Shown: piece after piece, positions 1 through 64,000 of the stretch
Layout: each line of letters begins with the position of its first letter
Position numbering within the stretch: position 1 is the stretch's first letter
Source: Mermis nigrescens
Taxonomy: Eukaryota; Nematoda; Enoplea; Mermithida; Mermithidae
Assembly: GCA_036768485.1 (NCBI GenBank)
Contig: JAVLUZ010000154.1
Span: 29,145,347 to 29,209,346, forward strand
DNA: 64,000 nucleotides
Direction: 5' to 3'
Translations under genes and position numbers: made by a program
Notes under the pieces: generated by a model
Told to the model about the DNA's origin: nothing
The model's input: only the letters and a program-made list of their open reading frames with translations
Databases searched by the model: none

Positions 1-1009
1 ATATACGTCAGTTGGGCGCGCTTGCTTACACTCAGCAGTATTGCAAAGTGGTTTAAACCTAATGTTTATTGTCTTTAAAACATTATGGACTCATTTTTAA
101 ATAAATGTTGAAAGTAATATGGGAGCAATATCAAAATTACGAATCCGACTAAAATATTCTTTACGCTATGTGTTTGTGTAAAGTTTACATTACGTGTTAA
201 CCTTAATTCGATAGACTTGCAGAGACTTTGTAACTGAAGTCAAGAAATTTTCAAGGATTCATATGTGAGACATCAATGAAATGAGTTTGTTTACCCTCAA
301 AAGTAATCTAAAGTGATTTAAAAATTATGTTCAAGTGTCCTTAGAACATTGAAGAGATGTAATTTTGTCTTAAATGGGTTGCATTAAAGTTAAATCTTTC
401 TTAGCCGTGTTTATAATATGTTTCACAAAATCTTGCACATGGAGAGCTATCGTTTAATTGATGTAAATTGCCTGCAAAAGTGGTTTAAAATGAACCAGCA
501 ATCACACTACTGTGCACAGAAGTCGACAAAGATATGCAGCTTTATTGTAATCATGTACATTAATAAGCCGTAAACTGTTAGTATTCTCTACACCTAGTAG
601 TTGTGTAAAGTTTGCACTATTCATTTGTTGTTAATAAGTAGTCTATACTACAAATTTATTTTACTACCAAATCAAAGCGTTAGTGTTCCTTACATTTGAT
701 ATTTGCGTGAAGCTTTTGAATTTTTGCCGAAAAACTTTGCCTTCTAATTTACCAACATCCCGCCTTTTCCATTTTCTTAAAGTTTAAAATCTTTTATAAG
801 TCTCTTAATAATTTAATGGTAGGTTTTAACTTTAAGTTTCTCTTGGTTTACAACTCTCGCTTAGCAAGCTCATTTTTCAAAACTTTTTCATAGTGATCAG
901 ATTAGTCGCGTTTAGTTTGGAATTGGTGGACGGTCGTTATTTTATTACTCGGCTTAAATAAACCAAGTGACTATCTTTTGATTATTTTCTTTATCGCAAA
1001 TTCAAACAC

Positions 1010-1088
1010 CAAATTTTCAATTTGAAAATTGACCCAATTTTCAATTTGAAAATCGATCCAATTTTCAATTTGAAAATTGAAAATTGGG
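1010..1088. repeat. Short tandem palindromic repeat
   Basis: Three to four copies of a unit of about 26 bp built from AATTTTCAATTTGAAAATT, itself self-complementary. It lies inside the mosaic repeat and could form a cruciform. The open frame across it on the minus strand is a by-product of the repeat. Confidence 0.8.
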
Positions 1089-1397
1089 TGTTTTCAATTT
1101 CAAAAGTCACAACACATTGTGCTTGTGTATTGATTGAGTGAGGATTTGCAATGTGAATTCGTTGGTTAAATATTTGTGCTTGATTATAAGTGAACTGCAC
1201 ATTGAGAAGAAATAACTTAATGGTGTTTTAATTTGAAAATGGATGGTGTCAATAAGGTTGTCTTGTTTAAAAAGGATAATGCTGATGTTAAGAACAATAT
1301 TGTTTTCCGCGTTCTTGGACTGTTGTCATTATTGTGGCAGATTACTGATTGTGTTTACTGACTGATGTACTGAAATCACGCTAATTAAAAGTTGTGT

Positions 1398-2164
1398 ACT
1401 AGCAAAGAAAAATGCTCCGATGGAACAAAAAAGATGAATATACTTGGAATTGTGGATTATTATGGATGTAAAAGGAGGGGACTAGGAAAAATCTACCTAA
1501 AGTCGGAAAATCTGCTAAAAATCACACTTTCTCTAAGCAACGCAAAAAATCGATGTATATTCTGCGGCCTCTAAAAAAGTGTCTTGTTTAAATAATGTTC
1601 GAAGTTTCAGATAAGAGTGTATAAACGTAATCTATCAAGGTTACTTTTTTAAATTGCTGGCACCTGATTGATAGAAAACTAAGAGGTATTGTATTTAAAG
1701 TTGTTTTATTTCGTTATGAGCATTATAGCAAGCAAAGCAGGAGTCGATTGATTAGTGCACACAATCGTTTCGGGCATGCTAGTGTATCTACATTTAGTCT
1801 GTTTCAAGTCAACTTACGCGTTTCCTACTGTTTTAAACCAACCATGTCTTCAATTGTCTTCGATGTATGCTATCTCATTCAATTGGCTTGGAAGACTGTT
1901 AGTTTACTTAATATCATTTCCCATAGCTACTGCACTAGCTAACGTGCTGCTGTTTCAATCATTGTTATGGTTGAATATTTGTTTTAATCTGTTGGCCGCA
2001 GAATATACATCGATTTTTTGCGTTGCTTAGAGAAAGTGTGATTTTTAGCAGATTTTCCGACTTTAGGTAGATTTTTCCTAGTCCCCTCCTTTTACATCCA
2101 TAATAATCCACAATTCCAAGTATATTCATCTTTTTTGTTCCATCGGAGCATTTTTCTTTGCTAG
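1398..2164. repeat. Palindromic cassette ending the mosaic repeat (copy 1)
   Basis: Arms of about 170 bp start with ACTAGCAAAGAAAAATGC at 1398 and end with the inverse at 2164, enclosing about 425 bp. The same cassette occurs at 50328-51097, but there the enclosed segment runs the other way while the left flank keeps its orientation. Both orientations lack a credible gene; the 60-91 residue frames are not conserved as protein. Confidence 0.8.
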
Positions 2165-3184
2165 TCAGATATCTTTCGAGTCTTCTATTCCTATTTGTGG
2201 ATAGAAATAGAGTATTTGTGAACCCGAATATTCCGATGGCGTATGAACATATTCACTTCGTCCAGAGGATATTAATTTTTTCCTGTTTCAAATAATATGG
2301 TATATAATAATTTCTTAAAATTATAGAAACCAAATTATAGGATTAAAAAATTTACGCAAATTATTTTAAATCAATTTAGCTCAGATTTTTCTCAGGATGC
2401 GTATTGTTTAGAGCTATCATATATTTTAGTTGCATGGGCCGATCGATGTGCACATTAGATGGTGTAGGTTTAGTACGAAGGTTTCCCATTTCTAGACGGT
2501 CAATTGTAAATTTATGAAAAAGTTATGTAAAAACGAGAATCATGAATACATTATAGTTTATTATGTACTTTTAAGATAAAACGAAAGATAACAGTACAAC
2601 CTTTAGTCTCCTTATTTGTATTTTTACTTGAAAAACTAAATCCGCTTATTAAATACGGGCAACCAAATTTGACTGAGTTGTTAACTCGACTCTTGTTAGT
2701 ACTACTCTACTGAAGTTATTGTGTCTAAACACTGAGGATTTTACGAAAAATCATAGAAAGTGTGCGTTTTTGATTAAATTTTGGTTTCAGAGAGTCGAAT
2801 TTTCGGCACTCCGCAACTTCTTCTTTTTTCGCTTATGTTTTCTTCAATCAAACCAGATTCTTCTCAATTTTTTTAAATTATTTTCCTGTTTTGATGTTTC
2901 AGAAATGACGTGTCCAAAACATAGAAACTGTATTTTTGACGTCTTACCATCGATGTCAGATCCTAAAAAGGCATCTTCAAAATTTTTTTTGTAACCGGTT
3001 CCTAGAATTCTTATGCTGAACACGAATGTTAGGAGCCCTTGTGAAAAATATTCACACTTTTAAAAAAGCTGGAGGACCAGTTCCACAATTCCCCACAACT
3101 ACCCGTCTCTAAATACAAGTGACAAAACTCAGAACTATAAATCGCTTTTGCGTTATAATACACCACTTTCATACTGAGACACCA
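2165..3184. other. Unassigned AT-rich DNA
   Basis: About 1 kb between the mosaic repeat and the segmental duplication. I see no exon, RNA gene or clear repeat. The 91-residue open frame at 2719-2994 has no recognisable domain. Confidence 0.5.
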
Positions 3185-3209
3185 TTGTTATTTATTTTTG
3201 GTAACTCGT

Positions 3210-3473
3210 GATCAAAGGTGTGCAGCACTAAAGTTCAGAGGGGTGCAAGATGTATCCAAAGGTCAAAATATGGTCCTAAAATGACGGTATGGCAAAAAAG
3301 ACCATTTTTCAACGTTTCTCATCGAGCACTATCCATTAGCATCAAAAAATTGCGAAAAAACGAAACAATTCAAAAATTGACTTCTGGGAGGTATTTTACT
3401 TTCTGGGGGAGTATTTTGGTTTCTGGAGGTTGCTTGTATTCCCCCCCGAAACCCTCATGCACATGTATGCTAG
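3210..3473 (-). mobile_element. Small dispersed repeat inserted only in copy 1
   Basis: About 264 bp interrupt sequence that is continuous in copy 2 near 30488. Flanking GTGAT is present on both sides and may be the target duplication. The insert is the reverse complement of a family also seen at 6365-6620, 33345-33610 and 46152-46420, sharing a CAATTTTTTGATGC stretch and C-rich ends. No coding capacity. Confidence 0.6.
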
Positions 3474-4004
3474 TGATTAACGTACGTAGTTCCTACTAGC
3501 CCAAGGTTACCCATTTATTTAAAAAAAGTTTATTACATAAGTTTCGTTCAGAAATATCAGATACTCGTTTTTTTGAACAGGTGGAATAATAAATAAAGCG
3601 TTTTACGTGCGGAACAACGAATAAGTTAAAAAGGTGGTCGGGCAATTTCTAAATAAGGATCTCGTTAAAAACTGTAGAAAATATTGGTGACCGTAATCTG
3701 GTCATCATGACGTCAGTAAAATTTTTGATGACGTCGGCACAATGTGCTTTTCGGAGTTGAATCGATTCACAATGTCGTTGTGCTTTAACTTATTTCCTTT
3801 GCAATAGTATAAAAGAAATAAAACTTTCTACCTTATTCTAAAAAACGATTTAATGCTATTATGTGTTATTGTAAAGAATAAAAAGATTGATTGATTGAAT
3901 AGAATAAAATAATATTAATTTGTTGACTTTTAATTTTCTTCTACACTTAATGCTGATGATGCAAAGCAGATTTTTACTTTTAATTTTCGAAAATTTGTTT
4001 TTTT

Positions 4005-4100
4005 TGTTCGTGTGAGTGAGTGAGTGAGTGAGTGAGTGTGAGTGTTGTATGTGGGTGTAAGCGTTTTTATGTATGTATTGTATGTGTGTGTGTTTGTCTT
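4005..4100. repeat. GAGT/TGTG simple repeat
   Basis: A run of GAGT units followed by TGTG-rich sequence. A related but diverged version is in copy 2 of the duplication at about 31022-31115. Simple repeat only. Confidence 0.75.
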
Positions 4101-6364
4101 GTATGGAATCTGTCTAGAGTGCTTTCCGTATAGAGCATATAATAGAAAAAGGCCAACTTTATTGGCTTTTAAATTAATAATAAGAATATTATTCACATTA
4201 TTTAAGTAGATTTACTTCCTATTTTCTGTCACCAGAAATGATATTCGGGCAAAATTTTTACAGTGAATTTTTTAGTTTTTAAACTCCTTCGAATTTTTTT
4301 AAAGAAATCGAGAAATTTCGACTAGGTAAATTTAGAATTAGGGCCGAAAATGCTGCAAAGGGAAGTTTCAGTAATCCTTTTTTTACCCAAAACTATAATT
4401 TCTCATGATTGAATCAGTGTAATTGTACTTATTGGTAACGAATAACCTATGCGGATCCATAAAAGTTTCATGAAACATTTTTCAAAGTCTAGCTTGATTG
4501 TTCCATCCAGAATTTCGATAACAATTTACGAAAAACTGATGAAAGCGATTTTATCACTCGCAATCATCCATCCTGCCCTCTAAGCGACTTATTTTGGTGC
4601 ATGAGTTTTTGAAAAATTTTTTTATATATAATTTTGCAGGTTCATAAAACTTCATTTAGACATGCTTTTGAGTGAGTTCTCTGAATGGTCTCTAAAACTC
4701 GAAAAAAGCTCCCACCCTCCGTCCCCCATAGAAATTATAGAGATCTAGAAAAGCTCGAAAGTTTTTGCTTTTTTATGCCTTTATGACCTTTTAGCTCGAA
4801 AGTATGAAAAGTATTTTTCGAATTATTCGATTATATCTTGTCAATTTTATGTTAGAATTGTTTCGGCTTTTCAAAAGCGTCTCTAAATTGCGTTTTTACG
4901 CTTACCTATCACAATTCAAGCCCAAAAAACATTGCGAAAATTTTTTCCAACTAGTTCTCCGAATAATTATATCGCAGTAATACGCGAGTTTTAGAGAAAA
5001 AAATGTTCGCTCCTCATTTTTTCAATCAAGTAATACCTATGCAATGTCGATAAGATTTGATGAAATCTAAAAATTGTACCAACCAACAACAAAGAACGAA
5101 CACGCGATCAAGCGCTAAGCTCGACTGATTTCAAGTACAGAATGAGATTAGCTCAAGTGAAACGCTTCCGCTATTATAATTTGTTGAAACATTGTCTCCG
5201 CTTAGGTAAGTTTTGAAGCATCCAAAATTTTCGAACAGTTAAAAAACTCTTGATCAATGATACCGCGTTTTTTATTACAAAATTTCGCTATTTGCACAAT
5301 TTTTGTGAAAAATAGATTTATTTACAAACAGGTATACGTAGTAAACGCCTAATCGTGAAGAATTTGTTATTTTGAAACGGAAGGCGGCTCATGCGTAACA
5401 ATCATTCTTTGACGGATTGAATCACGCGGTATCGTCGAGGTCATTTCGACAACTGAACACGTGGCTTTTTTGTATAAAACACAAAATTTTAAACCAACCT
5501 GGCAGAGATTTCCACGTTATCGCGGATTACGGTCGATTTATTTTTGGAGTATTGCGTTCTTCTGAAAATTTCATTCTGCAATATAACTACAGTAGTAAGC
5601 GGACTTTTGAATTTCATAATAGAAATGAGAAATTTTCCAAATAGTAGGCTGAAATGATAAAAAATCAAAAACTATCGGTAAGATGCCTAAAAATGATCAG
5701 AAACGTTGGAATAACGCAGTTTTTACGGAATTTTAGTCATTATATCAGTTTCTGGGTCATTTTGGTCATTTTGGCCCGAAAGCATCTGTCGTTCTAAAGC
5801 AGCGCAATAGAGTTCCTCTATTTTTTATTTACAATAATGAGGGCTTTGCACGTTTAGGCTCCTTGACAGTTCTCAGTTTTAGAAATAAAAGCAGTGTGCA
5901 CATGTTCCTCTGCTTGGAATGAAACGAATGTTTCTTTCCAAAAAAATGTGTTCAAAAAAATATGACAGAAATCTGTGGTGCTTAAAAATCAGGATTATGT
6001 TATCAGATGAGGCCAGATTCTTGTCCAAATAAAATTATGATCACAGTAGGGGGAGATAAGAATTTCAAAATTGAGATGAAAGTTAAAATTTTGATTTATT
6101 ATACATAATAAAATCGTTAAAAATTACCAAAAATTTAATTCCAGGGATCTGGATACTCGATTTTCATTTCAATTTCTTCCCAGTCTTCCATACTCATGTG
6201 TGCCCAAACTAATTAGAATTATTCATTTGTTCTTTTGATCCGTTTTCGTCCCCGACTTCCATTATTTCACTGTAAAATTTTAATTCAATTTACGTCTCGG
6301 AAAGATTCAAGAAGCGAAAAGAGTGACAGTGATCACTCGATTCACTCTACGATATTCATATTTC

Positions 6365-6620
6365 GAGGGAGCATACCTGGGCGTGGGAGTTTGGGGGTAT
6401 GCTACCCCGATAAATCAAAATACACCAACCAGAAACCAACATAACCCTCCAGTATTCAATTTTTCAAAATTTTTCTTGTTTTTCTCGCAATTTTTTGATG
6501 CCAATGGATAGCGCTCGATGAGAAACGTTGAAAAATGGTGTGTTTTCGCTATACCGCCATTTTTAAGGTCATTGTTTTACCTTTGAAGAAATCTTGCACC
6601 CCACCAGAACTTTGATACCG
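6365..6620 (+). repeat. Dispersed GGGCGTGGG repeat upstream of AKH-like exon
   Basis: Begins with a GGGCGTGGGAGTTTGGGG stretch and ends in a C/G-rich segment near 6615. It matches 33345-33610 (duplicated copy), 46152-46420 and, inverted, 3210-3473. It ends only about 100 bp before the AKH-like start codon, so it lies in the presumed promoter or 5' UTR region. Confidence 0.6.
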
Positions 6621-6716
6621 CCCTTATGGGGGAGTGTTTTAAATGATAGAATTTCCATTTTTACTTATAGGATATCCATTTTTCCTGCTTAATTTGTCCA
6701 GTGTATTTCAATTACA

Positions 6717-6920
6717 ATGATCAAGTTACGTTTCACGACCGTTGTTCTGATCATGTTTGCTCTGACTACCGTGCAAATCGGCTATGCACAGTTAAACTTT
6801 AGTGCCGGTTGGGGCAAGAGGGCAGCCGGTTGGCCTACTATATCAGACCGGCGAATTTCCCCGAAATTTTACAGCCAATTGAAATCGAATTCGTTGCGAG
6901 AATTGGTCGAAAGATATGCG
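6717..6920 (+). CDS. Akh: AKH/RPCH-type neuropeptide precursor, exon 1 (copy 1)
   Basis: Secreted peptide-hormone precursor. Residues 1-24 form a hydrophobic signal peptide ending IGYA. Residues 25-32 are QLNFSAGW, then Gly33 as amide donor and the dibasic Lys34-Arg35 cleavage site. The expected product is an N-terminally cyclised, C-terminally amidated octapeptide. AKH/RPCH family peptides have Gln1, Phe4 and Trp8, all present, and mobilise energy stores or pigment through a G-protein-coupled receptor. The frame after Ala68 meets a plausible donor (GCG followed by GTAATT at 6921), so the stretch reading on to 6998 is probably intron. The precursor-related region starts AAGWP. The start is the first Met before the signal peptide. 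A near-identical exon lies at 33690. Confident on identity; expression of either copy is unknown. Confidence 0.88.
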
Positions 6921-7849
6921 GTAATTTATAGTTTTTGCAACGACTATAAGAGTGAACTGAGGAGCCTGGATGGGGCTGAAAATTCAAAAAAATCGTAAAA
7001 AGGTCAAAACTTAAATTCTTAGGGTCTACCATAATTTGCGTGGGGGGGGGTTTCAGAATCTCAGTGTCTTTATCTCCTACCAATTAAGACTGTGTGAAGT
7101 CCACTAATCATCCTACTATAAAACTCATTGAATGCACGCAACTCCGGTAAAAATTCTGCTAGTTTGTCAAGTGATATGATTCAGAAATTGTGCCTTTTTC
7201 ACGTACAAAATTGAATCGATTAAGATTTAAGAAACGAACAGTTCATATCATCGGCATAACTTATTGGTGACGCGGCCATTTTGGCCAAAATCTCTTTAGA
7301 ATTTCAAGCGACATTCCGTTTTCTACTAGCGTATTGACTTTGCGTGAGACATATGATTGGGAAATATTTTTAAAAAAATGTTTTTTCGGACAAGTGCATG
7401 AAAAGGCGCAAATTCGGATAATCTAAAAACTCACAGTTGTGTGGTTCGTTCCAAGCTTTCAAATTCATGCAATAGAGCAGTTATTATTCACAAGCTGTCT
7501 GTCGGGCTTAGTTCTCTTTTTCTACTGTCTTAAGCCGTATTTTTGTTTAAAATTATTAAATTTAATGATGTCTAGAAAATAGCATGAGAGATATGTCGTG
7601 GGGTTAACTAGTCAGCTGAAAATACCTAGAAACTTTTAGCAGGACTCTGGATTAGATTATTAGAGAAAAAATTAAGATTTTTGTTCTGATCGTAATTTTT
7701 ACCACCACTGTTGTAAGTGTGCGCTGGATAGCCTCGTTACAGATATGGTTTTCTTTTAGATGAAAACAGTGGGGAAAAATCTGCAAATGTGTAGTAAAAA
7801 TAAAAAGTTATTTGTTGGAAAAATTAGTATTTATTAAAAAAATAGGTAG

Positions 7850-8104
7850 AAAACTTTTTTACGCAATTCTATGACCAAACAATTGAATTTTTTCGTGTCT
7901 GTGCTGCGTCATATTGAAAAATGGCTTGAATTTGCACACAATCATTCAATATGTATTATGAGTAAGAAATTCGAAAGTAGAAAAATTAACCAATTTCGCT
8001 CATTGTTGCGGGCTAAGCTCAGTCTTACTACTTCAATAATTTCGGAAAGCACGAAACTTGCTTTTGCTTCAATTTCAAATTTTGTATCAAGTTTAAATTT
8101 TTAA
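7850..8104 (+). CDS. Candidate exon 2 of AKH-like gene (copy 1)
   Basis: An open stretch from a TAG acceptor at 7847-7849 to a TAA stop at 8104, in the phase needed to join exon 1 (phase 0). It would add 84 residues, including an amphipathic segment reading VLRHIEKWLEF and a single Cys. Crustacean RPCH precursors end with a related-peptide domain having an amphipathic helix and two Cys, so the fit is only partial. The copy at 36135-36389 is also fully open in the same frame, with a few substitutions including Met to Leu and Ser to Asn. The acceptor has a weak pyrimidine tract. It may be chance open sequence in a recent duplication. Confidence 0.38.
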   Translation, partial: KTFLRNSMTKQLNFFVSVLRHIEKWLEFAHNHSICIMSKKFESRKINQFRSLLRAKLSLTTSIISESTKLAFASISNFVSSLNF

Positions 8105-8825
8105 TTTTTAATATTTTGTGAATAATTCATGTAACACTATAAACATTGCGTTACCAAATGCTAAAACTCCAACCAGTTTATCTTCTCAGAGAACAACAAA
8201 TACATGTAAATGTTGATTTTCTTTTCATTTCAAGTAGGATAATTCTCTCAGTTCGCCTCTTCTTTGTTAGATAAGTCAAAAAGATTACTTATTTTCGCAA
8301 ATTGTTAAATGTTTCTTGTTTAATCTTCTAGGTTTACAAATTTCACCTTTACATTTTCAATCATTTTCTTTCAATTTAGGAAAGTGCATAGAAAATGATG
8401 CATCAGAAAAGGTGCAACTGATTTGTTTCATCGATTGGAGGAGATAAGAATCAAAAGCATGATATATAAAGCATCAGGTTGAATGCGAGTTTGTACATAG
8501 ACAATTGTGCATGTTTGTAATAAAGGCATATTAATAAGAAGAGCTATAACGTTTGAATTTGAGTGTTACCTTATGCACCTACGCTTGAAGCTCTTGTATT
8601 TATAATGATTGTACTTTTATCTTGTATATCGTATGAAAACTTATTTATACGTGCGTATGATGCCTGAAAATATGAGAATATGTATTAAATATTTTTGGAA
8701 CTAGTCTATGTATATAAGTCACTGATTGACTATTTCTAACATAACAATCAATATCTAATAAATAATGCAAGAGATCTTTTCGTCAAGAAAGCGAGCGAAT
8801 TGCCTAAGCCAAAGATTATTAGCCG

Positions 8826-8960
8826 CTTGACCCACCGTCCCGCTAGACCCACTTTTTCGTCTCGCTAGACCCACCACATGCATAATGAGGTGTCTCACTA
8901 GATTCACCATTCTGCGACCGTCCCGCTAGTCCCACTGTCTCGGAAGACCCACCCGAAAAA
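8826..8960 (-). repeat. GTGGGTCTAGCGGGAC-type array (copy 1)
   Basis: Several degenerate head-to-tail units of GTGGGTCTAGCGGGAC, read on the minus strand. The same array occurs at 37075-37220 in the duplicated segment and, in opposite orientation, at 29868-30025. It sits directly outside the left end of DIRS element X. Confidence 0.75.
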
Positions 8961-9352
8961 ATGAAGACTACATGTGAAATATAAGATTTTGCTAAGCCAT
9001 ATTGGCTGATGTGAAATCTATATTCCACTAACAAACAAATTAGACTTTACATATGCAGTGTTCATTCTCTTTAACTAAATACAGCTCGTTGTAAGCGTAT
9101 AAGGCGAAGCTTGCTCACGCCCAAACAGCATTAGTTAGGTACATAACTCAGTGTTCATGAAAGCGAGTAAACTTTAATAAAAGCGCAAGAAGAAGTGATC
9201 AAAAGAATTTGATTTATCACGTGCGAACGTGTTACAAGATAAGCGCATAAAGGGGATCTAAAACGAAATACTGAGACTAAGTAATATACAGTGCGCTGAA
9301 GAAAAAAACAGATCCCGGTCGATGAATGAGAGTTGAGCATGATCAACTTGTC

Positions 9353-9545
9353 TTAAGTCCTTCTAGCCTTCGTTGGGTTGTATTTCCAAAAACCGCGATT
9401 GTTGCGACGACCTCGCGTCTGGTTGAATTTGCTGCCGCGTCCTTGAGGCTTTCTTGTAGGGAATGTGATAAAATTTTGGGTAACGGGAGGGTGGGCATAT
9501 GTAAAGTCTAATTTGTTTGTTAGTGGAATATAGATTTCACGTCAG
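9353..9545 (-). other. RG-rich short open frame after the ICR of element X
   Basis: Minus-strand frame open from near the internal complementary region to a TAA at 9353. Its last half reads with repeated Arg-Gly and Arg-Arg-Asn groups (for example TRGRRNNRGFW). Element A has a similarly placed, shorter RG-rich frame at 12480-12572. RG-rich tails are typical of nucleic-acid-binding Gag proteins. Whether it is translated, spliced or chance is not resolved. Confidence 0.35.
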
Positions 9546-9612
9546 CCAATATGGCTTAGCAAAATCTTATATTCCACTACACAAACAAATTAGACTTTAC
9601 ATATGCATGTTC
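9495..9612. repeat. Internal complementary region (ICR) of element X
   Basis: Inverted-repeat block in which the complement of the left terminus (starting AATATAAGATTTTGC at 8978) is fused to the right-terminus sequence CCACTACACAAACA through ATT at 9571-9573. This is the signature of DIRS-1-type elements, where the ICR templates the junction of a circular cDNA. Confidence 0.8.
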
Positions 9613-9639
9613 AAAGCGTTTGCATACTTTTTGTGAGAG

Positions 9640-10708
9640 GACGACATTAGCATGCATATTTGGAATTATCTTCAATATTTTGATTATAAATTTTGGAAAA
9701 AGTAGATTTGTGAGACCAGTTAGCACCTTTCAAAATATCTGAAATACTCAGCCCGCTTTTTGCGGCTTTTGAAGAAGAAGCTGATTGAACGGAGTGGGCC
9801 TTAAATTTATCGCAATCAATTTCTGCTAGTTTAAGTGTTTCTTGAACCTATCTTGAAACCGATGTCGTTTTTATTCCGTTATATGGTTTGATGAAAGATA
9901 GAAACAAGTTTGTTTTGGTGAGTTTTAGTCATTTCGGGTACCATAAACGAAATATAATTATCGAAAATTCGCATATAATTCACATCTAATTTTGAAAACC
10001 CGGAACACGTTTGGGGGCTAAACAAGGCCAACAACATAACGGTTTTAAACGATAGTAATTTTCGGTTTGTTACGTGACTAAAATCAGCTTCATCGAGATA
10101 ATATAATCCTTTCAAAAAATTTATTATTATGTCAATGTCCCACGTGTCGGCATAGCGAAGTAGAGGAGGGTCAGCACAAAAAATACCTTTCATGACGCGT
10201 GGTAAAAGATGATGACTCTTGAAAGTTTCGTTAAATTCGCGAAGAAATGCACACACAGCGCTTCGCGTTCCTGGGATGGTTCGATATTTATACCCTAAAT
10301 TATATAGGTCGGCAAGGAAGTTACCTACATCTACTGTAAATGCGCGAAGCGGATTAATTTTCCGCTCAGTACACCAGCTATGCCATTTATTGATGGCCGT
10401 ATTGTAGTGCTTTTTGGTACCTGGTGCCCAAGATTGTAAAACAAGGTCGAAGGCTGACCTTGATAATGCTCGGGCCGACCATGCTTGCCCGATACTTTCC
10501 GGGCTGATGATCTAAGGCTGCCGTTGCTTATGAGCGGATGAGATTGGCCTGTTGAGCTCTCTAGAATTTTTTGTGATGTGGAAGGAGGATGGGATTTTTG
10601 ACCGCTAGGGACAACAGTAGGGGCCATCATGGTTGAGTTGGCCACACAGGAGCGATTATTAGCAGATCGCACCTTTCCGCGCAGATTTTGCGCAGAGTCG
10701 TGACACAA
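9640..10708 (-). pseudogene. Tyrosine recombinase of element X, frameshifted
   Basis: Homologous to the intact recombinase of element A. The C-terminal HxxR block (AHSVRSAS form) and the final Tyr region are readable in the duplicate copy at 37917-38273; here the frame breaks near 9850-9880. The first catalytic Arg, in the SPQRASE context of element A, is replaced: X reads SPQTCSG in both copies. The loss therefore predates the segmental duplication. Non-functional. Confidence 0.8.
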
Positions 10709-11653
10709 TGCAAAATGGCGGAAACGCGTACAGCCCTATAGTAGGTTTTCCCATGAAAAACTGAACGCATCGATGAACTGAGCGTCTGGGTCGGGGCGCC
10801 AAGAGACGAATTTTGGCAACTGAGCGTTGCTTCGGTCTGAAAATAGATCGATTCTTAGTGGACCCATCTCTCGTTGTAAATTATCAAATATTAACGAATT
10901 AAGTTTCTAGTTAGAGCTATCAGAGTGCGCCCGCGAGGCCTCATCTACTCGTTAGTTTTGGCAACCGGGCAAAAAAATGTGCTTGCAGATTAACCTGCCT
11001 ATCGAGACACCAGCTCCAAATCCGCACTGCAGTATCGCATAAAAAGGTGTTTTTTGTGCAACCCAGTTTATTTAAATAAGCTATGGAAACAGGATAATAC
11101 AAGATAAGAGAGACAGTTAGTTGTTTTAAAGCAATTTTTTGCGAATATTTTCAAAGCAAAAAATGCTGCTAATAGTTCTTTACAATTAATACGCAAGGGT
11201 AGTTCGTCTGTTTTCCAGACTCCAGATGCAGACTCATTATTGCAGTAAGCACCCCATCCCGTGTTGGATGCGTCCAAAAATAGTTAGACTGCTGTCAGGG
11301 GGTACAATATCACGACCGTTCCGATTTCTTAGCTGTTTTACCCACATAATTAATTCACTTTTCGCGTTCACTGAAAAAATGCAAGGCGCGCTATAAGACC
11401 TGTGATCTGGAATGCTACCAATCAAACACAGTTGGAGATGGCAGCTGAATAAATGAGCCTGAATTATTGCTTGACTGACTGAAGTGAAATGGCCTAAAAG
11501 TGTGGCCAAGTCTCTCGCTATAACGAAATTTGCCCGTAAGCATATGTTACACATGTTAATTATTTTGCTTATTTTTTCTTCGGGAACGTAAAACTGCATT
11601 GAAGATGAGTCTACGGAGAAACCGAGAAACGTGATAGCCTGTGTGGGCTCAGT
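10709..11653 (-). pseudogene. RT C-terminal part and RNase H of element X, broken
   Basis: Minus-strand fragments include an RNase H block reading MDASNTGWGAYC with a downstream Lys-Glu-Leu (CKELLAAFFAL), and a linker starting MQFYVPEEKI. They resume the RT reading exactly where element A interrupts it: the RT N-half ends in an INEEKS motif at about 27674. Frameshifts separate 11068-11277 from 11237-11599. Confidence 0.75.
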
Positions 11654-11820
11654 AATAAAAGATTCTACAAGGCCTCTTGAGGCCGATGTGAAATCATTAT
11701 TGTACCTCTGCTATACTAAGACTTAACTCAGTGCTTGTTCCCCGAGTAGGCGTGGTTTATAGCTCGTTAAAAGCTATTTAGCTATACCTGCTTCAGTGTT
11801 CACGAGAGCTAGTACTTACG
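11654..11820. repeat. Left inverted terminal repeat of element A
   Basis: Contains a GGCCTCTTGAGGCC palindrome near 11678 and then sequence (CTGCTATACTAAGACTTAA onward) that is the inverse of the right end at 26800-26890 plus 27652-27670. The outer ~50 bases are unique to this end, as expected for DIRS elements. Confidence 0.85.
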
Positions 11821-12479
11821 GTTTTTTTCGTTTCTTTTAATGCAGTGCATTAAGACGTTGACGAAAAAATAAAAAAGTTGTGCAAAAACGTAGAACGCAG
11901 CCGATTTGTGCTGGGCGCAAACCATATATTGCGATCAAAAGTACGAACGAGTATTATCTATGAAAAGAATTGTAAACCCAAGCCAGACCCGTGAAAATAT
12001 CGTTTTTCGCACAAAGATCGAATGACTCTTGATTTATGACTGATCTCTTGGCAGAAAACTTGTGAAAAGGCCAAAAACAAAACTGGACGTTGTCTGGCTT
12101 GCACAAATACATATTAAACAAGGTACGACTTGAAATTAATAAAGCAAGAAAGGTGTGCGCATGAAAATTATTATTTTTGAATAAAAGACAATTAACAATG
12201 ACCGCTGTACACATCGGCTGATCAAAATGTAGGTAATATACAAAACGGCGGAACGTCGTGAAGAATCGTCAATGCCCTGAAAATAATTAGAATGGATTAG
12301 GACGAGACAAATGATCGTCATTTGAAAACAGGAAAATCTATCAACAGTGGCACATAGAAGTAGGTCAATATCTGATCAGCAGCCAGAACAAGGTTTTATT
12401 TTATTATTATTATTATTTTTTTAAATTTTTTTCCTTTCTTTAAATAAGGTCAAGCTTTCACAATTTACCTTAAAATCTC

Positions 12480-12572
12480 TCAGTGAGGTCCTCGACCATC
12501 GTATTGTCGTCCGTATCTTCCACGACGGTTGGCGCCACGGGAATGTGGGAAGTTGCGGCGTCTGAAGGACTT
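12480..12572 (-). other. RG-rich short open frame after the ICR of element A
   Basis: About 30 codons ending at a TGA at 12480, rich in Arg, Gly and Asn (groups such as RRGRYGRQY). It lies between the ICR and the terminal repeat, the same place as the RG-rich frame of element X. A CAG at its start could be a splice acceptor. Too short to call a gene alone. Confidence 0.3.
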
Positions 12573-12602
12573 TTATTTTTAATATGGAGAGGGCGGGAGG
12601 GA

Positions 12603-12713
12603 GTTAAGTCTTAGTATAGCAGATGTACAATAATGATTTCACATCGGCCTCAAGAGGCCTTGTAAAATCTTTTATTGTACGCTCTGCTATACTAAGACTT
12701 AAGTCAGTGCTGT
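12603..12713. repeat. Internal complementary region (ICR) of element A
   Basis: Fuses the complement of the left end (CTTTT then ATT at 12674-12676) to the right-end sequence GTACGCTCTGCTATACTAAG. It reproduces exactly the junction expected if the two termini at 11654 and 27670 were joined in a circle, which fixes both ends of element A. Confidence 0.9.
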
Positions 12714-12714
12714 T

Positions 12715-13830
12715 TCAAAGCTCACCTAAGTGGTCAAAAACTATTTGTGTGTAGTTAGATTCCAACTCTTTTTGATAAAAATTGCGAAAAGTACTAGAAT
12801 TACGGGTCCAATTCGCATGTTTTAAAATAGCAGCAACAGGTAAGCCTGATGCGAAAGCCTTAGAGGTAGAAGCTGATCGAGTGGAATGAGCTTTATACAT
12901 AGAAGTATCGATTCTGGCTAATTGTAGAGTTTTTAGAATCCACTTAGAAACCGTAGTCGTAGAAATGGAATGAAACGGTTTTTTTAGACTTATAAAAACT
13001 TTTGAGTTAGAGCCGCGACATTGTTTAGTGCGATCTATGTAATTCAACAATGAAATAAATGGGCATATATTTTCCACCGAAAACTTGAAAATTTTGATCA
13101 CGACGGCTCTATTAAAGCGACTGGTTTTTGTTGACTCGGAAATAATAAATTCTATGTAAGAATCAAATACTTTCATAGAATTAAGATCTAATTTTTGAAT
13201 TTCAGAAGCTCTCTGCGGACTAGAAAGCGCAATTAGAGTAACCGTCTTAAATGTAATCATGCGCCTATCTTTAAAGGATAAATCATGACCTGAGGGAAAC
13301 GCTATGCCGTTTAAAAATTTTAGTACAGTTTCAGTATTCCAAGTATGTACAGATCTAACAACTGGCGGACGTGCTCGCAAAACACCTTGCATAAAACGAT
13401 GAATTAAATCTGTGCAAGCAAATTTACAGCCATGCTCTGACAAAAATGTGACGATAGCTGATTTAGCTAAAGAAATTGTGCGATATGCATAGCCTAGTGA
13501 AAATAGTGATACTAAATAATTTATTATAATTTCTACAGTTGATTGAAGCGGATTGATGTTTTCTCGCAAACACCAGCTATGCCATTTTTGAATGGCTGAA
13601 TTGTAGTGCTTTTTGGTACCCGTGGACCATGACTCAAGCATGATGTCCGATGCTGCTTTCGAAATTCCTCTGCTAATCCAGGAATTCCCGAGACTTTCCA
13701 GACGGAAAGATGCAGAGTGCCGTTTATCACAAGAGGATGCGGCGCATCCAAATGATTCGTTAGTGTTTGAGCGCTGCTCTCTATCAAAAACGGAAATTGA
13801 ATCGTTTTTTCCAAAAGAATCGGCCACCAT
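12715..13830 (-). CDS. Tyrosine recombinase of DIRS element A
   Basis: 371-residue open frame. Integrates the circular double-stranded cDNA of the retroelement by site-specific strand exchange at short identical sites. The catalytic set of the DIRS recombinase family is visible: Arg207 in SPQRASEIQKL, His315 and Arg318 in AHSTRSA, His338 in AILKHANW, and the nucleophile Tyr352 in FRNFYQKEL. An N-terminal SAM-like DNA-binding region spans roughly residues 65-150. The frame overlaps the end of the RT/RNase H frame near 13533-13830, as usual in DIRS elements. The start at 13830 is the first Met in the open frame; the true start could differ. It is the only intact gene of element A. Confidence 0.85.
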   Translation of the reverse strand: MVADSFGKNDSISVFDREQRSNTNESFGCAASSCDKRHSASFRLESLGNSWISRGISKAASDIMLESWSTGTKKHYNSAIQKWHSWCLRENINPLQSTVEIIINYLVSLFSLGYAYRTISLAKSAIVTFLSEHGCKFACTDLIHRFMQGVLRARPPVVRSVHTWNTETVLKFLNGIAFPSGHDLSFKDRRMITFKTVTLIALSSPQRASEIQKLDLNSMKVFDSYIEFIISESTKTSRFNRAVVIKIFKFSVENICPFISLLNYIDRTKQCRGSNSKVFISLKKPFHSISTTTVSKWILKTLQLARIDTSMYKAHSTRSASTSKAFASGLPVAAILKHANWTRNSSTFRNFYQKELESNYTQIVFDHLGEL

Positions 13831-13832
13831 GG

Positions 13833-14909
13833 CTGAGTCGGCCAGACGGGCACCACTAAAATTAAATTAATTTTTTCGTCAACTATTTTACGTAAAACTT
13901 TTTCCAACAAGGTTAAAGGGAGGAAAAGCGTATGCACATTCTTTGAAAGCTTTCCAATTAATAGAGAAAGCGTCCGTAGCGATAGCTCCGGGATCTGGTC
14001 CCCAAGAGACGTAATTGAAAACTTGTGCATTTAGATGACTGGCAAAGAGATCCACAGAAATTGGTCCCCAGATTATGTTTATTCTTTCGAAAAGCGCAGA
14101 ACTCAGCATCCAGCTACTGAAATCTCTAAAATTTCTACTTTGCCAGTCGGCTTGAATGTTTTCTGTTCCTGCAACATGAAAAGCCTGCAGGGTGATTTTC
14201 TTGTCCAGACACCAAGTCCAAATTTTAATGGCCAGTTCGCATAAAAGCTTATTCCTCGTGCCCCTAGCTTATTAACATATGCTACCGCTGTTGAATTATC
14301 GAGCATAAGCTGAACAGACGTATTATATAGATCTTTCGCAAAAATTTTTAACGCGAAAAAAGTGGGATACAATTCCTTCAGATTAATATGAAAGAGGGAT
14401 TCGTGGGAGGTCCATTGGCCTCTGGCCGAGCCACCATTACAGTAAGCTCCCCAGCCCGAATTCGATGCGTCCGAATATATAATGAGGTTGCTGGCGGGTA
14501 GTAAAATATGTCTCCCATTCCAAGCATGCAGATGCGACAACCAAAGATTAATTTCGGCTTTGGCCTCCGGACTGAGTACAATATATTCATCATAATTATT
14601 GAACTTATTAAGGCCATCAATAAGGTTTGATTGTAAATGTCTCGTAAATAAACCTGATCGCAAAATGGCTTGATTTACCGAACAAAAGAGCCCGAGCACG
14701 GAAGCTAAATCGTGTAAGCGAACAAAGTTCGCAGCTTTTAGAACTCTGCACGTGTTAAGTATGCGTTTACACTTTTCATCTGCGATATAGAATTTCATTA
14801 CTTTTGAATCAATAATGAGGCCAAGATAAATGATTCTTTGCGTGCAGTCGAAAACCGATTTTTCTTGATTTATGAGAAAGCCCAAGTTCGAAAGAACATA
14901 TACTGCATG
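13833..14909 (-). pseudogene. RT C-terminus and RNase H of element A, frameshifted
   Basis: Continues the RT frame cut at 24941 by element P, resuming at an HAVYVLSNLGFL motif. RNase H residues are visible: Asp in IIYSDASNSGWGAYC, Glu in NLKELYPTFFAL and Asp in LMLDNSTAVAYV. Two or more frameshifts follow: one after KLGARG near 14260, one near 14100, and one near 13900, before the conserved tail with PTQPWWPIL at about 13800. The broken frames mean element A cannot now retrotranspose alone. Confidence 0.85.
14904..14909 (+). repeat. Target site duplication of element P, left
   Basis: TGCATG, matching 24942-24947. Removing P and one copy restores a continuous RT reading (DVKHA joined to VYVLS). 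Confidence 0.9.
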
Positions 14910-17167
14910 AGTAGTAGTTATACCTGGCTCCATAGGGTGCAATGATTAAGGATAGGCAATGGTTAAGCATAGGCAATTCTTTAAAATAGCCTTTGTTATA
15001 ACATAGGCTAATGCTATAACATATACAATGGTTAAGCATAAGCGAGGAGGCGGAGTCTTGCTCCCTGGGATAAGGGTCAGGGAGCAATGGTTAAGGATAG
15101 ACAATGGTTTAAGATAGGCAATGGTTAAGCATAGACTAACGCTATAACATATGAGGACATAGTTGAGGAGTGGAAGGGGTCAAAATTGGCAGGGTGCCAA
15201 CAAGATTAAACTAGGATTAAACTAAGACTAAGTGTAAACTAATTTTGAATGTAAACTAAGTGTAAAGTGAACCTAGCTGAACTAGGTGTAAACAAAGTCA
15301 ACCTGGGCCACCCCTTTTGCCTGCGGGTCCTCAGCGGGGGAGGGGGAAAGTCCCCCTAAAATGTAGCAGTGGGTCGCTCTTGCTACCACTGACACTCAGT
15401 CTAAAAATTGCCATAAATATGCCAAAGTATGGCAAAACTAAGCAGAAAGATTGTGTGCCAGGGGTCCGCTCTTGCTACCCCTGCCACTCAGTCTTAAATA
15501 TATCAAAAATGTGCCAAAGTAAGACAAAACTAAGCCCAAGGATTGGATGTGAGTGTAAAGTAAGCCTAGCTGCGCTAGGGATTAAAGTGGACCTATGCAC
15601 AAAAGGAGTGTGTATATATAGGTTTGACTTCCCGGTCCTTCGTCACTTCCCGGTCCTTCGAATTCCCGGTCCTTTGACTTCCCGGTCCTTGCTTGAGCCG
15701 CAGAAAATGGTACCATTATATAGAAAAGATAGGACAACTTTTTCACACAATTTGAGAATTTTAGTACATTTAAGCGTTTAACTTTCGATCAGCTGGTTTT
15801 TGTTAATAAAATAAATACAATAAATGATCACAATTCATTCAGCTTGCTTAAAAAATAGTCCATCTTTTATGTTATAACACGCCTACAGTGTGACACTCGG
15901 TCAAAGTTGATGAACCTGCTCACCATTGAATAACTCATTTCATTGAAGTGAGGTTTTTTGAGATGAATTCAAGAACCACTGAACGGATTTTGAAGAAATA
16001 AAGTGTTTTAGATATACAATCTTGGAATGAAACTATTTTGCCAAAAAGTATAGCTAGCCTATGTCTACAGTATGCTAGACTCGAAAAAGTGCTCAAACTT
16101 TGCTTAGTCACTACAGTAAGTTTCATATTTTGGAAAATAGCAAAATAGTTAAATATTTCAGTGCTCTAAATTTCACTCTTTTTTGTTTTTCGTGTTTCTG
16201 CATAGTTCGTCCTGCAATTTCAATTGAATTTTTTCCAATATGGCTGCCCCCATAAGGTGTGCATTTTACTCGCGCTATTTTTTCAGACTTTTTAATGTTT
16301 AAGCACATTTTAGAAAACCCCAAAAAAGCTCATTCGAATGATAGCCTATTTGTCTGATTTACTAAAGAATTCCACTTTTTCAATATGGCCGCCAGAAAGG
16401 CTATAATACTGTAGCTTTTGATGTTTTCAGCTATTATTCTGTGAGTTTCTGACATATTTCAAAAAATTCATTCAGTAAATAGCTAGAAAATTTAATGTTC
16501 TTAACGAGCTATGTCTCATGTTCTGAATCCTTCTCGTTCGTTTAAGAAAGTTCAAAAACCTCAAAATTATTCATTGTATTGTGAAAATGCCGTGCATTGC
16601 AAATAATGGACCAATTGAGCTAAAATCTTGGTTTTGGATTGAATCAAACATATGCTGTAGAGATTGTTGATTATGGGTCATGGTCGAGAAAATCTAGTAG
16701 TTTTACTGTTTTTCGCTAGTTTTACATCAAAATACACTGTTTTTGGCTCAAATAATTAAATGGTAGGTTCTGCATGTGTCTTGCAAAGGAGATCAACATC
16801 AACTTATATACCTACTGTACAACTGAATACATGAAGAAGAATAGCTCAAACTGATTCAGAATTTAACATACTGATCATACACCTTTTAACAAAGTGTGTA
16901 CTATTTGTAGAGCTGAGCACAAAGCAACTCACACTATTATGATTAGTTAGGTCTCCGAGGCTATTCTTCTATGCAGAGGAGTTTAACAAAACCTTTCATT
17001 TCAATACAATTAAGGCCTCTGAAACATAATTAAGATGTATTATCAACTTATCAACTTTACTTGGTTCAAGCACTTCTTTTTATTTGTGTAACTTAAAGTA
17101 AAGTGTGCACTTAATTCAGTTACATGTGAGCATTGAAAATGGCTCATAGGTTTTAGAACAATTAGAA

Positions 17168-17640
17168 AGAAAGTGTAGGCAAATTGAGCAGTTTAGAAAA
17201 AAGTGTGCAGAGTTTGGAAAAAAGTGTGCAGAGTTCGGAAAAAAGTGTGCAGAGTTTGGATAAAAGTGTGCAGACTTTGGAAAAAAGTGTGCAGAGTTTA
17301 GAAAAAAGTGTACAGAGTTTAGAAAAAAGTGTGCAGAGTTTCGAAAAAAGTATGCAGAGTTTCGGAAAAAGTGTGCAGAGTTTAGGAAAAAGTGTGCAGA
17401 GTTTGGAACATTTTTCATACGTTATAACATAGGAAGTGTGCAGAGTTTCGAAAAAAGTGTGCAGAGTTTCGAAAAAAGTGTGCAGAGTTTCGAAAAAAGT
17501 GTGCAGAGTTCCGAGAAAAGTGTGCAGAGCTTCGAAAAAAGTGTGCAGAGTTTGGAAAAAGTGTGCAGAGTTTAGAAAAAAGTGTGCAGAGTTTGGAAAA
17601 AGTGTGCAGAGTTTCGAAAAAGTGTGCATAGTTTGGAAAA
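17168..17640 (+). repeat. AGTGTGCAGAGTTTGGAAAAA minisatellite, left arm
   Basis: About twenty units of roughly 21 bp with variants (TTTCGAAAAA, TTTAGAAAAA). A single unrelated linker containing CGTTATAACATAGGAAG interrupts it near 17420-17437. Both strands read as open low-complexity frames, which are artefacts of a period divisible by three. Confidence 0.9.
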
Positions 17641-18164
17641 ATACCGAGAATATTAAATCATATTTTGGGGTTATTCAAAATGTCATTATCATCCAGCCAA
17701 CTATAGTATAATAGAGACATGTAGTTTAAGTGTGGTGGGCCTGAGTTCAGCACTTATTCAGGGCTAAGACCGACAGACGAGAATGATTTGGTCAAAAACA
17801 CTTTTTGCTTTGACATAGTTTTTAAATAGATTATACAGGTATATTAGACTTAACAATTTGATGCCATAGGCATGTCTTCAAGATAGAAACACAAGGATAA
17901 GCATTTAGTGTGGCCTACTTGGGTAGTGTGGCTGTAAAGTAATTAATCAGTCAGCCAATTTTCATAGAGATAGGTATTATTTGCATACATACTTGCTACA
18001 TAACTGTCCAGGCTGTTTGTTGGCTATAATATTCATTATTGCAACCCTTCATACATGTAGGAAAACAATGCATTTTCATGGACTAGAGACATAAAGATTA
18101 CAATACTGTTAGGTAGTCTTAAACAATATACTACGTACAGTAGGCAAAGTCTGTTGAATTTATA

Positions 18165-18540
18165 AGAGTGCTTGTAAAGTTTAGAACATTTTTGTAAAGT
18201 TTAGAACATTTTTGTAAAGTTTGGAACATTTTTTGTAAAGTTTGGAACATTTTTGTAAAGTTTGGAATATTTTTGTAAAGTTTGGAACATTTTTTGTAAA
18301 GTTTGGAACACATTTTACACGTTATAACATAGGAAGTTTGTAAAGTTTCGAACATTTTTTGTAAAGTTTGGAACATTTTTGTAAAGTTTGGAACATTTTT
18401 GTAAAGTTTGGAACATTTTTGTAAAGTTTGGAACATTTTTTGTAAAGTTTGGAACATTTTTTGTAAAGTTTGGAAAATTTTTGTAAAGTTTGGAACAAAG
18501 CTTGTAAAATTTGGAACAAAACTCGTAAGAGTCAGAAGAA
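18165..18540 (+). repeat. TGTAAAGTTTGGAACATTTT minisatellite, left arm
   Basis: About seventeen units of 20-21 bp. It has the same linker, ACGTTATAACATAGGAAG, near 18318. The downstream flank decays gradually into degenerate units near 18500-18540. Confidence 0.9.
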
Positions 18541-19257
18541 AGTTATATAAATGTTCAAATATCCGAATTCAGCCACAATTAAAGGGGTATATTGCATCCA
18601 AAAACCTTGTTTCTATTGCCTAAGTTAATAAGGCAAGTAAAGCATAATGTGTACACGCTGTTAAGCATCTGTACAGAAATTTGTATTTGTGACACTGTGT
18701 TATCTGTCTTATTGTTAGGTGTAAGCATGCTATTGCACAGTGTGCTTTAAATGTTGCTTGTTAATTGATAAAGAGCTAGTAGCCTAAGCACACAGAAATT
18801 TGGCAGAAATGTTCATATTGTATACACAATACTATTTAAAGTCCACACTTTATTGGAAAAGTGTGTGTTAAGCTCACTTGCATTGCTACATTAATTGAGC
18901 AATTTAGCCACAAGACAAAAATTCAGGCTGCATGCTTTTGTCTATATTGTAAAATTATCATCTCAGTACTGCAAATCCTGATATTTGAGACTATCAATTT
19001 AGAGTTTTGTCTATACAAAAGCTAATTTGCGCAGAAAAGTGCTATTCTATTAATTCAATTCTGGCATCTTTTAAAGCTTATTTCAACTTCATTTTATAGG
19101 TAAAAGCAGAAATGTACTACTTGGTGTCGCTGAAATCATCTAAGAGTGTTAGACCCTGAGGAAGGGGGATCCCCCACCCCTATAGGAACCTGTGCTTCTC
19201 CAGGTGCAGAAGGAGAGGGGAGTAGAGATGTGCTGGGCCGCCTTTTTAGCCGGGGTC

Positions 19258-20259
19258 ACAGGGACATAACACTTACCAAGGTATATCATACAGTATATGT
19301 GTACTGACTTAACATGCAATAAATACTGTTTCTCAATCATTGACTCATTTGGCACACGTAGCTGGTTTGTGTATTTTTATTGTCATTAATTGTACTGATG
19401 TACTAGGTGGTTACCATATTTACTGTAACTCAATAGGAAACTTGAGTGGGGCAAGTGGCTGTCATTCTTTCATTTGTAGAGCACTAAACCGTCCATATAA
19501 ATATAATTCAAACATACAGTGGCTGGGGGATACTATAGTAAGTGAGCTATGTACGTATTACTCAAAATTGAACTAATCTGGAAATCTTAGGATTCTAAAA
19601 AATAATGACATAAAAGGTTGATACTGCCCACATTCTATTCTTTGCTTGACTATTCACAATTTGGGGAACGCTTATTTAGATAAGAATTCTCATTTTCGGC
19701 AAAATCAACAGAAAGAAGCCAGAAATGACAATGCTGCTTTGGCAGTAGTATCCTAGCTCAACCCTTCTTGGCACAAATTCCAACCCTGACTTACACAAAG
19801 TGCCGCACCTTAAGACCAATACACAAGGCCTACATTTGGGAAGACATTTGCCAGCAACCTATAGCATGGTGAAGAGCATATAGGCATCAAAACGCTACAT
19901 GCAACATTAGTGAGGCAAAAAGAGAACAAAAGTCATTTGCCTAGAACATTATCAATATTAAAATAATATAAAAGCTATAATTAACATTAGTGAGCTACAT
20001 CGATCCTATTATCTGCTGCAAAGCACCCAGCATATACAACAATTTGTTATGCCCTAAAGTATGCATTGATTGTTAATACAGTATGCCCTCAAACATCTTT
20101 GTCCATTCAGCCAAATGTGATGCAAATGCTTTCAAAAATACGGTTTAATCTAATCATACATACAACAAACCACAACCATATTACCAATCTAGCTTACTTT
20201 TTGTAAATATGTTGCAAAATTTGATCAAAAGATTATATTATTTTTGTCGATTTTTTACA
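19258..20259. other. Unique spacer of element P
   Basis: About 1 kb between the arms, AT-rich, not self-complementary by eye. The 78-residue frame at 19340-19576 and others have no recognisable domain. If the element carries any gene or replication signal outside its arms, it must be here; I see none. Confidence 0.6.
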
Positions 20260-20984
20260 GACCCCGGCTAAAAAGGCGGCTCAGCACATCTCTACTCCCC
20301 TCTCCTTCTGCACCTGGAGAAGCACAGGTTCCTATAGGGGTGGGGGGATCCCCCTTCCTCAGGGTCTAACACTCTTAGATGATTTCAGCGACACCAAGTA
20401 GTACATTTCTGCTTTTACCTATAAAATGAAGTTGAAATAAGCTTTAAGAGATGCCAGAATTGAATTAATAGAATAACACTTTTCTGCGCAAATTAGCTTT
20501 TGTATAGACAAAACTCTAAATTGATGGTCTCAAATATCAGGATTTGCAGTACTGAGATGATAATTTTACAATATAGACAAAAGCATGCAGCCTGAATTTT
20601 TGTCTTGTGGCTAAATTGCTCAATTAATGTAGCAATGCAAGTGAGCTTAACACACACTTTTCCAATAAAGTGTGGAATTTAAATAGTATTGTGTATACAA
20701 TATGAGCATTTCTGCCAAATTTCTGTGTTCTTAGGCTACTAGCTCTTTATCAATTAACAAGCAACATTTAATGCACTCTGTGCAATAGCATGCTTACACC
20801 TAACAATAAGACAGATAACACAGTGTCACAAATACAAATTTCTGTACAGATGCTTAACAGCGTGTACACATTATGCTTTACTTGCCTTATTAACTTAGGC
20901 AATAGAAACAAGGTTTTTGGATGCAATATACCCCTTTAATTGTGGCTGAATTCGGATATTTGAACATTTATATAACTTTCTTCT

Positions 20985-21368
20985 GACTTTTACGAGTTTT
21001 GTTCCAAATTTTACAAGCTTTGTTCCAAACTTTACAAAAATTTTCCAAACTTTACAAAAAATGTTCCAAACTTTACAAAAAATGTTTCAAACTTTACAAA
21101 AATGTGCCAAGCTTTACAAAAATGTTCCAAACTTTACAAAAAATGTTCAAAACTTTACAAACTTCCATGTTATAACGTGTAAAATGTGTTCCAAACTTTA
21201 CAAAAAATGTTCCAAACTTTACAAAAATATTCCAAACTTTACAAAAATGTTCCAAACTTTACAAAAATGTTCCAAACTTTACAGAAAATGTTCCAAACTT
21301 TACAAAAAATGTTCCAAACTTTACAAAAATGTTCTAAACTTTACAAAAATGTTCTAAACTTTACAAGC
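20985..21368 (-). repeat. TGTAAAGTTTGGAACATTTT minisatellite, right arm
   Basis: Mirror of 18165-18540, with the linker present as CATGTTATAACGTG near 21167. Low-complexity frames on the plus strand are artefacts. Confidence 0.9.
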
Positions 21369-21896
21369 ACTCTTATAAATTCAACAGACTTTGCCTACTG
21401 TACGTAGTATATTGTTTAAGACTACCTAACAGTATTGTAATCATTATGTCTCTAGTCCATGAAAATGCATTGTTTTCCTACATGTATGAAGGGTTGCAAT
21501 AATGAATATTATAGCCAACAAACAGCCTGGACAGTTATGTAGCAAGTATGTATGCAAATAATACCTATCTCTATGAAAATTGGCTGACTGATTAATTACT
21601 TTACAGCCACACTACCCAACAAGGCCACACTAAATGCTTATTCTTGTGTTTCTATCTTGAAGACATGCCTATGGCATCAAATTGTTAAGTCTAATATACC
21701 TGTATAATCTATTTAAAAACTATGTCAAAGCAAAAAGTGTTTTTGACCAAATCATTCTCGTCTGTCGGTCTTAGCCCTGAATAAGTGCTGAACTCAGGCC
21801 CACCCACTTAAACTACATGTCTCTATTATACTATAGTTGGCTGGATGATAATGACATTTTGAATAACCCCAAAATATGTTTTAATATTCTCGGTAT

Positions 21897-22500
21897 TTTT
21901 CCAAACTCTGCAAACTTTTTCCGAAACTCTGCACACTTTTTTCCAAACTCTGCACACTTTTTCTAAACTCTGCACACTTTTTTCCAAACTCTGCACACTT
22001 TTTTCGAAGCTCTGCACACTTTTCTCGAAACTCTGCACACTTTTTTCGAAACTCTGCACACTTCCTATGTTATAACGTATGAAAAATGTTCCAAACTCTG
22101 CACACTTTTTTCTAAGCTCTGCACACTTTTTCCAAACTCTGCACACTTTTTTCTAAACTCTGCACACTTTTTTCCAAAGTCTGCACACTTTTATCCAAAC
22201 TCTGCACACTTTTTCCGAACTCTGCACACTTTTTTCCAAACTCTGCACACTTTTTTCGAAACTCTGCACACTTTTTTCGAAACTCTGCACACTTCCTATG
22301 TTATAACGTATGAAAAATGTTCCAAACTCTGCACACTTTTTTCTAAGCTCTGCACACTTTTTTCCAAACTCTGCACACTTTTTTCTAAACTCTGCACACT
22401 TTTTTCCAAAGTCTGCACACTTTTATCCAAACTCTGCACACTTTTTTCCGAAGTCTGCACATTTTTTCCAAACTCTGCACATGTTTTTCTAAAGTGCTCA
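21897..22500 (-). repeat. AGTGTGCAGAGTTTGGAAAAA minisatellite, right arm, expanded
   Basis: Mirror of 17168-17640, about 130 bp longer. The linker CCTATGTTATAACGTATG occurs twice (near 22065 and 22296) against once in the left arm, showing a block duplication of about 230 bp in this arm only. Confidence 0.9.
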
Positions 22501-23154
22501 ATTTGCCTACACTTTCTTTCTAATTGTTCTAAAACCTATGAGCCATTTTCAATGCTCACATGTAATTGAATTAAGTGCACACTTTACTTTAAGTTACACA
22601 AATAAAAAAGAAGTGCTTGAACCAAGTAAAGTTGATAAGTTGATAATACATCTTAATTATGTTTCTGAGGCCTTAATTGTATTGAAATGAAAGGTTTTGT
22701 TAAACTCCTCTGCATAGAAGAATAGCCTCGGAGACCTAACTAATCATAATAGTGTGAGTTGCTTTGTGCTCAGCTCAATAGTACACACTTTGTTAAAAGG
22801 TGTATGATCAGTATGTTAAATTCTGAATCAGTTTGAGCTATTCTTCTTCATGTATTCAGTTTGTACAGTAGGTATATAAGTTGATGTTGATCTCCTTTGC
22901 AAGACACATGCAGAACCTACCATTGTAGTTATTTGAGCCAAAAACAGTGTATTTTGATGTAAAACTAGCGAAAAACAGTAAAACTACTAGATTTTCTCGA
23001 CCATGACCCATAATCAACAATCTCTACAGCATATGTTTGATTCAATCCAAAACCAAGATTTTAGCTCAATTGGTCCATTATTTGCAATGCATGGCATTTT
23101 CACAATACAATGAATAATTTTGAGGTTTTTGAACTTTCTTAAATGAACGAGAAA

Positions 23155-23317
23155 CAGGCACGTAGCTGGCCCTCTTATTTTGGGGGGACCAACACCAATT
23201 TTGGGGGGGTCTAAGCCAAAAATAGCACAAAATAGCGTGTAAAAAGTCCTGTTTTTCCGGTTTTTTCAGAATTTTGGGGGGTCCGGACCCCCCAGTCCCC
23301 CCACAGCTACGTGCCTG
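23155..23317. mobile_element. hAT-like MITE inside right arm of element P
   Basis: 163 bp with ends CAGGCACGTAGCTG and its inverse. Flanked by 8-bp ACGAGAAA (23147-23154) and ACGAGAAG (23318-23325), a hAT-length duplication. The left arm of P has the uninterrupted site. A second copy is at 42957-43122. No coding capacity. Confidence 0.85.
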
Positions 23318-24941
23318 ACGAGAAGGATTCAGAACATGAGACATAGCTCGTTAAGAACATTAAATTTTCTAGCTATTTACTGAATGAATTTTTTGAAATA
23401 TGTCAGAAACTCACAGAATAATAGCTGAAAACATTAAAAGCTACAGTATTATAGCCTTTCTGGCGGCCATATTGAAAAAGTGGAATTCTTTACTAAATCA
23501 GACAAATAGGCTATCATTCGATTGAGCTTTTTTGGGGTTTTCTAAAATGTGCTTAAACATTAAAAAGTCTGAAAAAATAGCGCGAGTAAAATGCACACCT
23601 TATGGGGGCAGCCATATTGGAAAAAAATTCAATTGAAATTGCAGGACGAACTATGCAGAAACACGAAAAACAAAAAGAGTGAAATTTAGAGCACTGAAAT
23701 ATCTAACTATTTTGCTATTTTCCAAAATATGAAACTTACTGTAGTGACTAAGCAAAGTTTGAGCACTTTTTCGAGTCTAGCATACTGTAGACATAGGCTA
23801 GCTATACTTTTTGGCAAAATAGTTTCATTCCAAGATTGTATATCTAAAACACTTTATTTCTTCAAAATCCGTTCAGTGGTTCTTGAATTCATCTCAAAAA
23901 ACCTCACTTCAATGAAATGAGTTATTCAATGGTGAGCAGGTTCATCAACTTTGACCGAGTGTCACACTGTAGGCGTGTTATAACATAAAAGATGGACTAT
24001 TTTTTAAGCAAGCTGAGTGAATTGTGATCATTTATTGTATTTATTTTATTAACAAAAACCAGCTGATCGAAAGTTAAACGCTTAAATGTACTAAAATTCT
24101 CAAATTGTGTGAAAAAGTTGTCCTATCTTTTCTATATAATGGTACCATTTTCTGCGGCTCAAGCAAGGACCGGGAAGTCAAAGGACCGGGAATTCGAAGG
24201 ACCGGGAAGTGACGAAGGACCGGGAAGTCAAACCTATATATACACACTCCTTTTGTGCATAGGTCCACTTTAATCCCTAGCGCAGCTAGGCTTACTTTAC
24301 ACTCACATCCAATCCTTGGGCTTAGTTTTGTCTTAGTTTGGCACATTTTTGATATATTTAAGACTGAGTGGCAGGGGTAGCAAGAGCGGACCCCTGGCAC
24401 ACAATCTTTCTGCTTAGTTTTGCCATACTTTGGCATATTTATGGCAATTTTTAGACTGAGTGTCAGTGGTAGCAAGAGCGACCCACTGCTACATTTTAGG
24501 GGGACTTTCCCCTCCCCCGCTGAGGACCCGCAGGCAAAAGGGGTGGCCCAGGTTGACTTTGTTTACACCTAGTTCAGCTAGGTTCACTTTACACTTAGTT
24601 TACATTCACAATTAGTTTACACTTAGTCTTAGTTTAATCCTAGTTTAATCTTGTTGGCACCCTGCCAATTTTGACCCCTTCCACTCCTCAACTATGTCCT
24701 CATATGTTATAGCGTTAGTCTATGCTTAACCATTGCCTATCTTAAACCATTGTCTATCCTTAACCATTGCTCCCTGACCCTTATCCCAGGGAGCAAGACT
24801 CCGCCTCCTCGCCTATGCTTAACCATTGTATATGTTATAGCATCAGCCTATTTTATAACATAGGCTATTTTAAAGAATTGCCTATGCTTAACCATTGCCT
24901 ATCCTTAATCATTGCACCCTAGGGGGCCAGGTATAACTACT

Positions 24942-24947
24942 TGCATG
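24942..24947 (+). repeat. Target site duplication of element P, right
   Basis: TGCATG, the partner of 14904-14909. Confidence 0.9.
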
Positions 24948-25520
24948 CTTTACATCGCTTTTTAGCGCATTGTATGATGAATTGATGATGAGTATATCAT
25001 CGAGATAAATAATAAGACGCATGCCGATTTTCCGTAAAATAGAAACAACAGGTTTTAGAACCTTCGTGAAAACGCGAGGAGCACTAGAAAGGCCAAACGG
25101 CAAATACGTAAACTTAAAAATTCTCCCCTCAAACTGGAAGCAAAGATAATTCTGATGACTTGAATCAACAGGCAACAAGAAATACGCATCTTTTAGATCT
25201 AATTTAGCCATAAAATCATTAGGCCGTAAAAGACCTTTAAGCATATGTATGCCTTCCATTTTGAAGTGCTCATATTTCAAAGACCTCTTTAGGTCTTTCA
25301 GATTTATAACAGGGCGCTAATCGCCACCTTTTTTGGGCACAAAAAAAAGTCGTGAAAGCCAGAGAACCGAAGAAATATGGTCAATTTCTACAATGGCCCT
25401 TTTGTTTAAAAGCCCTTGAATTTCAGATTTTATGATTTCCCTACGTTTTTCGGAAAAAATAAGCTTTTTCGGTGGAGAGAGCTGAGGGCTAGGAAAATAT
25501 TCAAAAGGCAATTTATAGCC
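24948..25520 (-). pseudogene. RT N-terminal and palm region of element A
   Basis: Reverse transcriptase of the DIRS type. Visible motifs: LSRLFFVPKKGG, then KLDLKDAYFLLPV, YLPFGLSSAPRVF and the catalytic YLDD in IIYLDDILI. The frame is broken at the stop between 25317 and 25280, and then cut at 24947 by element P. It continues at 14909 on the other side of P. Confidence 0.85.
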
Positions 25521-25594
25521 CCTGATTACATTTAACGTCCAAGAATCGGAAGTTATCTGCTTCCAGTTTGTGAGGAAGTATTTTAATCTGCCCG

Positions 25595-26745
25595 CTACGC
25601 AATCCGGAGGTACAGAAAAACGAGGTTAGTAAAATTACAGTACCTGTAATCTCCTTCCTGATCTTGACGATCGTAAAACCGCGGCTCCTGCCTAGTAAAA
25701 AGGCCGCGGTTTGAAGAGCCAGCTCTCGGAGTAAATCGAACGCGTCTCGGAGGGGCGCGTGCTGCCACTGCCTGCAAGATTACGAACTGCTTCCTGCAGT
25801 GATCTATCCGTGTGGCCCCGTTCTTTAAGCTGTTTGAGCAGCAAGGAGCCGAAAAGCGGCGGCGGAGAGATTTTGCTCGCAGCATCAATGGCGCGCATGA
25901 CAGGCTCGGCAGAGATGGAATTTGATGTAATTTCTGGCAAGAATTTTGCCTTAATGCCGAGCAGGCGGTCAAATTTCGTAGCGGCGGTCGTAGGAAATAT
26001 CCTGTAAGACCAGAGATAAGTGCCGCAAAGAATGCCAGAGCCGCGCGTAATGCATAAGAGGCATCCAACTGGCCTTTATCTGCCTCGTTTAAGAGCGCAA
26101 TAAGCGGAAAAGAGACTTCTAGCGCCGCTTGATGTAATTTACGCAAGCGCTCGTCTTTCCTCGGAGGCCAGGCTCCCAATTCCTCCAAGCAAAAGCGCAG
26201 ATCGTCGTCTAAGACGGGCGCGACCGAAAAATGCAGTCAGGGACTGCTACTTTGTCATAACGCTCACGGCGCACAGTGGGAGATTCAAAAGTGCCACCCA
26301 GCTCTCTGATAGCGATATCAATAGTGCTGGAGCGCAATGCCAAATGCTGGCGTTTCGCCGAAGGCTCTTCTGAAAAAATTGGCAAAGGAGCTGCCGGCCG
26401 CTTGAAAACCGAGCGGCAAGAAGAGCATGAACTGCTTCGGCTGGTGGCAGAATCCGAACTAGAGTCGCTGGACGACTTTTCGGAAGCAGAATCAAGCGCT
26501 TCGGCATGGTGCATGGCATCAGAGCCAGCTACGGGCGCAAAATCGCGCGATGGCTTTAACACAGGCGTAGATCGCACAGGATCTGTTTCCTCCACCGAGG
26601 GATGATGGGCAGCCGCTAAACTGGCTGGCGAATGATCCGAATCCGGATCTAAACGTCTATTCAAGCGCCTGGTTGGAAGAGCTGAAGATCGAGTAGAAAT
26701 CGAATCTAAAGAAGCTCTCGAGCAAAAAGAATTTTGCTTAGACAT
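25595..26745 (-). pseudogene. Gag-like ORF of element A
   Basis: Starts MSKQNSFCSRAS at 26745, a Ser-rich N-terminus of about 180 residues. It then shifts frame near 26200 into a helical region (DERLRKLHQAAL) and an Arg-rich tail with repeated Pro-Arg and RFYDRQDQ before the RT start. No zinc knuckle is seen, which is usual for DIRS gag. The homologous region in element X is at 28056-28769. Confidence 0.65.
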
Positions 26746-26799
26746 GAAAGATATACAGTAACCAAGTAAGCAAAGAAAAACGCGTAAACGCACGCCAGC

Positions 26800-26890
26800 T
26801 CGAGTGAACACTGTAGCAGGTATAGCTAAAAAGCTTTTAACGAGCTATAAACCACGCCTACTCGGGGAACAAGCACTGAGTTAAGTCTTA
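26800..26890. repeat. Right inverted terminal repeat of element A, inner part
   Basis: Inverse of about 11735-11825, including the CCACGCCTACTCGGGGAACA segment. It is cut at TTA (26888-26890) by the MITE and continues at 27652. Confidence 0.85.
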
Positions 26891-27651
26891 AGCCGTATTT
26901 ATACTTCATGCAGGATCGCGTCGCAGGATTAAATGGTGTGACTTTTTCTAAAAATAGCACATCCTGCGAAAATCGTGCGAATTGACGCATTGCGCCGTCC
27001 GTTTATACTTCCTGCGAAAAATCGTGCGATAATCGACAAAATTCGTCGCATCGCGTCTTCGATTTATACTTGCTGCGATTTCTCGCAAACTCGACTATCC
27101 TGCGATAAATCGTGTGATTTTTTCTGCAAATCTTGCGAATCATCGCACGATTTTTTCGCGTATATTTTTGCTCATTTTCGTCCTCGCCTGACCTCATTAC
27201 AAATTCAGAGCATTGTTGCGTGACATAAATCATTTAAGTAGGCACGTCGACCCGCGTCGATTGGCGTTGCACATGTCAAATTTGACAGTTCAATAGAAAT
27301 GTGCGCAAAAAAGGACGCGAATTCGCTTCCGAGCCCAATTTTGCGAATTCGCGTCGGACGTCAACTTGTTACTGAAATTAGTAATTTTTGACATTTTTCG
27401 CGGAGATGAACGCGATGAAGTATAAACTGAAATGCGATTCATCGCACGACGAAATTTCTTGCCTGCGCGAATTATTAAGCGATGCGAACTTCGCAGGAAG
27501 TATAAATCGAAAAATCGTATCGCGGACATTCCCGCGATTCGCACGAACAATTATTCGCGCAATAGTATAAATCGAATTACCGTGCTTTGCCCGATCCTGC
27601 GACTGCGATATTTTGCAAGTTCGGCGCGATTCGTGAAGTATAAACCAGGCT
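26891..27651. mobile_element. PIF/Harbinger-like MITE in terminal repeat of element A
   Basis: 761 bp flanked by TTA (26888-26890 and 27652-27654), the TWA-type duplication of PIF/Harbinger. Inverted ends of about 25 bp start AGCC and share TTTATACTTCA. The interior repeats TTTATACTT and CGATTTTTCGC-like motifs and is rich in CG, unlike its surroundings. Excision of the insert plus one TTA restores the ICR-matching sequence. No transposase. Confidence 0.75.
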
Positions 27652-27673
27652 TTAGTATAGCAGAGCGTACAAT

Positions 27674-28175
27674 CGACTTTTCTTCGTTAATAACGAGGCC
27701 AAGATTTCGTAAAATAAATCGCAAAAGGCATAAATCATGCTGAAGGCCATCCAGTGTTTGATTGAGTAGCAAAATATCGTCTAAATAAATGATGAAACGT
27801 AAGCCTACATGTCTGGCTATAGCACTGAAGGGTTTCAATAATTAAGTAAATACGCGGGGGCCGAAGAAAGACCAAAGCGGCAAACAGGTTAATGAGTAAA
27901 TGACGTTTGCCCATTCAAAACAGAAACACTTTTGAGGTTTTTCGATTATAGGAATCGCAAAATACGCATCTTTTAAATTGAGTTTCGCCATGAAATCGTT
28001 TCTGCGTAAAATATCTTCAATGACAATTATAGTTTCCATTTTAAAATGTTCGTATTTAATATATTGATTTAATGGGCGTAAGTTTATAACTGGCCGTAAG
28101 CCTCCTGTTTTCTTGGCTGTGAAAAAAAATTGGGGAAATCCAAATACCTTTCCCATCTGAAACTCGTGAGATCGC
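27674..28175 (-). pseudogene. RT N-terminal and palm region of element X
   Basis: Minus-strand RT motifs: GGLRPVINLRPLNQYI, AKLNLKDAYFAIPI and the catalytic YLDD in IIYLDDILLL, ending at INEEKS where element A begins. A break near 27840 separates two frames. Continues at 11653. Confidence 0.85.
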
Positions 28176-28796
28176 ATTCTTTCCTAACAGTGCATTAATT
28201 TCTTTTTGAATCACCTCCGTTTCTAATATTGGAAATTTAATCGGTGTGGGAGCCAGCTCCTGAAAAGGAGGTAAGGAATCAAATTCGATTTCATAGTCCG
28301 AAATAGTTTGCAAAATCCAGCGATATGATGTTATTTTGAGCCGATTTGATTTAACAAATTTTAGACGGCCCCCTAGGTGATAACGATCGACCGAAAGTAA
28401 ATCAAAGTCAATAACATCACTATTATAACTGAAAATGTCCCGATCAGGTGATTTCCGTTTGTATGGGGGTCGAAAGGTCGATGTAGCACGAAAATTTGGA
28501 CGCTTTGTCAAATTATCGACGGCATTAGCTAATGATCGGTCTTTACGACCACGATCTTTCAGTCGGCCACATAATAACTCGCCAAAAAGTGGTAGCGGCC
28601 CGAGTTTGGAATTCGAGTCGGTAGAACGTTTGACCACTTCATCGTGTGGCACTATAGTAGAGTAGATTTCAGTTAAAATTAAGCTGTGTCGAACAGCTTT
28701 TTCGACGTACTCTATGGCACAATCGTTTTTCTCGATCTGGTGAGTAACGAGGCCAGCCAGAGGATACATCCCCTCTAAAATTCCCTGATTGAACGA
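28056..28796 (-). pseudogene. Gag C-terminus / RT linker of element X
   Basis: Frame of 237 residues with a linker rich in Arg-Pro (FRATSTFRPPYKRK) leading to RT, collinear with 25595-26188 of element A. Its N-terminal part is missing because the element's right side is deleted at 28797. Confidence 0.65.
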
Positions 28797-28814
28797 TCGC
28801 TGTTTGTGTAGTGG

Positions 28815-29148
28815 AATGAAAAATAGTTGTCAAGACGCTTAAGTGAATTCTGCAAAATTTTTTATAATCATTGATTTAAAAGCAAGTTTGAGTGTTTCCA
28901 ATATTTTACTCGTATTTCCAAAATTTTGGGAGGGCTTGTCCCCCACCCCTCACAGCTACGCCACTGCCTAAGTTATAAAAACAAAATGGTTTAGATATAA
29001 AGTCAATTTTAAAAGTGATACAACTCTACTTATCAAAAATTTAAAGAGACATAATTTGTTTCTAATATGTATCTTTCGAATTTATATACATTTTCAACAA
29101 AATCAATAACGGACAGCTGTAAATTTTCAAATATGGAAGAATAAATAT
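28815..29148. other. Flank of element X with a hAT-type terminus
   Basis: AT-rich sequence. Near 28952-28968 it contains CAGCTACGCCACTG, the inverse of a hAT-like start (CAGTGGCGTAGCTG). No partner end was found nearby, so this is only a fragment. Confidence 0.45.
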
Positions 29149-29634
<486 letters not shown>

Positions 29635-29867
29635 GAATTCTACTTTCAGTAACGATTTATTTTCGCATATATTCTCAAAAAATGGTACACAATTTCATGC
29701 AATATTATATAAAATTTATTTATTTATTAATTAAATTTTATTGATTAGTTGGTTAATTAAATGCAATTATTTTTTAATTAATTATTTATATATTTGACTA
29801 AACATATATACTTGAATGGATACACTTTGCAAGCGTTTCTGTATTTGTTTATAAGCGTACGTAATTT

Positions 29868-30025
29868 TCCTCTTGGGGTCTTCCGAGAGAGTGGGTCTAG
29901 CGGGACACCTCATTATGCACGTGGGGGTCTTGCGAGACTTCCAGTGGGTCTAGCGGTACGAAAAAGTGGGTCTAGTGGGACGGTGGGTCAAGCGGGACGG
30001 CGGGCCAAGCGAGACGGGACCTAGC
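29868..30025 (+). repeat. GTGGGTCTAGCGGGAC-type array, inverted copy
   Basis: Inverse of 37075-37220 and 8826-8960, including the CCTCATTATGCA spacer. It lies about 430 bp before the segmental duplication copy 2. Confidence 0.75.
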
Positions 30026-33000
30026 AAAATGGCGCAGTAAAGTGCAGAAAACCATAACTGACAGTTTAAAGAAAGTTGAGAGAATGATCAGGGAAATGAA
30101 GAAAAATGTCTTATCACATGTGTATGTACGTTTGCGGCGGAATTATAAATTTTGTTATTATCTCATTGTAAAGCTTTCGAAATCGAGATTCGCTTACGAA
30201 AAAAATTTTCTATGCGCTTCTTATAAAGCCTGTCGGAAAATAAGTAAAAGAATGTTTGGAACAATTCTTTGTGGGGAACAAGTCCCTCCCTGTCCCCCAT
30301 ACCTTTTTCACTGCAAGTGACCCTAAAACTTAAGCTGTTTACAAAACAAAAACACTACACCGCTTTTATACTCAATGGTTAAATGACAAGGATTGGATAC
30401 CCTAATAATCATTTATAAAATTCATGAGGAGTAAAATAGAATATAAACCCGAACATTCATTGTTATTTATCTTTGGTAACTCGTGACGTACTCTACGTTC
30501 CTACTAGCCCAAAGGTTACCCATTAAATTTAAAAAAATATGTTTATTACATAAGTTTTGTTTAAAAATTTCACATACTTGTTTTTTGAACAGGTAGAATA
30601 ATTAATTATGCGTCTTACGAGCGGAACAATGCAAAATTTAGAAACGTGGTCGCGGAATTCCTAAATACTAATCTCGTTGAAAAACCTGTCGAAAATGTTA
30701 GGGACCGTAATCTGATAATCATGACGTCAATAAAATCTTTGACGACGTCACCAAAATGTGCTTTTAGGAGGTAAATCGATGCAATCTCATCGTGCTTTAA
30801 CTTATTTCTTTTGCAATAGTATAAGAGAAGTGGAACCTTTCACCTTATTCTGAAGAATGGATTAATTAAGTATGTATTATTGTAAAGAATAAAAGCATTG
30901 ATCGATTTAATAAAATGAAATAATATTAATTTGATGACTTTCAATTTTCCTCTACATTTAATACGCCTGATGCCGCAAAGCAGATATTTACTTTTAATAA
31001 TTAAAAATCTGTTTTGTTCGTTTGTGTGAGTGTGAGTGAGTGAGTGTGTGTATACGTGTTAGTGGGTGTAGGCGTTTTTGTGTATAAATTGTATGTGAGT
31101 GTGTGCGTGCGTGTTTGTCTTGTATGGAATCTGTCTAGAGTGTTTTTCGTTTGAAGTGTATAATAGAAAAAGGCTTTGGCTTCTAAATTAATATTAAGAA
31201 TATAATTTATATTATTTAAGTAGATTTATTTCCTATTTTCTATCGCCAGAAATAACATTCGGACAAAATTTTTACAGCGAATCTTTTAATTTTCAAACTA
31301 CTTCCAATTTTATATAGAAATCGAGAAATTTCATCTCAATAAATTTAGAATTAGGGCCGAAAATATTGTTAAGGGAAGTTTCATCGATCCTTTTGGTACG
31401 CGAAACTAGAACTTCTCGTGTAGGAATCAGTGGGATTGTACCTATTAATAACTAATGACTAATGCGAATCCATAAAGTTTTCATGAAACATTTTTTCAAA
31501 GTCTACCTTGATTATTCCAGAATTTGAATAAAAATTTACGAAAAAACTAATTAAAGCGATTTTATTACTCGCGATTTTCCATCCTGCTCTCTTATCATGT
31601 TGTTTTGGCGCATTAGGTTTTTAAAAATTTTTGATCAGGGTTATTCAGTTTCGCGAATCATAATTTAAGCATGCTATTGGGTGAGACGGGGATTCGATCC
31701 TCTCTGAATGACCTCTAAAACTAGAAAAAACCTGCCGACCTATACCCCATAGATTTTATAGTATCCTAGAAATCCTCGAAAGCTTTTGCTTTTTTATGCA
31801 TTCACGACCTTTTAGCTCAAAAGCATGAAAGGTATATTTCGAATTATTTTATTATATCTTGTCAAATTTATGTGTAGAATTGTTTCACTTTTTTCGAGAA
31901 AAAGTGCATCTTCAAAAACGTTCAAAAAGCGTTTTTGACGCTAGCTAATCACAACTCAAGCCCATAAAACATTGCGAAAATTTTTTGGAGTTGTCTCTCA
32001 AAATAATTACGTCGAAGTAATACACGAGTTTTACAGAAAAAAGCGTTTGCTCCTCATCTTTTACTCAAGTAATACCTATGCAATGTCGATAAGATTTGAT
32101 GAAATCTAAAAATTGTACCAATAACAATACAGAACGAACACGCGATCAAGCGCTATGCTCGACTGATTTTACCTCAAGTGAAACGATTCCGCTGTTACAA
32201 TTCGTTGAAATACAGTCTCCGATTAGGTAAGTTTTACAGATATCCAAAATTTTCGCGCGGTTAATTAATGATACCGCATTTTTTATTACAAAGTTCTTTA
32301 CACAAAGGTATACGCAGTGAACGCCTAATCGTAAAGCTTTTGTTATTTTGAAACAAAGGACAGCTCATGCGTAACAACCTTTCTGTGATGGTTTGAATCA
32401 CGCGATGTCGTCGAGGTCATTTCGACAACTGAACACGTGACATTTTTGTATAAAATCCAAAAATTCAATCCTATTTGGCAGAGATTTCCAAGTTATCGCG
32501 GATTACGGTTGATTTATTTTTGGAGTATTGCGTTCTTCTGAAAATTTCATTCTGCAATATAACTACAGTAGTAAGCGGACTTTTGAATTTCATCATAGAA
32601 AATGAGAAATTTTCCGAACAGTAGTCTGAAATGATAAAAAATCAAAAACTATCGGTAAGATGCCTAAAAATGATCAGAAACGTTGGAATAACGCAGTTTT
32701 TACGGAATTTCAGTCATTATATTAGTTTCTGGGTCATTTTGGTCATTTTGACCCTAAAGCATCTGTCGTTCTAAAGCAGCGCAATAGAGTTCCTCTATTT
32801 TTTATTCACAATAATCTGGGCTTTGCACGTTTAGGCTCCTTGACAGTTCTCAGTTTTAGAATAAAAGCAGTGTGCACATGTTCCTCTGCTTGGAATGAAA
32901 CGAATGTTTCTTTCCAAAAAAATGTGTTCAAAAAAATATGACGGAAAGCTGTGCGGCTTAAAAATCAGAATTATGTTATCAGATAGGCCAGATTCTTGTC

Positions 33001-33689
33001 CAAATAAAATTATGATCACATTCTGGGTGAGAAAAGAATTTCAAAATTGAGATGAAAGTTAAAATTTTGATTTATTATACATATTAAAATCGTTAAAAAT
33101 TACCAAAAATTTAATTCCAGGGATCCGGATACTCGATTTTCATTTCAATTTCTTCCCAGTCTTCCATACTCATGTGTGCTCAAACTAATTAGAATTATTC
33201 ATTTGTTCTTTTGATCCGTTTTCGCCCCGACTTCCATTATTTCACTGTAAAATTTCAATTCAATTTACGTATCGTAAAAATTCAAGAAGCGAAAAGAGTG
33301 ACAGTGATCACTCGATTCACTCTACGATATTCATATTTCGGGGGAGCATACCTGGGCGTGGGAGTTTGGGGGTATGCTACCCCGATAAATCAAAATACAC
33401 CAACCAGAAACCAACATAACCCTCCAGTATTCAATTTTTCAAAATTTTTCTTGTTTTTCTCGCAATTTTTTGATGCCAATGGATAGCGCTCGATGAGAAA
33501 CATTGAAAAATGGTGTTTTTGCTATACCACCATTTTTAAGGTCATTGTTTTACCTTTGAAAAAATCTTGCACCCCACCAGAACTTTGGTACCGCCCTTAT
33601 GGGGGAGTGTTTTAAATGATAGAATTCCCATTTTTACTTATAGGATATCCATTTTTCCTGCTTAATTTGTCCGGTGTATTTCAATTACA

Positions 33690-33893
33690 ATGATCAAGTT
33701 ACGTTTCACGACCGTTGTTCTGATCATATTTGCTCTGACTACCGTGCAAATCGGCTATGCACAGTTAAACTTTAGTGCCGGTTGGGGCAAGAGGGCAGCC
33801 GGTTGGCCTACTAAATCAGACTGGCGAATTTCCCCGAAATTTTACAGCCAATTGAAATCGAATTCGTTGCGAGAATTGGTCGAAAGATATGCG
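33690..33893 (+). CDS. Akh: AKH/RPCH-type neuropeptide precursor, exon 1 (copy 2)
   Basis: Paralogue of the exon at 6717. The mature octapeptide QLNFSAGW with Gly-Lys-Arg is unchanged. Differences are outside it: Met13 to Ile in the signal peptide, and Ile to Lys and Arg to Trp in the TISDRR segment after the cleavage site. The donor after Ala68 (GTAATT at 33894) is kept, so the longer reading to 33989 is probably intron. Preservation of the peptide with changes around it fits either selection or recent origin. Whether it is transcribed is unknown. Confidence 0.85.
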
Positions 33894-34449
33894 GTAATTT
33901 ATAGTTTTTGCAACGACTATAAGAGTGAACTGAGGAGCCTGGATGGGGCTGAAAATTCAAAAAAAAATCGTAAAAAGGTCAAAACTTAAATTCTTAGGGT
34001 CTACCATAATTTGCGTGGGGGTATTTCAGAATCTCAGGGTAATCATCTACTATATATTTTTGAAAGTTTGTTTGTTTGTATGTATGTTCGTATGTTTGTG
34101 CCGGGTTGGCTCCGGCCCAATGAAATTTGGAGGGCTGATATTTTGGGCCGAGGTCGGTCCAATGAGGGAAGGAGCCGTAGCGATCTTGAAATTTCGACAA
34201 ACGCACCCATTGGCCCTGGGCAGGGACGGAGCAGGGTTTGGCCCCTGTGCTATAAGCCTCCACGATTTCGGGAGATGGCCGATTTTTTGCTATTTTTTTT
34301 CAAAAATTAGTTTATACTGTTTGTATAGGGATACCCCGGCCAAGAGGAGCATGCCTGGCGACACTATGTACATTTTTATATGTTATAGCATTGATCGGCA
34401 CTGTAAAACATCAAAATACGGGTTTAACCAAATGATGCTATAACATAGG

Positions 34450-34830
34450 CAATTTTATAAGATAGGCGTGGTATGAGATACTATGTGCAACAAGATAAGC
34501 AATGCTATAAGATAGGACGTGATATAAGATACTCTGTTCTACAGGATAGGCAATACTATAAGATAGGACGTGATATAAGACACCCCATGCTACAAGATAG
34601 GAAATGCTATAAGATAGAACGTTATAAAAGATACCCCGTGCCACAAGATAAGCAATGCTATAAGATAGGAAGTGATATAAGATACCCCGAGCTGCAAGAT
34701 AGGCAATGTTATAAGATAGTATGGGATATAAGATACCCTGTGCTACGAGATAGACAATGCTATAAGATAGGTTTGGTATAGATACCCTGTCTGTGCCACA
34801 ACATGCAGTGATATAAGATAGGAGATACCA
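34450..34830 (+). repeat. 51-bp tandem array inside Helitron
   Basis: About seven units, period 51 bp, each with GCTATAAGATAGG and GATATAAGATAC. Motifs resemble the terminal GCTATAACATAGGC sequences of element P. Confidence 0.8.
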
Positions 34831-34869
34831 TCAGCTGTAACATATCACGTGATATATGACACCCTTTGC

Positions 34870-35290
34870 TACAACAAACAAAAAATTTTTAAAACATCAA
34901 AAATATGGTTTGACCGAAAAAAATTTTTAAAACATCCTAAAACAGCAAAAATATAGTTTGACGAAAAAAAATTTTCCAAAACATCACAAAACATCAAAAA
35001 TATGGGTTTGATTAAAAAAATTTTCCAAAACATCCTAAAACATCAAAAATATGGTTTGACGAAAAAAATTTTCCAAAACATCCCAAAACATCAACAATAT
35101 GGGTTTTATTAAAAAAATTTCCAGAACACCCCAGAACATCAAAAATATGATTATGGCTAAACAATTTTCAAAACCATTCTATAACGTCAAAAATATGGAT
35201 TTGATCAAAAAAATGGTTGACAAAAGACATTTTAAAAAAATCCAAAAAATAAAATATGGTTTGTACAAACAATTTTTTTAGAAATATCCC
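34870..35290 (+). repeat. ~50-bp tandem array inside Helitron
   Basis: Diverged units containing AAAACATCAAAAATATGGTT and runs of A and T. Adjacent to, and distinct from, the 51-bp array. Confidence 0.75.
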
Positions 35291-36134
35291 AAAAACATCA
35301 AAAGTCTTGAAAAATAAAAAATACAAGAGACATATTAATTCCATATAGCTATCAGGCCTAACTTCAGCCCGGGCAACGCCGGGCAGCTCAACTAGTCCTA
35401 CTATAAAACTCATTGAATGCGCACAACTCCGGTAAAAATTGTGCTAGTTTGTCAAGTGATATGATTCAGAAATTGTGCCTTTTTCACGTGAAAGATTGAA
35501 CCGATTAAGATTTAAGAAACTAACAGTTCATATCATCAGCATAACTTATTGGTGACGCAGCCATTTTGGCCAAAATCCTTTTAGAATTTCAAACGACATT
35601 CCGTTTTCTAGTAGCGTATTGTCTTTGCGTGAGACATGTGATTGCGAAATATTTTCAAAAAAATGTTTTTTGGACAAGTGTATGAAAAGGCGCAAATTCG
35701 GATAATCTAAAAACTCACAGTTGTGTGGTTCGTTCCAAGCTTTCAAATTCATGCAATAGAGCAGTTATTATTCACAAGCTGTCTGTCGGGCTTAGTTCTC
35801 TTTTTCTACTGTCTTAAGCCGTATTTTTGTTTAAAATTAATCAATTTAAGATGTCTAGAAAATAGCATGAGAGATAAGTCGTGGGGTTAACTAGTCAGCT
35901 GAAAATACCTAGAAACTTTTAGCTGGACTCTGGATTAGATTATTACAGGAAAAATTAAGGTTTTGTTCTGATCGTAATTTTTACCACCACTGTTCTAAGT
36001 GTGCGCTGGATAGCCTCGTTATATACAGATATGGTTTTCTGTTAGATGAAAACATGGGGGAAAAATCTGAAAACGGGTAATAAAAATGAAAATTATTTGT
36101 TGGAAAAATTAGTATTTATTAAAAAAATAGGTAG

Positions 36135-36389
36135 AAAACTTTTTTACGCAATTCTCTGACCAAACAATTGAATTTTTTAGTGTCTGTGCTGCGTCATATT
36201 GAAAAATGGCTCGAATTTGCACACAATCATTCAATATGTATTATGAGTAAGAAATTCGAAAGTAGAAAAATTAACCAATTTCGCTCATTGTTGCGGGCTA
36301 AGCTCAATCTTACTACTTCAATAATTTCGGAAAGCACGAAACTTGCTTTTGCTTCAATTTCAAATTTTGTATCAAGTTTAAATTTTTAA
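36135..36389 (+). CDS. Candidate exon 2 of AKH-like gene (copy 2)
   Basis: Counterpart of 7850-8104, with a TAG acceptor at 36132-36134 and a TAA stop. It is open throughout, but the ATG seen in copy 1 is CTG here, so it could only be translated as an internal exon. The Helitron lies between it and exon 1. The fit to known RPCH precursor C-termini is partial (one Cys instead of two). Confidence 0.36.
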   Translation, partial: KTFLRNSLTKQLNFLVSVLRHIEKWLEFAHNHSICIMSKKFESRKINQFRSLLRAKLNLTTSIISESTKLAFASISNFVSSLNF

Positions 36390-37074
36390 TTTTTAATATT
36401 TTGTGAATAATTCATGTAACACTATAAACATTGCGTTACCAAATGCTAAAACTCCAACCAGTTTATCTTCTCAGGGAACAACAAATACATGTAAATGTAG
36501 ATTTTCTTTTCATTTCAAGTAGGATAATTCTCTCAGTTCGCATCTATTTTGTTAGATAAGTCAAAAAGATTACTTATTTTCGCAAATTGTTAAATGTTTC
36601 TTGTTTAATCTTCTAGGTTTACAAATTTCACCTTTACATTTTCAATCATTTTCTTTCAATTTAGGAAAGTGCATAGAAAATGATGCATCAGAAAAGGTGC
36701 AACTGATTTGTTTCATCGATTGGAGGAGATAAGAATCAAAAGCATGATATATAAGGCATCATGTTGAATGCGAGTTTGTACATAGACAATTGTAACGTTT
36801 GAATGTGAATGTTACCTTGTGCACCTACTCTTGAAGCTCTTGTATTTATAATGATTGTACTTTTATCTTGTATATCGTATGAAAACTTATTTATACGTGC
36901 GTATAATACCTGAGAATATGAGAATATGTATTAAATATTTTTGGAACTAGTCTATGTATATAAGTCACTGATTGGCTATTTCTAACATAACAATCAATAT
37001 CTAATAAATAATGCAAGAGATCTTTTCGTCAAGAAAGCGAGCGAATTGCCTAAGCCAAAGATTATTACCCGCTT

Positions 37075-37220
37075 GACCCACCGCCCCGCTAGACCCACTT
37101 TTTCGTCCCGCTAGACCCACCGGAAGTCTCGCTAGACCCACCACATGCATAATGAGGCGTCTCACTAGATTCACCATTCTGCGACCGTCCAGCTAGTCCC
37201 ACTGTCTCGGAAGACCCACC
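37075..37220 (-). repeat. GTGGGTCTAGCGGGAC-type array (copy 2)
   Basis: Same array as 8826-8960, with one more unit near 37120. It directly abuts the left end of the X copy at 37245. Confidence 0.75.
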
Positions 37221-37244
37221 CGAAAAAATGAAGACTACATGTGA

Positions 37245-38478
37245 AATATAAGATTTTGCTAAGCCATATTGGCTGATGTGAAATCTATATTCCACTAACA
37301 AACAAATTAGACTTTACATATGCAGTGTTCATTCTGTTTAACTAAATACAGCTCGTTGTAAGCGTATAAGGCGGAGCTTGCTCACGCCCAAACAGCGTTA
37401 GCTAGGTACATAACTCAGTGTTCTTGAAAGCGAGTAAACTTTAATATAAGCGGAAGAAGAAGTGATCAAAAGAATTTGATTTATCGCGTGCGAACGTGTT
37501 ACAAGATAAGCGCATAAAGGGGATCTAAAACGAAATACTGTGACTAAGTAATATACAGTGCGCTGAAGAAAAAAACAGATCCCGGTCGATGAGTGAGAGT
37601 TGAGCATGATCAACTTGTCTTAAATCCCTCTAGCCTTCGTTGGGTTGTATTCCCAAAAACCGCGATTGTTGCGACAACCTCGCGTCTGGTTGAATTTGCT
37701 GCCGCGTCCTTGAGGCTTTCTTGTAAGGAATATGATAAAATTTTGGGTAACGGGAGGGTGGGCATATGTAAGGTCTATTTTATTTGTTAGTGGAATATAG
37801 ATTTCACGTCAGTCAATATGGCTTAGCAAAATCTTATATTCCACTACACAAACAGATTAGACTTTACATATGCATGTTCAAAGCGTTTGCATACTTTTTG
37901 TGAGAGGACGACATTATCATGCATATTTGGAATAATCTTCAATATTTTGATTATAAAATTTGGAAAAAGTAGATTTGTAAGACCAGTTAGCACCTTTCAA
38001 AATATCTGAAATACTCAACCCGCTTTTTGCGGCTTTTGAAGAAGAAGCTGATCGAACGGAGTGGGCCTTAAATTTATTGCAATCAATTTCTGCTAGTTTA
38101 AGTGTTTCTTGAGCCCATCTTGAAACCGATGTCGTTTCTATTCCGTATATGGTTTGATTAAAGATAGAAACAAGTTTGTTTTGGTGAGTTTTAGTCATTT
38201 CGGGTACCGTAAACGAAATATAATTATCGAAAATTCGAATATAATTTACATTAATTTTGAAGACCCGGAACACGTTTGGGGGCTAAACAAGGCCAACAAC
38301 ATAACGGTTTTAAATGATAGTAATTTTCGGTTTGTTACGTGACTAAAATCAACTTCATCGAGATATAATCCTTTCAAAAAATTTATTTTTATGTCAACGT
38401 CCCACGTGTCAGCATAGCGAAGTAGAGGAGGGTCAGCACAAAAAATACTTTTCATGAGGCGTGGTAAAAGATGATGAC
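37245..38478 (-). mobile_element. Truncated duplicate of DIRS element X
   Basis: Carries the terminal repeat, ICR (about 37760-37870) and recombinase C-terminus of X. A frame of 118 residues (37917-38273) includes AHSVRSASSSKA (HxxR) and a final FSKFYNQ Tyr. The SPQTCSG substitution of the first catalytic Arg is also here, in a frame shifted at about 38250. Cut at 38478 by the duplication breakpoint, not by retrotransposition. Confidence 0.8.
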
Positions 38479-39894
38479 AGTAGTATATAGGGGGGTCGCA
38501 AGCGTTTTTCGCAGGGCCGCTCTATCCTTAAGCATTACAGGTTGACCGCCCCCGCATTTTTTGCAGGGCCGCTGGCCCGAAGGTCCGCCTTTGGCTACTT
38601 TCGGGAAAAGAAAAAAGTATGGGTCACTGGGGGCCGAACGGCAATCAAAGCGAACTACAGTCTGACGCATAACCACATGCCATGAGCGTAGCTACGTGGA
38701 GGCACTTGAGGCACGTGCCTACCCTAGAAAAATTTCGAATTATGTTTGGCCACAACTTTACTGACTATGAACTATTACAACTTTGTGTTCTGTTACTGTA
38801 GGTGTTAACATTGTCTTAGAGTTGTTGCCTCGCCTGTCTTGCTTGGCGGCGTCGATTCTTTTCTTGTAGTGCTGTATCACCATGAAACGCCAGGCGATTT
38901 TGTTTGATTTTTTAATCAGCCTGTTAGAGCCAGGCATGCCTCCTCAGAGTCTAGCTCAAGTAATCCACCATATTCGATAAATGGCGATGAGAATGAAACG
39001 ATTGCTATAGCGGTGGTGTTCATGCCTCAGATCATAGGCGTAGCCATGATTTTTGCAAGGGGGAATCCAAAAAGAATTTTTCCGTCTGAAAACTCATAAA
39101 ATGGACCAGACCTCTAAATAACGTGTTTCCAGGGCTTTTCAAATCCTCCTGCACTATTTATGCAATCGAAAAATTAATTTTTTCATTTAAATTTTTTACG
39201 TTTTTGACGGAAAAAATGTTTATTATGCGCTGGAAGCAGTGTTTTTTGTACCAGGTTCGTTTGTACGTGTATGTACAAAGATGGTCCCCAAAAGCAGGGG
39301 CGTAGCCAGGGGGAAGGGGGAATTTCCCCGGGGAAAATTTCGAATTTTTATAAATGGAGCTATACGGTTGCGTAACGCTGTCCTGCGACGATATTGTTGT
39401 GAATAAACCATAAATTCGGCGCTTCGCGCCGATTTATTTTAGTTTTCACCATTATTTTAACTTAATGGCAACAAACAAGAGAGAGACAAAACAAGAAAAT
39501 ATCTATGGTTTAGAAAAATACAGTAAATTTGGTAAAACATAAATACATGATAAAAGAGTGACAGAACAAAAGGACATACAGATCACGGAGTGTGATACAA
39601 GTAGGTATGCTTCAACAATAAAATTGTAAAATCAATATTTAGCAGCTCTTTTTTGAACGAACCAACGTTAGGAGAAGCGACGACATGATCAGGTAACTTG
39701 TTCCAAATTTTTGAATATCTTTAGGAAAAGTTATTGAAGTGAGCATATTTGCAACGGACAACTGCTAAAGTAAGTTGATAAGGAAAACCGTTGATAATTT
39801 GATACAGAAGACATAGACATATGTAAAGATAAAGAAAATAAAATATAAAAAATATAATAACAAAGAATAAAGCGTTTGTCGCCAGGGTGTGGGT
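38479..39894. other. Unassigned sequence with repeat ends
   Basis: Starts with GC-richer DNA (38479-38690) not seen elsewhere in the window. GCGTAGCC-type hAT-like termini occur near 39010 and 39295 (CAGGGGCGTAGCCAGG), and a GGCGCTTCGCGCC hairpin at 39418. No paired ends, and no gene recognised. Confidence 0.45.
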
Positions 39895-40690
39895 AAAATC
39901 CGGAAACGGAAACGGAAACGGAAACAATGGGTAAAAGCCGGAAACGAAAACGGAAACGGAAACGGAAACAACGGGTAACAACCGGAAACGGAAACGGAAA
40001 CAATGGGTAAAGGCCGGTACCGGAAATGTAAACGGACCAAAGTGGCGGAACCGGGGTTTTCCAAGTAGGACCCATCAGGGTCAACACCCCCAGCCCCGTT
40101 TCTGCCAAATTTTCTCCAACTGAAGGGGGGTTTAGGGGCTCGGAAACGGGTTACCCCATTATTCGTATGCGAAGGTGACCCCGGTTCCGTCAGGGATTTC
40201 TCCGCCCTGGGGGCGGTCCAAAGTGGCGAAACCGGGGTTCCCCAAGTAGGGCCCATCAGGGTCAACGCCCCCAACCCCGTTTGCGCCAAAATTTCTCCAA
40301 GTGAAGGGGGTTTGGGGGCTCGGAAACGGGGTACTCCATTATTCATATGTGAATCTGACCCCGGTTCCGTTGCGCTACTTTTGAGCGCCCTTAGGGCGGA
40401 GAAACCCCCGACGGAAACGGGGTCACCTTCGCATATGATTAATGGGGCACCCCGTTTTCGAGCCCCTAAAGCCCCTTCAGTTGGAGAAATTTTGGCAGAA
40501 ACGGGGCTGGGGGTGTTGACCCTGATGGGCCCTGCTTGGAAAACCCCGATTCCACCACTTTGGTTCGTTTCCGTTTCCGGTTCTGGCTTTTACCCATTGT
40601 TTCCGTTTCCGGCTTTTACCCGTTGTTTCCGATTCCGTTTCCGGCTTTTACCCATTGTTTCCGTTTCCGTTTCCGGATTTTACTTTTCCC
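39895..40690. repeat. Inverted repeat with GGAAAC-tandem ends
   Basis: Left arm about 39895-40190, right arm about 40390-40690. Outer parts are runs of (C)GGAAA(C) hexamers broken by GGGTAA; inner parts share the CCCATCAGGGTCAACACCCC stretch and its complement. A second direct copy of that segment sits in the middle (40200-40330). GC-rich against its surroundings. Long open frames are artefacts of the hexamer. Probably a foldback transposon of unknown class. Confidence 0.7.
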
Positions 40691-41089
40691 CTTGTTGCCA
40701 TGAGAAGATTAAGTACCTTTTTGCAAACATTTCTAGTCAAGAGAAATTCAAAAGTATGGAGAAGATTCGTTCGCTTTGTGCAGATTGCGTTTTTAAGAGC
40801 TGTCTTAGCACTGGGAACATGACAAGTCTACTAAATATTCGCACCTCATGCGTGTTAAGAACAGTCATTCTGGCATGAAAATATCAGAAAATTTCTGCGC
40901 TGCGCGCCAGTCTATTTAATCTATTCATCAGTTGAATTAAAGACCATGATTCGGACGATTCTATGAAAATTTCAACATCGAAATTCAATATTTCAGTGCA
41001 TAATTTGGCGAAATTTTCCGTGGCTCTGCCGCGGACCCCGCTGGGGGCGCTTGAGCACGCCACCCAAGACCCCCAGCCCAAAAAGATTT

Positions 41090-41810
41090 TGGGGGCGACA
41101 AAAACTGTAAAAAGGTGTAAAATTCCCAGAAATTTTAGGCGCTTCGCGCCGAAATGAGTAATTGTTTGTCCTACATATCTTTAAAATGGCAGAATTTGCA
41201 TTCAGAATGGAAGAACGTCAAAATTTTCTCGGCGCTTAGCGCCGTTTTAAAACAATTCTCAGTGATTTTTTCCTTTTAGAGACCCAGAAATTAGCTGAAA
41301 TATACTACCAAAAGTCGAACAACTCTTTTTACCACACTAAAATCGCTACTGTACCATATTATAGTACCCAAAAATTTGTGTGTACATAATGTACAAAGAT
41401 TTTTGGGAAGACAAAAACTGTAAAAAGGTGTAAAATTCCTAAGTTTAGGCGCTCCGCGCCGAAATGAGTAATTGTTTGTCCTACATATCTTTAAAATGGC
41501 AGAATTTGCATTTAGAATGAAAAAATGTCAAATTTTTCGAAGCTTCGCGCCGTTTTAAAACAATTCTTATTGAGTTTTGCCCTTAGAGACCCAGAAATTA
41601 GGTAAAATACACTACCAAAAGTCGGACAAGTCGGTTTTTACCACAATAATATCGCTATTGTACCATAATGGAAAAATGTCAAATTTTTCGTCGCTTCGCG
41701 CCATTTTGAGACAATTTTTAGTAATTTTTGGCGTCAGAAACCCAGAAATATGCTAAAATACACTATCAAAGATCGGAAACCCTGTTTTACCACACTAAAT
41801 CGCTACTGTA
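41090..41810 (+). repeat. ~313-bp tandem repeat with GGCGC hairpins
   Basis: Two full units (starting near 41100 and 41413) and a partial third. Each carries AAACTGTAAAAAGGTGTAAA, a GGCGCTTCGCGCC-type hairpin, and ATCGCTACTGTACCA. Variation in the hairpin loop is compensated or lost in different units. Confidence 0.75.
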
Positions 41811-41885
41811 CTACATCATAGTACACAAAAATTTGGACTTGCGATGATCAACATTCACAGAGATAAAGATTGATATCAATGCTGT

Positions 41886-42637
41886 TGTAACAAAGGATGC
41901 TTGCTGTGGGTCATATAACATAATATAATATAGCCTCCATTTCTAGGAGTTAACAATCAATAATCAATTCAATAACACATACCCACTAAACCAGGAGTAT
42001 AGATTCGGGTAGTCACCAGCTCGGACTGAGCTGTCTAGTGAGAACAAAACCGGTGCTGTTGGGCGAACCCAACAGCCTTTATCAGCGCTGACTCCTCAAC
42101 TGGGTGCATAAACCACTGAGTGAGGAACGGTTCATTGCTGGAAATTTGTCTCCTCCTTATAAGAGACAGAAACAATTACTGTGGCAATCAGCGATAGCTG
42201 TTGCTTAAGTTGGCAGCTGTCATGTATGCGTGACATCTCCCTTCTTTAATTTGGATCGTCCTCGATCCAAGGGAGGAGTTAGTTGGGGTCTCACCAGAAA
42301 TGTGACTTTCCCAGATTGCCCCCCATGTAAGAAAGGATGCCTGGTGTGGGTCATATAACATAATATAATATAGCCTCCATTTCTAGGAGTTAATAATCAA
42401 TAATCAATTCAATAATACATACCCACTAAACCAGGAGTATAGATTCGGGTAGTCACCAGCTCGGACTGAGCTGTCTAGTGAGAACAGCGCTGACTCCTCA
42501 ACTGGGTGCATAAGCCACTGAGCGAGGACCAGTTCATTGCTGGAAACTTGTCTCCTCCTTATAAGAGAACGGAACAATTACTGTGGCAATCAGCGACAGC
42601 TGTTGCTTAAGTTGGCAGCTGTCATGTATGCGTGACA
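41886..42637 (-). mobile_element. Miniature LTR retrotransposon (TRIM), Gypsy-like
   Basis: Two direct repeats, 41886-42235 (350 bp) and 42326-42637 (312 bp), around only 90 bp. Read on the minus strand each LTR starts TGTCACGC and ends TTACA, with a polypurine tract (AAAGAAGGGAGA) directly before the 3' LTR and a TGG-starting primer-site position after the 5' LTR. CTGT flanks both sides (41882-41885, 42638-42641). No coding capacity, so it depends on another element. The second LTR has an internal deletion near 42486. Confidence 0.8.
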
Positions 42638-42956
42638 CTGTTCTTGATGATTTCATGATTTTAAAGCCAATAACGAAGCGTCTTAAAAATTTGCATTTTG
42701 TTAAGTTACTTGGCAAAAATGATGGTGTTTTTAGCTTTCCACAGTGAGATCTACTGACTCAGAAAATTTAAAGTTTAACTTTTTTGCTGTATGTATATGA
42801 ATAGGCGCAAAGCGCCCAAAAATTTTAGGCTTATTCAAAAATGTGCTAAAATCTATTCAGGCGGTGATTCAGATGAGCTTTAAGTATTTTCTATTTTTTG
42901 TTTGAAAGATCCCTGTAAAAAATACTGGTACTTCCAGAATTTTGGGGGCCAATCCC

Positions 42957-43122
42957 CAGGCACGTAGCTGGCCGTCCTATTTTGGAGGGACTAACATCAA
43001 TTTTGGGGGACCAAGCCCATAAAGGCCAAAAATAGCACAAAAATGTTCAAAAGGTCCTATTTTTCCGATTCTTCTGAATTTTGGGGGATCCGGACCGGAC
43101 TCCCCCCAGAGCTACGTGCCTG
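42957..43122. mobile_element. hAT-like MITE, second copy
   Basis: 166 bp with the same ends as 23155-23317 (CAGGCACGTAGCTGG and inverse). Flanked by CCAATCCC and CTAATCCC, 7 of 8 matching. No transposase. Confidence 0.82.
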
Positions 43123-43450
43123 CTAATCCCCCAATCCTCATAGCTGTTCTAGTAGCAACCTGATGCTTTCCCTGATTGGTTAGGCGGTCATTTGATTTGT
43201 GATCCATATGGTACTTAATGCAACAGCCAGTACATTTGTTCGATTTCTAAGGTAGGTAGCTAATGATTGTGTCTGAAAATTGACTATTCGTTTTTTGGGC
43301 GGTTGGACTGAGCATCATATGCGATTAGTAGGAATAAAATACTGAATTGACTAAACAATTCAAGATTTATAGCTTTTTTGTTTTCTAGCAAACTTTTATT
43401 GCTAATTGCTATGAATTTGTTACATTCACACTTATACATATGCGACCTAT

Positions 43451-43550
43451 GCATCTATACATCGACTTAAGCATCTATACATCGACCTAAGCATCTATAC
43501 ATCGATCTAAGCATCTATACATCGATCTAAGCATCTATACATCGACCTGA
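43451..43550 (+). repeat. 20-bp tandem repeat
   Basis: Five units of GCATCTATACATCGACCTAA with single-base variants, exact period 20. Confidence 0.95.
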
Positions 43551-44030
43551 GCGGGAGCGACCTCGACCTAAGCAGCTTGAAACACCTTTTCAGATATACT
43601 AAGCCTAACCCTGAGTATAATAGAAGCAGAAACTTAGATTTTCGTATATCTTATCGGGTAAAACCGAAAAAACATGCAAAAAAATATGAAAATTTTTTTA
43701 AGTTTTTTAAAATTTCAAACAGCTTTCCGCGCCTTTTTTCTTTTTTATCCTTAATTGCTATGCTTCCTTCCGTAATTTCAGCCCATATTATTTATTTCTG
43801 ACAAATGTGTAAGTCATTGGATCGAGCCGTTTAATCGTCCCACGCAACACTCAAATCGAGAGTTGCCTGCAACTTTGCAAGTATGGCTCAGATTTTCACC
43901 AAATTTTTTTTCCGCGCTCCAATTTATCATGTTCTACCATTTTGGCAAAAAAAGTTTGGCATTCCTTATTCGTTTTGCACCTTTTCCAAAAGTACCATAT
44001 TCTTAAGTTTAGCCGGCAAATAGATTGCGC
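43551..44030. other. Unassigned AT-rich DNA
   Basis: Nothing recognised. The 74-residue frame at 43577-43801 is low-complexity and unsupported. Confidence 0.4.
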
Positions 44031-44567
44031 TCACGTGTGCCCCATCAAAAAATTCCCGTAATCAACCTTTTTCAAATTTCTCTTAAATGTCTCAACATTT
44101 GGAGAACTTCCAATACATTGTGGAAGATCGTTCCAAATTCTGGCTGATATAGTAGCAAAACAATACTTTTTACAATCAAGTCGAAATTTTTCTAAATAGA
44201 TCTGATTTGCAAATGCATTTCTAGTACGCGAATGATCATAAAACTTATAAAAATCTTCAGAAGGCAAGAGATTATTGTGAATAATATTATACGTAACAAT
44301 TAAATCAAAATAAATTCTACGGAGTTCAAGCCTCTCTAAATTTAAGGCTTTTAACCTTTCATCATAAGAAAGTCCCATATATCCAATTAACCTTTTAGTA
44401 AATTTTCGCTGTACCCGTTCAACCCTGTTGATATCAGAAAGCAAATAGGGGCTCCATACAGTTGGAGCATACTCTACTAAAGGCCGAATATAATTCATAA
44501 AAGGAAGAACCAACATTTTAAGATCACGTGATTCAAAACATTCGAAAATCAAAGCACTCATTTTCAA
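44031..44567 (-). pseudogene. Non-LTR retrotransposon RT C-terminus (CR1/Jockey-like)
   Basis: 178-residue fragment of the post-catalytic region of a LINE reverse transcriptase. The NYIRPLVEYAPTVWSPY motif, then RVERVQRKFTKRL and LNLERLELRRI, are characteristic of this tail. It ends at a stop at 44031. The catalytic palm is missing, as in 5'-truncated LINE copies. Confidence 0.85.
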
Positions 44568-44788
44568 AGCTTTTGCTGATATATTTGTACAATGACAACT
44601 AGATGATAAGTTTGTTGTTAAGGAAGCACCTAAATCTCGAATTGAGTGGACTGACTGGCTAGTGGCTAGTCATCCGCATTCCTCCTCAATATCCCTCGAC
44701 CTCGTTCACCTGTAACTTCACTACTTACACATTAAGTCAAGTCAAATCGCTTGCTATTCAGTCAGTTCTCGTCGTGTCTTTGTAACGA

Positions 44789-45112
44789 TTGAATTTGTTA
44801 TATCTTGAAAGACTCGAAACACGGCGCATCTATTTTGACCCTACTTTTGCTTTTAGGATAATTAAGGGACAGTTGCTTTCTGTTTCAGATTTTTTCGAAT
44901 CTGCACCTAACAGGGGTACTAGGTCAAATAAGGACATAAAGTTGTGTATTGGAAAATCTCATTTGGATTGTAGAAAGAACGATTTTGCAAACAGGGTAGC
45001 TAGAATTTGGAATACATTGCCACAATGTATTGTTGACTGCAGAAATTTTAAACAGTTTAGGGTTATGGTTTCAAAGCTTAATTTATTAGAATTTCTTAAG
45101 AGGCGTACGTAA
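44789..45112 (+). pseudogene. Second LINE RT C-terminal fragment, opposite orientation
   Basis: 107 residues related to the fragment at 44031-44567: LERLETRRIYFD, then NRVARIWNTLPQCI. It ends at a TAA after KRRT, followed by a 3' region with a short ATT run near 45385. The two fragments are head to head, about 220 bp apart. Confidence 0.8.
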
Positions 45113-46151
45113 GTGCACTGCCTGCACGCCTTGGCTTTGCTTACCAATACACTTTACTTTTTTGCATTTATTTGACAAGTTTCACTAATTTTTGTTCATT
45201 TAGCTCATCAATTTCACCTGATTTTTATTTTTTGTGTTTAACAGTAACCACATGTAATGCAATAGGTCTTATAGAACGTATAACTTGAATTCTCCCATGT
45301 TGTTCTCATATGCTTCTATTTGCGTGCACATTTCACATTATTGGGTACGTAAACTGTAATATTTAAAGTAACTCAGCCAGTAAATATTATTATTATATGG
45401 CCTCTAAAAAACCAAGATAATTGTAGCCTAAAAAACCACTTGTAACCTAAGAAAACCAGTACCGATTTTTATAAAACTTAGTAGGAATGTTCCTCCTAGA
45501 GACCTATACGTGTTGTCCAACCCTTATTTTCTCAAAAGGATAGGAACTCCCTCCAAAAGTGGAAAAAGTTCGATTTTGACCTAAAAAACCACTTTAACCT
45601 AAAAAAGACCAATGCTAAGTACATTTAGTATTGTTTTCTTGTAGGGGACGTTGAAGTAACTAGGCTAGAGTTGTTTCTGCAAGTTAAACATTTTTTTTGT
45701 AAAAATAAGAGGATTATTAACAAAAATCAAACAAAAATATTGATCTTTTGTAACTTTGATTAAATGGAAGAAAATACAGGTAAAAATTGATTTTTTTTCA
45801 AAAAGTCCAATAAACTAATGCTCACTGCAAGCTATGAACATCACATCACACGGATTTTTAAGGTTAGTTTTTTAGGTTACATGGTTTTTAGTTCTCAATT
45901 GGATTTTGCTGGGTTTTTTTTGTATATTTCACTTTTGATCGAATTCTTTTTCAAGACAAAAGGGATTTATGAAATTGGTTCATTATCGATAAGATGGGGC
46001 TCTGACTGGAAATTGCTCCGATTACAAAATGCGTTTAAAGTGGTAGATATTTAACTGCAGTAGTTGATTTGAATAAATTTTAGTCGCTTTCTTATTTATC
46101 AACTGTACATATCATTTGTCCGGTTTTGTCCGGAATTTACCTGTGCTCTTG
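45113..46151. other. LINE 3' region and unassigned DNA
   Basis: The first ~290 bp are the probable LINE 3' UTR ending in ATT repeats. After that, AT-rich DNA with loosely repeated CCTAAAAAACCAC near 45430-45600. No exon recognised. Confidence 0.4.
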
Positions 46152-46420
46152 ACCACACCTGGGCGTGGGGGTTTGTGGGGGTATGCACCCCTCAGAAACC
46201 AAAATACTCCCCCCCAGAAATCAAAATACTCCCCAGAATTCAATTTTTGAAAAATTTTTTTCGTTTTTTTCGCAATTTTTTGATGCTAATGGATAGTTCT
46301 TGATGAGAAACGTCGAAAAATGGTGTTTTTATCGCCATACCACCATTTTTAAGACCATTTTTTGACCTTCAAAAATTTTGCACCCCCCCCCAGAATTTTC
46401 TTGCTGCCCACGTATGCTCT
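46152..46420 (+). repeat. Dispersed GGGCGTGGG repeat, third locus
   Basis: Same family as 6365-6620: starts TGGGCGTGGGGGTTTG, contains the CGCAATTTTTTGATGC stretch, ends near GCTGCCCACGTATG. The two ends are loosely inverted (GGGCG / TGCCC), suggesting a small DNA transposon. Confidence 0.6.
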
Positions 46421-47035
46421 TGACCGGTTTTGTCCGGTTTTCAATGTTGGTTTGTCCAGTTGGTCTTTTTAGAGTTGGCAACACTGGTCTTTAGTCTAAA
46501 CTACAGTAAGCACTTACAGTAAGGAAAGGTTTACAGTATAATCTACAGTATGAAAAAATTGAAAAACATGTTATCAGAATCAGTATAATGTTTTAAAACA
46601 ACCGACGCTATCTAACTTTCCGAGCCATCTGCGCAAACTATAAGCCTTATCTCAAAATGAACATCTATTGTATAGAAAGAAGCCTTTAGATTTTAGCCTC
46701 TCTAACACTTCGGACACATACATAGGAACCTTTAGCGCACCAATGCCTATACCTTTAAACCCATTCAACGCACACATACACATTTTAGACACGTCTCATT
46801 GTACATAAGACATATCAAGTAGGTATACATAAAACCTATCATAAAATGTAAGAAGCTAAAACATTTATTTTCTTTCTGTTTACTTTTATGCCACGTTGAT
46901 GTTTGTCTTTCTGTCTATCTTGGTGATTTGACTTTGCATTGGTAATGGGCTTTTTTCTGGTATTTAAACTCCTGATTTTACACAGTAAATGGCATAGAGT
47001 CTCAAGGTCATAGCATTGCGTTATTATCATATGTA
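46421..47035. other. Unassigned AT-rich DNA
   Basis: No exon or repeat recognised except repeated TTTGTCCGG near 46116-46137 and 46430. Confidence 0.4.
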
Positions 47036-50000
47036 GCGCGTTAGCGCGTACCTATAATATACTTGGGTACCCCCAACATATGTCACCCCCCTCACAGCTA
47101 TAACGGCACACATCTGAGAGGTGCGGTTTTTTAAAAGGTAGATAATAAAAAAGTTATTACCCCGATTTTTTTCTTGTTTACACTCAATATTCAGCGCGTC
47201 GTAAGTGTGTAAAGTTTACATCAAAAATTCGAATGATTTGCGGAGGGCCAATTTTTTTAAAAATGTTTTCCCTAATTGGTAGGTTACGAATCTGGTCTTA
47301 AAATTCCTAAAATTCCTTTACACTCATTGGTTGTTGCATAGGAGTGTAAATTAGACGGGTTTTTACTGTTTTCATGTGCAAGAGCATATCTAACTCAGTT
47401 TCACATTCTATGCAGTCTGATTGGTTTCAAAAGGTAGACGGTTATAAAATCTAGGGGAGCCTTTTTTATTTTTTTAAAGTAATATTTTCGAATTTAGAGG
47501 CGGTTAATTATAAAGAGTCTGGGACATAAAAATATTTTTTCCCTGCCATATTCTCCACTTAGTAGACAGAACGTGGTAATTACCTTTAAAATGTGCCTCG
47601 TCTTAAGCGCTACACGTCAAAATTTATTTTGTCTCTTCACAATCAATATTGCGTTATTAGTGCAGGTGTAAACTTTACACTGAAAAAATTTTTTCCATTC
47701 GGAGCGTCGTGGATGATGAATTTTTTTTAAAAATGTTTTCCGTGAGGTCAGAATAACGAATCTGGCCTTTAAACTTTTCTACAATCAATACACAGTACCA
47801 GGAGTTTAAACTTTACACTCTAGTGGATGAGTAAAAATACAGATTTTATCCAAGATTTCTCTGCCAACTTTTCCGGTTATGAGTTGGGAGAAATTTATAT
47901 AAATAAAATAAAGTAACTTTTAATGGCTACACGTCGAAGCAAACCGCGTTCGAAAAAACGTAATATTGAGTTGTTTATGGGGGTGTTAAAGTTCGAAATC
48001 TCAGGTGTAAAATGGGCGAAAAAACAGGTTCTTTTCGTATTTATTTGGTAAATCATATCAAATATTTTGCGGAACATAAGTTTGGCACATACAAACGTAC
48101 TACAATCAAAGGGCTACAAACTGGCCCGAACCAAATTTATTTACACTCAATGTGGCGTTTGGTTCAGATTTTTAAAGTTTACAATGTGGTGGACAGTGAA
48201 AAATACATGTTTGTCTATATTTTTGTTCGCCACTTTCTCTGTTCAGAAGTCGGAAGAGGTCGAATAGGATAAAAATAAAGTACTTTCTAAAGGGTATGCG
48301 TCACAGCAAATCGCGTTTGTTTACATAAATATTTGGCTTTTTCGGGAGGTGTAAAGTCAAAAAAATTGGGGAGTTAAACGTGTTTCTGTCTTGTTTTTTC
48401 TGCCAAGTTCTGGGTTATGAGTCTGGACATAATATCACGTCTAAAAATTAACCAGAAACCAAATGTGATACGCCAATTTGTTGGCACTCAACAGTGGTGT
48501 AAAGTGGTTTACATCTGTAGAGATCCCCATACACGCCGTTTCGCTGCGTTGGATCAACGCGAATTTCCGTTTGTTTTGCGTTACGATATACCTACGCATC
48601 CACGAGTGATTGCACAAGATGTACATTCTTGTGCTCAATTTCCATTCGCACGTACACGACCGTTAAGCGCAACGCTTAAGCGAGTCGCCCGGGACCACCT
48701 TCCCCTAAAAATTATCATATTTTCCATTCCTTTCCCACACATATTTTCAATCGAAATCCGGGATAGGAAAACGGGCACTCGGGCTTAATGCGACTTGAGT
48801 ACGAATTGGTATGTGTGTCATCATATCTTACGAGTGTTAAAAGATCATATGTGTGTGTTTCATATTTGTGCCTGTCTTGTTTGTACATACCTTTACCGTA
48901 AGCTTTTGCCCATAGGTCTATTGTCGTATTCGTAGATCCATTTCATATCTCTTTATCCGTGTTGTTACGCCTCTTTCTCCGCGTCAGTTGAAACTGCGTG
49001 CGAGCGCAGTTTTGACGGCACTTTAAGATTTTAAATTTTACAACTAGTTTTTGAGTCTGAGAGAGCTCTCTGCCAGCTTCCGCGCTGAGCGGCGTGTCTT
49101 TTTTCTTTTCGTCGCGGTACGTAAGCAGACTCCGTACGTGCCTTTTTATCTGCTTGGCTGCAGAACTCGTCTGTTAGTTTTCCAGCGTAGTGTGCACGCT
49201 TCTTTTCGCCGTACGCTTTGTTTTTAATCATTCGTGTTTGTGCCAATTGGCATCAGTTGTATGCCTTTGGCAGGGCTTTGTGCCCTTGCTTAATTACATT
49301 TTTTGATTTTACCCGATTAGCGTAACACGACGATCGGCAGCATGTATCGTCCATGCTGTCGCTTTTTAATTGCTTCATAATTTTTCTGTCCAAAAAATAT
49401 TGTAAAAATTAATTATCTAATTAACGATGCTGGGCTCGGTTGAATTTCCTTGCTGTTGAATTCTGTCTTAGGAACCCTCAATATTTTCAAGCACCGGAAT
49501 TCGGCCCAAAACAAGCTAATTGATAATCTTTTTGAGCCCTCAATTAGGTTTCCGGGGAACTTACTTTAATTAGGTACTCAATCTCAAAGGGGTTAAGTAA
49601 GTAAGTTTCACTAGGTGCGTTCGTAGAGGGCCGGGCTACCTTGAACAGGCCTGGCTGCTTACCCCCGAGTCGCCGGCTGGTGATCGACCCCTTAAAAGGG
49701 CGAGAACCCCCGTGTGAGCGCATAAGCTTGAGATTCGGGTTAAGTAAGCAAAGTGAACGTAGCTTGAGTCTACGTTTACACATCTGATATTTATTTGTCC
49801 TTGGGCCATTGTGGAGACTCAATTTTTTCATAAATGTTGATCGTAATATCAGAGTAATATCAGGATTACAAATCCGACTGAAATTTTCTTTAAACTCTGT
49901 GATTGTGTAAAGTTTACACTGCATATTAAGTCTTGTTCTAGAGCCTTGCGGAAGCTTAATTTTTTTCAAAATGTTCTACGTTAAATCAGAATTGGGAATC

Positions 50001-51097
50001 TGACTGTTAGTTTCCTCTACACCTAGTAGTTGTGTAAAGTTTGCACTAATCATTTGTTGTTAAAATGTAGTTTATACTACAAATTTATTTTACTTCCAAA
50101 TCTGAGCGTTAGTGTTCCTTACACTTGATATTTGCGTAAAGTTAATGCTGAAAAACTTTGATCTTTCAAAATAATGTAAGGTTGTCTTGTTTGAAAAGGA
50201 TAATGCTGATGCTAAGAACAATATTGTTCTCCGTGTTCTTGGGCTGCTGTCATTATTGTGGTATGTTACTGTATGTGTTTACTGACTGATGTACTCAAAT
50301 CTTGCTAATTAAAAGTAGGGTACTAGCAAAGAATAATGCTCCGATGGAACAAAAAAGATGAATATACTTGGAATTGTGGATTATTCAGGATGTAAAAGGA
50401 GGGGACTAGGAAAAATCTACCTTAAGTCGCAAAATCTGCTAAAAATCAGACTTTCTCCTCTAAGCAACGCAAAAAATCGAAGTATATTCTGCGGCCAACA
50501 GATTAAAATAAACATTTAACCATAAAAATGATTGAAAAAGCAGCACGTTAGCTATGCAGTAGCTATGGGAAATGATATTGAGTAAACTAACAGTCTTTCT
50601 AAGCCAATTGAATGAAATAGTAAACATCGAAGACAATTGGAGACATGGTTGGTTTAAAACAGTAGGAAACGCGTAAGTTGACTTGAAACAGACTAAATGT
50701 AGATACACTAGCATGCCCGTAACGATTGTGTGCACTAATCAATCGGCCCCTGCTTTGCTTGCTATAATGCTCATAACAAAATAGAACAACTTTAAATACA
50801 ATACCACTTAGTTTTCTATCAATCAGGTGCCAGCAATTCAAAAAAGTAACCTTGCTAGATTTCGTTTATACACTCTTATCTGAAACTTCGAACATTATTT
50901 AAAAAAGACACTTTTTTAGAGGCCGCAGAATATACTTCGATTTTTTGCGTTGCATAGAGAAAGTCTGATTTTTAGCAGATTTTGCGACTTTAGGTAGATT
51001 TCTCCTAGTCCCCTGCCCCTCCTTTTACATCCTTAATAATCCACAATTCCAAGTATATTCATCTTTTTTGTTCCATCGAAGCATTTTTCTTTGCTAG
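47036..51097 (+). repeat. Mosaic dispersed repeat, copy 2 (full length)
   Basis: Left end starts at a GTAGCGCGTTAGCGCG hairpin followed by TACCTATAATATACTTGGG, shared with the reverse copy ending at 61625. The right end is the palindromic cassette (50328-51097). In between are recurring GTGTAAAGTTTACAC-type palindromes near 47208, 47660, 47812, 49905 and 50033, and a GC-richer segment at 48500-49260. Open frames up to 141 codons show no domain. The right end is only 145 bp before the M16 start codon. Confidence 0.75.
50328..51097. repeat. Palindromic cassette of copy 2, interior inverted
   Basis: Arms as at 1398-2164 (ACTAGCAAAG...CTTTGCTAGT). The enclosed ~430 bp is the reverse complement of that in copy 1 while the left flank (50180-50327) has the same orientation as 1250-1397. 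Confidence 0.85.
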
Positions 51098-51241
51098 TCT
51101 TTACACTGCTCAAACGTCGTCCGTTTCCAGCCGCTATACAATAGGTCCACAATGTTATAAAATTTGAAACGACGCTTACAGAATAGACGCGCATTTAATG
51201 CAATATTTTACTTTACAGACTGGTCCGTTATCATCGAATAA

Positions 51242-51473
51242 ATGTACCGCTTTGCTCCACCAATTATTTTTATTTTGATTAATTCAATAAGATCTACGAG
51301 TAACATTCCGTGTGACCTTAACAAGCATGTTAAGCACGTGGTTGTCAATATTGAGAAACCTGATAAAGACCACAGATCATTCATGGGCTTGGTTTTGAAA
51401 AATAATCTCCGCATATTGTTAATCAGTGATAATTATGCAACTAAGGCTGACGTTTGCATGGGTGTCAATGTTG
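51242..51473 (+). CDS. M16 peptidase exon 1, with signal-peptide-like start
   Basis: 77 codons plus one base. The N-terminus (MYRFAPPIIFILINSI) is hydrophobic and signal-peptide-like, suggesting secretion; vertebrate IDE is mainly cytosolic or mitochondrial. It continues into the M16 first strand region (FMGLVLKNNLRILLISD). A TTTACAG acceptor-like site at about 51211-51217 would allow an upstream non-coding exon. Confidence 0.8.
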
Positions 51474-51570
51474 GTGAGAACTTAGGACATTATTCCAAGA
51501 TTTGCCGAATGTATTGAATTTCTTAGTACACTACGTATGAATATATATCAACGATTCTGCACAGACACAT

Positions 51571-51605
<35 letters not shown>

Positions 51606-54600
51606 CATACATACACACACATGTAGCTGAAAATATCTTTTTAGGACAGCTTCATGCAAAGGTTCAAGGGTCATTTATACAGTACGACTGTAACTGTATT
51701 GCAATATTATTGCGAAGAATGAGTTTAGCTCAAAATATGTGTCACAAACTCGTATCTATCTTTCGGAATCTTACCGTTTTCTGATCCATGTAAGTTTTGG
51801 TATAAATTTCAAGAATTTTTATCGACAGTGAGATGAAACTTCACGGTAATTATGCATCATCTCAACATAATGCATTTATTATAATATGCGAGCTATCTAT
51901 TGGTAAATATTCAAAGAGGTTAAAGCCCAAACTTACTAAATGTCCGTCTTTCGTCGCATTTGACAGTTTTTCAAATTTAGAGATTTTGATGGCTGGAAGA
52001 GCATCTCATATACAAGAACGAAAAAGTATAATTTATAAAAAAAAATTTTAAGGAAAAAACAGCTGCAGGATGGATATAGAAATGCCTATTCATAAGCATT
52101 GTTGAGTAACACCAAATCATCCATCATTATTATTCCGATTTTAAAAGAAATTTCCCGCGCTCACTTTTCGTATTTTTTTTTGCATTTGATAGGAATCTCA
52201 ACTATCCTTAACTCGTTTTAATCTATTTTTTAAAGCGGGCTTATCTTCACTTTTTCAGAAATGTTTCAATAATATTTGGCAAAAAGGGACTTTTCAAAAA
52301 GTTAGAAAGTACAGCTCGTACCGTAAAAACCAATAACGACACTTACATTTTTGAGATGCTAAGCGAGTGCCCCACGCGTGAACTTGAAGAATAAAATTTT
52401 TTTACTATAATGCATACGTTAAAAAACGAATTTACAAATGAAACCATTGCTCACGCCATTTTTGACACATTTGAAGATTTGGCTAAGTTTGCCATAGATG
52501 ATGTAAATATAATCATTACAGTACAGCCCCTATTCTTTTAGGAATTAAAGAGCATACTAAATAATTTTTTTATTGTTTTTTTAGTTTTACGCAGTTGTAG
52601 AGATGAAGGCTGAGAAAATTGAGAAAATTTTGGTTTTCTGTACTATGTTGTAGTCCTCCCTCAGCAGACATGCACGTGGGGGAGTGGATCTTCCAAAATG
52701 GAGAAATGGTAAATCTTGGCAAAAATAAGACAAAATGACGGCCAAAAATAGATGAAAATCAAAATTTTTCTGCCAAAGTGCTTGGGATTGAACGAAAACT
52801 ATGCTTAAATGTAGCTTCATGATATTTTAGCGTTCATAACACTTTTTGAGGCCACCTTGACTCTAAAAGCATTATGGCTGACCCCCAGATCAGCCATGTT
52901 GTGTATCAATGGTCCTCACACTGAACGTTTTCTCTTACATAAATGCTTGTATAAATGTTTGTTATTATTGATGACGCGTACCATAATTGAAAATTATTCT
53001 AGGAATGCTCAACGATCCTAAGGAATTTCAAGGCTTGGCTCACCTCTTGGAACACATTATTTTATTACGGGGAGAAAGCGTGAGTGATCAATGCACATTG
53101 TATGACTTTTTCGTTTGTAAATAGCGACAAAGAGCATACATTTCGGGAGTTTTGTATAATTGATTCTTTTTGTCTTCCCAATACTTAATTGCATACATTC
53201 ATAGGGATTTGATAAAGGAAACCGGAAATTGTTCTAATTGTTCTAAAGAGCCTTTTTGGGCTTAAAAATGATGGATTGCATGAACAGCGACATTTTTATG
53301 CGTTTCTGATAATGCATTTTCTTTTTAGAGCATAAAATAAAAAATCAGAAAAATTTGAGTGAATTAAAGGAAACAAAAATAGGGCGTGAAACGTTGAAAT
53401 TTGGACAGTGTTGAGCTAAAAGATGGCTTAACGTTTAAAATAACTTTCGACGATTTTTTTTATGCAAGTCAGAAATTATGGAGTTGAAAATTTTTTTTAG
53501 TTTACATACTTTAGGGCAGATTTAAAGTGCTTATGAATTTGCGATTGATTCCCAGCTGTACTCGTATTTAAAATTCTTCTACTGAAATCATAATGTATAT
53601 CCTACCAACTCTTTTGTTTTTATCGACTATCTATGTAAGATTTTAATCAATTCCGATATAAGGTACGTTTTAGAGAAGCGGCTTTTGCCTCACTTAAAAC
53701 TCTCAGATTTAGGCTTGATATTGAAATCAGAACTAATTATTCTTAGTGTCATATAGAAGGTGTGCCTTTTTATCAGAACGGTACAAATGTTAGTAACTGG
53801 CACTCATACGCAACAAGATACGGTGGCAAGTCCGATGCTTGGACCAACTTGGGAGAAGTGATATATCATTTGTCAATTTCGTCTGAGCGTCTATTTAATG
53901 CATTGAAAAGGTAACTAGAGTATAGTTTCTCATTATTAATTTCTTCATAATCAATGCTTGATTCAATCATTCTGCACGAGGGCATGAACGATAAATTATT
54001 CTAGTTACGTTTTTATGTGGAATATGTTCGCTGCAGGTTTACTTTTACAATTCGTCAAATGCCACATTTTTTCACTCTTTTCTCAAGTTCTAGATTTGCT
54101 AAATAAACTTTATAAATTTTTATTTTTCAACATAGGCCTTTTATTACAACACAGTCATTTCGAAGCATAAAAGTTTCGATGTTTTTGCAGAAAGAAAGAA
54201 AAAATTGTCCGTAAGGTGAGAATTTTTTAAATTTCCTATTAATTGATATAAATATGCCCAACATCCCTGCGAATAAATTAGTTTTCGATCAACTCAAAGT
54301 TCCAAGCGTTTTTTAACGTTTTAATTTTGACTTTTTAGATTCCAGACCAGCAAATAAGTGCGTGCAAGGAAGCATAGTTTGATGCTTTCAGGAGATTGTT
54401 TTTAGAAAAGTGCTTAACCAAAATCCTGAGCTACTAAAGCATTAATCGATGCATGCGTGATTTTCTTTGTCAGGATCCTTGAAATAATTGAATGTGGAAT
54501 CAAACAATTCGCCTTTTTGCTAAAAGTAGCATATGTATTAGTTTTGATAGATTTTTGCAAAATGCGAAAATTATCTATACTTTTATTTTTAATAGCGTAG

Positions 54601-57600
54601 TAATTTTCTTAATTATAGATTATCAAATGCGCTATCGAATCCGCCGATTACGAAGGTGGAAAGCGAAATTAAATCCATGCAATCCGAGTACAATATGCGA
54701 TCGAACGAAGATTATCGAGAAGAGGAGGTCTTTCGAACAATCGCCAAACAAAATCATTCTTACGGTCGAAAGTTCATCGGGAATGAGGAAAGCCTTTTGA
54801 AAGCAGCCCGCGATCTAAACACCAGCCTCAGTGAAGCGATGCAGGCCTTTTTTGACCAATCTTATTCCGCTGATAGGATGAATGTGGTCGTCATTAGTTC
54901 ACAAAATTTATCCGAATTGGCCAATATTACCGTGCCACTGTTTGCCCATTTTATTGACAAACGATTGGGTCAGAGCCGGTGGGACGAACACCCGTTCGAG
55001 GGACCTGATCATCTAGGTACACGAAGTGAAAATTCAATCGAACGAGTTTTCATCTAAGGGAAGAGCTTTTCTAAGCGGAGTGAAACAACTGAAAAGCAGG
55101 GGCGGATTTAAGGGGGCGGGGGGCGGCCACCCCTCTCCCCCATTGGCCCAAAATAGTGCGCAAATTAAGGATTTTTGAGCGATTTTTAGCGATTTTCGGG
55201 TTAAAACGGCTGATTTTTCCGCCCAAGTCAGGGTTCCGCCCCCTCCCTTAGGGGTACCGTCCCCCCTTAGGAAAATTCTGGATCCGCCACTGCTAAAAAA
55301 GCTCCCATCTTTCGCTCACTTATAAGAAATAATCATTCCTTTGGACTAAAAATGAAACTGATTAAAATTCTTTTGAATTAAATTGTAAAAAATTTACTTA
55401 GAAGGCCAGAAATTAATTTATTCTTATCTTAGGGAAGCGATACTCCATTCTGCATACCTGCAGCATCCTACTGCCAAGCATACAAAGTTAGATAGGCTAG
55501 GATATTTGCAATAATTGACTGAAAATTGAATTGTTTAATTAAATGAACGAACTATTCTGCATAATATTTACTCCATATAGTCTGCTTCACTGAAGTTTTG
55601 AGCATAACTTTATGTACTATCACGAATTGCAATTATTGCGTCGGTCTGATTAATCGGCTACCAACGATGAAGATCATTAGAATTTATGTCAAGCGTATGT
55701 GGAACAGACTGCTTGCTTATTGCTTCGCATTCAAAATTTCTGATCATATTATTCTATCAAAAATTTTTCTTTCACCACATATTGGTCAAAAAAGGTTCAA
55801 AATTGATAAGATATGAAGAAATTTTCTAATTTTGCTAAACACAAGTTGAACTTCTTTTATTTCTTTCGTCTGAGGTTTTAGTTTTTAATATACCTTACAT
55901 AAATATTGGCTGCAAAGCACTTGAGAAACTTTGAAGTCAACTTTTTAACTAGGTAACCGAATATTTTCAGGTTTCGCGATAAAATACGTACCGATGTTCA
56001 ATAGAACCGAATCACTATCGATTATTTTCGCCTTGCCTGATTTCGGAGGCCATCGTGGTGCATTTCCTGTGTCGTACGTTGAACATTTCTTCAGCAACAG
56101 GGATTCATGCAGCCTGTACTTTTTGTTGAAAAGTCAAAAATTTATTTCCTCGTTGGCGACTGAATACAAGACCCCCGCAGGCCAAGGATTCTCCTTTTTA
56201 TATTTTAATTTCGAATTAGCGGACAACGGTTTGGAACACATCGATAGTATAATTATGCAATTTTTTGGATATCTTAATCACATCAGATCGTTGCCTGTTC
56301 AACGCTGGATTATCGACGAAATAAACTATCTGAGGATTCGAAATTTTCAGTGGCAGGTTAAGCAGAGGCAAATATTTGTTAGCAGGGTTGTCCAAAAACT
56401 AATCTCAGACTACGTTAGGCTCTTGGTTTAATTTTTTCTGTCAAAAGAGAAAAAAATTGCAGAAGCAAAGTTATCTTATTAGGTACCTGCATTTTTAAAA
56501 TACATAAGTTTTGCAAAGACGAAAAAAAGTATTACAAAAACACGATTAGCTATTTGCGTGATAAGTATTCTCGTGTGAAATGTGCAAAACACAATAGGGA
56601 AATCTTTATTTAGCTAATACTGTAGTTGTTTCACGAATTTAAAAACAGATGGAAAAACTAAACAGTTAAGAAGAGTGAAACCATTGCAGAATTTTTACGA
56701 TCTTTGGTCATCTTTGATCATGTGAGAGGTTCTTTAACTTAAAAGTGTTAGATAATTGTTCAGTTTTTATCAAGTTTAAGGGAATCAGTCCCAAAAAGTT
56801 TTCTCATGTGCCTTTTGTATTTATGAACATTAATACGCCTTAAAAACATCGCTTTTCGATGTTCTCGATAGTTTTTCGTGTAGAGAGCATAAAAATAGAA
56901 AAATTATCAAAAAATATTGATGAAATTGGCAACATAAGATTAAAAAATGCCAACTATAAATTAAAAAGTTTTAAGCTGAAATTATGCTAAAACCTCTAAA
57001 ACAGCATATTTTCGCAGTTGAACTTTAAATTAAGCTTCAATAGCATTGGGATCAGTAGCTATTCTGGGGGTCACCTTTCAAGAGCACGTTGTTCACAACT
57101 TAGTAAAAGAATTAATTTAAAGATTCTTGACGACATAAGAGACATTTGCAAAACCCACTGGATTTAGACATTACTTCAAAAATTGGCATGCTTTCTACGT
57201 CTTTTCATTTTGTTTTAAACGAAAATTTAACCGCCCATCTATTTTACTTCCCAAGACGTGGCTCCTGATAAAGGAATCTTTTTTACCACTATGTATCTTC
57301 TCGCCATCTCTTAACAATATTCGTTTGTTCCGTGAATCTGACAAGCCAACAAGTTCGTTATTTCAGGAGATGGATTCCCGAAAATTTGTCCAACATTTAT
57401 CTAGAAAGATGATTTATCATAATTTGGAAAACGTACTCCGTAGCGGTTTCCAGATTGACGATATATATGACGAAAAACCCTACGAAACTATATTATCCTT
57501 GTTAAACGCAAATAATTTCAACTACGTTGTGAGGTCCATTGCGTTCTCAGGTAATACGTCGCTTTTCTGCGATAAATAATGCTAGAGTTATTCTAATTTG

Positions 57601-58733
57601 TACTTATCTACGGAATTCCATTTCCGTTTTAAAATTCGATTCAAAAATTGTCATGCACAGCAGGTATTTGTTAGAGTTTTTCACCTACAAATATACTATA
57701 ATATTCCAGTAATTTCCTCAAAAATGCCTTAATCGATTAATCATTTATTATGGGCTCGGCTTTCAATGATACAAATGATCTAAAATTACACCATTGGATA
57801 GTGCATGGTCGAAAATACCATGACTTATAAATCCAGATTTATATTTTTCATGCAAAATAGCCAGAAATACTTGCATAAAGATTAGCCCAGACCTATGCTT
57901 TTAAAGCACTGTCCCGCGCTAGCGCCACCGCGCGCGCGATGGCGGATTTTTGGAGAGTTTGAGAGAATCAGGCGGGCATGTTCCTATTAGCAACTAAGCG
58001 ATTTTAATCAGGTTTACATATAGAAAAATGGTTAGAGTATCCATGGTTGCATTTAAAACAAAGTCATAGTTGCAAAGCTGCAGCCATAACTTTGCATACA
58101 GTGAAAAAAGTACCCGATTTTTCGGATGTTACGTAATAAAGGGCTAAAGAATACTGGCTTTCGCGCATCTATTAAGATTTCCGCATAATCAAATCAATTT
58201 TTGCTTCTGCATATAAAATAAATGCCTAGTTGCACTTTTGCACTGTAATCAATTTTTTATATTCCTTATTTTCTGCCGTTTTTGTTTGCCAACTGCATTA
58301 TTTACTAAAAGTCAGCATAAATTCAAATGATGAAAGTCTTATATATTCGCAAAATTTGAACAACGGACTTTCGTTTTAGGAACAACTGATCGGAAAGGAA
58401 GATGGTTCGGAGCTGAATACGGAATAAGTAAAATCAGTCAAAAGCTTTTAAGCGAGTTGAGGACAGCAAGCATTGATCCTGGAAAAATATGCATTCCAAC
58501 GTCAAACGAATTTTTACAATATAATATCACGAACGTAACCGACCATGATCAAGATGCGCTTGAAACCTATGCGATATACCCAAGTGTAGTCTATGAAAAC
58601 AACATGACACGACTCTGGTGCAAAATATTTGTTATAGTAAATATATAAAAATTGAACTAATTTATAATAGGTAATTATAATTATTACAATAGTATTAGTA
58701 ACAACTAACAACACTTGATTATAAAAAAATAAC

Positions 58734-58802
<69 letters not shown>

Positions 58803-61800
58803 TTTTAAAATAACCACAGTACATATATAACTAATTATTATAATTTTAGTGTTATACGTTAATACACGAAAACGGTTAAATCTTTAGTTTTTTGATCTAA
58901 AGATATAATACAGCTGCAGAAAAAGTCAAATTTTGGACTTAATTTCTGATTCTTTCTTGAAAAAATTTTAAGCTTAGTAATTTTTTCCCGAAATTTGACA
59001 ATATTTTTATACAGAAATTAGAAAAATTTTCCTCTGAATAAAGCAGTTTTGGAAAATGTTTGCAAGATTTTAATACGTGATTCGATTTAAGGTTCAGACC
59101 ACTTCTTGACGGCTCTTCAAAAATTCACGCCAAATTTTTGTTCAAAGCACCGCGCTGGAATCAGACGGCGAATATAGATACTCTTGCGACAATAACAAAC
59201 ACTAAAGTGGGGGAAGAAATGCAAAAAGCAATAAGTGCCGGATACGATTTTAACATGAAAACGCACGCGCAAGGCTTTCAGATCAAGCTGAGTGGGTACA
59301 GGCCGAAAATGTCAGAATTTGTTCAACGAACTTTCGAGATTCTGACGAGGAGCAAAATGATGGAATACGATTTCCAGAACGAGAAAAGAAAATCTCTCAG
59401 CAACATAGATGCACAACTATTCAATTTCGCTCCGTTTCAGATTGCAGAATCATATGTCAACGCCTCGATTTTCACATCGAGTTTTCTTTGGATCGACTTA
59501 AAATCGTCCGTGCAGGGTGACGTTTTTGTATTATGCAACCAGGACATGTTCAGGGAGGGATGGGGCGGCCGCCACCCCTGGCCGAAAAAAACATTTGGTA
59601 GATACGGAAGAACGGAAAAATTGTATCTCTTTTTTGTTGAAAAATCTCAAACTTTTCGGCTCATTGCATCATACGTATATAAAGTATTTTCTATAATTCA
59701 GCCCCAGGAAAACAAAAAATATATTTTTCCATCCTATTCAGGAAAGAAATATTTTTCCTCATAAAGTTAGACTTTTATGAACTTTTTGGATAGAGCACGC
59801 TAAAAATGTAGGAAAATGCGGATTTTACTGGCTCTTAGTCCCCTCCTCTTACATCCTTAATAATTCACAATCCCAGGTACATCCGTCTTTTCCGTTCCAT
59901 CGGAGTATTTTTCTTTGCTAGTGCTCTAAAAGCATGATTTGAGTAAATCAGTCAGTAAACACATACAATCCAAGAACGCGGAAAACAATATTTTTATTAA
60001 CATCAGCATTATCTTTTTTGAACAAGAGTACCTAAACTTATTTAGACAGATTAAAGGTTTTCAGCATAAACTTTACGCAAATATTTGGTGTAAAAAACGC
60101 TTACGCTCAGGTTCGTAAACGTGACGTGACATGGAATATTTTAAAAAAAATTAAGCTTCTGCAACGCTCTGAAAATAAATTTAATTTTAAGTGTAAACTT
60201 TACATAACTACTGGGTGTAAAGAAAGCATACAGTCAGATTCAAAATCCGGACCTTACATAACATATTCCAAAAAAATTTACGTTTTGCAACGCTCTAGAA
60301 GTAAAGTAAATTTGTAGTGTAAACTACACATTGACAATAAATGAATAGTACAAACGTTAAACAACTACCGGGTGTAGAGAAAAGTAACAATCAGATTCGT
60401 AATTCTAACATTACGTAGAACATTTTGAAAAAAAGCTTCTGCAAGGCTCTAGAACTAAAGTTAATTTGCAGTGTATACTTTACACAGCCACAGAGTGTAA
60501 AGAAGATTTTAGTCGGATTTGTAATTCTGATATTACTCTGATATTACGATCAACATTTATGAAAAAATCAAGTCCCCACAATGGCCTGAAGACAAATAAA
60601 TATTAGATGTAAATCACTTTCCTCCACTGTTGAGTGTAAACAAACGCGCCCAACTGCCCTATCACATTTCATTCCTGCTACATTTTTAGACTTGAGATCA
60701 TGTCCAGACTCATAGCCGGAGAAGTTTGCCCGAAAAAACCAAGACATAAACACGTTTAACACCCAATTTTTGACTTTACACCTCCCGAGAAAGCTAAATA
60801 CTGATGTAAACATACTCAATTTGCTGTGACGTGTACCTCTTAAAAAGTACTTTAACTTTATTATATTCGACCTATCCCGACTTCTAAACGAAGAGATTGG
60901 CAAACAAAAAGCGGACAAAAACGTATTTTCCGCCATCCAACACATTGTAAACTTTAGAAATCCGAACCTAACTCCCCATTGGATGTAGAGAAATTCAATT
61001 AGAGCCAGTTTGTAGCATTGGAACCGCAGTACGTTTGTATGAGTAAAACTAATGTTCCGCAAAATATTTGAGCTATTTATCAATCAAAATAGGGAAAAAA
61101 CGTGTTTTTCCCCGATTTTGCTGCGTTTTTTAAGCGCGGTTTGCAGCGATTTGTAGCCCTTAGAAGATACTTTATTTATATTTTACTAAGTTTATCCCGA
61201 CTTATAAGCGGAGAAGGAAGCGGAGAAATCTTAGATAAAATCTGTTTTTTAACACTATCCACTAGAGTGTGAAGTTTAAAACCCCCAGATTTTCACCCTC
61301 TTTACACTCCCGTCCAAGAACTAATGCGAAATTTAAAAAAAAACAAAAAAGCGTCATCTGGAGCATTCTTTCCTCTACAATTCAAAACCATTAAATTGTT
61401 TGAGACTCCAATATTGAGTTGTTCACACGCAGTGGAAAAAACAATCAACGCATCACAAACTCAATATCGAGTGTAAACAAAAAAAGAGTGCATAATCTTG
61501 TTTATTATCTGTCTTCAAAACTGCACTCCTCAGATGTGTCCCGTTATAGCTGTAAGGGGTGCAAAGGTGTTAGAGGTACCCAAGTATATTATAGGTATGC
61601 GCTCACGCGCTACCTATAATATAATTATTTAAATAAATTAAGCTTCACGTACATACGATGAAATCGATTTTGTAAATAGACTACGGTCCACAGTCTGCTT
61701 AAGCTCCTAAAATCAAGGAAACAGCTTATTCTGAGGGGTTCATACACAAACATGGGCGTTGGGGTTTGAAGGATTAACCCCCGAAATCTGTAAACCACCA

Positions 61801-63644
61801 ATCGATTAACTCCCAGTATTGAATTCTTGGTGATATTTTTGGAAATTTTTTCCCATCATACCCCAGAATTTGTCTGCTGCCCATGCATGATCGTACCCGA
61901 AATTTTTGTCTAAAGTGCTTTTTAAACTTAAAACGATGGGCACACTCCAACAGCATCATTTTCTGAGTCTTCTACCCTTTCTTTTCGAAATTTGAAAAGA
62001 TAAATTGAACGATATATAGTCAAATGACGACGATTCCGCGCGGAGCGCCAAAAAATTGATTTCAAGCCAAAAAGTAGCTAAAACGTTACAAATCATGTTT
62101 TTTTATGATGTTAAGAAAAATTGAAAGTTTTGTGCAATGAGTAGGGATCATCAGCTATACTTGGGGGTTGTGATCAGTAGCTATTTCGGGGGCAATTTTA
62201 ACAACGGCTCCGGCCCACTGCGGGGTAAAAATAGACGCATGCCTACGTACATGCCATGTCGTTTTATATAACAGTGTATAATGTGTATATTAAGTTACGT
62301 TTTATAGCACTGACTGAAGAAGAACTGCAGTTGTTCCGATCAGACTTGCTCTCCAGGCTATCCATTGAAACATTCATTTATGGGGACGTCAATAAAGAAG
62401 TAAGTTTAGTGATACGTTGCGAATTTCTGACAAAAATTTTATGAAGTACCTACCGACTTGTCAAGAATAAGTAAGCCAACTTGCATGTTTAGAAATTGCA
62501 ATAAGTGAACGCATTTTTGTGACTTGATATGTTGATGTTCTGTAGTAGCCTTTCTCAACGAAGCCATTATTAGCAGAAAAGTTTGCAACATCTAAATAAA
62601 ATATAAATTAAATAAGAATTATTACACACTGAAAGTCATGTATAGTACGTAATTTAAAACTAAATATTTCAATTTAGCAATACGACACTAAAAATAGATT
62701 GTTATGCATGAAAAATTCAGTTAAACACAGTGCTGCAAACTATCTTAATTAAACTCTTTTTGTCTATGTTCTTGAACATTTATTCCGAAGCTTGATATTT
62801 TTGGTCTATGAATGCTACTCGGATTTTGAAAACTTCAGGCAGATGGATCCCTAAATAATAACACAACCCATGAATGTCTTATCCGACTGCTGGTTTTCGC
62901 AGAAGCGACAAATTTTAATTGAATGCATGTTTATTCGGCTTGTTTTTCTGAACCGTGGAATGCGGTGATTAATTCTATCTAAATTAACCAGCATGGAAAA
63001 ATTTTTTCATGCGACACTCGTAAGTTGCTCATTCCGTATTTAAAAACCAGCTTAACCTCTTATTTTCAGGACGCCATAAACCTCTTCAACGAAAGCATTG
63101 ACATAATCAAACAGTCAGCTTGTACAAAGCCCGTGATCAGCAAGCTCTTTCGTTGAAGAGATCTGAACCTTCCGGAAAGTAAATCCGATGCGCATGACCA
63201 ACAGTTTAGCACACAACATTTTTTGATTTTATTATTCCTTATTTATTTCGTGGAGCACATTACAGATGTATAAACGTAGTCACTAAAAAATGAAAAATGG
63301 AAAAAAAGAGCAACTTTAAGCTTAATGGGACAAAATGAGGAATCTAAAAAATATTATAAATTTTGCAAAAGTTTGGAAGAACTAAGAATGCAGATTTGTT
63401 TCATATTCAGACAAATGTACATACAGTATAAGCTTCAAGTAAATTAATTTATATAAAAACGATCATTGAATGTTAGACTCGTTTTATTTGCACGAGATGA
63501 TTTTACCCGTGCAGCCCGAGACAGCCGTCCACGTGTGCTTTTTATCTCCGGCAAGACGTGCCGAAGATGTTGTGACGTCTACCTTATTGGAACATATCGT
63601 TCGACCGTTATTCTTTGCAAAGATTCGTAAGGAAGAACAACTTG
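51242..63644 (+). CDS. M16 zinc metallopeptidase, insulysin (IDE)-like; 11 exons, 3' end outside window
   Basis: Homologue of insulin-degrading enzyme, which cleaves short peptides inside a closed two-half chamber. Exons: 51242-51473, 53003-53079, 53777-53910, 54619-55016, 55971-56356, 57367-57550, 58380-58617, 59092-59516, 62308-62399, 63070-63178, 63477-63644. All junctions are GT-AG and keep phase. They give about 814 codons, so some 200 C-terminal residues lie beyond 64000 (IDE is about 1000). The inverted zinc motif HLLEH is at residues 91-95 (Glu94 as base) and the third ligand Glu171 is in MQSEYN, the family spacing. Other IDE-like blocks: DHLGFAIKYVP (exons 4-5), RLWF (exons 7-8), LLSRLSIETFIYGD (exon 9), RKEEQLG (exon 11). 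A TAA directly before the ATG fixes the start. An in-frame TGA at 63154-63156 (codon about 751) would truncate the second half. Could be a decaying paralogue. Confidence 0.88.
51564..51622 (+). repeat. CA/CATA microsatellite in intron 1
   Basis: ACAC runs followed by CATACATA units. Confidence 0.9.
53003..53079 (+). CDS. M16 peptidase exon 2, zinc-binding motif
   Basis: 77 bp between a CTAG acceptor and a GTGAGT donor. Encodes GMLNDPKEFQGLAHLLEH, the counterpart of the IDE segment around its HFLEH motif, with both His and the catalytic Glu intact. Confidence 0.88.
55097..55292. mobile_element. hAT-like MITE in M16 intron 4
   Basis: 196 bp with ends CAGGGGCGGATTTA and, inverted, CAGTGGCGGATCCA. 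Flanked by CTGAAAAG and CTAAAAAA (6 of 8 matching). GC-rich ends. A different family from the CAGGCACGTAGCTG MITEs. Confidence 0.78.
58739..58801 (+). repeat. AAT microsatellite in M16 intron 7
   Basis: About 20 uninterrupted TAA/AAT triplets. Confidence 0.95.
59828..61625 (-). repeat. Mosaic dispersed repeat, copy 3 (reverse), in M16 intron 8
   Basis: Reverse of the family at 1-2164 and 47036-51097. It begins with a broken cassette arm (59840-59925, CTTTGCTAGT), has TTTACACT-type palindromes near 60195, 60320 and 60480, and ends at the GCGCTCACGCGC hairpin (61600-61612). Shorter than copy 2 because internal parts are missing. Confidence 0.75.
61752..61890 (+). repeat. Short ATGGGCG-type dispersed repeat
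   Basis: Starts ATGGGCGTTGGGGTTTG and ends CTGCCCATGCATG, loosely inverted ends. Related to 63806-63940. About 140 bp, in M16 intron 8; no coding capacity. Confidence 0.55.
63070..63178 (+). CDS. M16 peptidase exon 10 with in-frame TGA
   Basis: Reads DAINLFNESIDIIKQSACTK then, after PVISKLFR, a TGA at 63154-63156, then RDLNLPE before a GTAAAT donor. Homology to IDE continues on both sides of the stop in the same frame (IDE has a Tyr at the matching place), and no GT or AG near it offers a splice that would skip only the stop. So it is a true premature stop, a sequencing error or a polymorphism. Confidence 0.78.
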
Positions 63645-63805
63645 GTAAGGTCAACATCAACGTTGTAAATAATGTGGACATGACCCTTTTATCAATTAGG
63701 AATTCCTAAAAAATTGATATGCTATTACATTAAATGTATATTGAATGTGATACGAGTGTATATTTTCGAATCCATAAAGAATCAAACAGATCTTAACGCT
63801 TTTTA

Positions 63806-63945
63806 GCCACACATGAGCGTGGGGTTTAAGGGTTTGTAGACCTCAACCCCCGGGAATCATGTGAACCCCTGAATTGAAGGTTTGGCATTTTTCTCGCGAA
63901 ATGTCCCCATCAGATCCAGAATTTAGTTGCTGCCCATGTACGTTT
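63806..63945 (+). repeat. Short ATGGGCG-type dispersed repeat, second copy
   Basis: Starts CATGAGCGTGGGGTTT and ends GCTGCCCATGTACG. It matches 61752-61890 in layout. It lies after exon 11 of the M16 gene, within its next intron. Confidence 0.55.
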
Positions 63946-64000
63946 CCGTCCCTTCGGCTACAATGTAAAACAATATTTCCGATAAATTCATTTACTAAAT

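Follow-up and report, generated by a model that had tools for sequence, protein, structure and literature searches.

The window, a stretch of 64,000 nucleotides of the Mermis nigrescens genome, contains a foldback element of 10,032 bp in which two long inverted arms enclose a central loop (Table 1). The element lies within a DIRS-type element and splits its reverse transcriptase frame; when the flanks are rejoined with a single TGCATG, one open frame of 391 residues runs across the join. The downstream part of this target also has an RNase H match, which is weak (0.0088) and below the cut-off. The initial annotation had described a TGCATG duplication, ends that start with AG and carry AGT repeats, and arms of 4.35 and 4.68 kb, and these features were borne out: the duplication is exactly 6 bp with differing adjoining bases, AGT is present three times at the left end and twice at the right, and the arms measure 4,347 and 4,682 bp.

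Table 1 Features of the foldback element and its insertion site (positions in the window).
Feature	Position	Strand	Remarks
Target, downstream part of DIRS-type element	12715..14903	-	tyrosine recombinase, Phage_integrase 6.6e-08
Left target duplication copy, TGCATG	14904..14909	+	
Foldback element	14910..24941		
Left arm, begins AGTAGTAGTTATACC	14910..19256	+	inner limit read by eye
Outer 280 bp with 17-bp sub-repeats	14910..15189	+	~89-94% identity with the termini of gene-bearing Polinton-type elements of this genome
Second block, common to the inverted repeats of gene-bearing elements	15506..15690	+	holds 16-bp GACTTCCCGGTCCTTC repeats
21-bp minisatellite, left arm	17190..17641	+	
20-bp minisatellite, left arm	18172..18518	+	
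Central loop	19257..20259	.	~1 kb; without Pfam domain
Right arm, reverse complement begins AGTAGTTATACC	20260..24941	-	inner limit read by eye
20-bp minisatellite, right arm	21000..21366	-	
21-bp minisatellite, right arm	21896..22493	-	longer than the left-arm array
hAT-like MITE (presumed class)	23155..23317	.	163 bp; right arm only; limits read by eye
Right-arm counterpart of second block	24165..24349	-	
Right-end counterpart of outer block	24665..24941	-	
Right target duplication copy, TGCATG	24942..24947	+	
Target, reverse transcriptase (upstream part)	24948..25316	-	RVT_1 2.3e-13; same interrupted DIRS-type element

The two arms differ by 1.06% over ~3.2 kb of non-repeat positions, and also in minisatellite copy number and by the MITE of the right arm. 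The latter, which we take to be hAT-like, is flanked by ACGAGAAA and ACGAGAAG, matching at 7 of 8 bases, and, confined to one arm and flanked in this way, it was inserted once the arms already existed. A second copy of this MITE is found at 42957-43122 of the window.

No recognisable gene was found in the element, in agreement with the initial annotation, when 10 of the 49 overlapping ORFs (>=60 aa) were scanned with Pfam. Eight had no match and one had a weak match below its cut-off; the tenth, which runs through the 20-bp minisatellite, matches 78 families, and among the 25 shown the only one above its cut-off was FRB_dom (26.9 versus 24.7 bits), which was taken as spurious. No polymerase B gene was seen in the foldback, and a retroviral-type DDE integrase is absent from the foldback itself. 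The longest frames in five foldbacks are 142-200 aa and exceed the mean maxima of single-base shuffles (101-108; highest maxima 119-207). In all five, by our own reckoning from positions, the longest frame overlaps the 21-bp minisatellite, a repeat that makes frames longer. Within the limit of the 10 of 49 ORFs scanned, the arms are taken as non-coding.

A probe of 801 bp from the loop gave 44 matches in the host genome (524 Mb), the full-length ones being 82-96% identical (100% in a duplicated locus). These represent 38 places, duplicates included, as six matches are second pieces of places already counted. At 21 of the 38 a terminus faces the loop at 3.85-5.54 kb (100 of the 202 termini in the genome compared). 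Neighbouring termini less than 30 kb apart, among the same 100 listed, form 22 inward-facing, no outward-facing and three same-strand pairs. The terminus pattern occurs 202 times against twice for the reversed pattern, and this excess together with the reopened target frame places the structure beyond chance; a chance palindrome was also rejected on the arm differences, the flanks of other copies and the homogenisation of the arms described below. C68 and C267 have a loop that runs opposite to the one in the window. This was dropped as evidence of flipping because, with symmetric arms, reversal of the loop equals insertion of the whole element in the opposite orientation.

Both ends were read in 26 copies, of which 17 have exact 6-bp duplications, two match at 5 of 6 positions and seven have none. 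Five of the last group (C596, C108, C120b, C137 and C93) have inverted flanks instead, and two (C87 and C142) have neither. Omitted from this tally were C120a2, an alternative pairing, and C187, C389, C61b, C68b and C479, whose ends were not both fully read, while C192 (with the flanks of C194b) and the copy at 28.74 Mb of C61 (with the flanks of the window element) were omitted from both the tally and the 14-arm comparison below. All seven foldbacks of the first comparison set have the 6-bp duplication. Tabulated over copies, as the initial annotation had proposed, no other duplication length appears save 4 bp in C137, a value that results from a palindromic flank. AGT is present twice at 48 of the 52 ends; the exceptions are three copies in the window, four, preceded by three ATT, in C51b, and three at each end of C93.

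A palindromic chimera of long reads was considered as an alternative, and the flanks of C93 and C137, perfectly inverted where read (240/240 bp in C137), may be such products. There is, in addition, a second copy of the window locus ~424 kb away, identical over 3.2 kb at each end with 1.5 kb of flank, which is perhaps a retained haplotype. For the window element an assembly artefact is nevertheless extremely improbable: its arms differ in sequence, in repeat number and by the one-arm MITE, its flanks are duplicated rather than inverted, and seven foldbacks differ from one another both in their flanks and in the 6-bp duplication.

The initial annotation had also proposed looking for the same ends around genes for a retroviral-like integrase and DNA polymerase B. 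Such an association was confirmed for the integrase, where a matching terminus faces 10 of 29 loci at 2.6-3.1 kb (100 of the 202 termini, plus 24 further places, were compared), and not for the polymerase, of which no full-length gene was found in any element with these ends. The 29 loci are those of >=74% identity among 150 integrase matches, less two on C818 that were omitted without a stated reason. The same-ended elements that were read carry genes for a retroviral-type integrase, a packaging ATPase, an adenovirus-type protease and a capsid protein. In C596 the Pfam matches are to rve (1e-11; 45.4 versus a cut-off of 32.6 bits), Peptidase_C5 (22.1 versus 21.3 bits) and a Pox_A32-type ATPase (25.5 versus 22.8 bits). 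For the capsid protein of C48 itself Pfam gave no match; of its 1,311 homologues 120 were listed, seven of which bear a double-jelly-roll label, and two that were rescanned reach 24-25 bits against a cut-off of 27. In PHROGs the integrase matched transposases and the ATPase had a single weak match; the capsid, the protease and one further protein had none. The integrase also matches one PDB sequence, named Integrase (2.3e-06).

In place of a full-length polymerase, the same-ended elements have only an N-terminal-like frame, typically of 264-275 aa; among the matches listed, from a search that scored 150 of 1,779 candidates, no open frame exceeds 349 aa. The frame has no assigned Pfam family and is considered putatively polymerase-B-like because it matches, at 29%, a frame that lies upstream of a PF03175 hit. 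Intact polymerase B (PF03175) frames are present elsewhere in the genome. Conceivably the gene-bearing 10-kb elements are themselves without a polymerase and depend on third elements, making a two-step chain of parasites.

The outer 280 bp and the second block of the foldback are found in both C48 and C596, the identity of the second block being 92-95% over ~186 bp in C596 and 89% over 141 bp in C48. An array similar to the 21-bp minisatellite adjoins the ATPase gene upstream in both elements; this array apart, nothing in the gene-bearing elements compared matched the loop or the middle and inner segments of the arms. In a comparison of 14 foldback ends, six are nearest to the end of a gene-bearing element and eight to that of another foldback. 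Both ends of the window element belong to the former group (4.7% from C187 and 5.5% from C48; C187 is classed as gene-bearing here and in the segment comparison on a PolB-N-like gene, the only gene seen there). The ends of the window element are at least as close to those of gene-bearing elements as to those of other foldbacks.

These findings suggest, with a probability of about 85%, that a Polinton/Maverick-type element gave rise to this giant non-autonomous derivative, integrated in trans by a Polinton-type integrase and probably copied by protein-primed replication. Of the two readings offered in the initial annotation, that of a non-autonomous relative made almost entirely of terminal repeat is supported, as the ends are common to integrase-bearing elements and the 6-bp duplication is the same, and a new foldback class with similar chemistry is not needed. 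Long arms, internal minisatellites and a unique loop do make up the foldback architecture described for Galileo and Tetris, so that an ordinary cut-and-paste transposon could have converged on 6-bp duplications and AG ends. Such convergence is very unlikely, being largely refuted by the occurrence of the same end blocks around integrase- and capsid-bearing elements. In ten scanned ORFs of C596 and C48 the rve integrase was the sole transposase matched, with no P-type transposase, and members of the P superfamily make duplications of 7-8 bp, not 6 bp. Other transposon classes, considered by duplication length and ends, were ruled out by the shared ends.

The two arms of one copy are homogenised relative to other copies. 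In seven copies the nearest relative of an arm is its own mate in 13 of 14 cases, with distances of 0.2-4.3% within copies against a between-copy mean of 6.2%, and none of 20,000 random pairings was as tight as the real mates. The exception is the left arm of C61c, which is 1.0% from C174 and 2.0% from its mate. Short segments taken singly had the mate nearest in 18/24, 15/24, 8/8, 7/14 and 10/12 cases (incomplete arms; HSPs covering <60% of the segment dropped; C192 kept and not compared with C194b), and the values of 15/24 and 7/14 are lower than for whole arms; the comparison of seven copies makes up for the incomplete arms. Most differences between copies recur at the two ends of a given copy, right out to AGTAGT.

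For a Polinton/Maverick-type derivative, a Polinton-type DDE integrase supplied in trans would recognise the AGTAGT ends and insert a linear form; the copying of that form would be protein-primed, with the AGT repeats serving for slide-back. In the displaced strand the complementary arms could pair into a panhandle with a duplex stem the length of the full arm, where copying or mismatch repair would render the arms identical before each insertion; following insertion they would drift apart. Inverted repeats are well known to undergo gene conversion, and in the chromosome this could be an alternative homogeniser of the arms. That gene conversion or unequal exchange alone keeps the arms alike, with a plain DNA intermediate and no protein-primed replication, is a possible though less likely explanation, and the difference in minisatellite copy number between the two arms is in its favour. 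The matching of copy-specific differences out to AGTAGT and the changes in end triplets (as in the window and C51b), which fit slide-back, point towards protein priming, although both are compatible with conversion too.

Replication and packaging we infer. In eight loop-bearing copies (five read through and three placed by end positions and loop only) the ends are separated by 9,212-10,032 bp, near the sizes of the gene-bearing C596 (9,770 bp) and C335 (10,600 bp), and genes for a capsid protein, a protease and an ATPase are present in the same-ended elements. PMC8097293 argues that the size of Mavericks is constrained. It is conceivable, if doubtful, that the foldback depends on functions supplied in trans for its replication and also for packaging into Polinton-type capsids, which would set its size. 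Against this are longer copies with a loop or arms (C7, 16.1 kb, and C61c, 26.2 kb, both with nested insertions, and C120b, 25.8 kb, not read through), owing to which the 9.2-10.0 kb group is partly our selection; furthermore, the full-length reading covers just two gene-bearing copies free of large insertions. More speculative still is the full picture of a gene-less satellite of virus-like Polintons, linear, protein-primed and hairpin-prone, which would borrow polymerase, integrase and capsid and whose arms would be rewritten from each other every cycle, their divergence dating insertions as LTR divergence does.

Vertebrate Mavericks, as described in PMC8097293, have ends of the form 5'-(AGT)2//(ACT)2-3' and a 6-bp target duplication, both of which match the foldback family, and in the same genome genes for integrase, ATPase, protease and capsid lie between ends identical in type to its own. 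By contrast, the terminal repeats of 46-1,447 bp and total lengths of 12.7-24.6 kb given there for Mavericks set the foldback (arms of 4.35/4.68 kb, ~9.2-10.0 kb in total) outside the typical ranges, and it has no recognisable gene and no polymerase B. Among the open-access papers listed, none was, judged by its title and the opening of its abstract, on a non-autonomous or foldback Polinton. Like MITE-type non-autonomous transposons, the foldback is gene-less and retains the ends needed by a helper enzyme, whereas it measures ten kilobases and not hundreds of bases and its helper family is virus-like. Very long arms, internal tandem repeats and a small loop are shared with Drosophila Foldback, Galileo (P superfamily), Tetris and sea-urchin TU; the helper class, duplication length and terminal motif differ. 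Defective adenovirus genomes, with duplicated ends and panhandle strands, resemble it in the proposed protein-primed making and keeping of identical ends, and unlike them the foldback sits in a chromosome, where an integrase apparently placed it, and its arms are nearly the whole element.

Should the proposed origin be correct, a few hundred bases of end block would be enough for Polinton end recognition, and a virus-like transposon would sustain large passengers without genes, much as MITEs are sustained by class II transposons. The terminal repeats of a presumed protein-primed element could then reach nearly its whole length yet stay alike, and linear protein-primed replication and packaging of DNA in capsids would become testable for Polintons in one organism. 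The 26 two-ended copies and 202 termini would provide natural end variants for mapping the needs of integrase and polymerase. Inverted repeats this large are also expected hot spots of chromosomal inversion, as for Galileo.

In viral and bacterial collections the 15-base terminus pattern matched 72 viral-contig loci and the 19-base sub-repeat one genome locus, by a rough estimate about chance level, and the element had no match at E 0.01 to any of these 73 loci. Outside AGTAGT, an inverted CAGATAGCCT-type extension is present on both sides of C596, C108 and C120b, on the left and, shortened, on the right of C87, on the right only of C142 and on the sole side read of C68b. Its sequence in C596 and C108 is similar to the inner portion of the terminal repeat, and it could be an extended end or the product of elements fused head to head.

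The initial annotation had described a 10-kb foldback with TGCATG on either side and AGT ends, and this description was correct when the ends, arms and flanks were re-read. The element is 10,032 bp in length, with a loop of ~1 kb between its arms; the left end has three copies of AGT followed by TATACC and the right end has two. To the right of the element, the flank codes for a reverse transcriptase (RVT_1, 2.3e-13); to the left, there is a weak match to RNase H, under the cut-off, and, further out, a tyrosine recombinase (Phage_integrase, 6.6e-08). Based on this gene set we assign the interrupted target, putatively, to a DIRS-type element. When the flanks are fused with a single TGCATG, one open frame of 391 residues spans the junction; the element is a real and precise insertion. 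A 163-bp hAT-like MITE is inserted in the right arm, with a further copy elsewhere in the window. Searches of the window for tRNAs and against Rfam gave no match. The locus is present twice in the genome, the second time at C61 28736500-28746528, ~424 kb away. The 3.2 kb at each end, of which 1.5 kb is flanking sequence, are completely identical between the two, and the second locus is either a segmental duplication or a retained haplotype.

Features of the foldback and other repeats in the window
Feature	Position	Remarks
Foldback element	14910-24941	TGCATG on either side
Left arm	14910-19256	inverted copy of right arm
Right arm	20260-24941	inverted copy of left arm
GTTATAACATAGG interruptions	14995, 17421, 18321 (+); 22064, 22295 (-)	motif of the terminal sub-repeats, recurring in the arm minisatellites
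Tandem arrays with Helitron-like 3' end	34435-35395	17/51-bp array, then 48-bp array
GGAAACGGAAAC-type minisatellite arrays	39890-40036 and 40567-40683	opposite strands, ~0.5 kb between
hAT-like MITE	42957-43122	further copy

The element belongs to a family. Searches of the genome (524 Mb, 860 contigs) with the outer 201 bp, as the initial annotation had proposed, returned 582 candidates, the 40 scored having 87-100% identity. The terminus pattern AGTAGTTATRCSTGG occurs 101 + 101 times and the reversed pattern 1 + 1 times; among the 100 places listed, neighbouring termini less than 30 kb apart form 22 inward-facing, no outward-facing and three same-strand pairs. The 801-bp loop probe has at least 44 matches (best 40 of 1,130 candidates scored), merged to 38 places, some of which are duplicated loci. 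In 21 of the 38 a terminus faces the loop at 3.85-5.54 kb, the termini compared being 100 of the 202, as listed, and 24 places from the outer-201-bp search. The arms are common to all of the copies read through (denoted by contig: C174, C68, C267, C194b, C7 and C61c), as is the loop except in C7; C7 and C61c carry nested insertions. The foldback arm of C61c contains a diverged Polinton-type element, and in C194b/C192 ~0.1 kb separates the foldback start from the genes of another, within which the C194b foldback perhaps sits.

The outer block of the foldback is shared with gene-bearing Polinton-type elements, namely C48, C596 and C335, each read at both ends, and C479, read at one end, at the edge of a contig. 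The block has about 89-94% identity in C48 and C596, where it lies within inverted repeats of ~1.0-1.1 kb that have a second block in common with the foldback. Among the genes of C596 are those for an integrase of the retroviral type (rve, 1e-11), an ATPase of the Pox_A32 type (25.5 bits against a cut-off of 22.8) and a protease of the adenovirus type (22.1 against 21.3). Relatives of this gene set are encoded by C48 and C335, and relatives of its virion-type part by C479 within the stretch read. The C48 capsid protein had no match in Pfam; it has 1,311 homologues, 7 of the 120 listed carrying a double-jelly-roll family label, and two of these homologues when rescanned gave 24-25 bits, under the cut-off of 27. 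A matching terminus faces the integrase at 2.6-3.1 kb in 10 of 29 integrase loci. The foldback ends are Polinton-type ends.

Among 26 copies with both ends read, 17 have an exact 6-bp target duplication, and two (C45 and C64) match at five of the six bases. The 17 include C51b, where CACATT emerges at the left end (L114, C51 21612972-21613051) once the (ATT)3(AGT)4 that follows is taken as element sequence, a terminal triplet expansion of the kind that slide-back could make. Five copies (C596, C108, C120b, C137 and C93) have inverted flanks in place of a duplication, and C87 and C142 have neither; a 4-bp value for C137 was rejected as a product of its palindromic flank. AGT is present twice at 48 of 52 ends, the exceptions being the left ends of the window copy (three) and C51b (four) and both ends of C93 (three each). 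Passages of PMC8097293 give intact vertebrate Mavericks (AGT)2//(ACT)2 ends, 6-bp duplications, a total length of 12.7-24.6 kb and terminal repeats of 46-1,447 bp, and tie the end repeats to jumping-back during protein-primed replication. The foldback itself is probably copied by protein priming.

An inverted extension beyond the AGTAGT end, with no target duplication, was seen on both sides in C596, C108 and C120b and partly in C87, C142 and C68b. It is of the CAGCAGATAGCCT type, with GGACCGGGAAGTC repeats where more flank was read. The paired termini of C93 and C137 span 118 bp and 24.9 kb, respectively, with flanks perfectly inverted where read (240 of 240 bp in C137). The two loci are either palindromes created in assembly or inverted duplications that the element seeded.

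The shared ends and 6-bp duplications support the proposal in the initial annotation that the element is a giant non-autonomous relative of Polintons. Since it lacks the genes that define a Polinton, we file it as a derivative with Polinton-type ends and not as a true member of the group. Its integration would be in trans. The association of these ends with integrase, which had been anticipated, was borne out, while that with polymerase B was not: no element with these ends was found to contain a full polymerase B. The only related gene in such elements is a frame of typically 264-275 amino acids (349 for the longest among the matches listed; best 150 of 1,779 candidates scored), referred to as PolB-N-like since it has a 29% match to a C389 frame upstream of a PF03175 match; it matched no family in Pfam. 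Elsewhere in the genome PF03175 has at least 168 matching stretches with intact frames of up to 1,380 amino acids (best 80 of 1,062 candidates scored). Replication in trans must therefore be provided by another element, unless the lineage replicates otherwise.

In C596, C48 and C335 the integrase and virion-type genes are accompanied by no more of polymerase B than a stand-alone PolB-N-like frame; C596 and C335 are ~10 kb in length. In about 100 of the loci listed, relatives with 55-60% identity to this frame are open, and the frame may therefore be a separate gene that is conserved. It also occurs in outward-facing inverted pairs ~4-9 kb apart (C726, C326, C814, C590 and others), as though a related and abundant subfamily carried it within its long inverted repeats.

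Foldbacks differ from one another by a mean of 11.0% at positions 10-280 and by 4.0% in the 1.4 kb of arm past position 800. The nearest relative of a foldback end is a gene-bearing element's end in 6 of 14 cases and another foldback's in 8. In the window copy each end is closest to that of a gene-bearing element, at 4.7% from C187 (classed as such although the PolB-N-like gene is the sole gene seen there) and 5.5% from C48; by its arms, in contrast, it falls among other foldbacks at ~4%. This pattern fits recombination of foldback ends with those of gene-bearing elements, and service by the same enzymes.

At non-repeat arm positions of seven foldbacks, divergence is 0.2-4.3% between the two arms of the same copy and averages 6.2% between arms from different copies (range 1.0-11.6%; 84 comparisons). 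For 13 of 14 arms, all but C61c left, the nearest relative is the opposite arm of the same copy, and the tightness of the observed pairing was not reached in any of 20,000 random ones. By segment, with incomplete arms included, the mate was nearest in 18/24, 15/24, 8/8, 7/14 and 10/12 cases. It thus seems that the arms of one copy are rewritten together and that insertions begin from molecules with near-identical arms. Such molecules would arise if the arms of a displaced single strand annealed into a panhandle and were homogenised there; chromosomal gene conversion is a rival source of the same likeness.

Eight loop-bearing copies are 9,212-10,032 bp from end to end (the window copy, C174, C68, C267 and C194b read through; C51a, C108 and C166 from end positions and loop only). 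Longer loop- or arm-bearing copies are C7 and C61c, with their nested insertions, and C120b, known from its ends. The gene-bearing elements C596, C335 and C48 are 9,770, 10,600 and 15,667 bp, respectively, C48 having a ~4.8 kb stretch absent from C596. As a lead, from a small and partly selected sample, these sizes would be consistent with a capsid shared by both kinds of element; that the foldback is packaged as a satellite is speculative.

The GTTATAACATAGG motif of the terminal sub-repeats also interrupts both minisatellites of the left arm (21-bp and 20-bp), at one place each, and the 21-bp array of the right arm at two, and is possibly a protein-binding site. A similar interruption is apparently present, by translation, in the array upstream of the C48 ATPase gene. 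Elsewhere in the window, a 17/51-bp tandem array (ATGCTATAAGATAGGCA...) and a 48-bp array are followed by a GCCCGGGCAACGCCGGGC hairpin and CTAGT, which resemble a Helitron 3' end. The array includes TATAACATAGG, also a motif of the foldback terminal sub-repeats, and the two different element types may therefore have a satellite motif in common. The two GGAAACGGAAAC-type arrays are possibly a further inverted-repeat element.
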